Shown here: positions 1 through 64,000 of the stretch, one piece after another
Numbering within the stretch: the first letter of the stretch is position 1
Layout of the letters: each line of letters starts with the position of its first letter
NCBI GenBank assembly: GCA_018823415.1
Contig: JAHJIN010000457.1
Location: forward strand, 1-64,000
Reading direction: 5' to 3'
DNA from: Chloroflexota bacterium
GTDB taxonomy: Bacteria > Chloroflexota > JAHJIN01
DNA length: 64,000 nucleotides
Notes under the pieces: generated by a model
Database searches by the model: none
The model's input: only the letters and a program-made list of their open reading frames with translations
What the model was told of the DNA's origin: nothing
Program-made: the position numbers and the translations under genes

Positions 1-735
1 GCTGCCGGGCTGCTGCCGGGCCAGTTGGCGCTGCAGTCGCCGCAACTGCTCCTGGGCGCGTCCCAGGGCCTTGGGGTTGGCATAGGTCGTGCCATCCGAG
101 CAGGTTGCCAGGGTCTGCACGCCCAGGTCGACCCCCAATGGGTCGACCTGCGCAGGGATAGGGTCGGGCAATTCCATCTCGACCTGGAGGCTCACAAACC
201 AGCGCCCAGCCCGTTCGGACACCGTGGCCGACAAGATCTTGGCAGCGGCGACCGGGTCAGGTCCCTGGGACGTGATGGGCAAATAGCCCCGCTCTTTCAG
301 CCGCAGCCGGCCCAGCCGGGGCAGTTGAATGGCGTCCTCAAATACCCGAATACTGCCGGTCAGCCGAAAACTGCCGATTCCGCGTTTGCGGCTCTTGAAG
401 CGGGGAAAGCCTACCGGTCCGGGGTGCTGCCCTTGTTTCTGCAGCTTCACCCGCCGGAAGAAATGAGCGAACGCCCGGTCCAGGTCGCGCAAGGCCTCCT
501 GCGGCGCGCATTTGGATACTTCATACATCCAGTCCAGTTCGGTCTGCTTGAGGGCATTCAACTCGCGGTGCAGGTCGATGGCTGTCGGCGTCGGCTGGCC
601 GGCCTGGTAGGCGTCGATCTTGCGCTGCAGGCCCCAGTTGTACGCAAAGCGCGCCGCCCCGGCGTGGCGCAGACAGGCCGTGCGCTGCCGATCGTTCACA
701 TCGAGTTCGGTCTTGTAGCCCCGCAGCACTTTCAT
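1..735 (-). CDS. tnpB: TnpB (IS607-type RNA-guided nuclease homolog), C-terminus beyond window
   Basis: Minus-strand frame open from 735 to 1, reading MKVLRGYKTELDVNDRQRTACLRHAGAARFAYNWGLQRK...PLGVDLGVQTLATCSDGTTYANPKALGRAQEQL; typical TnpB N-terminus and RuvC-I motif (GVDLGV). Absent from the supplied ORF track because it is cut by the window edge. Confidence 0.9.
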   Translation of the reverse strand, partial: MKVLRGYKTELDVNDRQRTACLRHAGAARFAYNWGLQRKIDAYQAGQPTPTAIDLHRELNALKQTELDWMYEVSKCAPQEALRDLDRAFAHFFRRVKLQKQGQHPGPVGFPRFKSRKRGIGSFRLTGSIRVFEDAIQLPRLGRLRLKERGYLPITSQGPDPVAAAKILSATVSERAGRWFVSLQVEMELPDPIPAQVDPLGVDLGVQTLATCSDGTTYANPKALGRAQEQLRRLQRQLARQQPGS

Positions 736-1346
736 AGCTCCTGGGCCGCCTCCCGCAGGCTCTCGATCAGTTGGCGGTTCTTATGGCTACGACTACCATA
801 CAAGCGGGCCGAGAACACGGTGATGATCTCCAATACGTCCTGGACCAGTTCTTCCTCGAAACTCGCGGGTTGCTCGCTGCGGTTGATGATGACCACCTCC
901 ACCCCGAACTCGGCACACAGGGTGAAGATGAGTTCAGAACCGAAGCGCAGCAGGCGGTCTTTATGGGTCAGAACCAGGCGGCCCACCTCGCCGGCGCAGA
1001 TGCGCTTGATCAGCTGGCGCAGGCCGCGTTTCTGGTAGTTCAGGCCCGAGCCCAGGTCTTGCAGCACTTCGTAGGTCCAGCCGTTGGCGCTGCAGAACGA
1101 CTCCAGCAGGGCCACCTGGGTGACCAGGTCGCTTTTCTGGTCATGGCTAGACACGCGAGCGTAGGCCAGCGTGAGCCGCTGAGAGGGGGCTTGGCGGGGC
1201 ACAATACCGCGTAACTGGGCCAGGTCATAGCGCCGGTGGCCGCCGGGCGTGCGTTCGGCCTGGATCTTGCCGGCGGCTTCCCAGCGCCGCAAGGTATCGA
1301 CTGACACACCGAGTTCTTGGGCTGCTTGGCTAATGCGTATCTTCAT
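732..1346 (-). CDS. tnpA: IS607-family serine recombinase TnpA
   Basis: MKIRISQAAQELGVSVDTLRRWEAAGKIQAERTPGGHRRYD (MerR-type HTH), then LAYARVSSHDQKSDLVTQV (serine recombinase); start moved from 1364 to the MKIRIS methionine. Confidence 0.92.
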   Translation of the reverse strand: MKIRISQAAQELGVSVDTLRRWEAAGKIQAERTPGGHRRYDLAQLRGIVPRQAPSQRLTLAYARVSSHDQKSDLVTQVALLESFCSANGWTYEVLQDLGSGLNYQKRGLRQLIKRICAGEVGRLVLTHKDRLLRFGSELIFTLCAEFGVEVVIINRSEQPASFEEELVQDVLEIITVFSARLYGSRSHKNRQLIESLREAAQEL

Positions 1347-1409
1347 AGCGTTAATTATATGCAAAACGCGCGAATTGTCAAGATACCAGTAGGTTCTAGT
1401 GAGCAGTAT

Positions 1410-1724
1410 CTACCCCCCATAATAGTTGTAAACGACCCGGGCCGCGGAGGGGGCATTCGGGTCGTTGATATAGTTGGTATTCTCGGTCCCCACCCGGAGC
1501 ACCTCGCTGGCGTGGTGGTCAAAGGCCAGATGGACGCTGGGCACGTAGGGGAGGTTGGTGGTGATGTCGTCCCCGGTCAGTTCCACCTTGCCGTCCTGAA
1601 CATCCTTGGGGTGAACGAACTTGATCTCGCCGAGCAGCCCCAGTTCCTTCAACCAGACTGCGCAGACCAGGCCGTCCATATCGCTGCGGGTCACCAGCCG
1701 ATATGTTCTCTTTTCTGCCGACAC
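1410..1724 (-). pseudogene. DHH-family phosphoesterase, N-terminal fragment interrupted by the IS607 element
   Basis: RLVTRSDMDGLVCAVWLKELGLLGEIKFVHPKDVQDGKVELT...HLAFDHHASE...DPNAPSAARVVYNYYGG then stop exactly at the element boundary; intact homologs are much longer. Confidence 0.75.
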
Positions 1725-1747
1725 GATGCACCTCCTTGTGGGTTATG

Positions 1748-1939
1748 GGGCCTAACCCCAAGACGGTTCAGTTAGCGTGGAGTCGAAGCTTTAGCTGGTT
1801 TTGGCCCCCAAAACACCCGCCTGAAGGCTCTACTCCACTCTTATCTGAACCGTCTTGGGCCTAACCCGTGAAATTCCTGTACAACGAGCAAGAATTTCCA
1901 AACCATCAACCCAGTTGGTTCTAATTCATCCAGGTTAGG
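1748..1939 (+). repeat. Short palindromic dispersed repeat family A, copy 1 (interrupted by the 103-bp element)
   Basis: GGGCCTAAC[element]CCTAACCCGTGAAATTCCTGTACAACGAGCAAGAATTT...CATCCAGGTTAGG; same sequence at 39251 and 59996. Confidence 0.85.
1757..1859. mobile_element. MITE-like element, 103 bp, with terminal inverted repeats
   Basis: Ends CCCAAGACGGTTCAG...CTGAACCGTCTTGGG (15-bp perfect TIR, then imperfect GTGGAGT/ACTCCAC); flanked by direct repeat CCTAAC at 1751-1756 and 1860-1865. Confidence 0.8.
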
Positions 1940-2057
1940 ATCGTTTTCCAGAGCCGCATTGTTCGCGAGTCCGGTCGTCTTGCTCATTCTACCACACCCC
2001 GCTGGCCGACGCAAGCCGGCGCGCCGGCACGGCACGCCGTGGGGGTCGAGGTTGCGC

Positions 2058-2086
2058 TTGCCTAGATAGTGCATCTATGGTATACT
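2058..2086 (+). promoter_or_regulatory. Putative sigma70 promoter for the rpsB operon
   Basis: TTGCCT (2058-2063) - 17 bp - TATACT (2081-2086) with extended -10 TGG. Confidence 0.55.
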
Positions 2087-2276
2087 CACCGTCTGAGCGC
2101 CGGCATGTCACGCCCGGCGCCATCATACACGCTTTCGGACAGCGCGAGGTGTGCCGGGTCCCGGTACAAGGCCGGCGAGCTACTTGCTGGAGAGTGGCCT
2201 GGCGGTTGGCATCTTGGCCCCGGTCCTCCGCTGGTAGAAGAAAGCGGACGCATAACAAAAGAGGAGGACACACACA

Positions 2277-3218
2277 TTGACTAGGATCGTGACCATGAAA
2301 CAACTCCTGGAGGCTGGCGTCCACTTTGGGCACCAGACCAGGCGTTGGAACCCCAAGATGCGCTCGTTCATCTTTACCGAGCGCAACGGCATTCACATCA
2401 TTGACCTCCAGCAAACCGTAGCCCGGCTCACCAAAGCCTATAACGTTGTGCGAGACGCCGTGGCCGAAAATGACAGCAAGGTCCTGTTCGTGGGCACCAA
2501 GCGTCAGGCCCAGGAGACAGTGGCTGAAGAAGCGACGCGCTGCGGGATGTTTTATGTGAACCAGCGGTGGTTGGGCGGCATGCTCACCAATTTTCTCACC
2601 ATCCAAAAGCGCATCGATTATCTGGTTCGACTCGAAGAGCGCAAGATCAAGGGCGAATTTGAGCGGTTGCCCAAAAAAGAGGCCAAAAACCTGGAAGATC
2701 AGATTCGCAAGTTGAATCGGCTTCTGAGCGGCGTCAAGGGCATGACCGAACTGCCCGATATCGTGTTTGTGGTGGATACCCATCGCGAGACCCTGGCCAT
2801 CAAAGAAGCGCGTCGCCTGCACATCCCCGTCGTGGGGCTGGTAGACTCGAACTGTGACCCGGATGATGCCGACTATCCCGTTCCGGCCAACGACGACGCC
2901 ATTCGTGCCATTCGCCTGCTCACCGGCAAGATCGCCGATGCAGTGGTGGAAGGCCGCCAGTTGCGCGAATCCCTGCTCGCGCCCGAACTCGAGCGCATGG
3001 AGAGCGGGGTTATCTATGTGGATGGCGCCGAGTTCGAAGCTGGCCCATACGAAGAGATTGTGGAAGAAGTGATCGAGTACATTGTCGATGACGGGGACGC
3101 GTTGGACGAGGATCTGGGCGATACCCCGGCCGATGAAGACGTGGTCGACGAGGACGTGGCTGACGAAGACGTGGTCATCGAAGATTTGGCCGAGCAGACG
3201 GACGAGACCGAGGAATAA
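2277..3218 (+). CDS. rpsB: 30S ribosomal protein S2 with acidic C-terminal tail
   Basis: [47 protein letters not shown] upstream of TTG start. Confidence 0.97.
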
Positions 3219-3261
3219 GATCAACAACTCGCTGTGCGCAGCGAGCCATTCAGGAGGCAAT

Positions 3262-3858
3262 ATGGTCGAGATTACCACGGCGCTGGTCAAAGAGCTACGC
3301 ACTGCGACCAACGCTGGCGTTTTGGATTGCAAGAATGCCTTGCAAGAAACCGGCGGCAATATGCAGGAAGCCGTTCGTATCCTGCGGGAAAAGGGATTGG
3401 CCGTGGCCGACAAAAAGGCCGGCCGCGAAGCCAAAGAGGGCCTCATCGCCTCATACATCCACTTTGGCGGCCGCATTGGCGTGCTGCTCGAGCTGAACTG
3501 CGAATCGGATTTTGTGGCGCGCACCGAGATCTTTCAGGCCTTGGCCCACGATCTCGCCATGCAGGTGGCGGCCCAGCACCCGCTGTACGTCCAACCGGCC
3601 GACGTGCCGCCGGACGTGCTCGAGTCGGAAAAGGACATCTATCGCAAACAGGCTGCGGAAAGCGGCAAGCCGGCTCCGGTCATCGAGCGCATTGTGGAAG
3701 GCAAGCTCAAGAGCTATTACGAGGATACTTGCCTGCTGTTGCAGCCGTTTATCCGTGACACCGACGTCACCATCGAGCAGTTGATCAAGAATCATATCGC
3801 CGAGCTGGGCGAGAACATTGTGGTACGCCGATTCGTGCGTTACGAACTCGGTAGCTAG
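3262..3858 (+). CDS. tsf: Translation elongation factor Ts
   Basis: [54 protein letters not shown] before ATG 3262. Confidence 0.97.
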
Positions 3859-3870
3859 GCATATCTACCC

Positions 3871-3903
3871 CGGGGGGCCAGCGGGTTGACCGTTGGCCCC
3901 CCG
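3871..3903 (+). terminator. Strong GC hairpin between tsf and pyrH (attenuator/terminator-like, no T tract)
   Basis: CGGGGGGCCAGCGGgttgaCCGTTGGCCCCCCG. Confidence 0.45.
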
Positions 3904-3953
3904 TTGTCCCTATGCCGGTGGACCGGTCGAGACCGAACTCGGGAGCAAGGTCC

Positions 3954-4694
3954 ATGCCTGAAAAGTCCAAGTCCGGGTCAGCAAAATACAGCCGCATCCT
4001 CCTCAAATTGGGTGGTGAGTCGTTGGCCGGCGAGGGGGCTTTTGGCATCAATCCCCAGTCTGCCGAGGCCGTGGCCCGCGAGATCATCCGCGTTCGGCAG
4101 CATGGTGTCGAGGTTGCCGTAGTCATTGGCGGGGGCAATATCTGGCGGGGCCAATCGCACGTGGCCGCTGGCATGGACCGGGCCCAGGCCGACTATATGG
4201 GCATGCTGGCTACCGTAATCAACGCCCTGGCCCTGCAGGATGCCATGGAACGGATGGGTGTCTTTACTCGGGTGATGACCGCCGTCGAGATGCGTGATGT
4301 GGCCGAACCCTATATCCGCCGCCGGGCCATCCGGCACATGGAAAAGGGCCGCGTGTGCATCTTTGCCGCCGGCACCGGCAACCCCTACTTTACCACGGAC
4401 TCGGCCGCCGCCCTGCGCGCCGTCGAGATCAACGCCCAGGTGCTCATCAAGGCCACCAAGGTGGATGGCGTCTATGACGCGGATCCCAAAAAGGTCCCCA
4501 CGGCCAAGCGTCTGGCCCAGCTCAACTATCTGGACGCGTTGACCCTGGACCTGGGCTTCATGGACAGCACCGCGCTCTCGCTGTGCATGGACAATCACAT
4601 GCCCATCATCGTGCTCAACCTGTGGGATGCGGGCAGCGTGGAGCGCGCTGTGCTAGGCGAATCTATCGGCACGTTGGTCACCAGCAACAAGTAA
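3954..4694 (+). CDS. pyrH: UMP kinase
   Basis: [24 protein letters not shown]...[10 protein letters not shown]...[34 protein letters not shown]. Confidence 0.97.
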
Positions 4695-4715
4695 AAAGAC
4701 TATGGGAGGTGTATC

Positions 4716-5282
4716 ATGTCTGAACTGGTCGATCTGGTACTGGAAGAAGCTGAAGGCAAGATGAGCAATGCCGAAGAGGCGCTGCGCAGCGAACTGGCTA
4801 CCATTCGCACCGGCCGTGCGTCGCCGGCCATTCTGGAGCGCCTGCACGTGGAATATTATGGTGTGTCCACCCCCCTTAATCAAGCAGCCAGCATCTCGGC
4901 CCCAGAACCCCGCTTGCTCATCGTGAACCCCTGGGAACGCCAGATGCTCACCGTCATTGAAAAGGCCATCCTCAAGTCGGACCTGGGCCTCAACCCCATC
5001 AACGACGGTCAGGTGCTACGTCTGGCTATCCCGGCGCTGACCGAAGAACGCCGCCGCGAACTGGTACGCTCGGTGGGCAAGCGCGTCGAAGAAGGCCGCG
5101 TGGCCGTGCGTAACTGTCGCCGGGACGCCCAGAACGACCTGCGCAAGTTGGAAAAGGACAAGGAAATCTCGCAGGATGACCTGTATCGGGGTCAGGAGCA
5201 GCTACAGGATCTCACAGACCGGTACATCAAGCAGGTGGACGAGATTGGGGCGCGCAAAGAAACCGAGATTTTAGAGATATAA
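4716..5282 (+). CDS. frr: Ribosome recycling factor
   Basis: [48 protein letters not shown]. Confidence 0.97.
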
Positions 5283-5325
5283 CAGATTGCACGCCAATCG
5301 TGCAAATGGCAATGGCGGTGAGCCC

Positions 5326-6045
5326 ATGACGGACGTAAACAAAGGACTCGAAATCGCCGGTGCGCCCCGGCATGTGGCGATCATTATGGATGGTAACGGA
5401 CGGTGGGCCAAGGGCCGCGGCCTGCCGCGCTTGGCCGGCCACCGCGCTGGCGTGGAGAATATCCGGCGCATCATCGAGGGCTGCGGGGAGTATGGCGTGG
5501 AGATCCTGACCTTGTGGGCCTTTTCCACGGAAAACTGGACCCGGCCACTGGACGAGGTGCGCGGCCTGATGCGGCTCCTGGGCGAGACGCTCGACCGGCA
5601 ACTGGACGAGTTGCATGAGAAAGGCGTGCGGCTGTGCCATAGCGGCCGTCTGGAAAACCTGTCGGAGGACCTGCAGCACCGCGTCCGCAAGGCCGTCGAA
5701 CTGACCAAGAACAATGATCGCCTTACCGTCAACCTGGCCTTTGACTATGGCGGCCGGGCCGACATCCTTCACGCCGTACAGGGCATTATCCAGGATGGTG
5801 TGCCGGCCGAGCAGGTAGACGACGCCCTGTTCTCCCGTTATCTGTGGACCGCCGGTCTACCGGACCCGGATCTCATCGTGCGCACCAGTGGCGAGTACCG
5901 CGTCAGCAACTTTATGCTCTGGCAGAGTGCCTATGCCGAGTATTTCTTTACGCCCCTTTACTGGCCCGACTTTGGCAAAGACGAGTTGCGCCAGGCCATC
6001 CTGGCTTATGTCCAGCGCGAGCGCCGGTTTGGCGGCCTGGCGTAA
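5326..6045 (+). CDS. uppS: Isoprenyl transferase (undecaprenyl diphosphate synthase family)
   Basis: [34 protein letters not shown]...[11 protein letters not shown]...[27 protein letters not shown]. Confidence 0.95.
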
Positions 6046-6051
6046 CTGACC

Positions 6052-6888
6052 ATGCTACGTACTCGCGTGCTCAGCGCCATCGTGCTCATCCCCGTCGTGC
6101 TGGCGTTGGCCTGGCTGGGCGGCCTGGGGTTCCTGCTGCTCATCGGCGTGTTTGCCCTGCTGGGCAGCATCGAGTTCGCACAGATGATGCGCCACGGCAA
6201 TCACCAAACGCTGTGGTTCGTGAGCATCCCGGTGGCGCTGGCGCTGGTGGGTCTGGCTTATCTGAACGTGCCGCTGGCCGGGACCGGGGTGCTCATTGCT
6301 GGCGCCACCCTGCTGGCGTTGGGTTTCCTCACCCTGCGGCAGGACCTGACCGGCACTCTCACGGACTGGGCGTTGACCGTGGCCGGTGCCCTGTACCTGG
6401 GCCTGCCCATGAGCTATTTTGTGTACCTGCGCGCCCTGCCGAATGGCCCCATCCATGCCGCCACGCAGGGCCTCATTCCCGACGGGTTGGCCTGGTTGGC
6501 GGCCGGTGTGCTGCCGGTGTGGGCCTGCGACACCGGAGCCTACCTGGTGGGCCGGGCCATCGGCCGGCGACCCTTTTTCCGTCACGTCAGCCCCAAAAAG
6601 ACGCTGGAAGGGGCCATCGGCGGGTTGGTGGCCGGCACCGTCGTGGCAGCGGTCATCCTGACGCTGCTGGGCCAGCCGATCTGGCATGGACTCGTCGTGG
6701 GCGTGCTGTTGACCGTCGCCGCTATCTTTGGCGACCTGGCCGAGTCACTCATCAAGCGGCAGGTAGGCGTCAAAGACTCGGGCCGGCTCATCCCCGGCCA
6801 CGGTGGGGTGCTGGACCGGCTGGATAGCCTGCTCTTTGCCGTGGTGGTGCTATACTGGTACGTCATGCTTTTTGTGCACCCGACTTGA
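6052..6888 (+). CDS. cdsA: Phosphatidate cytidylyltransferase
   Basis: VWACDTGAYLVGRAIGRRPFFRHVSPKKTLEGAIGGLVAG...GDLAESLIKRQVGVKDSGRLIPGHGGVLDRLDS. Confidence 0.95.
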   Translation: MLRTRVLSAIVLIPVVLALAWLGGLGFLLLIGVFALLGSIEFAQMMRHGNHQTLWFVSIPVALALVGLAYLNVPLAGTGVLIAGATLLALGFLTLRQDLTGTLTDWALTVAGALYLGLPMSYFVYLRALPNGPIHAATQGLIPDGLAWLAAGVLPVWACDTGAYLVGRAIGRRPFFRHVSPKKTLEGAIGGLVAGTVVAAVILTLLGQPIWHGLVVGVLLTVAAIFGDLAESLIKRQVGVKDSGRLIPGHGGVLDRLDSLLFAVVVLYWYVMLFVHPT

Positions 6889-6931
6889 CCGGCCTGGCTC
6901 GCCGGTGGCCGCCGCGCCGTTGCCTCGGGTA

Positions 6932-6940
6932 TGTTATAAT
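6932..6940 (+). promoter_or_regulatory. Extended -10 promoter element TGTTATAAT
   Basis: TG-n-TATAAT in the cdsA / 7TM-sensor intergenic region; no convincing -35. Confidence 0.5.
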
Positions 6941-6982
6941 CTGACCGCGGCTGGATCGCGGTTCGTTGCCTGACGAGCATCC

Positions 6983-7006
6983 GCGGAGACCCCAGGGGGT
7001 CTCCGC
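6983..7006 (+). promoter_or_regulatory. Perfect 11-bp-stem RNA hairpin in the predicted leader of the 7TM sensor gene
   Basis: GCGGAGACCCCagGGGGTCTCCGC, about 30 nt before the TTG start at 7036. Confidence 0.5.
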
Positions 7007-7035
7007 ATTGTGTACAGCTGGAAGAGGGGTATTCT

Positions 7036-9006
7036 TTGATCGGCTCCACACTGCTGGGCGCCTTGACCCTCATCAACCTGATCCTGGTATCCACGAACGT
7101 CATTGTGGCGTTTTCGCTGTGGGTCTATATCCTGGCGCGCCGGGCCCAGCGGCTGCAACATCCCATCGTGACCGCCTATCTGGGGTTCATGTTTGCCCTC
7201 ACCACGTTCTACGCCGGCGAGATCTTTCACATCAGTACCGAGAACCTGGATGTGGGGTTCTTTTGGCTGCGAGTGCAGTGGATCGGGACCGCATTCCTGC
7301 CGCCCACCTTCTTGCTCTTTGCCGATGCCTTGCTGCGCACCACCGGGTCCACCTCGCGCCGGCGCCGCTGGCTCATCAATGCGGCCTATGTGGTGAGCCT
7401 GGGCTTTTTGCTGATGGCCGTGTTTACCAATTGGCTCATGGCCGGGCCGGTGGCCGTTCCCTGGCGCGTCCACTTTGCGCCGGGGCCATTGTATCTACTG
7501 TTCGCCGTGTATGCCATCTCAGCTACAGCCTGGGGCATTGTGCTGGTCATACGAGCTCGTCAGCAGTTCCTGGCCCCTCCGGCCCGTCGCCGGCTGCGCC
7601 GCCTGCTCTGGGTTCTGGTTCCCTGCGCCGGGGCCGCTCTACCCTATCTGCTGGTGCCCTATCTGCTGGATATACTACCCGGTGTGCCCCCGGCGGCGCT
7701 GATCCTGGTGCCTATCGTCGCCCATGCCGGCGTTTCGATTCTGGGCGTTATCCTGACCTACATCGTGGCCTACCACGGCGTGATGATGCCGGACCGGGTC
7801 ATCAAGCAAAGCCTCATCCTGTACCTGCTGCGGGGACCGTTCCTGGGCGTGGTCGTGGTGGTGTTGGTGGTCCTGACCTCGAACCTGGGCCGGCTCCTGG
7901 GCGTGGACACGGCGCAGGCGCAACTGCTGGTGGTCGTTGCCACCATCGTGCTGGTCCAGATTGTCATCGAGCAGTCCCGGCCCCTCATCGACATCTGGGT
8001 CTATCGCGACGACCGCGAAGAGATCCGCTGGTTCCAGGAGGTATACCAGCGTCTGCTCACGCCGTCGGACCTGGCCGATTTGCTCGAAAGCACCCTGGCC
8101 GCCGTTTGCGAGGCACTGCGGGTCCGGATCGGCTACCTGGCCGTGCCGGGCACCAACGGCAACGGGTTCATGATCCTGGCCGTGTTTGGCGCGGATGGCC
8201 CCCCGGACGAATTCGCCGCACGCCCCGAAGTCCAAGAGTTCCTGCACCGCACGGCCCCCTTGCAGGCGTTGGACGAGTGGGATCTGGAAGAGATGGAGAC
8301 CTGGGGCTTTCACCGGGAAAACGACCACTTGATGTTCCCCTTGCAATTCCGGGGCGAGGGTGAGACGGTGCTGGGCTTTTTGTGCCTGGAAGGGGCGCAG
8401 GACGTCGAAACCCTGTCGCAGGAGCAAAAGCGGCTGGTGGGTTCCCTGCTGGACCAGGTCGAAGTGGCACTGGAGAGCGTCCAGTTGCAGAGTGGCATCG
8501 TGGCTATCCTGCGTCGCGTGGCCTCCAACATCGAGTGGGTGCAGCGGTGGAGCAGCAAGCTCAAATACGCCTCACCCCTCACCATCGCCGAAATCGAGGC
8601 GGTGCCGGCCTATGACGACGACGAGTTCCAGAGCCAGGTCAAGGATGCGCTGGACCATTACTGGGGTGGTCCCAAGCTGGCCCAAAGCCCGCTCCTGCAA
8701 TTGCGCGTGGTGCGCAACCAGCAGCAACTCACCCGGCGCACCGCCACCCAGGCCCTGCGCCAGGTCATTGCCGAGGCGGTCGAGATGCTGCGGCCGGAGG
8801 GCAGCGAGAAAAGCAGCGCCCCGGAGTGGCTGCTCTACAACATCAGCAAGATGCGGTTCTTGCAGGGCAAGCGCGTCAAGGAAATTGTGAACGAGTTGTA
8901 CATGAGCGAATCGGATTATTACCGCAAGCAGCGGGCCGCCATCGAAGAGGTGGCCCGGGTCCTGGCCATGATGGAAGAAGAGGAGCGTGGGAGTATCGGG
9001 CAGTGA
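7036..9006 (+). CDS. Membrane sensor: histidine-kinase-type 7TM N-terminus + further TM segments + GAF-like domain + C-terminal HTH-like domain (no kinase domain seen)
   Basis: STENLDVGFFWLRVQWIGTAFLPPTFLLFADALL (7TM sensor-like), LLESTLAAVCEALRVRIGYLAVPG (GAF-like), C-terminus FLQGKRVKEIVNELYMSESDYYRKQRAAIEEVARVL; no H-box or ATPase motifs. Confidence 0.75.
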   Translation: MIGSTLLGALTLINLILVSTNVIVAFSLWVYILARRAQRLQHPIVTAYLGFMFALTTFYAGEIFHISTENLDVGFFWLRVQWIGTAFLPPTFLLFADALLRTTGSTSRRRRWLINAAYVVSLGFLLMAVFTNWLMAGPVAVPWRVHFAPGPLYLLFAVYAISATAWGIVLVIRARQQFLAPPARRRLRRLLWVLVPCAGAALPYLLVPYLLDILPGVPPAALILVPIVAHAGVSILGVILTYIVAYHGVMMPDRVIKQSLILYLLRGPFLGVVVVVLVVLTSNLGRLLGVDTAQAQLLVVVATIVLVQIVIEQSRPLIDIWVYRDDREEIRWFQEVYQRLLTPSDLADLLESTLAAVCEALRVRIGYLAVPGTNGNGFMILAVFGADGPPDEFAARPEVQEFLHRTAPLQALDEWDLEEMETWGFHRENDHLMFPLQFRGEGETVLGFLCLEGAQDVETLSQEQKRLVGSLLDQVEVALESVQLQSGIVAILRRVASNIEWVQRWSSKLKYASPLTIAEIEAVPAYDDDEFQSQVKDALDHYWGGPKLAQSPLLQLRVVRNQQQLTRRTATQALRQVIAEAVEMLRPEGSEKSSAPEWLLYNISKMRFLQGKRVKEIVNELYMSESDYYRKQRAAIEEVARVLAMMEEEERGSIGQ

Positions 9007-9032
9007 TCTGATAGGTTTTGACAGGTAGCATC

Positions 9033-9041
9033 TGCTATAAT
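9033..9041 (+). promoter_or_regulatory. Extended -10 promoter element TGCTATAAT upstream of HMG-CoA reductase
   Basis: TG-n-TATAAT; nearby TTGACA (9018-9023) is only 12 bp away. Confidence 0.5.
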
Positions 9042-9129
9042 ACCGCCAGATTTGGATAGGCAAGCCAGCGAAAACGCCATTTTGCGCGCGTTCGAGCTGG
9101 CTTTCGCGCGCACAGGAGTTGAATTGCTC

Positions 9130-10416
9130 ATGACTTCACGTATTCCCGGATTCTTCAAACTCGACGTCCCGGACCGCGTGGTTCGCATCCGCGAGATCGC
9201 CGGGCTCACCGACGAGGAGACCCAGTTACTCGCCGCCTCTTTCGGGGCGCTGGAGCAGGACCGCGCCGACCGCATGGTGGAGAACGTCGTCGGCGTGATG
9301 GGCGTGCCGCTGGGCATCGCCGTGAATTTCCTGGTCAACGGTCGCGATTATCTGATCCCGATGGCTATTGAAGAGCCGTCGGTCATTGCCGCCGCCAGCA
9401 ACGCGGCCCGGATCATGCGCGATGCTTCGCACGGCGGCATCAGCGCCCACTATGTCAGCGCGATGATGATCGGCCAGGTGCAACTGGTCAAGCTGCCGGA
9501 CCCTGTAGCAGCGCGCGAGGCCGTCCTGGCTGCCCGTGACGCGGTCCTGGCCGAAGCCAACGCCGCCGACCCCATCCTGGTGCGATTGGGCGGCGGGGCG
9601 CGGGACCTGGAGGCCCGGCTGCTGCCCGAGACGCCGGCCGGCCCCATGCTCATCGTCCACCTCATCGTGGATACCAAGGACGCCATGGGTGCCAACGCCG
9701 TGAACACGATGGCCGAGACGGTGACACCCACGCTGGAACGGCTCACAGGCGGGCAGGTGCGGTTGCGCATCCTCAGCAACCTGGCCGATAGGCGCGTGGT
9801 CCAGGCCAGCGTCGCCATTGCCGAGGCGCATCTGGGTACCGACGAGTTTGCCGGCGCGGACGTGGCCGAGCGTATCGTCGAGGCGTATGCCTTTGCCGCC
9901 GCCGACCCGTACCGGGCCGCCACGCACAACAAGGGCATCATGAACGGCATGGACGCTGTTGCGTTGGCGACCGGCAACGACTGGCGGGCGCTGGAGGCCG
10001 GCGCCCACGCCTACGCCGCTCGCGACGGCCGCTACCGGCCCCTGTCGGCCTGGACCCGCGACGGTAAGGGGCACCTGGTGGGCACGTTAGAGATGCCGGT
10101 GGTGCTGGGGCTGGTGGGCGGGGCCACGCGCACGCACCCCACGGCCCAGCTCGCCGTCAAGGTCCTGGGCGTGCAGACCGCCGCCGAGTTTGGCGAAGTG
10201 GTGGCGGCCGTGGGGCTGGCGCAGAATTTCGCCGCCCTCAAGGCGTTGAGCACAGAGGGCATCCAGCGCGGGCACATGGCCCTGCACGCCCGCAACGTCG
10301 CCATGTCGGCCGGGGCGGAGGGCGAGCAGGTGGACCGGGTGGCGGCTCAGATGGTGGCGGAGCGCGCCATCAACATCGCCCGCGCCAAAGAGATCCTGGA
10401 GACGTTGACCGCATGA
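9130..10416 (+). CDS. mvaA: Hydroxymethylglutaryl-CoA reductase, class II (degradative-type) family
   Basis: [28 protein letters not shown]...[17 protein letters not shown]...[10 protein letters not shown]...[19 protein letters not shown]...[11 protein letters not shown]. Confidence 0.93.
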
Positions 10417-11465
10417 AACCGAAACGTGATGTAGGTATCGTCGGATATGGGGCCTATGTGCCCCGGTTCCGCATCGCCGCCGCCGAGATTGCCCGGGTGT
10501 GGCAGCCCGGCCAGCCCTTTGCCGGCAAGACCGAGAAATCGGTGCCGGGGCCGGACGAGGATACCGTGACCATCGCCATCGAGGCGGCGCGCAACGCCGT
10601 CTATCGTGCGCAGGTGTCGCCCCGGGACATCCGGGCCGTGTGGGTGGGCACGGAGAGCAAGCCCTACGCCGTCAAGCCCACATCCACCATCGTCGCCGAG
10701 GCCATTGGGGCCACGCCGGAAGTGAGCGCCGCCGATTGGGAGTTTGCCTGCAAGGCCGGTACTGAGGCCATGCAGGCGGCCATCGCCCTGGTGGGTTCCG
10801 AGATGGCCAACTATGCGATGGCGATTGGCGCGGATGTGGCCCAGGGCCGGCCCGGCGATCCGCTAGAGTACAACACCGGCGCCGGCGGCGCGGCCTTTAT
10901 CATCGGCCCGGCGGCGGAGAGCGTGGCTCAACTGGAAGCATCATATTCCTACGTGACGGACACGCCGGACTTTTTCCGGCGCCAGCTCCAGGAATTCCCG
11001 GAGCACGGGCACCGCTTTACCGGCGAGCCGGCCTATTTCAAACACGTGGAGGGTGCGGCCCAGGCCCTCATGGCCGAGCTGGGCTATCAGCCGCAGGATT
11101 TCGCCCTGGCCGTGTTCCACCAGCCCAATGTCAAATTTCCGCAGCGCGCGGCCCAATCGCTGGGGTTCAGCAAGGAGCAGATCGGGCCGGGGCTGCTAGC
11201 CGGCGTCATTGGCAACACCTATGCGGCGGCGACGATGTTGGGCCTGACGGCTGCTTTGGACCACGCCAAGCCGGGCGATCGCATCCTGTGCGTGAGTTAT
11301 GGCTCCGGGGCCGGCTCCGACGCCTTTTCCTTCGTCGTGACCGATGTCATCGAGGAAAAGCGCGACCGCGCGCCCCGGGTCCAAGAGTACATCGACCGCA
11401 AAAAGATGGTGGATTACGCCACGTATGCGCGGTACACGGGCCGGTTCGGGAAACAGGATGCATGA
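10413..11465 (+). CDS. Hydroxymethylglutaryl-CoA synthase, archaeal type
   Basis: [15 protein letters not shown]...[16 protein letters not shown]...[20 protein letters not shown]...[43 protein letters not shown] overlap with HMG-CoA reductase. Confidence 0.92.
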
Positions 11466-11482
11466 TGCGGTGAATATGGCGG

Positions 11483-11884
11483 ATGAGTAATCAGCGTCTG
11501 CGTGTCTTGGCCTACGCTCTTATCATATTGGCAATGTTGAACGTTGCTTGCTTTTGCCAGTGCTGTGTGTGTTGGCCTCCTCCTACCCCAGATGTGGTTA
11601 CTCGCGCAGATTTGGCTGGAGAGTACACTTACAAATACAATGGTAGGACAGCCACAGTCTACCTTAACGCCGACGGCACGTTCCAGATTATAAACTCGAC
11701 CGCATTCTCAGGAGCAGGAACTTGGGAAGTTGATAGCGAGGCGCAGATCATTCTCAGATATCAAAGGCCAAGCACGTATGTGGCAACCCCCGGCTGGTAT
11801 GTAACCGGTTTGAAAGGCAGATTTGCAATCATAGGTGGTGAGGGAGACCCTGACGGTTGGAATGGGCTCACTCGAGTGCAGTGA
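11483..11884 (+). CDS. Hypothetical exported protein with Cys cluster after the signal segment
   Basis: MSNQRLRVLAYALIILAMLNVACFCQCCVCWPPPTPDVVTRADLAGEYTYKYNGRTATVYLNADGTFQI; signal-like N-terminus. Confidence 0.6.
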   Translation: MSNQRLRVLAYALIILAMLNVACFCQCCVCWPPPTPDVVTRADLAGEYTYKYNGRTATVYLNADGTFQIINSTAFSGAGTWEVDSEAQIILRYQRPSTYVATPGWYVTGLKGRFAIIGGEGDPDGWNGLTRVQ

Positions 11885-11943
11885 AAATACTCCTACTCAT
11901 AAACGACCAGGGTAACCCTGTCCAGATCGACGTTTGACGCTTG

Positions 11944-13110
11944 ATGGAGGAAACATTGCGCCAAGTCTGTGTGTTGGGCATCGGCCAGGTGCCGGTGCAG
12001 GAATTGTGGGACAAATCGCTGCGCGAGCTGGCGGTGGCGAGCATCGTCGCCGCGCTGGAGGACGCCGGGAACCCGGCTGTCCAGGCCTTGTATGTGAGCA
12101 ACATGCTGGGCGGCGAGTTGACGGACCAGGCCCAACTGGGCGCGCTGGTGGCCGATTTCGCCGGGCTGGCCGGCATCGAGGCGTTCCGGGTGGAAGCGGC
12201 CGGGGCTTCTGGCGGCGTCGCGTTTCGGCAAGGCTATCTGGCCGTGGCGAGCGGCATTCACGACATCGTACTGGTGACCGGCGTAGAAAAGATGACCGAG
12301 CGGCTGGACCCACAGGTGACGGCGGCCCTGGCCCACGCCCACGATGGCGATTATGAAACGTTTCCCGGAGCCACACCGGCCTCGCTGGCGGGCATGATCA
12401 TGCAGCGCTACATCCACGAGCACGACGTGGACCGGGGCGATTTCGCCGTGTTCCCCATGACCAGCCACCAGAACGCGGTCCACAACCCGTACGCCATGTA
12501 CCGTAAGGCCATCTCCCGCGAGTTCTATGACCGGGCGAGCATGGTGGCCGCGCCGTTGAACATGCTGGATGCGTCGCCCACGTGCGACGGGGCGGCGGCG
12601 GTGGTGCTGGCCCCGGCGCAACTGGCCCGGGACCTGGGCCGGCCGGTGGTCAAGGTCATCGGGTCCGGCGCCGCCACAGATACCATCGCCGTCCACGACC
12701 GGGCCGACCCGCTACAGTTTGCGGCGGCGGCGCGCTCGGCGGCGGCGGCGTACAAGCAAGCCAACAAATGGCCCGAGGCTATCGACTTTTTCGAGCTATA
12801 CGACGATTTCACCATCACGGCGGTCCTGGCCCTGGAAGCCTGCGGCTTTGCGGAACGAGGCCAGGGCGTGCGATTCGCCAACGAGGCCGGCGTCGGCCTC
12901 GACGGGCGGCTTCCCATCTGCACGCTGGGCGGGCTCAAGGGCCGGGGAAACCCCGACGGGGCCACCGGCGTCTATCAGATCGTAGACGTGGTACAGCAAT
13001 TACGAGGCACGGCCGGCGCCAATCAACTGGACTGCCGCGTGGGAATGGCGCAAGCCATTGGCGGCAGCGGCGCCACGGCCGTCACACACATTCTGGAGGT
13101 AGAAAAATGA
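11944..13110 (+). CDS. Thiolase / acetyl-CoA acetyltransferase, archaeal type
   Basis: LRELAVASIVAALEDAGN...EAAGASGGVAFRQGYLAVASGIHDIVLVTGVEKMTE...AQAIGGSGATAVTHILE. Confidence 0.92.
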   Translation: MEETLRQVCVLGIGQVPVQELWDKSLRELAVASIVAALEDAGNPAVQALYVSNMLGGELTDQAQLGALVADFAGLAGIEAFRVEAAGASGGVAFRQGYLAVASGIHDIVLVTGVEKMTERLDPQVTAALAHAHDGDYETFPGATPASLAGMIMQRYIHEHDVDRGDFAVFPMTSHQNAVHNPYAMYRKAISREFYDRASMVAAPLNMLDASPTCDGAAAVVLAPAQLARDLGRPVVKVIGSGAATDTIAVHDRADPLQFAAAARSAAAAYKQANKWPEAIDFFELYDDFTITAVLALEACGFAERGQGVRFANEAGVGLDGRLPICTLGGLKGRGNPDGATGVYQIVDVVQQLRGTAGANQLDCRVGMAQAIGGSGATAVTHILEVEK

Positions 13111-13538
13111 CCATGGAAATCTCTCGACATTGGCGGTTGAATTCTCAGCGCTACGTGCTGGGTGGCGTCGAATGCTCCGGCTGCGGGACTCGCTACTTTC
13201 CCCCGCGCCCCCTGTGCCCGCGCTGCGGGTCACGGCTGATGCAGCCGGCCAACTTTATCGGCAACGGGCTGGGCGAGGTCTATTCGTACTCGGTGGTGCA
13301 CGACGCGCCGGCCGGCTATGGCGACCATGCCCCGTACCCGGTGGCCCTGGTCCGGCTGGATGATGGCCCCGTCATCACGGCCCAGCTTACCGACGTGGAC
13401 CCGGAGAACGTGCAGATCGGCATGCGGGTAGAGATGGTGACCCGGCGTATCAAAGAAGACGGCGACCGTGGCCTCATCAACTATGGCTACAAGTTCCGGC
13501 CCATGCTGAACCCGGCCCGTGTCGAAGTACCCGCGTAG
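13107..13538 (+). CDS. DUF35 (Zn-ribbon + OB-fold) protein partner of thiolase/HMG-CoA synthase
   Basis: YVLGGVECSGCGTRYFPPRPLCPRCGS...GEVYSYSVVHDAPAGY; ATGA overlap with thiolase stop. Confidence 0.92.
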   Translation: MTMEISRHWRLNSQRYVLGGVECSGCGTRYFPPRPLCPRCGSRLMQPANFIGNGLGEVYSYSVVHDAPAGYGDHAPYPVALVRLDDGPVITAQLTDVDPENVQIGMRVEMVTRRIKEDGDRGLINYGYKFRPMLNPARVEVPA

Positions 13539-13561
13539 ACCAAGTTGCCAACTTGGTCTAC
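13535..13561. repeat. Perfect palindrome, family C
   Basis: GTAGACCAAGTTG-C-CAACTTGGTCTAC immediately after the DUF35 gene; related to 52375-52405. Confidence 0.8.
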
Positions 13562-13645
13562 ACGCTGCTGGGACGGGACGGTAACACGTCGGCGTGAGCT
13601 GGGCCAAGTTATCTGACTGACTGCTCGGCCCGAAAGTCGAAAGCG

Positions 13646-14815
13646 ATGGAACCTCGGCCGGTGCTGCACATTCCGGCACTCGTCATGCTCCTGGCCTGTC
13701 TCCTCACTGGAGGAACCAGCGCGCACGAGTTGACTGCACGCAGCCATGTCTCGGGCGCGCTGTCTGTATGGCGCATCGAGATGGTGGATGATGATGGCTG
13801 GGTAGGTGAGTATTCCTCCCTGGCCCTGGACTCGGCCGAGCGGCCGCACATCAGCTACTTTGACGAGTTCAACCTTGATTTGAAATACGCCTACCAGGAC
13901 GACTCGGGCTGGCACGTCGAGCGGGTTGACTATGCCGGAAACATGGGCCAGTACTCATCCCTGGCCCTGGACGCTTCCGACCGGCCGCACATCAGCTATT
14001 ACAATGAGAGCAACGGGGACCTGCGATACGCCTACCAGGATGCCGCCGGCTGGCACATCGAGACGGTGGACGGCGATGGCGTAGACGTGGGCCAATACAC
14101 CTCATTGGTACTCCTGGGCGGCCAGCCGCACATCAGTTACTACGACGAGACCCACGGCAACCTGAAATATGCCTACAAGGATGGTTCCGGTGTTCCACAC
14201 ATTGGGACAGTAGACAGCAGTGCCGGAGATGTCGGACTCTACACCTCCCTGGCGCTCGATGACATTGGTCGACCTCACATCAGTTACTACGACGCCACCC
14301 ATAGCGATCTCAAATATGCGTACCACGACGGCGCCAATTGGCAGATCGCGACAGTCCCTGCGGGCGCGGGGGCCGTGGGTGGCTTTACTTCCCTGGCTCT
14401 GGATGCCGCCGGCCGACCGCACATCAGTTACCACGACATCACGCAAGGCGATCTAGAGTATGCCTATCAGGATGCCAGCGGTTGGCACGTCGAGACGGTG
14501 GATAGCGCCGGCAGCGTAGGTGCTTATACCTCCCTGGCCCTGGACGTCGCCGGTCACCCGTACATCAGCTATTACGATATCGGCAAGGGCGACCTCAAGT
14601 ATGCGTACCAGGATGCCGCCGGCTGGCACGTCGAGACGGTCCCTGCGGGTACTGGGGACGTGGGAAGCTACTCTACCTCCCTGGCCCTGGACTCGACCGG
14701 ACACCCACACATCAGTTACTACGACGATACCGACGAAACGCTCAAGTACGCCTACGAACCGCGCATGGTTTTCTTGCCGCTGGTCCTGCGCAGCGCGATG
14801 GGGCAGGTGCGATGA
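13646..14815 (+). CDS. Secreted protein of about seven ~43-aa repeats, C-terminal FLPLVLR tail
   Basis: Signal peptide; repeats YSSLALD..xRPHISYYD....DLKYAYQD.SGWHVETVD..G.VG; C-terminus MVFLPLVLRSAMGQVR. Confidence 0.8.
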   Translation: MEPRPVLHIPALVMLLACLLTGGTSAHELTARSHVSGALSVWRIEMVDDDGWVGEYSSLALDSAERPHISYFDEFNLDLKYAYQDDSGWHVERVDYAGNMGQYSSLALDASDRPHISYYNESNGDLRYAYQDAAGWHIETVDGDGVDVGQYTSLVLLGGQPHISYYDETHGNLKYAYKDGSGVPHIGTVDSSAGDVGLYTSLALDDIGRPHISYYDATHSDLKYAYHDGANWQIATVPAGAGAVGGFTSLALDAAGRPHISYHDITQGDLEYAYQDASGWHVETVDSAGSVGAYTSLALDVAGHPYISYYDIGKGDLKYAYQDAAGWHVETVPAGTGDVGSYSTSLALDSTGHPHISYYDDTDETLKYAYEPRMVFLPLVLRSAMGQVR

Positions 14816-15750
14816 CGACTCGTCGCGTGCAGGCCAGCGCTCCCGGCAAAGTGATCCTCCTGGGCGAGCACGCCGTGGTCTATGGCCGGCCGGCCATCGC
14901 CGTGCCTTTGAGCGGGCTGCACGCTACTGTTATGGTGATGCCCGGCGCAGCTGGGACCGGCGTGGTCGTCGAGGCGCGAGACGTGGGCCGGACCCTTCGC
15001 GCAAACCAGGACACGTCGGACCCGCTGGTGGTCACGGTGCAGAACACGTTGGCCCGGTTGGGTGTGACAGACCCCGGCGACCTGTACCTCACCATCGCCT
15101 CCGACATCCCGGTGGCCAGCGGGCTGGGCAGCGGGGCCGCCGTGGCCGTGGCGACCATCCGGGCATTGAATGCCTGGCTCGATGGTCACTTGACGGACGC
15201 CGACGTGTCGGCCCTGGCCTATGAGACCGAGGTGCTGCACCACGGCACGCCCAGCGGCATCGACAACAGCGTGGTCACGTACGAACAACCCATTGTATTC
15301 ACCAAGGCTCGCGGCGTCGAGCCTTTTGTGTTGGGCGCGCCCCTTACCCTGGTGGTGGGCGACACTGGCATTGCCAGCCCCACGCGGGAGACGGTGGGCG
15401 ACGTGCGCCGGGCCTGGCAGGCCGATCCGGCCCGTTACGAGGCCCTGTTCGACGCGGTGGCGGAGACGGTGCGGGCCGGCCGGGCCGCCATCGAGCGCGG
15501 CGACGCGCCGGCCCTGGGCGCGGCCATGCGCCGGGACCACGTGCTGCTGCAAGAGATGGGGGTCTCGGGTCCCGAGCTGGACGCGCTGGTGGCGGCGGCG
15601 GAGCGGGCGGGGGCGTTGGGGGCCAAGCTGGCCGGCGGCGGGCGCGGCGGCAACATGATCGCCTTGGTCACGCCGGCAAACGCACTCGGTGTGGCTGCGG
15701 CATTGCGACAGGCCGGGGCCACCCGGGCGCTCATCTCCCAGATCGTCTGA
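14812..15750 (+). CDS. mvk: Mevalonate kinase (GHMP family)
   Basis: ASAPGKVILLGEHAVVYGRPAIAVPL...IPVASGLGSGAAVAVA...HHGTPSGIDN...GAKLAGGGRGGNMIAL; ATGA overlap with preceding gene. Confidence 0.93.
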   Translation: MTTRRVQASAPGKVILLGEHAVVYGRPAIAVPLSGLHATVMVMPGAAGTGVVVEARDVGRTLRANQDTSDPLVVTVQNTLARLGVTDPGDLYLTIASDIPVASGLGSGAAVAVATIRALNAWLDGHLTDADVSALAYETEVLHHGTPSGIDNSVVTYEQPIVFTKARGVEPFVLGAPLTLVVGDTGIASPTRETVGDVRRAWQADPARYEALFDAVAETVRAGRAAIERGDAPALGAAMRRDHVLLQEMGVSGPELDALVAAAERAGALGAKLAGGGRGGNMIALVTPANALGVAAALRQAGATRALISQIV

Positions 15751-15838
15751 CTGGATCAAACCTCTCGACCAGGCGCTGCGCTACGAACCGTCCACCAGCG
15801 CCTTCAACGTCTTGGACCCTACAATGCCATCCACGGTA

Positions 15839-15874
15839 AGGCCGCGTGACTGTTGAAAATCGGTCACGCGGCCT
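15839..15874. terminator. Hairpin terminator between convergent mvk and DEAD-box helicase genes
   Basis: AGGCCGCGTGACtgttgaaaatcgGTCACGCGGCCT followed by GTATTTGTTG. Confidence 0.6.
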
Positions 15875-15920
15875 GTATTTGTTGTTGCTAACGGCAGTGA
15901 GTATGGACCGTTCAGGAGCG

Positions 15921-17381
15921 CTAACGACGGCTGCGCTGGCGCTTGGGTTTGGGTTTCTTGGCGGCTGGTTTCAAAGTCTCGACCGGGGCTGATGGGGCCT
16001 GAAGCGACTGCTGGTAAAGATCGTCCAGCAGCATGGCGATGAGGGGCAACTCGCCTTCGCCCTGGGCCAGGCTCTGGGCCAGGGGCACAAAGCGCTGCAT
16101 GCGCTCGATCTCGACGCGGTCCCGAGAGCGCAGGCGTGCCTCTAGCAGCGCGATCACGCGCTCGGCCACGACGGTCTGCACGTCCTCGTCGCTGGGCAGC
16201 GGTCGTTCGTGCAGGTCCAGGTTGTAGCGTTTGGCGATCTGGTTGAGCCGGGTCTGTTCCACCAGGCTGACCAGCGAGATGGCGGTGCCGCTGGCCCCGG
16301 CCCGGCCGGTGCGCCCGGCGCGGTGGATGTAATCCTCCGGGTCTTCGGGCGGTTCGTACAGGATGATGTGCGAGAGTTCCGGGATGTCGATCCCGCGCGA
16401 GGCCACGTCGGTCGCCACCAGGAACCGCAACTTGCCCTGGCGCAGACGGGTCAAGACCCTGTCTCGCGCATCTTGGGGCAGATCCGAGCTCAACTCGGCG
16501 GCGTCATAGCCAAAGCGCCTGAGCACCTCGGTCACATAGTGAACCTCGGACCGGGTGTTGCAAAAGACCATCGCCGCGTCCGGGTTTTCGACCTCGATGA
16601 TTCGCACCAGGCTGCGTACCTTGCCCATGCCGGGCACCACATAATACACGTGCTCGGTTTCGGCCACGTATACGCGGTCGCGGCTCAGGCTCAAAAAATC
16701 GGGCTGGTGCAAGAATTGCCGGGCCAGGCTCATCACGCGCGGCGGGAACGTGGCCGAGAACATGTAGGCGTTCACCCGGTGGTTCGGCAGATACTCTTGG
16801 ACGCGCCGCATGTCTGGATAAAAGCCCATCGACAGCATGCGGTCGGCCTCGTCAAAGACCAGGATTTGCAGGTGTTCCAGCGAGAGAGAGCGCCGCAGCA
16901 GGTGGTCGAGGATGCGGCCGGGGGTGCCGACCACAAGGTGGGCGCCTTGGCGAAACGCTTCGAGCTGGGGACCATAGCCCACGCCGCCATACACCGCCAC
17001 GACGCGCACGCCGCTGCCGTCGCCGGCGCCGCCGGCCAGGGTTTCGGCGTCGCGGGCCACCTGGCGGGCCAGCTCGCGTGTGGGCACCAGCACCAGGGCC
17101 TGGCACACGGCGCGCCGGGTGTCGACCCGGTCCAGGATGGGCAACACGAAAGCGCCGGTCTTGCCGCTGCCCGTGCGTGATTGGACCATCAGGTCGCGCC
17201 GGGCCAACAAGTAGGGGAGCGCCTTGGCCTGGACAGGCATGAGCTCGGGCCAGCCGGCCCGGACCAGCGCTTCCTGCAAATGAGGCGGCAGGTCGGCCAT
17301 CGTCACCGGGGGCAGGGCATTCTCCGGCTCGACGACGTCTTCTGTTTTGTGATCTGGGACTGGCTCTGTGGGCTTGGTCAA
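15921..17381 (-). CDS. DEAD/DEAH-box RNA helicase
   Basis: SRTGSGKTGAF, PTRELARQ, DEADRMLSMGF, FSATFP, DYIHRAGRTGRAG; basic C-terminal tail. Confidence 0.95.
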   Translation of the reverse strand: MTKPTEPVPDHKTEDVVEPENALPPVTMADLPPHLQEALVRAGWPELMPVQAKALPYLLARRDLMVQSRTGSGKTGAFVLPILDRVDTRRAVCQALVLVPTRELARQVARDAETLAGGAGDGSGVRVVAVYGGVGYGPQLEAFRQGAHLVVGTPGRILDHLLRRSLSLEHLQILVFDEADRMLSMGFYPDMRRVQEYLPNHRVNAYMFSATFPPRVMSLARQFLHQPDFLSLSRDRVYVAETEHVYYVVPGMGKVRSLVRIIEVENPDAAMVFCNTRSEVHYVTEVLRRFGYDAAELSSDLPQDARDRVLTRLRQGKLRFLVATDVASRGIDIPELSHIILYEPPEDPEDYIHRAGRTGRAGASGTAISLVSLVEQTRLNQIAKRYNLDLHERPLPSDEDVQTVVAERVIALLEARLRSRDRVEIERMQRFVPLAQSLAQGEGELPLIAMLLDDLYQQSLQAPSAPVETLKPAAKKPKPKRQRSRR

Positions 17382-17414
17382 GACATTCTCCGTTCTGGCT
17401 TTCCAGGTTCGGGC

Positions 17415-18620
17415 CTAAAACCCAAACGTGATCTGGGTGGGGTACATGCGGTCGTTTACGTGGCCCACATGCTCGTGCTCCAGGCCCACCCAAAAGTAGG
17501 GCGCGTCGCTTGCCCCCTGCGGTGGGGGCTCGGCAAACTCGATATAGCCGGTGATGGTCACTTCTTCGCCGGGCTGCAAATAGTCCCAATCGCCCGGGGC
17601 CAGGTCTGTGCGCTTGCTGACAGCCCAGCGGTACGGGTAGACCCGAGAGATGGTATTGCCCTCAAAGTCTACAGCCACGCGAAAGCAGCCCGGCGACTCG
17701 AAATAACCCACGGTGTTGAAATTCTCATTGTTCTTGTAGGTGTATCCAGAGGCCGGCCCCTGGGTACGAATCGCCACGTTGCCGGTGTTGCGCACCGTGA
17801 TGGTGACGGCTACTTTTTGGCCCAGGGGCACCGATTCCGGCCAGAACTCGGCGTGGATGATCTCGGCCAGGGGGACGCCGCCGTTGGTGATGGTGAGGGG
17901 CACGCCGGCCACGGCATACTGGCCCACCAGGTCGCGGGCTTCCACGGTGACGGTGTAGAATCCATTGGGCGGCGGCGGTGCGCCCAGGTCCACGCCGCCT
18001 TCCCAGTCGTGCTGTTGCACCCCGGCCTCGGCCTTGGCGTCCAGGTCCACCGGGTAGCGCTCGCCGGTTTCCCGGTTCAATACGGTAACGATGATGGTGG
18101 CATCTTTGGTGAGGCGATACGAGATCTTGACCCGGTCGTTCACGCCGTCGCGGTTAGGGCTAAAGGTCAAAGGGAATACGCTCAGGTCCACGATGTCCAA
18201 TGCCACAGGGTCACCGCCCCGGATGGCAAAGGGCAGCTCGATGACGGCGCCCATGCCGGCGTCGTCCACGGCTTCTACCGCACAGGTATAATCACCATCC
18301 GGCAAGATCCGGCCATTCACGACGCCGCTAAAGTAGGCACTGTATTCGAGCGCGCTGCGGTCCTCGTGGTCGCGGAAATAGTGGCGGGTCTTGGTCTCGT
18401 CATAGCGCTCGATGAAATAGATGGACACCTCGGCCGGCCGGCGCAGCGCATAGGCAATCACAGCCACGTCTTCCACGCCGTCGGCGTTGGGGCTGATGGC
18501 ATCCGGGGTGATGGAAGCCGAGACCAGGGGCGGCCCGGCGTCGCAGCCGGTGGCGGCGAGCGTGGCCCCGGTCAACATGGCCCCGATGATGAGCAAGGAA
18601 CTGACGTGCCGAATGTTCAC
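17415..18620 (-). CDS. Putative lipoprotein with FlgD-like/Ig-like domains
   Basis: GTG start with AGGAGG RBS; signal with LAATGC; ITPDAISPNADGVEDVAVIAYALRRPAEVSI...FSPNRDGVNDRVKISY. Confidence 0.75.
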   Translation of the reverse strand: MNIRHVSSLLIIGAMLTGATLAATGCDAGPPLVSASITPDAISPNADGVEDVAVIAYALRRPAEVSIYFIERYDETKTRHYFRDHEDRSALEYSAYFSGVVNGRILPDGDYTCAVEAVDDAGMGAVIELPFAIRGGDPVALDIVDLSVFPLTFSPNRDGVNDRVKISYRLTKDATIIVTVLNRETGERYPVDLDAKAEAGVQQHDWEGGVDLGAPPPPNGFYTVTVEARDLVGQYAVAGVPLTITNGGVPLAEIIHAEFWPESVPLGQKVAVTITVRNTGNVAIRTQGPASGYTYKNNENFNTVGYFESPGCFRVAVDFEGNTISRVYPYRWAVSKRTDLAPGDWDYLQPGEEVTITGYIEFAEPPPQGASDAPYFWVGLEHEHVGHVNDRMYPTQITFGF

Positions 18621-18713
18621 GGCAACCTCCTGGACATGATGCGTGGTGCGGGAATCATTATACCCCACTCGATAGAACCTGGCAAGCCAACCCGATCCCG
18701 CGACGATCGGGGA

Positions 18714-18944
18714 CTAGATGGGGTAGATGCCTTGCACATCTACCTGGGCCTGGTCCAGGATGTCTCGCACGCGGTCCTGCTGGTTCCGGGGAAGGCGCAG
18801 GCACACACCACAGTCCGAGCCTAGCTGCCGGGGTACAGGGATGAGTTTGACCTTGATGTCCTGTTCTCCCACAAGCTTTTCTGCTCGCAGGGCTGCACTG
18901 GTCGAATAGAACAGGACGACGGCGAACGAGTCGGGCATGAACAC
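18714..18944 (-). CDS. DUF3343 protein (putative Se/S-carrier-like)
   Basis: VLFYSTSAALRAEKLVGEQDIKVKLIPVPRQLGSDCGVCLRL. Confidence 0.8.
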   Translation of the reverse strand: MFMPDSFAVVLFYSTSAALRAEKLVGEQDIKVKLIPVPRQLGSDCGVCLRLPRNQQDRVRDILDQAQVDVQGIYPI

Positions 18945-18978
18945 CTCTCACGTAGCAGTCAGCGGCCGGCCGCCATTT

Positions 18979-20355
18979 TTACACCGTGACGTGCTTCCAG
19001 CGGCCACGCCGGTAGAACCAGTAGATGAGTACGGACCGGCCGGCCCAATCCGCGGCTGTGCCCAGCCAGACGCCGGCCAGCCCCAGCCCCAGCACGATGG
19101 CGAACAGGTACACTGTGAGCACGCGAAAGAACAGCACCCCAAACAGGGCCACCCACATAGGCGTGCGCGTGTCGCCGGCCCCGCGCATGGCCCCATTGAG
19201 TACCATGGTGATGCCGATAGTGGGCTGTTCCAACGCGGCTACCTGCACGGCCACAGCAGCCAGGGCCAGCACCCCGGGCGTGCTGCCAAAGATAGACACG
19301 ATGGGCTGGGCCAGCGACACAAAGATCAACCCCACCAGCGACATGAATGCCACGGCCAGAATGACGGTGCGCCGCACGCTGCGTCCCGCTTCGTCCACCT
19401 GCCCGGATCCCAGTGCCTGCCCCACGATGGTAGTTGTCGCCACGGCCAGACCCCAGCCAGGCATAAACGAGATGGATTCCACGCGCACGGCAATGCCATG
19501 CGCCGCCAGGGAGGCGGTGCCCAGGTCGGTGATGATGCGCATGAACAGGATATTGCCCACGCGCGTGATCACCTGTTCGCCAATGTTGGGGATGCTCAGG
19601 CGCACGATGCGCTGGATGATGCCCCAGTCCCACGTCAGCAGGCGCCGTGGCGTGACCCGGATGGCCGTATAGCCGGTGAACAGAAACGCCATCGACAGCA
19701 GGCCACCCACCATCCGTGCCGACGAGGTGGCAATGCCGGCCCCGGCCAGATGCATCGCCGGGATTGGTCCCAGCCCAAAGATGAGCACGGTGGCCGCGAT
19801 GACGTTCCACACGTTCATGATCAGCGTGATGATCATGGGTTTGGTGGTATCGCCGGCGCCGCGCATGATGCCGCTGGCGACCAGCATGGGAAAGCTGAAC
19901 ACGCTGGTCGCCAGCATGATGTTGATGTATTCGCTGCCCTGGCGCACCACCTCGGCCTCGGCCCCCATCAGCGTCAGGAATTCGTCGCTAAAGGGGATCA
20001 TGATGAACGTGAACAGCAGCGCCAGGAAGATGCCCAGGTTCATGGCCTGACCGCCGGTGCGTTCGGCCAGATCGAAATTGCGCTCGCCGTAGAACCGGGC
20101 CACCATGGCCGTGGCGCTGATGGCGATGGCCTGGAACAGCCCGTTGGCGATCCACATGAACGTGCCGCTGAGCCCCACGGCAGCCAGGGCCGCATCATCG
20201 TGCAGCCAGCCGATGAGCACCGCGTCGGCAAAAAAAACCATCGTGACCAGCAGGTTTTCCAGCACGGCTGGTGCGGCCAGGCGCACGATGGTGCGATTCA
20301 AGGCCTCCGGTCGCAGGTCGATGGGTTGTTGTTCTTTGTGGGCCGCGTCGGCCAT
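18979..20355 (-). CDS. MATE family efflux transporter
   Basis: NRTIVRLAAPAVLENLLVTMVFFADAVLIGWL...GAGDTTKPMIITLIMNVWNV...GQALGSGQVDEA...RGAGDTRTPM. Confidence 0.93.
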   Translation of the reverse strand: MADAAHKEQQPIDLRPEALNRTIVRLAAPAVLENLLVTMVFFADAVLIGWLHDDAALAAVGLSGTFMWIANGLFQAIAISATAMVARFYGERNFDLAERTGGQAMNLGIFLALLFTFIMIPFSDEFLTLMGAEAEVVRQGSEYINIMLATSVFSFPMLVASGIMRGAGDTTKPMIITLIMNVWNVIAATVLIFGLGPIPAMHLAGAGIATSSARMVGGLLSMAFLFTGYTAIRVTPRRLLTWDWGIIQRIVRLSIPNIGEQVITRVGNILFMRIITDLGTASLAAHGIAVRVESISFMPGWGLAVATTTIVGQALGSGQVDEAGRSVRRTVILAVAFMSLVGLIFVSLAQPIVSIFGSTPGVLALAAVAVQVAALEQPTIGITMVLNGAMRGAGDTRTPMWVALFGVLFFRVLTVYLFAIVLGLGLAGVWLGTAADWAGRSVLIYWFYRRGRWKHVTV

Positions 20356-20444
20356 GGGTACATCCTGGCAAAAAGCAAGCGGATGGCGCAAGGTTCTCTT
20401 GCGACAATCCGCTGCTAGATGGGGTGCCGGTTCGTCACTCGGGC

Positions 20445-20948
20445 TTACCAATGCCCGGGGTGAACGCGAACCTCGTCGTACTGGGTGCGGGATGGCTTGG
20501 TCTCGGCCGGGTGGCCGATGGACAGCAGGCTGAGCACCTGGATGTCGTCTGGGATGCCCAGCACCCGGCGGATAGGTGCCACGCGCTCGTCGTTGGGATA
20601 GCAGCCCAGCCACACGCCGCCCAGGCCCAGGGCGGCCCCGGCTACCAGGATGTTTTCCGAGGCCGCCGAGCAGTCCTGAATCCAATACTTGGACGAGATG
20701 GCCGGGTCGGCGCACACGGCAATCGCCAGGGCCGCCCCGGCCAGCATCTTGCCGAACGGGTGCGCGTCGGCCAGGGCCTGGAGTGTTTCTCGCTGGGTCA
20801 CGGCCACAAAGTGCCAGGGCTGGCGGTTGCTGGCCGATGGCGCGGCCATGCCGGCTTCCAGCAGCGTGCGCACCTGCTTGGCTGTCACCGGCTCATCGGT
20901 GTATTGGCGGATGCTCCGCCGGGCAAAGATAATGTCGATGTTGGACAT
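20445..20948 (-). CDS. Nitroreductase family protein
   Basis: IIFARRSIRQYTDEPVTAKQVRTLLEAGMAAPSASNRQPWHFVAVTQRETL...AGAALGLGGVWLGCYPNDERV. Confidence 0.93.
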   Translation of the reverse strand: MSNIDIIFARRSIRQYTDEPVTAKQVRTLLEAGMAAPSASNRQPWHFVAVTQRETLQALADAHPFGKMLAGAALAIAVCADPAISSKYWIQDCSAASENILVAGAALGLGGVWLGCYPNDERVAPIRRVLGIPDDIQVLSLLSIGHPAETKPSRTQYDEVRVHPGHW

Positions 20949-20971
20949 GGGAAACCTCGTTGCTATGATGG

Positions 20972-23614
20972 TTACGGTGCCCAGGAGATGCGTTCATCGA
21001 CCCAGTCTTCCAGCAGACCGGTGGGGCCCAGGTCTTTGATCTTGCGGCGGCCACTGCCGTCGGCGCGCATGACCCAGATGCCCCACGACCCGCTCTCTTT
21101 GGAGACAAAGGCGAGCCAGCGGCCGTCTGGCGACCAGGTGGGCAGGCCGTCGGGCACGCTGTTGTTGGTCAGTTGCTTCAGGTCGGCGTCGCCGCCGGCC
21201 AGGCTCACGGTATAGATCTCCCAGTCGCCTTCAGCTTCACGGCGGGACATGAACGCCACGCGCCCCGAGGCTGAAGCCGCAGGGGCCGTATCCACGCCAC
21301 TGGTGGTGACTTGCCACATGGTGCCGCCATCGGGGCCGGCCGCATAGAGGCCCGACTTTTGCCCGGTGGCCCAATAGTCCACCGAGGTAAAGATGAGGTT
21401 GCCATCGGGCATCCAGGTCACGTAATGGCCGGGCACGTCCTTGTCGGCATAGCGCAGCGGGCGGAACGAGAGATCGGCCGTTTCCTTGATGTCGTCGATG
21501 ACGAACACGTGGCTGCCGCCCGTATCGGCGTCAAAGGCAATGCGATTGCCCTGGGGTGACCAACTGGGCCGCTCGTGGTGCGCCTGCGACGAGACGGCGC
21601 GCAGTTGGTCGCCGCCCGGTTGCATGATCAAGATACCTTCTTTGAACCGGATCTCGCCATTTACCGTCAGCCACGTGCCGTTGCTGTTCCAGCTTGGCTG
21701 GCGTACGTCGCCCATTACCTTGTACTGGCCGCTACCATCGGCATTGATGGCCTCGACATCATACTTGTTGGTCAGGGTATTCCACAGGGGGAAAGCGATG
21801 CGGCCGGTGAGGGCCGTGTCGGCCGGCGTTTTGGTGGGCTGCGGCTTGGCCGTGACGGCTGCCGTGGGCTTGGCGGTGGGGGTAGTGGTGGGTTGAGCCG
21901 CGGCGGTGGGCCACACGGTTTCCTCGGGTGTGGGCGTGCCGGCGGGTGTGGCGCCCGAGGTGGTGGGCGACGGGGCGCGCGTGGGGGCCTCGCCCGACAC
22001 TTCGATGATGACGTGCAGCGGGTCGCCAAAGAACTGACCGGCAGCGTTTTTCAGACGCCATTGGCCCACGTGGGTACCCGGTTCCTGGGGGGCCACCATC
22101 GACACGACCACGTCGGTCGTCTCGCCCGGTGGGGTGGTCGACACGGCCACCGAGGCCGGCGCGCTCATTTGTGCGCCTTCGACAAAGGCTAGGCTATAGC
22201 CGTCCCAGGTTTGCGGTCCCACGTTGCGCAAGCGCCACACCTTGGGGAACGACGCGCCCGGCGCGAACTGGGTGCCGTCGGGAACCGTCACGCTTTGCTC
22301 AAAGACCATCTGGTCCTGGTTGGCGACCGCGGGCGAGGGCGTGGCAGTGATGACGATGGGGCTGAGTTGTCGCGTGGGCGTGGGATTACCTGGCCCCAGG
22401 GCGACCTGTTGCACCGTGGGCCATGCCAGCACGCCGACCAGCACCAGACACACGGCCGCTATGCCTACGGTGCCCAGGAGCGCCGCGCCAACGAGCGGCG
22501 TGCGCCAGTTGCGCGAGGCCGGGGCCGGGGTCGCTGGGCGTGGGGGCGGCGGGGCGATGGGCGGCCGCACTGGCCCCTGATCCGGGCGCACGGCCGGGAT
22601 GCCCACTATGGTGGCGGCCCCGGCGCGCTGCTGGCGCTCGGAGCGGGTGCGCGCCGATTGGAGCCGCCGCTCGGCGTCACGATAGCCGGGCCGCAGGTCG
22701 AGCACCTCTTCAAAGGCGGCGGCAGCCTCGGACCAGTTGCCGCGCTGGGCGTGCTGCACGCCGATCTCGTAAAGGTCCTGGGCCTGGAGTTCGTCGTCGC
22801 GTCGCTCCCGCGCTTCTTCCAGCAGCTTTTTCGCGTCGGGGTACTCGGGATCGTGTTCCAGTACCTGTTCCAGGGCCTCGGCGGCCAGTGCCCACTCGCC
22901 CTTGCGCGCATATTCGGCGCCGGCGTCATAGAGCCGGGCCACGGTCTCGGCTTGCTCCCGCTCCAGGGCACTTTTGGCTTCGGCCAGGCGTTCTTCGGCG
23001 CGCCCCTGGGCGAATGATTCGTCGTCGGTTACCACCTGCTCCAGGATGGCCACGGCCTCGGCCCACTGGCGACGCTGGATGTGCTTGAGTCCGGTCTGGT
23101 ATTGTTCTTCCAGCTCGGCATGGCGTTCCAGTTCGGCCTGGGCCAGTTCCAGCTTGGCCTGGGCGTCGCGGTACGCCGGATCGGTGTCGGCGACCTGCTT
23201 GAACATCTCGACGGCCGTGGGCCATTCGCCGGTCTCAAAGCTCAGTTGCGCCGTGCGATAGGTCTGAGTGACCTCGTCGAGCTTTTTTTGCGCCTGTTGG
23301 GCCTGTTCCATCAGGGTGCAGGCGTCTCGATAGTGGGGGTCCACTATCGAGATTTCTTCGCAGATAGTGATGGCGCGGTCCCAATCGCCGACCTGCAAGC
23401 GCTCCTGCGCCTGGTCATAGAGCCGGGCTAGACGCTCGACGCGGGCCTGTTCTACCTCGGCGCGCGCGCGCAACTCCTGGGCCGCTTTGTGCTCTGGGTC
23501 CAGGTCCAACAGCCGATCCAGGGTCTGGATCGCGCCGGACCAGTTGCCGGCCTCGCCCTGGTCTTGAGCCCAGGAAAAAAGGGCCGTCATTCGCTTTTCT
23601 TGCTCGTCTGTCAT
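20972..23614 (-). CDS. TPR protein with TM segment, NBR1-type FW (Ig-like) domain and TolB-like propeller
   Basis: TPR-like N-terminus; FW-like FEQSVTVPDGTQFAPGASFPKVWRLRNVGPQTWDGYSLAFVEG; propeller repeats RPSWSPQGNRIAFDAD, PTWSPDGRWLAFVS. Confidence 0.8.
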   Translation of the reverse strand: MTDEQEKRMTALFSWAQDQGEAGNWSGAIQTLDRLLDLDPEHKAAQELRARAEVEQARVERLARLYDQAQERLQVGDWDRAITICEEISIVDPHYRDACTLMEQAQQAQKKLDEVTQTYRTAQLSFETGEWPTAVEMFKQVADTDPAYRDAQAKLELAQAELERHAELEEQYQTGLKHIQRRQWAEAVAILEQVVTDDESFAQGRAEERLAEAKSALEREQAETVARLYDAGAEYARKGEWALAAEALEQVLEHDPEYPDAKKLLEEARERRDDELQAQDLYEIGVQHAQRGNWSEAAAAFEEVLDLRPGYRDAERRLQSARTRSERQQRAGAATIVGIPAVRPDQGPVRPPIAPPPPRPATPAPASRNWRTPLVGAALLGTVGIAAVCLVLVGVLAWPTVQQVALGPGNPTPTRQLSPIVITATPSPAVANQDQMVFEQSVTVPDGTQFAPGASFPKVWRLRNVGPQTWDGYSLAFVEGAQMSAPASVAVSTTPPGETTDVVVSMVAPQEPGTHVGQWRLKNAAGQFFGDPLHVIIEVSGEAPTRAPSPTTSGATPAGTPTPEETVWPTAAAQPTTTPTAKPTAAVTAKPQPTKTPADTALTGRIAFPLWNTLTNKYDVEAINADGSGQYKVMGDVRQPSWNSNGTWLTVNGEIRFKEGILIMQPGGDQLRAVSSQAHHERPSWSPQGNRIAFDADTGGSHVFVIDDIKETADLSFRPLRYADKDVPGHYVTWMPDGNLIFTSVDYWATGQKSGLYAAGPDGGTMWQVTTSGVDTAPAASASGRVAFMSRREAEGDWEIYTVSLAGGDADLKQLTNNSVPDGLPTWSPDGRWLAFVSKESGSWGIWVMRADGSGRRKIKDLGPTGLLEDWVDERISWAP

Positions 23615-23645
23615 GATTCGTGTACTCCTTGCCGATATCCACAGG

Positions 23646-26036
23646 TCAGCGCCGGGCGATGGTAAACCCGCGCTCCTGTTGTTTGACGTTGTTCAGATAG
23701 AGGATCAGGCGATAGTCGCCCGGGTCCAGCCCTTGATTGTCCCACATGCGCACATCCCATACCGTGCCCTGTGCGCCGTACCGGGCATAGTCCCACGGCT
23801 CGTCTACGGTGTTCAGATGTTGGCCGTTGAAATACCACTCGCGGCGCACGGTCATGCCGGACTGCATATTGACATAATCCCACACGATGCGGACCTCGTA
23901 GACGGGGGACGCAAAATTGCCGCTGCAATCGGCTTCGCCGCCGCCCGGCGGGATGACGCAGAATTGCAATTCTGTAAACTGGCCGGCGCCAGGTCCCTGG
24001 GTGGGGACGGGCGTTGGTGCAGCCAGGACCAGGTAGCGGCCGTTGCACCAGCCCGGCGTGGAGCCGGGTGGGCCGCTCACGTTGTACCACGGGTCGCCGG
24101 ATACCCACTGGGGACCGCCGGCAATGACGAGCAGGTCGCCATTGTGGGCCGTGTATAGCACCGGGTAGGATGGGCCGGGGCCGCTGCGGATGTTGAGCTG
24201 ACCGTCGGGCGAAGCCACCTGCACCCAGGTTCCCACCGGGAATGTCGGCTCCACCGTGGACGTGGGCGTGACCGGTGCCAGCACTAGGTAGCGGCCGTTA
24301 CACCAGCCCGTGAACGTTTGTCCTTCGTCTGTCACCAGGTACCACGGCGCGCCTTCGACCCAGGTGGGACCCTGGACCACGCGCAGGCGGGTGCCGTTGG
24401 GCACGCTGCGCAGGATGCTATATTGGGAGCCGGGGCCGCTGCGGATGTTGAGCTGGCCGTCGGGCGAAGAGACCAGGACCCAGGTGCCCGGCGGAAAGTC
24501 GGGCTGCGAGGTGGGCGTGATGGTGGGCGGCGGCGGTCCCACCGGCGTGAGATATTGGCCGCTGCACCAGCCCTGGTAGGTCTGCGGGTCGTTTACCACT
24601 TCGTACCAGGGGACGCCGCCCACGACCGTGGGGCCGCCCACGATGCGCAGGCGCGTGCCATTGTTCGCCACGGCAATGACCGCATAATTGGTGCCCGGCC
24701 CTTGCCGGATGTTGAGCCGGCCGCTGGGCGAAGACACCTGCACCCAACTGCCCACCGGGAACACCGGCCCAATGGTGGGCGTGATGGTGGCCGGCGGGGT
24801 GGTAGATACCAGATAGCGGCCCTCACACCAGCCCCGCACTTTGCCGGCCTCGTCTGTCACTTCATACCAGGAGGCGCTGTCGGCCGGCACCGGCCCGCCG
24901 AGGATGCGCAGGCGCGTGCCATTGTTCAACACGGCCACCACTGCATAGCCCAGGCCTGGTCCCTGCCGGATGTTCAGCCGACCGTCGGGCGAAGAGACCA
25001 TCACCCAACTGCCCACCGGGAACACCGGCCCGGTGGTGGGCGTGGGAGTGACGGGCGTGCTGGCGGCCAGATAGCGGCCGTTGCACCAGCCGTTGGCCGC
25101 GCCGCCGTCCGTGACCTGATACCACCGGTCGGCTCCGACGACGGTGGGGCCGGCCGCGACCTGCAAGCGGGTGCCGTAGGATACCGTGGTAACGACGGCA
25201 TAGCCGGTGCCCGGCCCGGCGCGCAGGTTCAGGTTGGCCACGTTCACCTCGACCCACGAGCCCACCGGGAACGGCGCGGGGCCGGCCGTGGGCAGCGCCG
25301 GCGTGATGGTGGGCCAGACGGCCGGCGTGACCGTGGGCTGGCCGATGGGGCCGCGGAACCAGCGCCACATGCCGTTGGCCCGGGCCAGGTGCCCCACGTC
25401 GCTCTGGGCCTGTTGGGCACCGCCGCGTTCGATGGTCAGGGTAAAGGGCACCTGGGCCACATCGGTATATGTGCGGTCCATAAATGCCCATGAAGGCAGG
25501 ATGGTGGTGTCGCCATAGCTGCGGGCCACAATCACGTAATCGACCGTCTGCTCCATGTATCGCACATAGTCATCGCGGGAGAACAGGGCCTGTACGTCGG
25601 GGTGGAGCAGGTCGTACTGGCGGCCGTAATCGCCGGCGATCTGATAGGCGTGAACCAGTTCGTAGGTGCCCTGGGGCGTGCGCACGAGTTCGATGAGCAC
25701 TGTTTCTGCCGTCGGCTGTACGTCCTGGCCTTCGTAGCCCGTGGCCGACACGTGCAGCGCGGCGCCAGGCGGCAGGGGGATGGCAAAGGTCCCGGACTCG
25801 TCGCTCGAGACGCTGGTCGAGCCGGTTTGCACCTGGGCCTGGGGGATGGCCTGCAGCGTGACTGCGTCACGGACCATGCCGCTGATGGTGCGCGTGCCGG
25901 CTGGCGTGGGGGTGTCGGTCGGGCCAAATGGCTGCACCGGCCCCACCACCAGGATCACCATGATCAGCGCCAGCAGGCCTAGCGCAGTCAGTCCCAGCGC
26001 GCCCACTACCAGAATCCATTTGGTGGTCTGGTTCAT
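23646..26036 (-). CDS. Membrane-anchored protein with carboxypeptidase-regulatory-like domain and five bacterial SH3 repeats
   Basis: N-terminal TM; FPVGSWVxVSSPDGxLNIRxGPGxxYxV...GWCNGRYL repeated five times. Confidence 0.85.
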   Translation of the reverse strand: MNQTTKWILVVGALGLTALGLLALIMVILVVGPVQPFGPTDTPTPAGTRTISGMVRDAVTLQAIPQAQVQTGSTSVSSDESGTFAIPLPPGAALHVSATGYEGQDVQPTAETVLIELVRTPQGTYELVHAYQIAGDYGRQYDLLHPDVQALFSRDDYVRYMEQTVDYVIVARSYGDTTILPSWAFMDRTYTDVAQVPFTLTIERGGAQQAQSDVGHLARANGMWRWFRGPIGQPTVTPAVWPTITPALPTAGPAPFPVGSWVEVNVANLNLRAGPGTGYAVVTTVSYGTRLQVAAGPTVVGADRWYQVTDGGAANGWCNGRYLAASTPVTPTPTTGPVFPVGSWVMVSSPDGRLNIRQGPGLGYAVVAVLNNGTRLRILGGPVPADSASWYEVTDEAGKVRGWCEGRYLVSTTPPATITPTIGPVFPVGSWVQVSSPSGRLNIRQGPGTNYAVIAVANNGTRLRIVGGPTVVGGVPWYEVVNDPQTYQGWCSGQYLTPVGPPPPTITPTSQPDFPPGTWVLVSSPDGQLNIRSGPGSQYSILRSVPNGTRLRVVQGPTWVEGAPWYLVTDEGQTFTGWCNGRYLVLAPVTPTSTVEPTFPVGTWVQVASPDGQLNIRSGPGPSYPVLYTAHNGDLLVIAGGPQWVSGDPWYNVSGPPGSTPGWCNGRYLVLAAPTPVPTQGPGAGQFTELQFCVIPPGGGEADCSGNFASPVYEVRIVWDYVNMQSGMTVRREWYFNGQHLNTVDEPWDYARYGAQGTVWDVRMWDNQGLDPGDYRLILYLNNVKQQERGFTIARR

Positions 26037-26128
26037 GCTCTTACTCCTGCCCCCTACGGGCTCCCTTTCACTTTCTAGTTTCCGCATTATAACACGCCCT
26101 GGCAGGTCTATCAACAACCGATTGAGGC

Positions 26129-27142
26129 TCAGACCTCAAGGGCCAGAACCTTGAGGTAGGGGTGTTCGCCCGGGGCTACGGGGAAATCCACGGTCGGCTC
26201 GTGGTGGGTGGCGATGATGCGCCCGGTGCGCCCAGCCGCGGTCAGGCCGACCATCACCTGCCGTCGAAAGGCGTCCAGGCTCAACTGGGCGAGGTTGCAG
26301 CAGGCCAGCAGCAGGCCGCCGGGCGCCAGCACCGGCGCCGCCAGCGTCACCAGCCGGCCATAGTCCTGGGCGGCGCGAAAGATCTGGCCTCGGGACCGGG
26401 CAAAGCTGGGCGGGTCCAGGATGAGCAGGTCAAAGGTTTGCGCGCGCTGGGCTATAGTCCGGCTCTGCCGGGCCAGCCGGCCCAGCCAGTCGAACACGTC
26501 GCCATAGACAAAGTCGTACGGATCGGGCGTCAGGCCATTGGCGATATAGTTGTCCTGGCCCCAGGCCAGGGTAGACCGGGACAGGTCGATGTTGAGCACG
26601 CGGGTCGCGCCGCCGGCGCTGGCAGCCACGCCAAAGGCGCAGGTGTAGGCAAAGGTGTTGAGTACGGTGCGGCCGGCGGCCCAGTCGCGCACCCGGGCGC
26701 GCACCTCGCGCATGTCCAGGAACAGACCGGCGTGCAGGCCGGCACCAGGCCGGATGCGGTACGCGAGGCCGTTTTCCCGGCCGGTCAGCTCTGGCACGGC
26801 CTCGCCCCAGGCGGGTTCGGCCGGGGCCAGCGCGGCGATGTCGGCCTCGGTGAGGCGGGCGGATTCGGGGGGACGGCGTTTGAGATAGATGGCCTGGGGC
26901 TGGGCGGCGGCGACGAGGGCCGGGAGCAGGCCGTCAGGCAGACGCGGCGTGTGGGTCGTCACCACGAGCGCGTCGGCGTAACGGTCCACGGCGACGCCGG
27001 GCAGGCCATCGCCAGCGCCGTGGACGAGGCGGTACACGGTGGTGGCCGGATCATGACGGGCCAGCGGGTCGCGCCGGGCCACGGCGTGTTGCACCAGGGT
27101 GAGCAGGTCAGGTGGGGCAGACATGTGGGGATTATACTGCAT
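26129..27142 (-). CDS. Class I SAM-dependent rRNA methyltransferase (RlmI/RlmK-like)
   Basis: VYRLVHGAGDGLPGVAVDRYADALVV...GLHAGLFLDMREVRARV...VLNTFAYTCAFGVAA...DLLILDPPSFARS. Confidence 0.9.
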   Translation of the reverse strand: MQYNPHMSAPPDLLTLVQHAVARRDPLARHDPATTVYRLVHGAGDGLPGVAVDRYADALVVTTHTPRLPDGLLPALVAAAQPQAIYLKRRPPESARLTEADIAALAPAEPAWGEAVPELTGRENGLAYRIRPGAGLHAGLFLDMREVRARVRDWAAGRTVLNTFAYTCAFGVAASAGGATRVLNIDLSRSTLAWGQDNYIANGLTPDPYDFVYGDVFDWLGRLARQSRTIAQRAQTFDLLILDPPSFARSRGQIFRAAQDYGRLVTLAAPVLAPGGLLLACCNLAQLSLDAFRRQVMVGLTAAGRTGRIIATHHEPTVDFPVAPGEHPYLKVLALEV

Positions 27143-27184
27143 GGCGCGGCGGTCTGCAAATGCCGGATTTGCGAGCCGATTCGC

Positions 27185-28987
27185 CTACTGCAGCGGCCAA
27201 AAGACCGGCAGCACCAGCAGTAAAGTGACGAACAGCAGCACCGTCAGCGGCAGGCCCACCCGCACAAAGTCGCGAAAGCGGTATCCGCCAGGCCCCATCA
27301 CGAACACGTTCACCGGGTGTCCGGTTGGCGTGAGAAAGGCCATCGAGCAACCTAGCGCGGTTGCCATCGCCATGGCCCGAGGCTCGGTCCCCAGCCCTCG
27401 CGCGGCCGCAATGGCGATGGGAGCCAGCACCACGGCCGCCACCTGGCCGGACATCACCTGCGTCAGCAAGGTTGCCAGGAGGAACAGTCCCCCGGCCAGC
27501 GCCAGTGGCCCCCACCCGGCCAACGTCGTGACCAGCAGGTGCCCCAGCCAGTCCGCCGCACCGCTCCGGCTCAGCGCGATGCCCGCCGGGAGCATCCCGG
27601 CGATCAAAAAGATGGCCCGCCACTCGATGGCCCGGTACGCTTCGTCCATCGTCAGGCACCCGGCGATCACCATACCCAACGCGCCCAGCATCATCGCCTC
27701 GGCGATGGGCAGCAGATTGGTCGCCGTGACGATCAGGGCCAGAGCCATGATCGTCACGGTCAGCCAGCCCTTTTGCGTGCGCGGCGGCTCGTCCAGCTCG
27801 GCCAATACCAGGAAATCAGGGTCGGCGCGCAGCACTGCAATGCGCTCGCGCGGCCCGTGGACGAGGAGCGCGTCGCCAAATTGCAGAGGGATGTCGCCCA
27901 CATCGGTGCGGTAGGAGCGCCCTCCACGCCAGATGGCGACGACGCTCAGGTCGTACTTGGCGCGAAAGTGCAACTCCTTGAGCGTATGGCCGGCGGCCCG
28001 GCTGCGGGGTGCGATCAGGACTTCGAGCAGGGCGACGCGCGCCGTGGCGAGGTCACTATGCCAGTCCAGGTTCTCCAGGATCTCGCCGCCCAGATCGGTC
28101 AATTGCTGCACCCGCTCGGCTCGCCCGGCGATCAGCAGGATGTCACCGGCCCTGATGATCTCGCCGGGAGACGGCGCGATGCTGGCCGGCTGGTGGTTAT
28201 GCCATATAGCCAGGATGCTCAGGCCCAGCTTTTCCCCGATCTGGCTGTCGGCGATGGGCTGGCCAACCAGCGGCGAGGTACTGGCGACACGTACTTCGCT
28301 CAGTCGTTCTTCCAGGGCGTACATCTCGGTCAATTCTTGGCGTAACTGGTTGGCCTGGCCCAACTGCTCGGCCGGACTGACGGCCGGCAGCAGGCGATAG
28401 CCTACCAGGAGCATGTACGCTGTCCCCACCGCGACCAGCGGCAGGCCCACCGGCGCAAAGTCGAGCAGGCCATAAGGGGCCAGGCCCTCGTCCTTGAGCG
28501 CCGTGCTGACGACGATGTTGCTCGTGGTGAGCAGGGTGGCCATGCCGCCCAGGATGACGCCAAAGGCCAACGGCAGCAGCAGCTTGGACGGGCTGACCCG
28601 GATCCGCCGGGCCACGTCCATCATGGCCGGCAACAGCAGCGCCGCCGCCGCGATGTTGTTCATAAAGAGTGACAGCCCGGCCCCTGCCAGCATCGTGAAC
28701 AATAAGAGCCGGCGCGGGCGTTCGCCGGCCAGTCGAGTGAGAACCAAGCCCACGCGCCGCGTGACCCCCGTGCGATATAGGCCCTGCGTGAGGATGAAAA
28801 TGGCCAGGATGGTAACGACCGCAGAGCGCGAAAGCCCGGAGAATGCCTCCTGGACGGTGATGAGGCCGGTCAGCGCCAGGGTTAGGGCTATAAGCAGTGC
28901 CACCACGTCGGCGCGCAGGACCTCGGTCACCATCAGGATAATGGCGACGCTCAGGATTGCCAGTACGGCCAGGATCGCCGGCGTCAT
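27185..28987 (-). CDS. SLC13/DASS-type permease with two TrkA-C (RCK_C) domains
   Basis: Polytopic; VRVASTSPLVGQPIADSQIGEKLGLSILAIWHN and LEVLIAPRSRAAGHTLKELHFRAKYDLSVVAIWRGG; GHPVNVFVMGPGGYRFRDFVRVGLPL. Confidence 0.88.
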   Translation of the reverse strand: MTPAILAVLAILSVAIILMVTEVLRADVVALLIALTLALTGLITVQEAFSGLSRSAVVTILAIFILTQGLYRTGVTRRVGLVLTRLAGERPRRLLLFTMLAGAGLSLFMNNIAAAALLLPAMMDVARRIRVSPSKLLLPLAFGVILGGMATLLTTSNIVVSTALKDEGLAPYGLLDFAPVGLPLVAVGTAYMLLVGYRLLPAVSPAEQLGQANQLRQELTEMYALEERLSEVRVASTSPLVGQPIADSQIGEKLGLSILAIWHNHQPASIAPSPGEIIRAGDILLIAGRAERVQQLTDLGGEILENLDWHSDLATARVALLEVLIAPRSRAAGHTLKELHFRAKYDLSVVAIWRGGRSYRTDVGDIPLQFGDALLVHGPRERIAVLRADPDFLVLAELDEPPRTQKGWLTVTIMALALIVTATNLLPIAEAMMLGALGMVIAGCLTMDEAYRAIEWRAIFLIAGMLPAGIALSRSGAADWLGHLLVTTLAGWGPLALAGGLFLLATLLTQVMSGQVAAVVLAPIAIAAARGLGTEPRAMAMATALGCSMAFLTPTGHPVNVFVMGPGGYRFRDFVRVGLPLTVLLFVTLLLVLPVFWPLQ

Positions 28988-29030
28988 GCGCGGTCAGGCT
29001 CCTCTCGTACACGTATTCCAGCGGTAGCGG

Positions 29031-29480
29031 CTACTCTGCCGGCACCTCGTCCAGCCACCAGGCGCCGCGCGCGCCCTCGCGGACCAGGCGCAGGGTGCCC
29101 TGGAACGAGGCCCGGTCCGGCCCGACGCCCTCTCGCAGCGTCGCGTGCAGCGTCACGTCCACCCGGGCTGTGTCGCCTTGGATGACCGGCGTGCCCATCT
29201 GGACGGTGATGCTCGCCACGTCGTCCCAGATGGGCCGCACCATGTCCACGAACTCGCCCAAGGGGTGCGCCTGGCGGTACGGCGTGGACAAATAGCCATA
29301 CGCCTGGCTGTACGCGCCCTCGCTCAGGGCGATGTAAAAGTTGTTCACCACGCCTTCGGGCGGCGTCACGTTCTCACGCGGACCCGGCGCCGGCCGCAGC
29401 ACGAACCACCAGACGCCCCCGCCAATCGCCGCGATCAGCAGGCAAATTAGAACTATTTGTACCAACCAGGTTCTTTTCAT
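29031..29480 (-). CDS. Hypothetical membrane-anchored protein
   Basis: MKRTWLVQIVLICLLIAAIGGGVWWFVLRPAPGPRENVTPPEGVVNNFYIALSEGAYSQAYGYLSTPYRQ; start moved downstream of repeat B. Confidence 0.65.
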   Translation of the reverse strand: MKRTWLVQIVLICLLIAAIGGGVWWFVLRPAPGPRENVTPPEGVVNNFYIALSEGAYSQAYGYLSTPYRQAHPLGEFVDMVRPIWDDVASITVQMGTPVIQGDTARVDVTLHATLREGVGPDRASFQGTLRLVREGARGAWWLDEVPAE

Positions 29481-29530
29481 CGCGAGTCCCCCATATCCTG
29501 GCCTGGCCCAGCCAGGACCGAACCAGAAAT

Positions 29531-29600
29531 TTAACCGCCGAGAGCGCAGAGAACACTGAGCAGAAAATCCTTTGCGCTCTCGGCGTGCTCTGCGGTGAGT
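29531..29600 (+). repeat. Dispersed repeat family B, copy 1
   Basis: TTAACCGCCGAGAGCGCAGAGAACACTGAGCAGAAAATCC...GCGCTCTCGGCGTGCTCTGCGGTGAGT; reverse-complement relative at 59838-59909. Confidence 0.75.
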
Positions 29601-29622
29601 TTTCTTGCTCACTGCAAGGCGC

Positions 29623-30435
29623 TCACCGGTCAGGTGCCAACTGGCCCAGGCATTCCTCGATGGCTGCTGCCGTGTCGAGGGCGGGCTCCACACCTACGGC
29701 GCCCCAGGCCAGCCACGCCAGGAACTCGTGGTTGCCGGCCGGCCCGGTGATGGGGCTGACCGTCAGGCCGCGCACCGCCAGCCCCAGCTCCTGCGCCCGG
29801 GCCAGCACGTCGGTGAGCACTTGCCGGTGCACCGCCGGGTCGCGGACCACGCCGCCCTTGCCCACCTGGCGCCGCCCGGCCTCGAACTGGGGCTTGATGA
29901 GGGCGACCACATCGGCGGTGGTGTCGAGCAGGGGCAGCACGGCCGGCAGTACCAGCCCCAGCGAGATGAAGGACACGTCGATGGTAGCCACGCTTACCGA
30001 TTCGGGCAGGCGTTCCAGGTAGCGAATGTTGGTGCGGTCCAGTGCCACCACGCGCGGGTCCTGGCGCAGCGCCCAGGCCAATTGACCATAGCCCACGTCC
30101 ACGGCATAGACCCGGGCCGCGCCGCGTTGGAGCAGGCAGTCGGTAAAGCCGCCGGTCGAAGCGCCCACATCCAGGCAGACCCGGCCGGCCACTGCCATGT
30201 CAAAGGCGTCCAGGGCGTGGGCCAGCTTGACGCCGCCCCGACTGACATAGGGCAGGCCGGCCTCCACCGCCAGCTCGGTCTCGACCGGGAGGCGCGTGCC
30301 GGGCCGCAGCGTGGCCGGGGGCCGGTCGCCGGCGCGCACCTGCCCGGCCAGGATGAGGGCCTGGGCCTGCGCCCGGCTCGCGGCCAGGCCCCGCGTCACC
30401 AATAATACGTCCAATCGTTCCTTTTCCTTGCTCAT
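29623..30435 (-). CDS. tlyA: TlyA family rRNA (cytidine-2'-O)-methyltransferase
   Basis: [29 protein letters not shown]...[16 protein letters not shown]...[33 protein letters not shown]. Confidence 0.93.
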
Positions 30436-30573
30436 GAGGCAAGCATAGCGCCAAGGAGCAGAAAAGTCAAGCGGTCCACAACCTGTACAAAAGCCGTGTA
30501 ACCTTTGGCGCCGGGTGGTGTTCTTATAAACTGGACCCTGGGGCAACCTGGTTAACGTTTAAAGAGGCAGATT

Positions 30574-31839
30574 ATGGGACACACATTGGCAGCCAAGATC
30601 CTGGCCGCGCACGCCGGGCTGGACGAGGTCCACCCCGGCCAGTTCATTGAGGTGGCGGTGGATCTGGTGCTGAGCAACGACATCACCGCCCCCATTGCCA
30701 TCCGCGAGTTTGAAAAACTGGGCGTGGCGCGCGTGTTCGACCCGGCGCGCGTGGTCATTGTGCCCGACCATTTTGCGCCCAACAAGGACATCCAGTCAGC
30801 CGAGCATTGCGCCATCATGCGCCGGTTTGCGCGGGCGCAGGAATTGCCCCACTATTTTGACGTGGGGCGCATGGGCATCGAGCATGTGCTGCTCCCGGAG
30901 CAGGGCTTGGTGGCGCCAGGCGACGTGGTGGTGGGCGCCGATTCGCACACCTGCACCTATGGCGCGTTGGGGTCTTTTGCCACCGGCATGGGCTCCACCG
31001 ACATTGCGGTGGCAATGGCGACCGGCCGCATCTGGATGCGCGTGCCCGAGACGATGCGCATCTGCTATCACGGCGCGCTGCAACCCTGGGTAGGTGGCAA
31101 GGACTTGATCCTGTATACCATCGGCCAGATCGGTGTGGACGGGGCGCGCTACCAGTCCATCGAGTTTGCCGGGCCGGCCGTGAACGGGTTGGACATGACC
31201 GGGCGATTCACCATGGCCAACATGGCTATCGAGGCCGGGGCCAAGGCCGGCCTGTTCGCCGTGGACGACGCCACCCGCGCTTATGTCGATGGCCGCGTGG
31301 AGCGCCCCTATCACGTCTATCAGGCCGATGCTGATGCTGAATATGCCCGGGTTATCGACATCGACGCCGGCCAGATCGAGCCGCAAGTGGCGTTTCCGCA
31401 CCTGCCGGAGAACGCGCGTCCGGTGAGCCAGGCCGGCGACGTGCCCATCGACCAAGTGGTCATCGGCTCCTGCACCAATGGCCGCCTGGAGGACCTGCGC
31501 ATCGCCGCCGGGCTGCTGCGCGGCCGTCAGGTCCACCCCCGCGTGCGTTGCATCGTCATCCCCGGCACCCAGCAAGTTTACCTGGATGCGCTGCGCGAGG
31601 GGCTGGTAGAGTCGTTTGTCGAGGCCGGCGCGGCCTTTAGCACCCCCACCTGCGGTCCGTGCCTGGGCGGACACATGGGCGTGCTGGCCGCCGGCGAGCG
31701 CGCGGTGAGCACCACCAACCGCAACTTTCGCGGGCGCATGGGCCACCCGGAGAGCGAGGTCTATTTGGCCGGGCCGGCCGTGGCGGCGGCATCGGCGGTG
31801 GCCGGCCGCATCGCCGGGCCGGAGGAGGTGCTATCGTGA
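30574..31839 (+). CDS. leuC: 3-isopropylmalate dehydratase large subunit
   Basis: [15 protein letters not shown]...[29 protein letters not shown]...[21 protein letters not shown]...[16 protein letters not shown]. Confidence 0.95.
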
Positions 31840-32342
31840 CGCAAGCCGGTCGGGCCTGGAAATACGGTGACCACGTGGACACCGATGCCATCATCCCGGC
31901 GCGCTATCTGAACGTGTCGGCGGTGGAAGAACTGGCGCGCCATTGCATGGAAGACATTGACGCTGATTTTGCCGGCGCGGTGCAGCCCGGCGACGTCATC
32001 GTGGCCGGGGAGAACTTTGGCTGCGGGTCGTCGCGCGAGCACGCGCCGCTGGCCATCAAGGGGGCTGGCGTGAGCGGCGTGGTGGCACGCAGTTTCGCCC
32101 GCATCTTTTACCGCAACGCCATCAACATCGGTCTGCCCATCCTGGAATGTCCGGCGGCCGTGGAGGACGCGGAGAGCGGGCATCAGTTGGAGATAGACCT
32201 GGAAACCGGCCAGATCCGCAGCCTGAGCACCGGCCGGGTCCACCAGGCCGAGCCGTATCCAGCGTTCATGATGGAGATCATCAGGGCCGGGGGATTGGTG
32301 CCGTACACGCGGCAGCGCATCGCGGAGGATCAAGTTTCGTGA
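31836..32342 (+). CDS. leuD: 3-isopropylmalate dehydratase small subunit
   Basis: [22 protein letters not shown]...[48 protein letters not shown] overlap with leuC. Confidence 0.95.
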
Positions 32343-33415
32343 CCAAGCAAGCAGAGTATCGCATCGCCGTTCTGTCTGGTGACGGCATCGGCGTGGAGGT
32401 GATTGCCGAGGCGGAAAAGGTGCTGCGCGCCGTGGGCGAGCGGTTTGGGTGCCGCTTTGTGACCGAGCCGGGACTGGTGGGTGGCGCGGCTATGAGTGCC
32501 ACCGGTGAGCCGCTGCCGGCGGCCGCGCTGGCCCTGTGCCGGGCCTCCGACGCCGTCCTCTTTGGCGCGGTGGGCGATCCCCGCTACGACGACCCCCAGG
32601 CCGAAAAGCGCCCGGAGCAGGCGTTGCTGGGCTTGCGCAAGGAGCTGGGGCTGTTCGCCAACCTGCGCCCGGTGCAAGTGCACCCGGCTCTGGTGGACGC
32701 CTCACCGGTGCGCCCCGAGGTGGTGCGCGGCGTGGACCTCGTCGTCGTGCGCGAGTTGACCGGCGGTATCTACTTTGGCGAGCCCCGGGTGGAAGGCTCG
32801 GAGCGCGCGGTGGACACCATGACCTACACCCGCGCCGAGGTGGAGCGCATCGCCCACCTGGGTTTCCAGATCGCGCGCGGCCGGCGGGGCAAGGTCACGT
32901 CGGTGGACAAGGCCAACATCCTGGCCTGCTCGCGCCTGTGGCGCCGGACCGTCGAGGCGGTGGCACGCGAGTACCCAGACGTGACCCTGGAGCACATGCT
33001 GGTGGACGCAGCGGCCATGCACCTCATCCGGCGGCCCCGCGATTTTGACGTGCTCCTCACCGAAAACCAGTTCGGCGACATTCTCAGCGACGAGACGTCG
33101 GTGCTGGTGGGGTCGATGGGCATGTTGCCTTCGGCCTCGCTGGGTGAAGGACGCTTTGGCCTGTACGAGCCAATCCACGGCTCTGCGCCGGACATCGCCG
33201 GGCAGGGCATTGCCAACCCGCTAGCGGCCATTCTCAGCGCGGCCATGCTCCTGCGCCACTCGTTGGGGCGCGAGGCAGAGGCGCAGGCGGTGGAGGATGC
33301 CGTGACTGCTGTTCTTGACGCCGGACATCGTACGCCGGACATCGCCGGACCGGGCCAGCTCACGGTTACGACGTCACAGATGGGCGACCTGGTCGTCCAG
33401 GCGCTGATCCAGTGA
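32339..33415 (+). CDS. leuB: 3-isopropylmalate dehydrogenase
   Basis: [23 protein letters not shown]...[13 protein letters not shown]...TSVDKANIL...[23 protein letters not shown]...[21 protein letters not shown] overlap with leuD. Confidence 0.95.
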
Positions 33416-33814
33416 ACCATAGTTGTCGATTAGAACCTGTCATGTGGCAACGCTGCCACGACCAAGACATGGACCGTCATGCACGATCCTCGCAGCGGAT
33501 CATTGCGCCAGCCGGCGCCGGCCAACGGGGGCCAAGCACGAACCAAAGACGAGTGCACATCTGAACATCGTCGCCAGTCACGTGCCCGACCGTTCCCGTG
33601 GCTGACCGTAAACCAAGGCAATTCCAAGAAAATGATCGTCCCAGTTGAATCATAGATCAAGTGCGCTCCGGCGGAGATTGGTGCATTGCAGGGGGATTGC
33701 TTAAGCTTTTCCTCTTGGCCGGCAATTATTTCTCTGTCAGAGTTACTTGCTCGCTGGCAAATTCTGGGACAATTCAAATCTGGAAAAGCCCAAATCGCTG
33801 AGAGGTGAAGAGAC

Positions 33815-35674
33815 ATGACGGTGATTCTGTATGATACCACTCTGCGCGACGGCACGCAGCGCGAGGGCATCTCGTTTTCCATGGACGACAAGCTCAAGAT
33901 CGCCCGGCGGCTGGATCGCCTGGGCATCGCCTACGTCGAGGGAGGTTGGCCCGGCTCCAACCCCAAGGACATGGCATTCTTTGAGCGAGCGTCCGAACTG
34001 CGCCTGAAGCAAGCGGTGGTGACGGCCTTTGGCAGCACCCGGCGCGCCGGCGTGGCACCAGAGGATGACGCCAACATCCAGGCGCTGGTGACCGCCGGCA
34101 CGCCGGCTGTCGCCATGTTTGGCAAGAGCTGGGACCTGCACGTCCTCCACGTGCTGAACACCACCCTGGAAGAAAACCTGCGCATGATCGCCGACAGCGT
34201 GCGATACTTCAAGACGCTGGGACGCGAGGTGATCTATGACGCGGAGCACTTCTTTGACGGCTACCGGGCCAATCCGGCCTACGCGCTGCAAACGCTGGCC
34301 GCCGCCGCCGAAGCCGGTGCCGACGTGCTGGTCCTGTGCGACACCAACGGCGGCTCGCTCCCGTCTACGGTGGCCGACGTTGTCACGACGGTGCAGCGCG
34401 CCACCACTACCCCCCTGGGCATCCACGCCCACAATGACGGCGAGATGGCCGTGGCCAACTCGCTGGCTGCCGTGGAGCACGGCGCTGTCCACGTGCAGGG
34501 CACCATCAACGGCTATGGCGAGCGCTGCGGCAACGCCAACCTCTGCTCTGTCATCCCGGCCCTCAAGCTCAAAATGAGCCACGACTGCGTCACCGACAAG
34601 CAGTTGCGAGCCTTGACCGAGATGGCCCGCTACGTCAGCGGGCTGGCCAATCTCAACCTGTACCCGCACCAGCCCTACGTGGGCAACAGCGCGTTTGCGC
34701 ACAAGGGGGGCATGCACGTCAATGCCCTGGTCAAGTGTGAGGAGAGCTACCAGCACATGGACCCGGGACTGGTGGGCAACCACAAGCGCGTCGTTGTCTC
34801 CGAGCTATCGGGCAAGAGCAACATCGCCTACAAGGCGCAAGAGTTTGGCCTGGAGTTGGACGAGAGCAGCGAAAAGGCTCGCCAGGTCTTGCAGCACATC
34901 AAAGAGCTGGAAAACCAGGGGTTCCAGTTCGAGGGAGCCGAGGGCTCGGTGGAGCTGCTCATCCGGCGCACGCACGCGGACTATGCCGTGCCGTTCGAGT
35001 TGCTGGACTTTCACGTGCTGGTGCGCAACAGCCACAACGGTCACATGGCCGCCGAGGCCACGGTCAAGGTGCGCGTGGGCGACCAGGTGATCCACACCGC
35101 GGCCGATGGCAACGGCCCGGTCAATGCCCTGGACGTGGCAGTGCGCAAGGCCCTGCTGCCGTTTTACCCCGGCCTGGCCGACGTACATCTGATGGACTAC
35201 AAGGTGCGTACCCTGAACGGCGGGGCCGGCACGGCAGCGCAGACCCGGGCAGTCATTACCTCCACCAACAGCCATCGCACCTGGAGCACCGTGGGCTGCT
35301 CGCCCAACATCCTGGAGGCCAGTTGGCAAGCCCTGGCCGATTGCCTGGAGTATGCCCTGCTGCCCGGCGTTGCGCCGGCCGAAGACGAGGAACTGGCCCT
35401 GTTGCCGGTGATGGAAGGCGCGACAGCTGCCGAAACCGCAAAGATTTGCCTGGGCAACCGGTGCATCGAGGATTCTGCGCTGCCCTCGCACAAGCTCGCG
35501 CGACAGTTTCTCGCGCTGCTTCATCTGGTAGACCCGCTGGAAGAGCGGTTGCAAGAGGGCCGGACGCTCATCAACGAGCGGCTAGACAGCTTTTCGCCCC
35601 AGGAACCCGAGATCCTGCGCGCGGTGCGCGACCGGGCCCGCAAAAAGCTGCCCCTGTCATTGCCGGGTCATTAG
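33815..35674 (+). CDS. cimA: Citramalate synthase with about 90-aa C-terminal extension
   Basis: VILYDTTLRDGTQREGISFSMDDKLKIARRLDRLGIAYVEGGWPGSNPKD...HAHNDGEMAVANSLAAV...HKGGMHVNALVK...VRTLNGGAGTAAQTRAVI. Confidence 0.92.
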   Translation: MTVILYDTTLRDGTQREGISFSMDDKLKIARRLDRLGIAYVEGGWPGSNPKDMAFFERASELRLKQAVVTAFGSTRRAGVAPEDDANIQALVTAGTPAVAMFGKSWDLHVLHVLNTTLEENLRMIADSVRYFKTLGREVIYDAEHFFDGYRANPAYALQTLAAAAEAGADVLVLCDTNGGSLPSTVADVVTTVQRATTTPLGIHAHNDGEMAVANSLAAVEHGAVHVQGTINGYGERCGNANLCSVIPALKLKMSHDCVTDKQLRALTEMARYVSGLANLNLYPHQPYVGNSAFAHKGGMHVNALVKCEESYQHMDPGLVGNHKRVVVSELSGKSNIAYKAQEFGLELDESSEKARQVLQHIKELENQGFQFEGAEGSVELLIRRTHADYAVPFELLDFHVLVRNSHNGHMAAEATVKVRVGDQVIHTAADGNGPVNALDVAVRKALLPFYPGLADVHLMDYKVRTLNGGAGTAAQTRAVITSTNSHRTWSTVGCSPNILEASWQALADCLEYALLPGVAPAEDEELALLPVMEGATAAETAKICLGNRCIEDSALPSHKLARQFLALLHLVDPLEERLQEGRTLINERLDSFSPQEPEILRAVRDRARKKLPLSLPGH

Positions 35675-35704
35675 CCCGGGCCTGCACATTCCTTTCCCAA
35701 ACTC

Positions 35705-35727
35705 AATGGGCGCCTCTGGCGCCCATT
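35705..35727. terminator. Hairpin terminator after cimA
   Basis: AATGGGCGCCtctGGCGCCCATT. Confidence 0.6.
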
Positions 35728-35761
35728 TGACGTTGATTGGGCTACCGGCAACCTGGTTGGT

Positions 35762-35791
35762 TTGTCATGGTGAGACTGGATGTGATATAAT
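35762..35791 (+). promoter_or_regulatory. sigma70-like promoter for the adenylate cyclase gene
   Basis: TTGTCA (35762-35767) - 18 bp - TATAAT (35786-35791) with extended TGA. Confidence 0.6.
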
Positions 35792-35855
35792 AGCAGGTGA
35801 TCGGCCTGCCGGTTCCCCCAACAAGCTCTCGATTCCTGGCATGACGGGTGAGTCA

Positions 35856-38800
35856 ATGACCGAAATCGCCAAGCTCGAACAAGCCATCGCCGCCCTGGAA
35901 AGCCAGCGGGCGATCCTGGGCGACGCCGTGGTAGACGCATCCATCGCCGCCTTGCACGAGAAACTGGTTACCTTGCGGGCCAGCGCGCCTGCGTGGGAGC
36001 ACGGCCGGGGCGAGCAGCAGCGCAAGCTGGTCACCATCCTCTTTGCCGACATTGCCAGCTCGACCGAGATGAGCGCGCACCTGGATCCGGAGGACGCGCT
36101 GGCGATCATGGGCGGCGCGCTGGAGCAGTTTGAGACCGTCATCGAGCAGCACGAGGGCGCGGTCGTTCGGTTCCTGGGCGATGGATTGCTGGCCATCTTT
36201 GGCTTTCACGCGGCTAGGGAGGACGACGCGGAGCGGGCGGTGCGGGCCGGGCTGGGGATACTGGAGACCGCGCAGCAGTATGCGCAGCAAGTGGAGGACC
36301 GGTGGGGACTGGCCGGCTTTGGCGTGCGAGTGGGCCTCAACACCGGGCTGGTGCTGCTGGGCGAGGTGGGTGCTGCGCACGAGATTACTGCCATGGGTGA
36401 CGCCGTGAATCTGGCGGCCCGGATGGAGCAAAATGCCCCGGTGGGTGGCCTGTTGATCTCGCACGATACCTATCGTCACGTGCGGGGGCTCTTTGACGTG
36501 CGCCCGTTGGAGCCGCTGGCGGTCAAGGGCAAGGCCGAACCGGTGCAGGCCTATCTGGTCGTGCGAGCCAAGCCGCGCGCGTTCCGGCTGATGACCCGGG
36601 GCGTGGAAGGCGTCGAGACGCGCATGATCGGCCGCGCCGCCGAAATGGCGCATCTCCAGAACGCCTTGCACACCACGATCGCGACCGGCCGTTTGCGCGT
36701 CGTGACCATCGTGAGCGAGGCCGGGCTGGGCAAGAGCCGCCTGCTGTACGAGTTCCAGAACTGGCTGGACTTGCAGCCGGAGAATCTTCGGCTCTTTCGC
36801 GGTCGCGCGAGCCAGGAGATGCAGCGCTTGCCCTATGCCTTGCTGCGCGACGTGTTCTCCTTTCGCTTCCGGATGGCCGACAGCGACCCGCTGGCCGTGG
36901 CGCGGGACAAGCTGGTGCACGGCATCGCCGGGTTCATGGGTGAGGACCCCGAGGTCGAGATGAAGGCACACTTTATCGGTCATCTCATTGGGTTGGACCT
37001 GTCGGCGAGCCCGCACCTGAGCGGTATCCTGGACAACACACAGCAGATCCGTGACCGGGCGTTGCACTATCTGGCCCAGTTCTTCACGGCCGTGGCCCGC
37101 GAGCGCAGCGAGGCCGCGGTGGTGCTTCTGCTGGAAGACCTGCATTGGGCCGACGACGACTCGCTGGATGCCCTGGTGTATCTGCTGTCCGCGTGCGACC
37201 GCATTCCACTCCTTCTGGTTGTTGCCGCGCGCCCTCCACTCTTTGACCGTCGGCCGACCTGGGCGCAGGGATTGGATGCGTACACCCGGCTGGACCTGGC
37301 GCCCCTGTCCAAAGACGACAGCCGCGCCCTGGTGGAAGAGATCCTCAAAAAGGCCTCGGAGGTGCCGCAGGCGCTGCGGGAGCTGGTGGTGAGTGGCGCA
37401 GAGGGCAACCCGTTCTATGCCGAGGAGCTGATCAAGATCCTCATCGACGAGCAGGTCATCATCCCCGGTGAAGATCTGTGGCGGGTGATGCCGGATCGCC
37501 TGATTCAGGTGCGCGTGCCGCCGACGCTGACCGGCGTGCTGCAAGCCCGGCTGGACAGCCTGCCGCCCATCGAGTACGAGACGCTGCAACGCGCCTCGGT
37601 GGTTGGGCGGGTGTTCTGGAACCAGGCCGTGGCCTTTCTCGGCTCGACCTCGCCGGAGCACCCGGTCCAGTCTCTCACCTCGGCCATGATCGACGCGGCC
37701 GTGCACGCCCTCCACCGTCGGGAACTCGTCTTTCAACGCGAGACGTCGGCGTTTGCCGGGACCGACGAATACATTTTCAAGCACACCATGCTGCGAGACG
37801 TGACCTATGAGACGGTTCTGAAAAAGCAACGGCGCGTCTACCACGCGCAGACGGCTCAGTGGCTGGTGGAACACAGCGGCGAGCGGGCCGACCAGTATGC
37901 CGCGCTCATTGCGGAGCATTACGAGCAGGCCGGCGAAATCGCCTCGGCGGCGGCGTGGTACGGACGGGCCGGGGCACAGGCGCAAGCGGCCTATGCCCCT
38001 GATGCCGCCATCGGCTATTATCGCAAGGCATTTGATTTCACCGCCCAGTTGGGTGGTACGCCCGCACTCGCGTGGTACACGGGTCTGGGTACGGCCTTGC
38101 GCGCGCGGGCGCGATACGCGGAGGCGGTCGACGTATACACCAGTCTGTACCAGGCGGCGGGGGCGGTCGGGGATACGGTGATGCAGGCCCGGGCCTGGAA
38201 CGAGACCGCCGGCGTGCAGAATATCCAGGGCAACCCTCACGCCGCGTTAGAGAGCGCCGAGCGAGCGGAGGCGCTGGCCCGGATAGCTGTCTCAAAGCGA
38301 GACACCGACGCGGCGCAGCTGGCCTGGGCCGCTGCGCTGCTCTGGAAAGGCTGGACGTTGTATCGTATGGGAGATGCCTCCGGGGCGCTGACCTGGGGCG
38401 AGCAGGGATTGGCGCACTGTGAAAAGCTGGGGCCTCGCAGCGAGTGGGCGCGCGGCCTGAATCTGCTGGGCATGGCCCACCTGGTGTTGGGCCACTTTGA
38501 GCAGGCTATCCAGTATGCAGAACGAACGTTGGCCGCCTATCGGGAGTTGGGCGACCGGCTGGGCGAAGGGGCGATATTGAACAACCTGGGGGCCATCGCC
38601 TATTTTCGCGGCGAGTATGCCACGGCCCTGACGCGCTACCAGGAGGCACTGGACATTGCCCGGGAGACGGGGAGCCGGCTGGGAGAGGTGGTGGGTCTCA
38701 GTAACCTGGGCGGGGCGCGGGTCGGGCTGGGCGACTATGCCGCAGCGGAACAAGATTTGCGACAGGTCATCGCCACAGCCGGGGTGGCCGGGGCTTCCTT

Positions 38801-39239
38801 CCTCTCCGAGACCTATCGCTTCCTGGCCGAAGCGTGCCTGGGGCAGGGCAAGGTGACGGAGGCACTGGACGCGGCGCAACAGGCGTTGGCCCACGGGCAG
38901 GAGGCCGGGAACAAGGAACTCATCGGTGGGGCGTGGCGAGTACTGGGCCAGGTGCGGGGTCGCCAGTCAGAAGGGGCCGATGTGGACAGCGAGACCGGGC
39001 CGGCGGGTTGTTTCCGAGAGAGTCTGCGCATGTTCACCGAGATGGGGGCTGAGGCGGAGCGGGCGCGGACGCTGCGCGAGTGGGGGAGGTACGAGATAGA
39101 GAGTGGAGATAGAGAAGGAGAGGGAGGGAGGGAGAAGGGGCGGGAGATGTGGGAGGAGGCGCGCGGGATTTTCGAGCGACTGGAGCTGCACGCAGAGGTG
39201 GAGCGGATGAATCGCCAGAGGGCCAGCCTGCCGGCATGA
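35856..39239 (+). CDS. Class III adenylate/guanylate cyclase + AAA ATPase + TPR regulatory protein
   Basis: KLVTILFADIASSTEMSAHLDPEDAL...VVRFLGDGLLAIFGFHAAREDDAERAVRAGL...AMGDAVNLAARME; Walker A EAGLGKSRLLYEF; LLLEDLHWADDDSLD; TPRs. Confidence 0.92.
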   Translation: MTEIAKLEQAIAALESQRAILGDAVVDASIAALHEKLVTLRASAPAWEHGRGEQQRKLVTILFADIASSTEMSAHLDPEDALAIMGGALEQFETVIEQHEGAVVRFLGDGLLAIFGFHAAREDDAERAVRAGLGILETAQQYAQQVEDRWGLAGFGVRVGLNTGLVLLGEVGAAHEITAMGDAVNLAARMEQNAPVGGLLISHDTYRHVRGLFDVRPLEPLAVKGKAEPVQAYLVVRAKPRAFRLMTRGVEGVETRMIGRAAEMAHLQNALHTTIATGRLRVVTIVSEAGLGKSRLLYEFQNWLDLQPENLRLFRGRASQEMQRLPYALLRDVFSFRFRMADSDPLAVARDKLVHGIAGFMGEDPEVEMKAHFIGHLIGLDLSASPHLSGILDNTQQIRDRALHYLAQFFTAVARERSEAAVVLLLEDLHWADDDSLDALVYLLSACDRIPLLLVVAARPPLFDRRPTWAQGLDAYTRLDLAPLSKDDSRALVEEILKKASEVPQALRELVVSGAEGNPFYAEELIKILIDEQVIIPGEDLWRVMPDRLIQVRVPPTLTGVLQARLDSLPPIEYETLQRASVVGRVFWNQAVAFLGSTSPEHPVQSLTSAMIDAAVHALHRRELVFQRETSAFAGTDEYIFKHTMLRDVTYETVLKKQRRVYHAQTAQWLVEHSGERADQYAALIAEHYEQAGEIASAAAWYGRAGAQAQAAYAPDAAIGYYRKAFDFTAQLGGTPALAWYTGLGTALRARARYAEAVDVYTSLYQAAGAVGDTVMQARAWNETAGVQNIQGNPHAALESAERAEALARIAVSKRDTDAAQLAWAAALLWKGWTLYRMGDASGALTWGEQGLAHCEKLGPRSEWARGLNLLGMAHLVLGHFEQAIQYAERTLAAYRELGDRLGEGAILNNLGAIAYFRGEYATALTRYQEALDIARETGSRLGEVVGLSNLGGARVGLGDYAAAEQDLRQVIATAGVAGASFLSETYRFLAEACLGQGKVTEALDAAQQALAHGQEAGNKELIGGAWRVLGQVRGRQSEGADVDSETGPAGCFRESLRMFTEMGAEAERARTLREWGRYEIESGDREGEGGREKGREMWEEARGIFERLELHAEVERMNRQRASLPA

Positions 39240-39250
39240 TGGCTGCGTCA

Positions 39251-39335
39251 GGGCCTAACCCGTGGAGTTCTTGTACAACGAGCAAGAATTCCCAGAAGCG
39301 TTATCTTGGTTGGCTCTGGTTTATCCATTTTAGGG
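39251..39335 (+). repeat. Short palindromic repeat family A, copy 2 (uninterrupted)
   Basis: GGGCCTAACCCGTGGAGTTCTTGTACAACGAGCAAGAATTCCCAGAAGCG...GGTTGGCTCTGGTTTATCCATTTTAGG. Confidence 0.85.
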
Positions 39336-39363
39336 GGAATGAATCAATCTGGAGGGTGTCAAC

Positions 39364-40119
39364 ATGAGCTTGTTGCAAGTCGAGATGGTGGATCAGGTGG
39401 CGGTGGTCAAGCTGGATCACGGCGTCACCAATGCGCTCAGTCGCCAACTGGTGGCTGAGTTGGGCGATGCACTGAACCAGGTGAGACAGGACCCGGCGGT
39501 GCGGGGTCTGGTTCTGAGCAGTGTGGGCGACCGGTTCTTTTGCATTGGGTTGGACCTGCCCGACGTCTATGACCTGCCCCGGGACGAATTCGCGGACTAT
39601 TTTCGGGCCTTTGGCCGGGTCTGCATGGACCTGTACACGCTGCCCAAGCCTACCGTGGCGGCCCTGACCGGGCACGCGTTGGCCGGCGGCTGCATCCTGG
39701 CCCTGTGCTGCGACTATCGCTTGATGGCCGAGGGTCGCAAGCTGATGGGCCTCAACGAGGTCAAGTTGGGCGTGCCGGTGCCGTATCTGGGGGACTGTAT
39801 CTTGCGCCAGTTGGTGGGTGCACGCCACGCCCGCGAGGTGACGGGCACCGGCGAGTTTTTCCCGCCAGAGGAGGCGCTGTGCCTGGGCCTGGTAGACCAA
39901 GTGTTGCCTCCCGCCGAGGTGCTGCCACAGGCCATCGCCAAGGCCCAGGCCCTGGGCGCGCTGCCCGCGGCCGCGTTTGCCATGATCAAGCGCAACCGCA
40001 CCGAGCCGGTGACCCAGCAGTGGGACGCCCACCTGACAGCGCGTGACGAGGCCATGCTGGACCTGTGGTACGCGCCAGAGGCCCGGGCGTTGCTCAAGGC
40101 GGCCCGAGAGAAATTCTGA
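39364..40119 (+). CDS. Enoyl-CoA hydratase/isomerase family protein
   Basis: VVKLDHGVTNALSRQLVAELGDALNQVRQDPAVRGLVLSSVGDRFFCIGLDL...KPTVAALTGHALAGGCILALCCDYRLMAEG. Confidence 0.9.
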   Translation: MSLLQVEMVDQVAVVKLDHGVTNALSRQLVAELGDALNQVRQDPAVRGLVLSSVGDRFFCIGLDLPDVYDLPRDEFADYFRAFGRVCMDLYTLPKPTVAALTGHALAGGCILALCCDYRLMAEGRKLMGLNEVKLGVPVPYLGDCILRQLVGARHAREVTGTGEFFPPEEALCLGLVDQVLPPAEVLPQAIAKAQALGALPAAAFAMIKRNRTEPVTQQWDAHLTARDEAMLDLWYAPEARALLKAAREKF

Positions 40120-40144
40120 CGCACCGAACGCCAGTCATCGATAG

Positions 40145-40177
40145 AAACCCCCGAGGCTTCTCAAACCTCGGGGGTTT
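40145..40177. terminator. Bidirectional hairpin terminator between convergent genes
   Basis: AAACCCCCGAGGcttctcaaaCCTCGGGGGTTT. Confidence 0.8.
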
Positions 40178-40185
40178 GCTTGTGG

Positions 40186-41946
40186 TCAGGGCTGCTTGAG
40201 GACCAGCGGCAGGTAGAGGCGCGCCAGCGGCGGGGCCTGCGATCCCAGGTGAACCTCGTCGAGCCAGGCTACGGCACCGGCCGACGACGCCCGAGCGTCG
40301 TCATCAACCTGAAAGTACAGCGTCACGGTGCCGGTGATGGGCAGGTCGGCGGTGACATAGGCCCACGGGGTGGCGGTGCTCACCTTGGTCACGGTGACGG
40401 CCGAGGCGCCGGCCACCCAGGCCCGGAACGTGTCCGAGGGCACGGTGGGGCTAAAGGCATAGGCAAAGGACAGCGTGGGCGAGATGAGCGCGTCGGTCAG
40501 GACGACGGTCTGGCTGAGGATGGAGCGTCCCGCCGCGCGACCCAACTGGACGGCCCACGGTCCGGTGTGCGCGGGCGTCGTCACGGTAGGCGGCGTGTCC
40601 CCGCCGACCGACCAGCCGGCCAACGGGTCGGCCCCGGTGAAATCGCCGTTGTGCACCACGTCGTCGGCCGGGGGCAGCAGCAGCTCCAGGCCGGTCACGT
40701 GCCTCTGCACGTCCACGTTGGTCATGGGCGGCAGCGGGGCATAGCTGGCAGCGCCCAGGGCCGGCGTGACGACGAGGGTATAGGTGCCGGTGGCTGGCAC
40801 GGCGCACCAAAAGTCGCCGGCGGCGCCGGTGGTGGCGGTAGCCACCAGGCTGCCGGTCAGCGTGACCAGGGCGCCGGGGACGCCGTGGCTGCGGCCGTCG
40901 CCGTTGTCGGCGCTGCGGTTGTTGACCACGTGCCCGACCACGGACCAGGCGGCAACTGTGATCTGGGCGTCGGGCGTGGCCGGGTACTGTTCCACCCAGC
41001 CCCAGACGCGGCCCTCATTGGTGCCGCCGGTGGCGTCGTGGGCGCGGCAGCGAAAGGCATACGTGTCCCCCGGCTCCAGGTTCACCGGGCTACCGGCCCC
41101 AAACGTGGCCGAGGTCGCCAGGGTGTTGGTGAGCCACGTGGTCCAGTTGCCGCCGTTTGTCTGGTATTGCACGTCATAGGAATAGGCCACCGGCGGGCTG
41201 GCGGGCGGAACCGGGCCGGTGGCGCTGGCCGCGTCCGGTATCAGCAGCTCCCAGAACACCGGGAACGCATCGGCGGTGGTGGTGGCCGGCAGCGGCACCA
41301 CACGGGAGGTGTTGGTCGTCGTCACCGGCGAGGGGTAGAGCCGGGCCTCGTCCCATAGGGCCTGGCAGTCGTTGCTGGGCCAGCGGTTGTTGATGTGGAT
41401 GAACAGGGTGGTGGTGGGCGTTTCGGCAGTGAACGACAGGTAGGCGAAATAGGCCCGACGGTCGCGAAAGTCCTCGGCGCCGCGAAACAGCCCGGGGTCC
41501 AGCCAATCGTCGCCGCCCCACAGGTCCACGGCCAACTGCTTGCCAATGTTTTCACGGTCGTCTGGCGGGGTGTTGATCACGCCATAACTGCTGAGGATCC
41601 ACAACTGGTACGTGTACGCGTCGCCGGGCGTCAGGCCGCCCACGGTCTGGTAGAGACCGCATTGATAGCTGCTATAGGTGGACCAGACCCACTGGCTGGG
41701 GAACCCATCGCGGCATTCCTCATAGTTGGGCCGGAACTCGGGCACCACGGGGTCGTACCCATCGACAAAGGGCGTCCAGTGCTCGGCCACGTACTCGGCC
41801 CGGCCGTCGATGTGCCAGGTGATGTATGGTTCGCTAAAACTGCCGTTGCGGAGGGTGGGTACGTCCTGGCCGGTTGCGCCGGGCACGAGCACCATGCTCA
41901 GGATGAGCATGGTCAGCAACCCAATACGCGCGGTTTTCCCGCTCAT
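40186..41946 (-). CDS. Secreted multidomain protein with C-terminal YLPLVLK tail
   Basis: MSGKTARIGLLTMLILSMVLVPGATGQDVPTLRNGSF...; Ig/CBM-like segments; C-terminus ARLYLPLVLKQP. Confidence 0.8.
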   Translation of the reverse strand: MSGKTARIGLLTMLILSMVLVPGATGQDVPTLRNGSFSEPYITWHIDGRAEYVAEHWTPFVDGYDPVVPEFRPNYEECRDGFPSQWVWSTYSSYQCGLYQTVGGLTPGDAYTYQLWILSSYGVINTPPDDRENIGKQLAVDLWGGDDWLDPGLFRGAEDFRDRRAYFAYLSFTAETPTTTLFIHINNRWPSNDCQALWDEARLYPSPVTTTNTSRVVPLPATTTADAFPVFWELLIPDAASATGPVPPASPPVAYSYDVQYQTNGGNWTTWLTNTLATSATFGAGSPVNLEPGDTYAFRCRAHDATGGTNEGRVWGWVEQYPATPDAQITVAAWSVVGHVVNNRSADNGDGRSHGVPGALVTLTGSLVATATTGAAGDFWCAVPATGTYTLVVTPALGAASYAPLPPMTNVDVQRHVTGLELLLPPADDVVHNGDFTGADPLAGWSVGGDTPPTVTTPAHTGPWAVQLGRAAGRSILSQTVVLTDALISPTLSFAYAFSPTVPSDTFRAWVAGASAVTVTKVSTATPWAYVTADLPITGTVTLYFQVDDDARASSAGAVAWLDEVHLGSQAPPLARLYLPLVLKQP

Positions 41947-44201
41947 GGTATCATCTCCTGGGCCGGGCGCGTGTTGCCCTGGAGCAGTCGCGCCTGCATG
42001 ATGTGTTCGCCGGCCGTATAGTCGCCGCGCTGGGCGTAATAGTCGGCCAGGGCCAGGTGTGACCGGATCTGGCCGGGCACGTCGCCGGCACGGCGGCTGG
42101 CCCACAGGGCCGTCTCGGCATAGGCGATGGCCTGCGCCAGGTTGCCCTGGTCGTGATGGATAGCTGCCAGCACGCGATAGACGTCGCCCACCACGTCGTC
42201 ATGGCCGGCCGGCGGCAGAAGGGCCAGGCCGCGCTGGCAGGTTGCCAGGGCCTCGTCGTGGTGGCCCCGGCGCTGGTGGATCTGGGCGATGCGGGCCAGC
42301 AGCCGACCCTGCCACGCGGACGCTGGCGACGCGGGCACTGGTGACGCGGACGTCGCATCGTCGGGGAGCCCGTCGAGACCGCGCTGCAAGGCCGCCAGCG
42401 CGGCCTCCAGATGGCCTTGTTGCTCGTAGGCATGGGCCAGCCAATAATAGACCTGGGCCTGATACACCGGGACATCTGGCCCGGGCTGGTTCTGCAGGTC
42501 GGCCAACAGCCGGTCATAGGTCGTCAGCGCTCCGTCGTCATCGCCCAGGTGGGCCTGGGCGCGCCCCCGGCTCACGTGCAGGGCGACCAGGTCGGCCGGG
42601 GGCATGTTGGCCGGCGCGACCGACAGCGCGGCCAACTGACCGAGTTGCTTCGCCAGCGGCCCGGCCTGGCCGGTCTCCAACAGCGCGTCGACATAGGTCA
42701 GCAGCAGCCGCGTGGCCTGGGGCACGTCGCCAGCGGCGGCGTGGTGGTGCGCGGCCTGGAGAGGCTCGGCACGCGCTTCATAGGCCAGTGCCGCCCGCCG
42801 ATGCGCGCCATCTCGGGCTGAGGGCTGGCCGGCGAGCAGCGCGTAGCAGAACTCGCGCACCAGGGGGTGCATGGTCAGTGCGGTTCCCTCGGCGGTTTCT
42901 TCCAGGATGTGCTGGTTCACCAGCCGATACAAGAGCGCGCGCGCGGCCTGGTCGGGCTGGTCGAGCAGGGCCACGGCTACCTCGTAAGGTATGGGGGGCC
43001 GGCCAGCCGACAGGGTAAGGAGCGCCTCTTGGTCCTGGGGCGAACCGGCGCGCAGGACATTGTCCATCAAGTACGCATACACGGACCGCTGGCGCGGCAT
43101 TTCGGCGAGCGCGGCTTGGCAGCGGCGGGCCAGGTCGGCCGGGCCGCTATCGGCATCGCCCAGGCTGGCGGCGAACAGGCGCAGCAGGTGTGGATAGCCC
43201 TGGGTGCGCTGGTAAAGGTCGGCAAACAGGGCTGGCGGCAAGGGCGGCCGGCCCATTTGCTGCCAGAGGACGGCGGCATCGGGCTGGGATAGGCCGCCCA
43301 GGGCCGGCCAGGTGGGTTCGGTCATAAACGGGAGCTGGTGGCGGCTGAGGATGAGCAGCTTGTAGCGACCGGCGCCGGCCCATAGGGCTTGCAACAGGGA
43401 GCGCAGTGCCGGGTTCTCATCGACCACGTGGACATCGTCCAGGCACAGGAGCGCGTCCCGGCATGGCAGCGCGGCCAGCAGGCGGCCGACGGTCGGCCCC
43501 AGTGGGCCGGCCTCGCCGAGCGCTGGCGCCTCGTCCAGGCCCAGGAACAGGCCGATTGCCTGGACCACGGAACTGATGTCGTCGTTGAGATCGGGCCGAA
43601 AGGTGTACCAGAAGGCGGATTCGGGGCGCTGCCGGGCCAGCGTGGCCCCCAGCGCCGTCTTGCCCACGCCGGGCGGTCCCTGGATCACGGCCCGCCCTGA
43701 CTCGTTCAACCGTGCGTTATAATGGGTCAGCTCCGGGGCGCGCCCGACAAAGCCCCGGATGACGGGGATGGCCTCGCTGCCGGCCGCCGCCCCGGCCGGC
43801 AGCGAGGCCGGCGTGCTCAGGGCGGTCAATGCCTGGGCCAGCGCCGCGATGGCCCGGCGCTGCTCGCGATAGAACGTGGTGCGGCTCAGGTACAGGCGGC
43901 GCATCACCGTGTCGTTGTCATGGCCCTGCCAGTAGGTATCGTGCAGCAACAGGTACTGCCGCCAGCGCCGGTCTCGCAGTTGCGGCGACCCGGCCGGGCG
44001 CAGCGCCTCTAGGGCCTCGGTGAGCACCTGGCGCAGGGCTTGCGCCAGGTCCAGTGTCGCGGTCAGGTCGGCTTGGTCTCGGGCCAGGCGTTGCTGGACC
44101 AGGGACAGTTCTACCAGCGGTGATTGGGCGAGGCGGTCCGGGTCCCACAGACGCCGTAGGGCGTCGTGCAGGTCCGGGCGCCAGTCGCGAGAAGTGGTCA
44201 T
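41943..44201 (-). CDS. STAND-type ATPase with N-terminal HTH-like domain and C-terminal TPRs
   Basis: LAQSPLVELSLVQQRL...VMRRLYLSRTTFYREQRRAIAALAQAL; IQGPPGVGKTALGATLA; LLCLDDVH; TPR-like C-terminus; ATGA overlap with the 40186-41946 gene. Confidence 0.85.
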   Translation of the reverse strand: MTTSRDWRPDLHDALRRLWDPDRLAQSPLVELSLVQQRLARDQADLTATLDLAQALRQVLTEALEALRPAGSPQLRDRRWRQYLLLHDTYWQGHDNDTVMRRLYLSRTTFYREQRRAIAALAQALTALSTPASLPAGAAAGSEAIPVIRGFVGRAPELTHYNARLNESGRAVIQGPPGVGKTALGATLARQRPESAFWYTFRPDLNDDISSVVQAIGLFLGLDEAPALGEAGPLGPTVGRLLAALPCRDALLCLDDVHVVDENPALRSLLQALWAGAGRYKLLILSRHQLPFMTEPTWPALGGLSQPDAAVLWQQMGRPPLPPALFADLYQRTQGYPHLLRLFAASLGDADSGPADLARRCQAALAEMPRQRSVYAYLMDNVLRAGSPQDQEALLTLSAGRPPIPYEVAVALLDQPDQAARALLYRLVNQHILEETAEGTALTMHPLVREFCYALLAGQPSARDGAHRRAALAYEARAEPLQAAHHHAAAGDVPQATRLLLTYVDALLETGQAGPLAKQLGQLAALSVAPANMPPADLVALHVSRGRAQAHLGDDDGALTTYDRLLADLQNQPGPDVPVYQAQVYYWLAHAYEQQGHLEAALAALQRGLDGLPDDATSASPVPASPASAWQGRLLARIAQIHQRRGHHDEALATCQRGLALLPPAGHDDVVGDVYRVLAAIHHDQGNLAQAIAYAETALWASRRAGDVPGQIRSHLALADYYAQRGDYTAGEHIMQARLLQGNTRPAQEMIP

Positions 44202-44230
44202 GGCGACCTCTGGTTGCGCCGGGCGAGCGT

Positions 44231-44932
44231 TCACGCGCCCAGCAGCGGCCCGGTGATGCGGGCCAGTTCGTGCACGCCGTGCAGCAGGCTGTCGCGCTGC
44301 TGCGTCTCGCTCAGCAGGCTGAGCAGTTGGAGCAGCAGGTTCATCAGGTTCAGATACAGATCCACGGTGATGCGCATGGCATTGTCCCAGGTATTGGGAC
44401 CGGTAGCAGCGCGGGCAAAGTCGTACAGGATATAGACGCTAAAGATCAGCGTGCCGATGATGCTGGTGATGATGCGAGCCGTGCTGCCCAGGCGAAAGAG
44501 CATGACCACGGCCATCAATCCCAGCAGGCCCAGCAGCGCCAGGAGCAGGATGAACCCCAGCGGGCTGTTAGTGATATAGCCCCCCAGGGCATAGCCCACG
44601 GCGCCGGCCCCGGCGGCGACGGCGCTGGTCGCCACAAAGGCAAAGGCCACCGTCTGCCAGCCGAGCGATTTGTTATAGTAGTTCAGGGCTGGCCCCAACG
44701 TGAGGCCGGTCATGAACGTAAAGGCGAACATGAGCACCAGGGCCAGACCGGTGGTTCCGGACCACGAGACGCAGCCAAAGATGCCAAACATGACCAGCGC
44801 GGCGATGGTCAGCACGATGATGGTGGTCTTGTTCTTGATGTTGCGCCCCAGCCACGCGCCCAGTCCGCCCAGGGCGATGCTGGGCGCCAGGAGCAAGAAC
44901 ACCTTGCCAATGAGCGGTAGCGAGTCTAGCAT
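44231..44932 (-). CDS. Bax inhibitor-1 / YccA family membrane protein
   Basis: Seven hydrophobic segments; IFSVYILYDFARAATGPNTWDNAMRITVDLYLNLMNLLLQLLSLLSE. Confidence 0.75.
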   Translation of the reverse strand: MLDSLPLIGKVFLLLAPSIALGGLGAWLGRNIKNKTTIIVLTIAALVMFGIFGCVSWSGTTGLALVLMFAFTFMTGLTLGPALNYYNKSLGWQTVAFAFVATSAVAAGAGAVGYALGGYITNSPLGFILLLALLGLLGLMAVVMLFRLGSTARIITSIIGTLIFSVYILYDFARAATGPNTWDNAMRITVDLYLNLMNLLLQLLSLLSETQQRDSLLHGVHELARITGPLLGA

Positions 44933-45078
44933 GTTTTTCTCTTTCTGTGGGGCAATTACGCGGACCTGCAATTCTGGCTTTTCTGACCGTTGACCACCGA
45001 CCGCAGACCGCTAAAGGTGGTCGTCGGTCGGCTGTCGGCGGTCGCAGTTGTAATCAGGGTAGTGGCCGGGCAATCGTC

Positions 45079-47472
45079 CTATGGGTATGGCTCGATGCGA
45101 TAGAGCACGCCAGAGGCGTGGTCGCTGCTGCTAAAGAGAGGCACGTCCAGCCAGGCCGCCGGCGTTACGCGATAGTGGGTCTGGGCATAGCGCAGGGCGT
45201 CGTGGGTCTCGGCGCCATCGTGGAGCAGGTACACCGGCGTACCCCGGTCGAACAAGCCCTGGCAAAACGCGGCAAACTCGGCCTGGGACCAGAACCCGGG
45301 GCGATAGGTCATGCGCTGGCTGTATAGCACGATGGGACCGCCATTGAGGCTGCTGCCAACGGCGGCGCCGGCCGGGGTCAGGGCCCCCAGATCGTCAAAG
45401 GCGGCGCGTTGGGCCGGGGTGAGCCCTCCGTAGCCGGCCCAATGGGGCCGCACGGGCTTCATCAGCCAGGTGCGCGATGATAGTGCGAATATTGCGAACG
45501 CGATAAGGCCGGCGCGGGCGACCAGCCACCGATGATTGCCCAGAGTCTCGTGACGAACAACCCAGCGCAGGGCAGCCGCCAGCCCCAGGCCGGTGAGCAC
45601 GGCCGCCACCGGAAAGGCCGAGAGCAGGTCGCGGGTCTTGACGAAATAGTAGGGCGCGTGGACGGCCAGCAAAAGCGCCACACCGGCCAGCAGGATGAGC
45701 AGGGCATGGCGGCGCTCGCGCCACAGGACCCAGGCCCCGGCCAGGGTAAAGGGCAGCACCCAGCCAAACTCGTGCTGGCTGAGGAACGCGGCGCCCAGGA
45801 GTCCCAGGCTGCCGGGGATATTGTGCAAGGCAAAGGCGGCCAGTTCGCCCGACTGCTCCGGCTGGAACGGGTTCCCAAAAGCAGCCCAGTGGTAGAACAG
45901 GTCCGGCAGCGCCACGACCAGGGCCGCAAGTCCGGCCAAACCGACCAGGAAAACCCGTTTTCTGGGAGAAAACGGGTTTCTGGCCGGCCACGCCAGGGCT
46001 GCCGTCAGCGGCAGCAGGGCCACCTGCGTGTGCCGCACCAGATAGGCCAGGCCCAGCATCAGGCCGGCCAGGGCCGCGTCGCGGAGCCGGCCAGTCCGCA
46101 CGCCCCGAATCACGAATAGCAGGAACAGCGTGGTGGCGAGTTGCGCCGCCGCGTCGCCCATGGGCACCAGGAGCCGGTCGATCTGCTCGTAGGAGGTGCC
46201 CAGGAGAAACACGGCTCCGGCGATGGCCAGTAGCCGGTAGCCCCGCGACCAGCCGCGCGCCCGGCAAGGTCCACCGGACGTTGTCACTTCCCAGGCCAGG
46301 GCCGCTGTTGCCAGGAGGGACAGCAGACCCACGACCGGCGTCGTCAGGTAGAGCCCCAGCTCGCCCAGGAGCAGATAGCCCAGGGCGATGGGCACCGCGC
46401 CGCCAAAGGGCCAGGAGCTCACCGCGCGTCCAGTGCCGTCGATGAGGTTGTAGCCAATGGGCGTGGTCGGCGCCGGGTCAATGGGCAGGTCGGTCACCAG
46501 CGCCGGCAGGCGAAACGTGTGAATGGGGTGTCCCTGCGTCGCCAGGTCCACGGCCATCTGGGCGTAGCCATAGGGGTCGCCGGCCGTGACGCCAGTGGCG
46601 ACGTGAGTGACATAATCGGTGGTGGTCCACAGGGCCGTGCCGATGAGCAGCACCGTTGCTGCGCCGGGCAATAACCACCGACGTTGCCCTCGGGTCGTCA
46701 GCACCAGCGCCGCCTCCATCAGCAGCACGTAGATGAACACCGCCCAGGCGTTGGCCTCCAGGTTGAAAAAGGCCATACCCAGGTCGGGCAAGGTAAAGGG
46801 CTGGATGATGGGGGGAATGAGCTTGAGCAGCACAAAGGCCACGCGGTAGGCGATGACGATGGCATAGAGCGCAGCCAGCGGGGTGAGAATGAGCGGGTAG
46901 TGGGAAAAGGGTCGGGCTGCCCGGGGACACAGGAGCCGCGGGATGGCCAGGGCGACGAGGGACATGGCGGCCAACGGGAGGGCCAGGATGTAGGGTTGGC
47001 CCAGGAAGCGGTAGACCAGGGTGAGGCCGGCCAGGTGCGCGACCAGCAGGGCCAGGGCCACCAACGCCGGCAGCGCGGCATCGTCCGAGGTGGGACAAAG
47101 GGCCAGGAGGCGCAGTTGGGTTCGCAGCCAGCCACGCCGGCCGGCCTGGCCGAGCAGCCACAGGGCCGGGGGCAGTGCCGCCAGGATCAGGCCGCCCAGG
47201 AGCAGGGCGCGCATGGATAGCACCGGTATGGCGAGCAGTCGTGCGCCGGCCAGGGCGGCGCACCCGGCGCACAGGCCGGCCTCGCTCAACCACAGGGTGC
47301 GGGGAATCTGGCCGGAGGCGGCCCGGCGCCACCCGGCGAACGCGGTGACGCCGGCAGTCAGGAGCAGCACCAGTCCCAGGATCAGCAGGCCAGTGGCAGT
47401 GAGGCCCGTGGCCGGGCCGGGGATGGGGTCAAAGAGGCGTTGTGGGTCGAGCAGGCGCTGGAGAACGGACAT
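45079..47472 (-). CDS. Polytopic membrane glycosyltransferase (GT-C / GT39-like)
   Basis: Many TM segments, about 797 aa, VTAGDPYGYAQMAVDLATQGHPIHTFRLP, next to a GT2 gene. Confidence 0.65.
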   Translation of the reverse strand: MSVLQRLLDPQRLFDPIPGPATGLTATGLLILGLVLLLTAGVTAFAGWRRAASGQIPRTLWLSEAGLCAGCAALAGARLLAIPVLSMRALLLGGLILAALPPALWLLGQAGRRGWLRTQLRLLALCPTSDDAALPALVALALLVAHLAGLTLVYRFLGQPYILALPLAAMSLVALAIPRLLCPRAARPFSHYPLILTPLAALYAIVIAYRVAFVLLKLIPPIIQPFTLPDLGMAFFNLEANAWAVFIYVLLMEAALVLTTRGQRRWLLPGAATVLLIGTALWTTTDYVTHVATGVTAGDPYGYAQMAVDLATQGHPIHTFRLPALVTDLPIDPAPTTPIGYNLIDGTGRAVSSWPFGGAVPIALGYLLLGELGLYLTTPVVGLLSLLATAALAWEVTTSGGPCRARGWSRGYRLLAIAGAVFLLGTSYEQIDRLLVPMGDAAAQLATTLFLLFVIRGVRTGRLRDAALAGLMLGLAYLVRHTQVALLPLTAALAWPARNPFSPRKRVFLVGLAGLAALVVALPDLFYHWAAFGNPFQPEQSGELAAFALHNIPGSLGLLGAAFLSQHEFGWVLPFTLAGAWVLWRERRHALLILLAGVALLLAVHAPYYFVKTRDLLSAFPVAAVLTGLGLAAALRWVVRHETLGNHRWLVARAGLIAFAIFALSSRTWLMKPVRPHWAGYGGLTPAQRAAFDDLGALTPAGAAVGSSLNGGPIVLYSQRMTYRPGFWSQAEFAAFCQGLFDRGTPVYLLHDGAETHDALRYAQTHYRVTPAAWLDVPLFSSSDHASGVLYRIEPYP

Positions 47473-47523
47473 GGTGGCTCCACCCTCACCCCGGTTTGGC
47501 TCCCCACGGCGAGGGGATGGGGG

Positions 47524-48201
47524 TCAGCGGAAAAAGCGATACTGGATGAGCGTCCACAGGGCCGGCCAGCCATCGCGCCACGGCGAGAGCTTGCGGATGA
47601 TGCGCGGCGCGTACGAGATGGGTACCTCGTGGATGGTGTGCCCGGCCTTGATGATCTTGGCCGTGATCTCGGGTTCCATGTCAAAGCGGTTCGCTTGCAG
47701 GTCTAGCGTCTGGGCGATGGGCATGGCGATCATCTTGTAGCACGTTTCCATGTCTCGCAGGTGCGTGCCATAGAGCACGTTGGTGGCCCAGGTGAGAAAG
47801 TGGTTGCCAAAGCGCCGCATGAACGCCTGATCGTCCAGTTGTCGCGCGCCATAGACCACCTGGGCCTGCCCGCTGGCGATGAGCGCCCACAGCCCAGGAA
47901 AATCATAGGGGTCGTACTCCAGGTCGGCATCCTGAAAGACCACGGCGTCGCCGGTGGCGGTGGCCAGGGCCGTGCGGATGGCCCCACCCTTGCCCTGGTT
48001 GTGCTCGTGCTCGATGACGCGCAGGCCCGGCACGTCCATTTTCGCCAGTAGTTCCCGGGTGCCATCGGAGGAGCCATCGTCCACCACAATGATCTCGATC
48101 TCGGAGCCAGGCCCCAGGTCCACGTCGGCCACCCGGCGGATCAGCTCCTCGATGGTTTCGTGCTCGTTGTAGGCAGGGATGAGGACAGAGAGTTTCTTCA
48201 A
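47524..48201 (-). CDS. Glycosyltransferase family 2, polyprenyl-phosphate sugar synthase-like
   Basis: KKLSVLIPAYNEHETIEELIRRVADVD...IEIIVVDDGSSDGTRELL...HEHNQGKGGAIRTALATATGDAVVFQDADLEYDPYDF; AGGAG-TTG start. Confidence 0.9.
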   Translation of the reverse strand: MKKLSVLIPAYNEHETIEELIRRVADVDLGPGSEIEIIVVDDGSSDGTRELLAKMDVPGLRVIEHEHNQGKGGAIRTALATATGDAVVFQDADLEYDPYDFPGLWALIASGQAQVVYGARQLDDQAFMRRFGNHFLTWATNVLYGTHLRDMETCYKMIAMPIAQTLDLQANRFDMEPEITAKIIKAGHTIHEVPISYAPRIIRKLSPWRDGWPALWTLIQYRFFR

Positions 48202-48242
48202 GTCATGCTCCTGGAGAGTGTCTGCACTGGCCGCATTATAGC

Positions 48243-48992
48243 CTATGTGTCGTCCTCTGGCAAGCCGGCGATCCACTGGCCCAGAAAGCGCCGGTCCTCG
48301 TCGGTCAGGGGGGCGTGGCGGAGCAGATCGGGCCGGCGCGCCCACGTGCGGCACAGGGCTTGCTGCCGGCGCCACCGTTCGATCTTGGCGTGATGGCCGG
48401 AGAGCAGCACGTCGGGCACGGGCCAGCCCCGGAACTCGGGCGGCCGCGTATAGTGGGGATATTCCAGCAGGCCGGCGCTGTGGCTGTCCTTGTCGGGGGC
48501 CGCCTCGTCGCCCAGGACGCCCGGCACGAGCCGGGACACGGCATCCACGATGATGAGGGCCGGCAGCTCGCCGCCTGTGAGCACGTAGTCGCCAATGCTG
48601 ATCTCGTGCGTGACCAGGTGCTGGCGCACGCGCTCGTCTACCCCCTCATAGTGACCGCAGACCAGGACCAGCCGGCGGTGTCCGGCCAGTTCGCGGACCA
48701 CGGCCTGGGTCAAGACCCGGCCCTGCGGCGTGAGGAGGATGATGGGCGGGCGCGGTTCGCTGTCGGTGAGCAGCGCTTCTACGGACCGAAAGATGGGCTC
48801 TGGTTTCATCACCATGCCGCCGCCGCCGCCGTAGGGATAGTCGTCGGCCACCAGGTGCCGGCCCTCGGCGTGCTCGCGGATGTCGTGGACCTGCACCTGG
48901 ATGAGGCCCCGGTCGATGGCCCGGGCCAGGATGCTCTCGGCCAGCAGCGGGCGAATCAGGTTGGGAAACAGGGTCAAGATATCGAATTGCAT
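48243..48992 (-). CDS. trmD: tRNA (guanine-N1)-methyltransferase
   Basis: [65 protein letters not shown]...[12 protein letters not shown]...[30 protein letters not shown]. Confidence 0.96.
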
Positions 48993-49057
48993 AGGCTCTC
49001 CGATGCTATTGTACCACAAAGCGGCCCCGGTTGCCAACTTACATCGGCGGCAGGTTG

Positions 49058-49066
49058 TGGTATAAT
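49058..49066 (+). promoter_or_regulatory. Extended -10 promoter element TGGTATAAT
   Basis: TG-g-TATAAT upstream of the 49106 gene. Confidence 0.5.
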
Positions 49067-49105
49067 GGGCCTTGCGAACACCACGGTCGGTCCACGGAGG
49101 TGTGC

Positions 49106-49366
49106 ATGGCCTTGCCTAGCTTTGTACGGAACGGGATCATCAAAGTCGCCAAGCAGGACGTTTTGGACTTTTTGGACGAATACGAAGAAGAACTCGTCCG
49201 GTATTTCCTGGAAGAGGTTCAGGTGCTAGATGACCGCATGGACGAGGAGCGGCTATTCATCGACATCCGCATGACCGCGTTGGGAGAAGAGTTGCTGCGG
49301 GCCGTCCTGCGGGCCCTTCGGCGCTTTATTGTCGATTTTGGCGAGGCCGATAAGGACGAGGATTGA
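49106..49366 (+). CDS. Conserved small acidic protein, function unknown
   Basis: [87 protein letters not shown]. Confidence 0.6.
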
Positions 49367-49373
49367 CAGACGC

Positions 49374-50096
49374 ATGAGCAGTTCTTTACCGACCGGCGGG
49401 CTATCGCCCCGGGATCCGTCGCGGGCCCCCTCGCGCATCCGGGGTTTTTTCACCAGCATTGTGCGCCGCTATGATCGCATCAACCGGGTGATGAGCCTGG
49501 GGATGGACCTGGGCTGGCGCGAGGCGGCAGCGGACGAGGTGGCCGGCGCGCCGCCCGGCCTGGTGCTGGATGTGGGTGTGGGGACCGGCGACCTGGCGCT
49601 GGCCGTCTCCCGGCGTGGTCGCTGCATCGTGGGGGTCGATTTTTGCCGGCCCATGCTGCAAGCGGCCCGACCCAAGGTGGCAGACGTGTCCGTGGCCCTG
49701 GTGGAGGGCGACGCGTTGGCGCTGCCGGTGCCCGATGCCTCGTACGCGGCGGTGATGGCCGGGTTCTCGCTGCGCAACGTGGCCGACCTGGACCGGGCGC
49801 TATGCGAGGCGTATCGGGTGACACGGCCCGGGGGCCGGTTCGTGAGCCTGGAGATGTGCCCGCCCCGGCGCTGGCGCTGGGCGCACTGGCTCTATCAGCA
49901 GGTGGCGATGCCGGTCCTGGGCGCGTGTTTTGGCGGAGCCGTGTCGGCCTATCGCTACCTCCCGGTGTCCATCCAGACGTTCCCTGACGCCGAGGGGCTG
50001 GTCCAGCGCATGGAGGCGGCCGGCTGGTGGCAGGTGCGCTATCGGACCCTGGGCCTGGGGGCTGTGGCGGTGCACGTGGCGACAAGACCTCATTGA
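49374..50096 (+). CDS. UbiE/MenG-type quinone methyltransferase
   Basis: IVRRYDRINRVMSLGMDLGWREAAADEV...VLDVGVGTGDLALAVSRR...AGFSLRNVADLDRALCEAYRVTRPGGRFVSLEMCPP. Confidence 0.88.
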   Translation: MSSSLPTGGLSPRDPSRAPSRIRGFFTSIVRRYDRINRVMSLGMDLGWREAAADEVAGAPPGLVLDVGVGTGDLALAVSRRGRCIVGVDFCRPMLQAARPKVADVSVALVEGDALALPVPDASYAAVMAGFSLRNVADLDRALCEAYRVTRPGGRFVSLEMCPPRRWRWAHWLYQQVAMPVLGACFGGAVSAYRYLPVSIQTFPDAEGLVQRMEAAGWWQVRYRTLGLGAVAVHVATRPH

Positions 50097-51061
50097 CTTC
50101 TCGCCAGCGCATAGTCGACCAGGGACCACAATACCTGCCGGGCGTCATTGTCGGGCAGCGTGGTCAGTGCGGCCTGGCTGCGCCGGGCGTGGTCGCGGGC
50201 TTCTGTTAAGGCCAATTCGATGGCGCCGGACTGGCAAATGACCGCGCTGGCGGCGCGCACGTGGGCCGTGCAGCGCTGGCCGGCCAGCACGGCGCGGACC
50301 GGGTCATCGGCCCCGGCCTGTTCCAGGTGGTAGATGATGGGCAGGGTGATGAGACCCTGGCGCAAATCGCTGCCGACCGGCTTGCCCAGCCGGTCCTGAT
50401 CGCCCACCAGGTCCAGCACGTCATCCACGATCTGGTAGGCCAGGCCCAGTTCGCGCCCGAAAGCATCCAGGGCTGCGAGTTGCGCGTCGCTGGCCCCGGC
50501 CAGCAGCCCGGCCATCTCGGCTGATGCGGCCAGGAACGCGGCCGTCTTGGCCTCGATGCGTCGGACATATTCCTCGCGGTTGCCAGACTGACTCTGCGCG
50601 GTGACTGACTGGCGGATCTCCCCGGCGCACATGGCCCGCAGCACGCCGGCATAGACCTGGAGGAGGCGCGGTTGCCCCAGGTCGGCTATCAGCGCGATAG
50701 ACTGGGCCAGCAAATAGTCGCCGGCCAGGACGGTGGCCCCGGTGGGCCAGACGGTGTGCAGCGTGTGGCGGCCCCGACGTTCAGCCGCGTCGTCCACCAC
50801 ATCGTCATGGATGAGCGTGGCGGCGTGCAGTAGGTCCAGGGCCGCGGCCAGGCGATAGACTGACGTCAGCGGGGCGCCCATCATGTGCCCGGCCAGGACC
50901 GCCAGCGCGGGCCGCAGTTGCTTGCCGCCACTCACCGCGTGGCGGAGTGCCGTGCCCAGCGGCTCGGTCGCGTCGGCCAGCGCGTCCTGGGTGACGCGCT
51001 CTACCTGCGCCAGTTCCGGGCGAATGGGTTCCAACAAGTCATCGAGTAACAAGGTGCTCAT
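50090..51061 (-). CDS. Polyprenyl diphosphate synthase
   Basis: SGGKQLRPALAVLAGHM...LDLLHAATLIHDDVVDDAAERRG...GLAYQIVDDVLDLVGDQDRLGKPVGSDLRQG. Confidence 0.93.
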   Translation of the reverse strand: MSTLLLDDLLEPIRPELAQVERVTQDALADATEPLGTALRHAVSGGKQLRPALAVLAGHMMGAPLTSVYRLAAALDLLHAATLIHDDVVDDAAERRGRHTLHTVWPTGATVLAGDYLLAQSIALIADLGQPRLLQVYAGVLRAMCAGEIRQSVTAQSQSGNREEYVRRIEAKTAAFLAASAEMAGLLAGASDAQLAALDAFGRELGLAYQIVDDVLDLVGDQDRLGKPVGSDLRQGLITLPIIYHLEQAGADDPVRAVLAGQRCTAHVRAASAVICQSGAIELALTEARDHARRSQAALTTLPDNDARQVLWSLVDYALARSQ

Positions 51062-52353
51062 CCGATTTCTGGTGCCTGGGCGACCTCCGGGGTTTTGCGA
51101 GCCTCGGAGGTCTGTTCCTGGTTGGCATGGATAAAGCACGAGGGGTCTTCGGCCAGAAGGTTGCCGGTGACGGCCAGTGTCCGGCCCCGGCAGCCGCCGC
51201 ACAGCTTGCGATACTCGCACTCGCCGCAGCGTCCTTGCAGCCGGTGCTCCCGGTCTCGCAGGTCCTGGAAAATGGGGGCATCGGCCCAGATGGTTTTGAA
51301 CGGTGTCTCGCGCACGTTGCCGCAGGGCACCTCGATAAAGGGGCAGGGCCAGACCTCGCCGTTGGGCTTTATGTATACAAAGCCGCGCCCGGCCGAGCAG
51401 CCGTGAAAGACGGTTTCCGCCAACCGCAGGAGCGGACCACCCCGGATGCCGTTTTGCTGGAGCAGGAAAGGCCAGTATTGCGGCCCGGCCACCGGCTCCA
51501 TGATGGCCTGCGACACGCGCTGCGCCTGGGCCATAAAGCGGATCAGCCGTTCGTTGGCCCCCAGGTCCAGGGCAGCTTGTTCGATGGCGTGGCCCCGGCC
51601 CACCGGCACCAGTTGGTACATGATGAGGATAGCCGTCCCCAGCTCGTCCAGCAGGCCCATCAGCGACTCTAACTGGTCCAGGTTGTATTCCATGGCCGTG
51701 ATGTTGATGTGCAGCGGGATACCGGCCCGGCGCAGGGCTTCGATACCCCGTAGCGCTGCGTCGAACGCGCCGGGCTGGTTGCGCACGTAATCGTGCGTGG
51801 CGGCGTCAAACCCGTCCAGGCTCACCGCCCCGATGGCGACTCCGTAGCGACGCAGGTCCCGGGCCACCGCGTCGTCGATGAGGGTGGCGTTGGTGGCGAT
51901 GGTGTTGGTAAAGCCCAGCGCTTGTGAGTAGGCCAACAGCTCCATCAGGTCGCCGCGCATCAGCGGCTCGCCGCCGGTGTAGGCCATCATGCGAAACTCG
52001 CTCACCTCGGCCAGTTGGTCAAAGAGACGCTTGGCCTCCTGGGTGGTGAGTTCGTCCGGCGAGCGCTGGCCGCCGGAGGTGTGACAGTGGATGCAGCGCA
52101 GGTTACAGGCCGCCGTCATCTCCCAGACCGGGTGCGCCGGAAAGCCGATGCAGCCCTGGCCCCGGGACCCGGCCGCGCCGGGGATGCACTTGACGCCATA
52201 GTTGACCGCCCAATAGGGTAACTGGCGCCAGCGCACCAGCGCACTCATGTACAGCGCGCTTCCAAGCTGTCGCAGCAGCAGGCTCGGCGGCCACCAATAG
52301 GTCCGCACCTTGCGCGCGGGGCGCTCACCCCATTCCGATAGCCAATCGTTCAT
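51058..52353 (-). CDS. Radical SAM/SPASM domain protein
   Basis: WEMTAACNLRCIHCHTSGGQRSPDELTTQEAKRLFDQLAEVSEFRMMAYTGGEPLMRGDL...SPASM-like CGECEYRKLCGGCRGR; ATGA overlap with the polyprenyl synthase gene. Confidence 0.9.
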   Translation of the reverse strand: MNDWLSEWGERPARKVRTYWWPPSLLLRQLGSALYMSALVRWRQLPYWAVNYGVKCIPGAAGSRGQGCIGFPAHPVWEMTAACNLRCIHCHTSGGQRSPDELTTQEAKRLFDQLAEVSEFRMMAYTGGEPLMRGDLMELLAYSQALGFTNTIATNATLIDDAVARDLRRYGVAIGAVSLDGFDAATHDYVRNQPGAFDAALRGIEALRRAGIPLHINITAMEYNLDQLESLMGLLDELGTAILIMYQLVPVGRGHAIEQAALDLGANERLIRFMAQAQRVSQAIMEPVAGPQYWPFLLQQNGIRGGPLLRLAETVFHGCSAGRGFVYIKPNGEVWPCPFIEVPCGNVRETPFKTIWADAPIFQDLRDREHRLQGRCGECEYRKLCGGCRGRTLAVTGNLLAEDPSCFIHANQEQTSEARKTPEVAQAPEIG

Positions 52354-52374
52354 GCAGCCTCACAGATAGAATGT

Positions 52375-52405
52375 ACGTAGGTCAAGTTGGCAACTTGACC
52401 TACGT
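52375..52405. repeat. Perfect palindrome, family C
   Basis: ACGTAGGTCAAGTTG-G-CAACTTGACCTACGT, between UbiA and radical SAM genes. Confidence 0.85.
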
Positions 52406-53323
52406 CAGCAAGAAAGCCACGATATACACCGCCGTGGTACCCAGGTTCACCAGAATGGTGGCCCCGCAGAGCCGTTCCAGCGTGCCCCGGTCCCGCCAGC
52501 CGCCGCGCACCACGAGGGTCACCAGCACCACCGAGAGGGCCAGCACCGGCAGGTAGAGCAGCCCGGCCAGCAGCGGCACGCCCAGGGTCAGGGAAACCAG
52601 CATCCCGGCCCAGGCTCCCACGCCGGCGAATCCGTAGACAAGGGCGGCTCGCTCCGGCCCCAGACGCACCGTCAGGTTTCGTTTCCCGGCCTGCGCGTCG
52701 GCCAGATGGTCCGGGAACTCGTTGAGCAGGATCACGTTGAAAATGGTCAGGCCGATGGGGATGGACATCCAGTGGACCACCGGCGGAATGTCGCCGGCTT
52801 GCAGGTAATAGCCCACGGCCACCGGCAGCCAGCCGTAGCAAAAGGCGATCCACAGCTCGCCCAGGCCGGTGCTTACCCAACGCACCGGCCGTGCCGAGTA
52901 AAAGAACCCGCCCAGCAGGGCCACGGCCATAAAAGGCAGCGTCCACGGCCCGGTCCCGTAGCCAAACTGGAGGATGACGGCCACCCCGATGGCCAACGCC
53001 ACGCTGACCAGCGAGGCCCACAGGGGCGCGCCCCGAGAGACCCGGCCTTGCTGTACCATCTGCGAGCCGCCGGCAAAGCGGCTGCCGCCCAGTTCCCCGG
53101 CGATGGTGTCCTCCTCATAGTCCCAGTACTCGCCGGCGAAATACGTCGCCAGCATCACCAGCACCACGCCGGCCACGCCCCACAGGCCCACGTCCCAGCG
53201 AAACGCGCCGGTCAACCGCCAGGCCAGCACCATTCCCAGGACAAAGGGTAGCACCCCCACGGAATGGAACGGCAGCCGGGCCAGGGCCAGCCAGGCGGAT
53301 ACTCGTTGGCCTATCGTGGACAT
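52400..53323 (-). CDS. UbiA family prenyltransferase (MenA-like)
   Basis: ARLPFHSVGVLPFVLGMVLAWRL...AGEYWDYEEDT...NVILLNEFPDHLADAQAGKRNLTVRLG. Confidence 0.9.
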   Translation of the reverse strand: MSTIGQRVSAWLALARLPFHSVGVLPFVLGMVLAWRLTGAFRWDVGLWGVAGVVLVMLATYFAGEYWDYEEDTIAGELGGSRFAGGSQMVQQGRVSRGAPLWASLVSVALAIGVAVILQFGYGTGPWTLPFMAVALLGGFFYSARPVRWVSTGLGELWIAFCYGWLPVAVGYYLQAGDIPPVVHWMSIPIGLTIFNVILLNEFPDHLADAQAGKRNLTVRLGPERAALVYGFAGVGAWAGMLVSLTLGVPLLAGLLYLPVLALSVVLVTLVVRGGWRDRGTLERLCGATILVNLGTTAVYIVAFLLT

Positions 53324-53408
53324 GACACATTCTCCTCAGCTGAAGCGTTCATATCTATATCGTCACGGCCGGTGGAGCGGGTTTCACGCCGCGCGCGCCC
53401 GCAAACCA

Positions 53409-53437
53409 TTGCCTGACTCGGCGATTTCTGGTACAAT
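53409..53437 (+). promoter_or_regulatory. Putative sigma70 promoter upstream of the 53471 gene
   Basis: TTGCCT - 17 bp - TACAAT with extended TGG. Confidence 0.55.
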
Positions 53438-53470
53438 ACCCCCGATCTCGCTGCGTGGAGGAACCGCGAT

Positions 53471-53845
53471 ATGAAGGATTCGCGACGACCGGGAACCGAG
53501 TTGCTGATGGAACTGGGCGCCTTTGCGATTTTGGTCGCCTCTGTCTCGCTGTTGTGGAGAGACAACCTGCTGCTGTTCATTGTGATGCTGATCGAATGTC
53601 CCATCGCGTTGATCCTGTGGCACGACCGGCTCACCGTCTGCTTTTTTCTCATCATCGGCGTGCTGGGCACCCTGGCGGAAGGGGTATTCATCCAGTTTGG
53701 CGTCTGGCAGTATAACAATCCCACCTTCCTGGGCGTGCCCCTGTGGTTCCCGTTGGCCTTTGGCACTACCGGTCTCATCGGGAGCCGGCTGGCCCAGACG
53801 CTTGTCGCCATCTGGGATCGAGTCAGCCCACCGACGACCGGCTAA
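53471..53845 (+). CDS. DUF2878-like small membrane protein
   Basis: Four TM segments; FIQFGVWQYNNPTFLGVPLWFPLAFGTTGLIGSRL. Confidence 0.65.
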   Translation: MKDSRRPGTELLMELGAFAILVASVSLLWRDNLLLFIVMLIECPIALILWHDRLTVCFFLIIGVLGTLAEGVFIQFGVWQYNNPTFLGVPLWFPLAFGTTGLIGSRLAQTLVAIWDRVSPPTTG

Positions 53846-53894
53846 CGCGGTTCATTATACTGTACCCCTCGGGGAAAAACAAGACCGGCCCATG

Positions 53895-53924
53895 AAAAAA
53901 GCCCCACCGGGAGAGCCGGTGAGG
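53895..53924 (-). terminator. Rho-independent terminator downstream of tRNA-Arg
   Basis: Minus strand: CTCACCGGctctcCCGGTGGGGCTTTTTT. Confidence 0.85.
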
Positions 53925-53936
53925 CGACGATGCCGT

Positions 53937-54013
53937 TGGCGCGCCCGGAGGGATTCGAACCCCCGACTCCCAGTTCCGAAGACTGGAGCTCTAGTCCGCT
54001 GAGCTACGGGCGC
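53937..54013 (-). tRNA. tRNA-Arg (anticodon TCG), CCA encoded
   Basis: GCGCCCGTAGCTCAGCGGACTAGAGCTCCAGTCTTCGGAACTGGGAGTCGGGGGTTCGAATCCCTCCGGGCGCGCCA folds as a cloverleaf; anticodon loop CTTCGGA. Confidence 0.95.
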
Positions 54014-54081
54014 TTGTGCCAGGTTGATTATATCCCACGACCCAGGCGGCGTCAAGCGCACTGGCCGATTTTTGTCGCAGG

Positions 54082-54090
54082 TGGTATAAT
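54082..54090 (+). promoter_or_regulatory. Extended -10 promoter element TGGTATAAT upstream of aldolase
   Basis: TG-g-TATAAT 41 bp before the ATG. Confidence 0.5.
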
Positions 54091-54130
54091 GGGGGTAGAA
54101 TAGCACCATACGAAAAAGGAGGGCATTACC

Positions 54131-55204
54131 ATGTACGACTATCAGGGAATCCAGGCATTGCTGGGCAACGAGGCTGAGGGTCTGCTGACCCATCAGTGCC
54201 AGACCATCGACAAGGCGCAATTGCACCTGCCGGGGCCAGATTTCGTGGACCGGGTCTGGCTGCCGACCGACCGGTCACCGGTGGTGTTGCGCAACCTGCA
54301 GGCATTGTTCGATCACGGTCGGCTGGGCGGCACCGGCTATCTCTCTATTCTGCCGGTGGACCAGGGCATCGAGCACTCGGCCGGGGCCTCGTTTGCGCCC
54401 AATCCCATCTACTTTGACCCGGCGAACATTGTGAGGCTTGCCATCGAAGGCGGGTGCAACGCCGTGGCGTCCACGCTGGGCGTGCTCGGCGCAATAGCCC
54501 GCCAATACGCCCACAAGATCCCCTTTATCCTCAAGTTCAACCACAACGAACTGCTTACCTATCCCAACAAGCACGATCAGGTGTTTTTTGCCTCCATCCC
54601 GCAGGCGTTCGAGATGGGCGCCGTGGCCGTGGGGGCTACCATCTATTTCGGCGCGCCAGAATCCACACGCCAGATCGTGGAGGTGAGCCAGGCCTTTCAG
54701 ATGGCCCACGAGTTGGGCATGGCGACCATTCTGTGGTGCTATTTGCGCAACCCGGCGTTCAAGACGGGCGGCGTGGACTATCATGCCAGCGCCGACCTCA
54801 CCGGACAGGCCAACCACCTGGGCGCCACCATCGAGGCGGACATTATCAAGCAAAAGCTCCCGGTGAACAATGGCGGGTACAAGGCTGTGCGCCAGGAAGA
54901 CTCGGGCTATGGCAAGCTTGACGAGCGCATCTATACCCAGCTGACCACCGATCATCCCATCGACCTGGTACGCTATCAGGTGGCGAACAACTATATGGGC
55001 CGGGTGGGGTTGATCAACTCGGGTGGGGCTGCGGGCAAGAACGACCTGGCCGAAGCGGTCTATACCGCCGTGGTCAACAAGCGCGGCGGGGGCATGGGCC
55101 TCATCAGCGGGCGCAAGGCGTTCCAAAAGCCCATGAGCGAGGGCGTCGCGTTGCTGAATGCTATCCAAGACGTGTATCTGTGTCCTGAAGTGACCGTGGC
55201 CTGA
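54131..55204 (+). CDS. fbaB: Class I fructose-bisphosphate aldolase (FbaB/DhnA type)
   Basis: [50 protein letters not shown]...[14 protein letters not shown]...[13 protein letters not shown]. Confidence 0.92.
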
Positions 55205-55233
55205 GCATATCGACACCATAGCGGAGGAAAACC

Positions 55234-56232
55234 ATGAATTGTCCCAATTGCGGTCAACCGATCGCGCCTGACGAAGTGTTTTGCGGCCATTGCGGCACCC
55301 AGCTGGCACCACCAGAGCCGATTGCGCCGCCAGCGTCTCCCACCGTGCCCGTGACGCCCGTTGCGACCAAGCCGGCCCGCTCGCTGCCCGTGGTGCCCAT
55401 CGTCGTGGGCGTGGCGGTGGTGCTGTTGATCTGCTGCGTGTGCCTGGGGGTTGTAGGCCTGGTGGGTGGCCTGTGCGCCATGCCGCTGCCTGATACCGAG
55501 CCCACGCCAGTGGCTACCGAACGGCCCATCGCCCAGCCCACGCTGGGTGCCGAGGCCACCGCGGTGCGGCCCGCGACCGCCGGCCCCACAATCGTGATGC
55601 CCACGGCGGAGCTGCCATTCCCCGGCGACACGCCGCTGCGCATCACCAGTTATGCCCAAAACACCAGCTCCCTGAGCAATTCGGCAGTCGAGATCATGGG
55701 TGACGTGGAAAACACGTCCAACAAGGCGGTGGATACGGGCTTTTACCTGGTGTACGTGACCCTGAAGGACCAGAACGGCCAGGTGATCAAGACGAGCAAG
55801 GACCTGACCACGCGCTTGCAGCGGCCTATCCTCCAGCCCGGGCAAAAGTCGTGCTTTCGCTCGTTTTTCAAGGCCGAGGATTTTGGCTTTGCCCTGGCCG
55901 ATGTGGCCCGGCTGGAAGCCGTGGTGCGGGAGGACCCGGCCGGCCACGAGGCGTATACCATCGAGCTGACCACGAGCAACGTCAAGCGCACCGGCAATGC
56001 CGTCACCGGCGACGTTACCAACGATACCCAATACGCCACCCGGTCGGTGTTTATCCTGGTCACGCTGTACGACAGCGCCGGGCAGGTCATTGGCGTGCAC
56101 TATGGGACCCGGGTCGGTGACGAGCAGCTTGCGCCCGGCGGCACCATGAAGTTTACGTACAATATCATCTCGTCTGATGCGGCCTCAACCAAGTCGTTTG
56201 ACGTGTTGGTTATTGCGTACAAGCAAACATAG
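55234..56232 (+). CDS. Zinc-ribbon membrane protein with FxLYD-like domains
   Basis: MNCPNCGQPIAPDEVFCGHCGTQLA; TM; SSLSNSAVEIMGDVENTSNKAVDTGFYLVYVTLKDQNGQVI. Confidence 0.8.
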   Translation: MNCPNCGQPIAPDEVFCGHCGTQLAPPEPIAPPASPTVPVTPVATKPARSLPVVPIVVGVAVVLLICCVCLGVVGLVGGLCAMPLPDTEPTPVATERPIAQPTLGAEATAVRPATAGPTIVMPTAELPFPGDTPLRITSYAQNTSSLSNSAVEIMGDVENTSNKAVDTGFYLVYVTLKDQNGQVIKTSKDLTTRLQRPILQPGQKSCFRSFFKAEDFGFALADVARLEAVVREDPAGHEAYTIELTTSNVKRTGNAVTGDVTNDTQYATRSVFILVTLYDSAGQVIGVHYGTRVGDEQLAPGGTMKFTYNIISSDAASTKSFDVLVIAYKQT

Positions 56233-56274
56233 GGTGATTACGCGCACCCGGCCTCTTGGTTCCGCGCCATCACC

Positions 56275-57096
56275 ATGACCGTACAACCCGTACAGCTTAT
56301 CGTCAACGCCGACGACTGGGGCCGGTCGCCTGGCGTCAACGCCGGCATTGAGGCGGCCCACCGGGACGGCATCGTCACCAGCACCACGGCGCTGATGAAT
56401 GTGCCCGGCGCTGGCGAAGCCCTGCGCGGCCTGCACGCACGCTGCCCGGCCCTGGGTCTGGGCGTACACCTGAACCTGACACTGGGCCGGCCGCTGCTGG
56501 GCGAACGCGTGCCGTCGCTGACCCGGCCTGACGGGTCGTTCTACCCGCTGGGCCGGGCCGCCGGCCGGATGCACCTGCCCGAGGTCCGGGCCGAGTTGCG
56601 CGCCCAGGTGGAGGTGTTCCTGGAGGCCGCGGTACCGCTGGACCACCTGGACTGCCACCAGCATGCCCTGGTCTTGCACCCGGCGCTGCTGCAAGCTTGG
56701 CTGGACCTGGCTGTCGAATATCGCGTGCCCATCCGCCAGCCGGTGCCCGATAGCGCCCGGGGTTGGCGGGGCCGCTGGTCGTGGCGGGGCATCTGGCGCG
56801 AGGCCCGCGAGCGCACGCAGCGCGCCGGTGTGCCCGTGCCGGCCCGGTTCATCGACACGTTCTACGGCCGGCGTGCCACCTGGCCGCATCTGCTTGCCGT
56901 CATCGACCGGCTGGCGCCGGGCGTGTCCGAGTTGCTCTGCCATCCGGGCCACATTGACCAGGCCCTGCGCGCCGGGGGCGAGTACGTCGAGCCGCGCGCC
57001 GAGGAGTTGCGCATCCTCACCGACCCGACCGTGCGCCAGCGTCTGGCGTCGCATCGCGTCGAACTCGTCACCTTTGCTGTTCTCAACCTTTCATAG
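56275..57096 (+). CDS. ChbG/HpnK (YdjC) family deacetylase
   Basis: LIVNADDWGRSPGVNAGIEAAHRDGIVTSTTALMN...LGLGVHLNLT...LDHLDCHQHALVLHP. Confidence 0.93.
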   Translation: MTVQPVQLIVNADDWGRSPGVNAGIEAAHRDGIVTSTTALMNVPGAGEALRGLHARCPALGLGVHLNLTLGRPLLGERVPSLTRPDGSFYPLGRAAGRMHLPEVRAELRAQVEVFLEAAVPLDHLDCHQHALVLHPALLQAWLDLAVEYRVPIRQPVPDSARGWRGRWSWRGIWREARERTQRAGVPVPARFIDTFYGRRATWPHLLAVIDRLAPGVSELLCHPGHIDQALRAGGEYVEPRAEELRILTDPTVRQRLASHRVELVTFAVLNLS

Positions 57097-57113
57097 AATC
57101 GCAAGGAGTAGTC

Positions 57114-58151
57114 ATGGATCTGTACGATATCATCGCCGCCATGCCCAAGGTCGAGTTGCACGTTCACCTGGAAGGCAGCATCCGGCCACAGACTTTGTTG
57201 GAGCTGGCCCGGCGCAATGCTGTGGCCCTGCCCGCGCACGATGAAGCCAGCCTCCACGAGTTCTATCGCTTTCGCGACTTTGACCACTTTATCCAGGTGT
57301 ACCTGACCATCATCGGCTGCCTCAAGACGCCGGATGATTATCGCCTCATCGCCTACGAATTTGGGGCCGACATGGCCAGGCAGCACATTCGCTACGCCGA
57401 GGTGACGTTTACCCCCGAGACCAACATCCGGGCCAACGGCCTGTCTTTTGACGTAATTCTGGCCGCTCTGAACGACGGGCGCGCCCAGGCGTACCGGGAT
57501 TTCGGCGTGCGGTTCCAGTGGGTGCTGGACATCTCGCGCAACCTGCGCGAGACAGCTGTACCGGTGGCGCGCTGGGCCGTCGAAGCCCAGGACCGGGGCG
57601 TGGTGGCCCTGGGGCTGGGCGGGCCGGAGGTGGGTCACCCGCCCGAGTTGTACGCCGAGGCGTTCGACTATGCCCGGGCTGCCGGTCTGCACTGCGTGCC
57701 CCACGCCGGCGAGCTAGGCGGTCCCCCCAGTGTGTGGGGCGCCATCCGGGCCCTCCATGCCGAGCGTATCGGCCACGGCGTGCGCAGCATCGAGGACCCG
57801 GCTCTGGTGGCGTATCTGCATGAACACCATCTCCCCATCGAGGTCTGTCCCACCAGCAACCTGTGCCTGGGCATCTATCCCTCGTACGAGGCGCACCCGT
57901 TCCGCCGGCTGTGGGAGGCCGGCGTCTATATCACCGTCAACTCGGACGACCCACCGCTGTTCAATACCAACCTGGTCCGCGAATATACCGTGCTGGCCGA
58001 CCACATGGGCTTTTCGGCGGCTGACCTGGGACAACTCAGCCTTAATGCACTGCACGCCAGCTTTTTGCCGGCTGACGAAAAGACCCGGCTGGAGGCCGAG
58101 TTTCTGGACGAGTTGAGCCGGCTGCAATCCACCATCGAGCATGACGCGTGA
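57114..58151 (+). CDS. add: Adenosine deaminase family
   Basis: MPKVELHVHLEGSIRPQTLLELARRN...GLHCVPHAGELGGPPSVWGAIRALHAERIGHGVRSIEDPALVAYL...VNSDDPPLFNTNL. Confidence 0.93.
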   Translation: MDLYDIIAAMPKVELHVHLEGSIRPQTLLELARRNAVALPAHDEASLHEFYRFRDFDHFIQVYLTIIGCLKTPDDYRLIAYEFGADMARQHIRYAEVTFTPETNIRANGLSFDVILAALNDGRAQAYRDFGVRFQWVLDISRNLRETAVPVARWAVEAQDRGVVALGLGGPEVGHPPELYAEAFDYARAAGLHCVPHAGELGGPPSVWGAIRALHAERIGHGVRSIEDPALVAYLHEHHLPIEVCPTSNLCLGIYPSYEAHPFRRLWEAGVYITVNSDDPPLFNTNLVREYTVLADHMGFSAADLGQLSLNALHASFLPADEKTRLEAEFLDELSRLQSTIEHDA

Positions 58152-58159
58152 GGTGAACC

Positions 58160-59830
58160 ATGAAGCGAATTGCCCTGATCCTGACGACTCTGGCGCTGCT
58201 GGTCACGGCGTGCGACACGGCGACCCCGGCTCCCTCACCCACGGCGCCGCCCCCGAGTGCTGCGCCGACGGCGGCACCTGCCGGGGCACCTACGGTGGCA
58301 CCCAGCGCCACACCGGCCGGCCCGCGCGTGGACGCCCCGGCGTGGCCGGACAATGCCATCATCTATGAGGTCTTTGTCCGCTCCTTCTGCGACTCGGACG
58401 ACGACGGCATCGGCGACCTGCGCGGCCTTACGTCCAGGCTGGATTACCTCAACGACGGCGACCCCAACACCGATACGGACCTGGGCGTGGATGCCATCTG
58501 GCTCATGCCGATTTTCGCGTCGCCCAGCTATCACGGCTATGACACCACCGACTATTATCGGGTGAACCCCGATTATGGCACCAACGAGGACCTGGTGGCG
58601 CTGGTGCAAGAGGCCCACAAGCGCGGCATTCGCGTGATCCTGGACTATGTGGCCGGCCACACGTCCAACCTGCACCCGTTTTTCCTCGACGCGCACCACA
58701 ACCCGGCCTCCCAGTACACGCCATTCTACCAGTGGCTCGACGACAAGAATGGCAGCTATGCCGGCTTTGCCAGCCTGGCCTCCATGCCCTCGCTGAACTA
58801 TGATTCGCCCGAGACGGTGGCCTATATGCTGGATATGGCCCGGTACTGGATGGACCTGGACGGCGATGGCGATTACACCGACGGCATCGACGGGTTCCGC
58901 TGCGACTATGCCAAGGGGCCGCCGCACGCCTTTTGGAAGCAGCTTCGCGCCGAGACCAAAAAGCTCAACCCCAATTTCTATCTGCTGGCCGAAGTCTGGG
59001 ACAGCAATCCCCAGGTCATCACGCCGTATTACGACGCCGAGTTTGACGCCACGTTCGACTTTGTGCTCTATTTCATGCTCGGCGGCAACGAGACCAAGGT
59101 GGGCGACGGCGTGCTGGCCGGGACCACCAAGCCCCGGTTCATCGAAATCCCCCTCAAGGGCCGCGAAAAGCTCTACCCGGCCGGTGCGCAGATCGTGCCG
59201 TTTATCAGCAATCACGACACCAACCGCGTGATGAGCGACGTGCAGGGTGACATGCGCCGGGCCAAGCTGGGGGCCACGCTGCTCCTGACGCTCCCGGGCA
59301 CGCCGCTCATCTACTATGGCGAAGAGATCGGCATGCCCGGTATCAAGGGCGGCGGCAACCCGTACTGGGACGAGTACCGCCGTGAGCCGATGGACTGGTA
59401 CGCGGCCGAGAGCGGCCCGGGCATGACCACCTGGTTCCAGCCCGGGAACCGCTACAACAAGCCCAACGACGGCATTTCGCTGGAAGAACAGCGCGGCGTG
59501 CCCGGCTCGCTATGGGAGCACTATCACGCCCTCATTGCCCTGCGTGACGAGTACCCGGTTCTGCGCGCCGGCGCGCGTATCCCGGTCGCCACCGACCAGG
59601 ACAGCGTCTATGCCTTTTTGCGTGACAATGGCAGCGAGCGCATTCTGGTGGTGCTCAATTTCGCTGACCAGAAGACGCCGGTCACGCTGACCCTGGACGA
59701 TGCCGGATCCATCGCCGGCCCGGTGCGTGACCTGCTCACCGGCGAGAGCCTGCCGGCCATCACCGGTGCCAGCTATCAGCTCACTTTGGAGCCGCTGACC
59801 GGCCACGTGCTATTGATCGGTGCGCCGTAG
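58160..59830 (+). CDS. Alpha-amylase family (GH13) lipoprotein
   Basis: LLVTAC lipobox; IIYEVFVRSFCDSDDDGIGDLRGL...GIDGFRCDYAKGPP...LLAEVWD...FISNHDTNRV. Confidence 0.93.
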   Translation: MKRIALILTTLALLVTACDTATPAPSPTAPPPSAAPTAAPAGAPTVAPSATPAGPRVDAPAWPDNAIIYEVFVRSFCDSDDDGIGDLRGLTSRLDYLNDGDPNTDTDLGVDAIWLMPIFASPSYHGYDTTDYYRVNPDYGTNEDLVALVQEAHKRGIRVILDYVAGHTSNLHPFFLDAHHNPASQYTPFYQWLDDKNGSYAGFASLASMPSLNYDSPETVAYMLDMARYWMDLDGDGDYTDGIDGFRCDYAKGPPHAFWKQLRAETKKLNPNFYLLAEVWDSNPQVITPYYDAEFDATFDFVLYFMLGGNETKVGDGVLAGTTKPRFIEIPLKGREKLYPAGAQIVPFISNHDTNRVMSDVQGDMRRAKLGATLLLTLPGTPLIYYGEEIGMPGIKGGGNPYWDEYRREPMDWYAAESGPGMTTWFQPGNRYNKPNDGISLEEQRGVPGSLWEHYHALIALRDEYPVLRAGARIPVATDQDSVYAFLRDNGSERILVVLNFADQKTPVTLTLDDAGSIAGPVRDLLTGESLPAITGASYQLTLEPLTGHVLLIGAP

Positions 59831-59837
59831 GCTCCAT

Positions 59838-59909
59838 TCACCGCAGAGCACGCAGAGGGCGCAGAGACTCTTGATCTGTTCAGCGTTCTCAGCGATCTCG
59901 GCGGTTAGA
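59838..59909 (-). repeat. Dispersed repeat family B, copy 2
   Basis: Reverse complement TAACCGCCGAGATCGCTGAGAACGCTGAACAGATCAAGAGTCTCTGCGCCCTCTGCGTGCTCTGCGGTGA aligns with 29531-29600. Confidence 0.75.
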
Positions 59910-59957
59910 CTTCTGATCCGTCCAGGTTGGCCGGCGCGCCGCGAGGTCGGCGGTGTG

Positions 59958-59986
59958 TTGATTTTTGACCCAAAGTAACGTATAAT
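59958..59986 (+). promoter_or_regulatory. Putative sigma70 promoter for the rpiB-deoC operon
   Basis: TTGATT (59958-59963) - 17 bp - TATAAT (59981-59986). Confidence 0.6.
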
Positions 59987-59995
59987 CGAGGCCAT

Positions 59996-60080
59996 CCCTA
60001 ACCTGGATAAACCAGAGCCAACCAGGTTGATGCTTCTGAAAATTCTTGCTCGTTGTACAAGAATTTCGCTGGTTAGGCCC
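59996..60080 (-). repeat. Short palindromic repeat family A, copy 3, in the predicted 5'UTR of the rpiB operon
   Basis: CCCTAACCTGGATAAACCAGAGCCAACCAGG...AAAATTCTTGCTCGTTGTACAAGAATTTCGCTGGTTAGGCCC (reverse complement of copies 1 and 2). Confidence 0.85.
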
Positions 60081-60097
60081 AAATCACGAGGTGAGGT

Positions 60098-60832
60098 GTG
60101 ACGGACGAGGCACGTGTGCGCGAGATCGTGCGGCAGGTGGTGACGCGGACCCAGCAGGGTCAGGGCCGGGGCAACAAGCCGCCCAGCCCCCGCTTTGTCA
60201 CCGCCGACGAGGTGACGGCTATCCCCGCCGGCGGCCAACTGGCCGTCGCACCCGGTACGCGCCTCACGCCCCTGGCCCGGGACGCGGCCCGCGAGCGCGG
60301 CGTGCGCATTGTGGAAGGGGCCGCGAGCGTGACCCCGGCGCGGTCAGCCTCGCCAGACCGCGTCGCGCCGGACCCGCAGCGCACCGTTGCCATCGGCGCA
60401 GATCATGGCGGCTATGCCATGAAAGAGGACCTCAAAAAGTTGTTGGCTGAGCTGGGCTATACGCCCGATGACGTGGGCACCCACAGCGCCGAGGCCGTAG
60501 ACTACCCGGATTTCGCCCAGGCCGTGGCCGAGCGGGTGAGCCAGGGCCGGGCCTTGCGCGGTATCGTGGTGGACGGGGCCGGGATCGGCTCGTGCATGGC
60601 GGCCAACAAGGTGCCCGGCGTGCGTGCCGCCTTGTGCTACGACCTGTCTACCGCCCGCAACGCCCGCGAGCACAACGACGCCAACGTGCTCACCTTGGGC
60701 GCGCAACTCATCGGCCCGGCGCTGGCCCGCGACATCGTCCGCGCGTTCCTGACCACCGCCTGCACCGCCGAGCGCCACCAGCGCCGCGTTGCCAAGATCA
60801 TGGACATCGAGCGGCGGTATTTGCGTCGTTGA
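60098..60832 (+). CDS. rpiB: RpiB/LacAB-family sugar-phosphate isomerase with ~90-aa N-terminal extension
   Basis: Extension MTDEARVREIVRQVVTRTQQ...FVTADEVTAIPAGGQLAVAPGTRLTPLARDAARERGVRIVE; core VAIGADHGGYAMKEDLKKLLAELGY...GIVVDGAGIGSCMAANKVPGVRAALCYD. Confidence 0.9.
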   Translation: MTDEARVREIVRQVVTRTQQGQGRGNKPPSPRFVTADEVTAIPAGGQLAVAPGTRLTPLARDAARERGVRIVEGAASVTPARSASPDRVAPDPQRTVAIGADHGGYAMKEDLKKLLAELGYTPDDVGTHSAEAVDYPDFAQAVAERVSQGRALRGIVVDGAGIGSCMAANKVPGVRAALCYDLSTARNAREHNDANVLTLGAQLIGPALARDIVRAFLTTACTAERHQRRVAKIMDIERRYLRR

Positions 60833-61093
60833 ATGGAGGCGATCCACATGGAGGATCCGATGCTTGAGCGAATCACCATCAATCCCCAGGTCATGGTGGG
60901 GAAACCTGTGATCAGGGGCACGCGACTGACCGTCGAGTATATCCTCAATTTGCTGGCTCATGGCGCGACCATTGACGAGATACTCCAAGAATACGATGGT
61001 CTGGAGCCAGAAGACATTCAGGCTTGCTTGCTGTTTGCGGTTCAATCTCTGGAAAGCATCACCTTCATGCCTCTGGCGATGGAGTTGGCCTGA
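60833..61093 (+). CDS. DUF433 protein (putative antitoxin)
   Basis: LERITINPQVMVGKPVIRGTRLTVEYILNLLAHGATIDEILQEYDGLEPEDIQACLLFA. Confidence 0.9.
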   Translation: MEAIHMEDPMLERITINPQVMVGKPVIRGTRLTVEYILNLLAHGATIDEILQEYDGLEPEDIQACLLFAVQSLESITFMPLAMELA

Positions 61094-61474
61094 ATGCGCT
61101 TTCTGGTGGACGAGTGTACCGGCCCCGCCGTAGCGCAATGGCTGCGCGCGCAGCAGCACGATGTCTTTTCCATCTTTGAACAAGCACGTGGACTGGATGA
61201 TGACGAGATCATCCAAAAAGCGTTCGAGGATGATCGGATCCTGATCACGAATGACAAGGACTTTGGGGAAAAGGTATACCGGGAGCAGTGGCCGCATCGC
61301 GGAGTAGTGCTGCTGCGTCTGGGTGATGAGCGGGCGCTGAACAAGATCAATGTTCTGCAACGACTTTTTGCCAAGCACGCGGATCAGTTGGTTGGGCAAT
61401 TTGTTGTAGTGACAGAGACGACTATTCGCTTTGCCCGTCAACGGCCGGATGACTTGCGAATGGGGATCGAATGA
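61094..61474 (+). CDS. DUF5615 PIN-like protein (putative toxin)
   Basis: [64 protein letters not shown]. Confidence 0.88.
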
Positions 61475-62403
61475 CTAGTCTAGACACAGAACGGCTCATC
61501 GAAACCATCACCCGTGAGGTGTTGACCATCCTGCGCCAGGGTGGTGGACTGGCGACCGGCATCGGCACCTGCGCCGACGGCAGCGTGTGCGTCTCGTGCG
61601 GGCTGTGCGTGGTCAAGTCGCCGGACGGCGTCCAGCAGGTGGTGGCAGCCGGGGCAGACCGCATTGGAGCCAGCCTGGGCGTCGCTGACGTGGCTCAACA
61701 ACTCGCCCGGTTCATCGACCACACCATTTTAAAGGCCGAGGCCACCGAGTCCCAGGTCCGCCAGTTGTGCGCCGAGGCCGCGCAGTACAGCTTTGCCGCC
61801 GTCTGCGTGAACCCCACCTGGGTGCACCTGTGCGCCGAACTGCTCTGCAACACGCCGGTCAAGGTCTGCACCGTGGTCGGTTTTCCCCTGGGGGCCACGC
61901 TCCCGGAGGTCAAGGCCTATGAGACGCGGCGTTGCATCCGGTTGGGCGCTGACGAAATTGACATGGTCATCAACGTGGGGGCGCTCAAGAGCGGCGACTA
62001 TGCCCTGGTGGAGCGCGACATCGCCGGGGTGGCCGCTGCCTGCCGCGAAGAAGGCGCGCACAGCAAGGTCATTATCGAGGCCGCCCTGCTCACCGACGAG
62101 GAAAAGATACAGGCGTGCACGCTGTCCAAGTCGGCCGGGGCCGACTTTGTGAAAACGTCCACCGGTTTTGGCCCCGGCGGGGCCACCGTGGATGACGTGG
62201 CCCTGATGCGGCGCGTGGTGGGGCCGGCCATGGGCGTCAAGGCGGCCGGCGGCATCCGCTCCTTCCAGGACGCCGAGGGCCTGGTGCGGGCCGGGGCCAC
62301 GCGCATTGGAGCCAGTGCCAGCGTGCGGATCATGCAAGAGGCCGCCGGCGCCAAGGTTGCGGCCGACCAGCCCCGGGCGGCCCGGGCCAGCGTGGGAGAA
62401 TAG
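61471..62403 (+). CDS. deoC: Deoxyribose-phosphate aldolase with ~80-aa Cys-containing N-terminal extension
   Basis: Extension [65 protein letters not shown]; core [23 protein letters not shown]...[20 protein letters not shown]...[22 protein letters not shown]. Confidence 0.92.
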
Positions 62404-62406
62404 CCC

Positions 62407-63840
62407 ATGATTCATCGGGCAAGGCCGGTGCTGAGCGCCGTGGCCCGTTTCATGCTTGCCGTCGTGCTCGTGGGAACAGTGCTGGGCGTTGTAAGCGGAT
62501 CGGCCCGGGCCGATAACCCCATCACCGTGAGTGGCTCTACGACTGCCAGCGAGTTTCCCCAGGCGTTGGTCTTTCGGCTCTCGGCTACTGACAGCGCAGC
62601 CGACATCACCAAAATCGAGTTGCGCTTCAAGCAGCGCGGCGACGCATCCACCGAGATTGCCAAACCCGAGTTCGTGCCGGGTCGCCAGGTCGAGGCCACC
62701 TATCGTTGGAAGACCGACAAGACCCAGGTGCCTCCCGGCGCTGCCGTCGAGTTTTACTGGATCGTGTCCGATGCGGCCGGCAACACGCTGACCACCGAGA
62801 CGCAGACCGTCTTTTACGATGACCTGCGCTTTCCCTGGAAGCAGCGTCGGAATGACGACATTGCCTTTTACTGGTACAAGGGCAGCGACGACTTTGGCGA
62901 TTATGTATTCAACGTCGCTACCAGTGCCCTGGGCCGCATCTCTACTGACATTGGTGCGCAGGTCGAGTATCCTATCCGCATCTATGCCTATGCGAACCAG
63001 GACGACTTTCGCTCGGCGTTCCCATCACTGGGCGGCACCCGGTTATGGATTGGTGGTCAAGCGTTTCCTGATCTGGCGATCACCGTGCAAATCCTGCCAG
63101 ACGCGGGCGATGATACCGACTGGATCCACGACGTGATCCCGCACGAGATCAGCCACCTGGTCTTTTACCAGGCTACACACCATCCGCCGGCCGATCCGCC
63201 GCGCTGGCTGGACGAGGGCCTGGCCCAGTACAACGAAGAATCCGACCAGTGGTATGCGATAGCGTTGGTGGAGGATGCCGCCGAGAACGGCACGCTGTTT
63301 TCGCTCAAGGTGTTGAGCGGCAGCTTTTTCAACGACCCGGACAAGACCCGGTTGGCCTACGCCGAGAGCTATCACGCCGTAGGGTATATATTCGATACCT
63401 ACGGGCGCGAGGGGATGGCCCGGCTCATCGCCGCGTTTGGGGCAGGCAAAACCCGAGATGCTGCTTTCCAGGAGGCTTTGGGCCTCTCGCTGGACGATTT
63501 CGACCAGCAGTGGCAGCGTAGCCTGGGGGTGACACCGGCCACGGCCCTGCCGTCGCCCACGCCATTGCCCACGGAGGACCGGCCCTGGCTCAACCCCACC
63601 GCGCCACCCTGGGCCAAAAAGACACCGGGCGGTCCCGAGGCGACGGCCATCACGCCCACCACACCCGGGACGCCGGTCGTGCAGGTGCAGACGCCGCCGC
63701 CGGTGGCACCGACCGGCACGCCGGTGCCGGGCAATGACACCCCGGTGTGGCTGACGGTCGTTGGCGGCACGTTCTGCTGTGCTAGCGCGGTCCTGGCAGT
63801 GGCCTTTTTGGTGGGGTTGGTTTGGCTGGTGCGGCGATAG
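62407..63840 (+). CDS. Peptidase-MA-like zinc metalloprotease, membrane-anchored
   Basis: Signal peptide; WIHDVIPHEISHLVFYQATHHPPADPPRWLDEGLAQYNEE (HExxH...E); C-terminal TM WLTVVGGTFCCASAVLAVAFLVGLVWLVRR. Confidence 0.85.
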   Translation: MIHRARPVLSAVARFMLAVVLVGTVLGVVSGSARADNPITVSGSTTASEFPQALVFRLSATDSAADITKIELRFKQRGDASTEIAKPEFVPGRQVEATYRWKTDKTQVPPGAAVEFYWIVSDAAGNTLTTETQTVFYDDLRFPWKQRRNDDIAFYWYKGSDDFGDYVFNVATSALGRISTDIGAQVEYPIRIYAYANQDDFRSAFPSLGGTRLWIGGQAFPDLAITVQILPDAGDDTDWIHDVIPHEISHLVFYQATHHPPADPPRWLDEGLAQYNEESDQWYAIALVEDAAENGTLFSLKVLSGSFFNDPDKTRLAYAESYHAVGYIFDTYGREGMARLIAAFGAGKTRDAAFQEALGLSLDDFDQQWQRSLGVTPATALPSPTPLPTEDRPWLNPTAPPWAKKTPGGPEATAITPTTPGTPVVQVQTPPPVAPTGTPVPGNDTPVWLTVVGGTFCCASAVLAVAFLVGLVWLVRR

Positions 63841-63859
63841 ATAACCAAAGGAGCCTAGA

Positions 63860-64000
63860 ATGTCTCCCTCGACATGTCCTTGTTGCGGCAAAGCTTCGAT
63901 TCCGTGGCGAAGAAGAATGTCAGTGAGTTACGCACGTTCACTCACATGTAGTGAATGTGGCGAAACGCTAGGTTATCCTGTTTGGAAAATCATCCTGAAT
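63860..64000 (+). CDS. Zinc-ribbon protein, truncated by window end
   Basis: MSPSTCPCCGKASIPWRRRMSVSYARSLTCSECGETLGYPVWKIILN...; AGGAG-like RBS. Confidence 0.6.
   Translation, partial: MSPSTCPCCGKASIPWRRRMSVSYARSLTCSECGETLGYPVWKIILN

Follow-up and report, generated by a model that had tools for sequence, protein, structure and literature searches.

IS elements that target extragenic palindromes are a known phenomenon: ISPa11, ISPpu9, ISPpu10, ISPsy8, ISRm19 and ISRm22 illustrate how insertions of one IS type recur at one fixed position in an extragenic palindrome that is spread over the genome (PMC1525189). Published subgroups of the IS4 family duplicate 7-13 bp of target, and the duplications of IS701, ISH3 and IS1634 measure 4-6 bp, with 4 bp for IS701 and 5-6 bp for IS1634 (PMC2266710). 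The REP/RAYT system and the IS200/IS605-derived PATEs represent short palindromic extragenic repeats of many copies, which insert without duplication beside a short motif complementary to the 5′-end sequence of the element. The pneumococcal BOX, RUP and SPRITE repeats are also small, interspersed, structured and intergenic (PMC3049150). Here we describe a stretch of Chloroflexota DNA (the window; 64,000 nt, contig C428 of an assembly of 6.9 Mb in 641 contigs with 7.6% contamination) in which a 103-bp MITE-like element interrupts an 85-bp repeat, repeat A. Our account, to which we give a probability of roughly 0.8, is that the MITE is moved by an IS4-type IS at the target GG-NYTARN-CC, and that repeat A is mobile in its own right, REP-like and inserted without duplication. 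The nesting of a MITE in repeat A is by itself ordinary bacterial mobile-DNA biology; the points of interest beyond it are the target rule of the IS and a repeat that may rebuild Shine-Dalgarno (SD) sites.

Copy 1 of repeat A (1748-1939, plus strand) is split after CCTAAC into positions 1748-1756, which read GGGCCTAAC, and 1866-1939. The intervening element (1757-1859, no strand assigned) starts CCCAAGACGGTTCAG and finishes CTGAACCGTCTTGGG. Its left terminal inverted repeat (TIR; 1757-1771, plus strand) has the same letters as the ends of an IS of the same genome, and its right TIR (1845-1859, minus strand) is again CCCAAGACGGTTCAG when read on the minus strand. The target duplication CCTAAC lies at 1751-1756, where it doubles as the left end of repeat A, and at 1860-1865, where CCGTG comes next. 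The nested mobile repeats, the 15-bp perfect TIRs and the 6-bp duplication that a preliminary description had claimed are therefore borne out to the base. These TIRs are the sole exact matches within the window, and in imperfect form they extend to ~33 bp, which that description had missed together with a third copy of repeat A (59996-60080, minus strand, uninterrupted). Folded as single-stranded DNA, the 103-mer reaches -29.4 kcal/mol (z = -6.9), a value equalled by none of 200 dinucleotide shuffles. It is thus short, non-coding and TIR-bounded, with a strong hairpin, as expected of a MITE.

Copy 2 of repeat A (39251-39335, plus strand), 28 nt upstream of an ATG, is uninterrupted as described and reads GGGCCTAACCCGTGG. 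It had been offered as an in-window empty site. Uninterrupted copies of A do exist, but they are paralogous, being other copies of the repeat, and not allelic. Similarly, the boundaries drawn from this filled/empty pair hold, but one pair cannot fix a boundary: with an element that ends CCC...GGG and a site that reads GGCCTAACCC at the left end of repeat A, the 11-bp GGGCCTAACCC is another possible reading of the direct repeat. This rotation ambiguity is settled by other copies, in which the flanking 6-mers vary as NYTARN and CCC/GGG are constant except for one right end with AGC.

The exact TIR is found at 15 places in the assembly, namely both ends of the window MITE and 13 others, and a multi-copy IS shares these ends. 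This IS is seen at 13 contig ends, and the contigs stop ~140 bp inside it. The preliminary description had proposed a search for a full-length IS with the same ends; IS ends with the C-terminus of a transposase were recovered, but the rest of the IS body is missing from the assembly, and none of the 641 contigs holds the IS with both ends or its full transposase. The final transposase codons lie just inside the TIR at the right end and encode ...RVVKRKMSKFKLKRPEHAHWPQPTKSFAEAVVILN followed by a stop. The related genomes used for comparison, which have no more than the phylum in common with this one, contain relatives of the 41 C-terminal residues, the best sharing 58-66% identity over the fragment. 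Three relatives (462-483 aa) carry Nterm_IS4 and DDE_Tnp_1 and score above the NCBIfam IS4 cut-off (NF033592); these domains belong to the relatives, this genome supplying the last 41 residues. A 35-residue transposase fragment alone had no Pfam or NCBIfam match. In relatives L071, L072 and L077 the pattern Y-2-R-3-E is visible, with the K of YREK clear only in L072. By eye, L071 has a similar TIR, CAATACGGTTCAGTTAA, inside a palindrome centred on CTAG, with an apparent GCTAGM duplication, and the duplications read from the sequence are 10 bp in L077 and apparently 5 bp in L072. Searches for the IS in public genomes with YTARNCCCAAGACGGTTCAGWTA and in viral contigs with CCCAAGACGGTTCAGTTAAGG gave no match elsewhere and no full IS.

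The alignment of the C-terminal fragment to these relatives places the IS close to the IS4 family. However, its duplication is the 6-bp NYTARN and its ends begin CCCAAGACGG, in contrast to the -AATR of the IS4 subgroup. Because 6 bp falls outside the 7-13 bp of that family, we do not class it simply as a member; it looks like an IS with an IS4-type transposase and an unusually short duplication. Short duplications are a feature that it shares with IS701 and IS1634 (4 and 5-6 bp; PMC2266710). It differs from them in that IS701 duplicates 4 bp and IS1634 AT-rich tracts, and in that the relatives, which were compared with the IS4 model, match it and have Nterm_IS4. IS701 is said to prefer YTAR targets. 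A 6-bp NYTARN duplication would widen the known range of IS4-type elements.

One further MITE copy exists in the assembly (C586:128-409, 282 bp), likewise in repeat A. With a total of two copies, the element lacks the amplification that is usual, although not strictly required, for a MITE. The name given in the preliminary description is thus apt for the TIRs, the duplication and the shared ends, but denotes a low-copy mini-element and not a proliferated family. The C586 copy is flanked by CCTAAC and TCTAAC, with one mismatch between the duplication copies. In its extra sequence we read a third element, bounded by GGCwwTTCC...AATGATCCC, which has entered AGCTTTAGCTGG. This third element (L014) has ends GGCTTTTCC.../...GGAATTGCC, with AATGATCCC as the inner part, and an apparent TTA or TAA duplication; an end similar to it abuts repeat A in contig C12 near 35260 (L218).

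The MITE shares 15-18 bp with the IS ends that carry the transposase C-terminus, and this stretch of ~18 bp at the ends is all that the two have in common. Such limited agreement, confined to CCCAAGACGGTTCAGTTA, along with the longer imperfect TIR of the MITE's own, would suit a separate MITE family that has another IS, one that is absent, as its autonomous partner, with the common ends going back to the ancestral TIR of an IS4-type clade. MITEs, however, commonly share only the TIR with their autonomous partner. Given that the ends are identical base for base, and that both elements have a 6-bp NYTARN duplication and sit in the left end of repeat A in one genome, we regard a separate family as quite improbable. 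We infer instead that the 103-bp mini-element is non-autonomous and mobilised in trans by the same-ended IS, whose IS4-type transposase would recognise the CCCAAGACGGTTCAG ends and act by a DDE mechanism.

Oriented flanks show NYTARN at all 12 of the printed ends, to which contig C571 adds CCTAAG; the C571 right end, with AGC instead of CCC, is among the TIR matches with two mismatches and outside the exact 15. GG precedes NYTARN in five of seven left ends, and CC follows it in the right ends except for one that abuts the MITE. Four pairs of left and right IS ends have a 6-mer in common: GTTAGG (C137/C77), GCTAAT (C50/C82), TTTAGA (C614 or C522 with C237) and CCTAAG (C464/C571). Random NYTARN draws equal this matching in 0.05% of trials. 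All of the sites tabulated fit the 6-bp NYTARN, most of them within GG..CC. Neither of the outcomes that the preliminary description had named against itself, namely ends found in no other copy or inconsistent duplications at other copies, was encountered, since further copies include those of an autonomous-type IS and their NYTARN 6-mers agree.

The fragmentation of the genome and the coincidence of IS ends with contig ends might point to an artefact of assembly or binning, in which repeats of a metagenome-type assembly were joined chimerically. Yet both MITE copies are internal to their contigs and have duplications, and the IS ends have independent flanks with matched duplications, so that we give this explanation hardly any credence. 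Transposition would proceed by 6-bp staggered cuts at GG-NYTARN-CC, leaving NYTARN duplicated. With CCC and GGG as its own ends, the element recreates GG-NYTARN-CC on both sides of an insertion, and the site would stay open to repeat insertion. Contig C586, in which the order is IS, CCTAAC, MITE, TCTAAC and repeat A, has the IS right next to the MITE, the arrangement that target regeneration would predict.

Four of 11 separate IS or MITE insertions lie at the GGCCTAACC end of repeat A, in three A copies: the window MITE, the C586 MITE, the C586 IS and the C137/C77 IS. For three of 11 the estimated chance is ~1e-4, a figure extrapolated from the density of YTAR in the 64-kb window that ignores selection against insertions in genes. 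The nesting would arise because the left end of A is an excellent and abundant target. The preference of the IS for A is apparently a consequence of GG-NYTARN-CC and not an exclusive taste for the repeat; unlike the REP-targeting elements, the IS is also found at this motif outside A.

Repeat A has 76 strong copies genome-wide (covariance model, E < 1e-8), and pattern searches with its single ends returned 64 and 65 places against 0 in reversed controls. Left modules of A also occur in named Thermoflexia and Anaerolineae MAGs, several with other cargo and mostly again after TTA or a similar sequence. Both groups belong to the Chloroflexota, which points to this phylum for the present genome. 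The places concerned (L154-L173) include Thermoflexia CSMAG_2276, Anaerolineae MO66 and other MAGs, with ACGAATTACACGAA or CACGGAG repeats among the middle cargo. In a long subtype of A, ~60 bp more in the middle correspond to repeat D. Repeat D (ACCGCCGAGAGCGC...TCTGCGGTGAAATTCTTG), the cargo of the long form, is present at C18:4637-4811 and ~38 places (L180-L209), and within the window at 29532-29598 and 59837-59909. The A copies in C462, C570, C369 and C263 have a longer upstream stretch in common, gattgcacaaccgtTACGCTAACC, which makes them a subfamily that has either captured a flank or gained a second repeat. Those in C493, C50, C340, C226 and C263 directly follow a GC-rich hairpin ending CATA (e.g. 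ctgtggcgggctacgcccgccacaggcata); the hairpins before these five copies are possibly terminators or another palindromic repeat serving as a landing site.

Repeat A itself appears to be mobile. In C18 a copy lies inside repeat D, whose consensus ATTATG-AATAACC is split by GCCTAACC...GGTTAGG with no duplicated base in this one filled/empty comparison. Most copies have the motif YTA(G)G in the left flank, the right flank being without a clear motif, and tandem copies are joined as GGTTAGG|GCCTAACC. The repeat also has 7-bp perfect terminal inverted repeats, CCTAACC...GGTTAGG, highly conserved among copies, which would befit an ordinary TIR-type MITE moved by a DDE enzyme with short or eroded duplications. 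The host repeat in C18, with zero duplicated bases between ATTATG and AATAACC, and the restriction of the motif to the left flank make this doubtful. The process that moves A is most likely strand-specific, leaves the target unduplicated and places the repeat after YTA(G)G. The second palindromic repeat of the preliminary description is thus real, but it is better termed a REP-like element, seemingly inserting without duplication.

Motif-directed insertion without duplication is the behaviour of IS200/IS605 and RAYT elements, and insertion 3′ of a short motif is what A displays at YTA(G)G, the absence of duplication coming from the one comparison. We therefore propose that an HUH-type enzyme of the IS200/IS605 or RAYT type may act on A in trans. 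The 5′ CCTAA of A is complementary to TTAGG, which recalls the guides of IS608 (PMC8266576). The left hairpin and the guide-like match of CCTAA are clear, and the right side is ambiguous. Repeat A resembles REP/RAYT and PATEs in the general traits given above, with TTAGG/CCTAA as the complementary pair. It differs from them in that it has no linked Y1 or RAYT gene; moreover, REPs are palindromes of 20-50 nt with a GTAG-like tetranucleotide, whereas A is 85 nt long, has YTA(G)G in its left flank and no fixed GTAG tag, and has a closing 7-bp inverted repeat and a sense-oriented placement in ribosome-binding sites. The genome contains four IS200-type and two RAYT-like genes (six Y1 matches), the latter matching NF047646 at 65-76 bits, under the cut-off of 80. 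None of the six Y1 matches is flanked by A ends, no A copy lies within ~1.5 kb of the two RAYT-like genes, and the enzyme moving A was not found in the assembly. An autonomous A element was also sought; there was no transposase gene between A ends, and left and right modules, with the exception of two right modules that have no partner, pair only within ~150 bp.

The placement of A relative to genes is strongly biased. When frames that start with ATG and are 80 or more codons long are counted, a start lies within 20 nt downstream of 33 copies in sense orientation and of 5 in reverse (p = 4e-6), and the distances peak at 6-9 nt. BOX, RUP and SPRITE, in contrast, are enriched between convergent genes. 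For many A copies, the last letters of the upstream flank are TAG, the stop codon of the gene before. The downstream genes are unrelated, including ribosomal protein L5 (rplE), a two-domain MMR_HSR1 GTPase, type III pantothenate kinase, TatA, ABC parts and a PhoU-like gene, and a regulon under A was rejected on account of this diversity. When the flanks of A are joined, SD-like sites result, such as GTAAGG|AGGCCCC-ATG and CATAGG|AGGTGCGGAA-ATG. The mean SD-core match is 2.45 nt for the right flank alone and 4.70 nt with the GGTTAGG of A. Joined empty sites are only weakly above shuffled flanks in SD-likeness (p ~0.02-0.05), since YTAGG serves as target motif at all sites; the SD-like match is thus for the most part that motif.

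The 33 sense copies near an ATG, and the 7-bp closing stem in the RNAalifold consensus, could also belong to an immobile family of 5′-UTR riboregulators, in which the 5′ CCUAACC pairs with a 3′ GGUUAGG used as ribosome-binding site. Covariation is slight, however, with two-sided change in 2 of 20 pairs; several copies are reversed or away from starts, others are inside other repeats or in tandem, the genes downstream have no relation to one another, and there is no Rfam match. We consider riboregulators unlikely. A known RNA was discarded on the same Rfam result, and a small protein gene (a GTG...TAG frame) because the frame is broken by single-base deletions in several copies and, by eye, substitutions have no third-position bias.

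We favour the reading that SD sequences contain the target of A, YTA(G)G, and that only insertions oriented to rebuild the SD are kept, the 3′ GGTTAGG restoring the site so that the insertion would survive through SD repair. If true, such an SD-restoring end would offer a definite and testable route by which mobile DNA spreads inside operons and leaves their genes unbroken. The two ideas jointly, an IS4-type clade with a 6-bp GG-NYTARN-CC target regenerated by CCC/GGG ends and an SD-rebuilding, duplication-free repeat silently invading operons as essential as a ribosomal protein operon, we advance tentatively and at less than even odds.

Other features of the window include an IS607-family serine transposase gene at the contig start (732-1364, minus strand; NF033518, 221 bits). 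Beside it, an abruptly ending frame (1410-1724, minus strand) looks truncated by that element and by eye resembles DHH-type phosphoesterases, with no Pfam match. Tandem coding-type repeats are present at 13736-14755 and 24009-25272, with units of 141-147 nt and ~255-264 nt.
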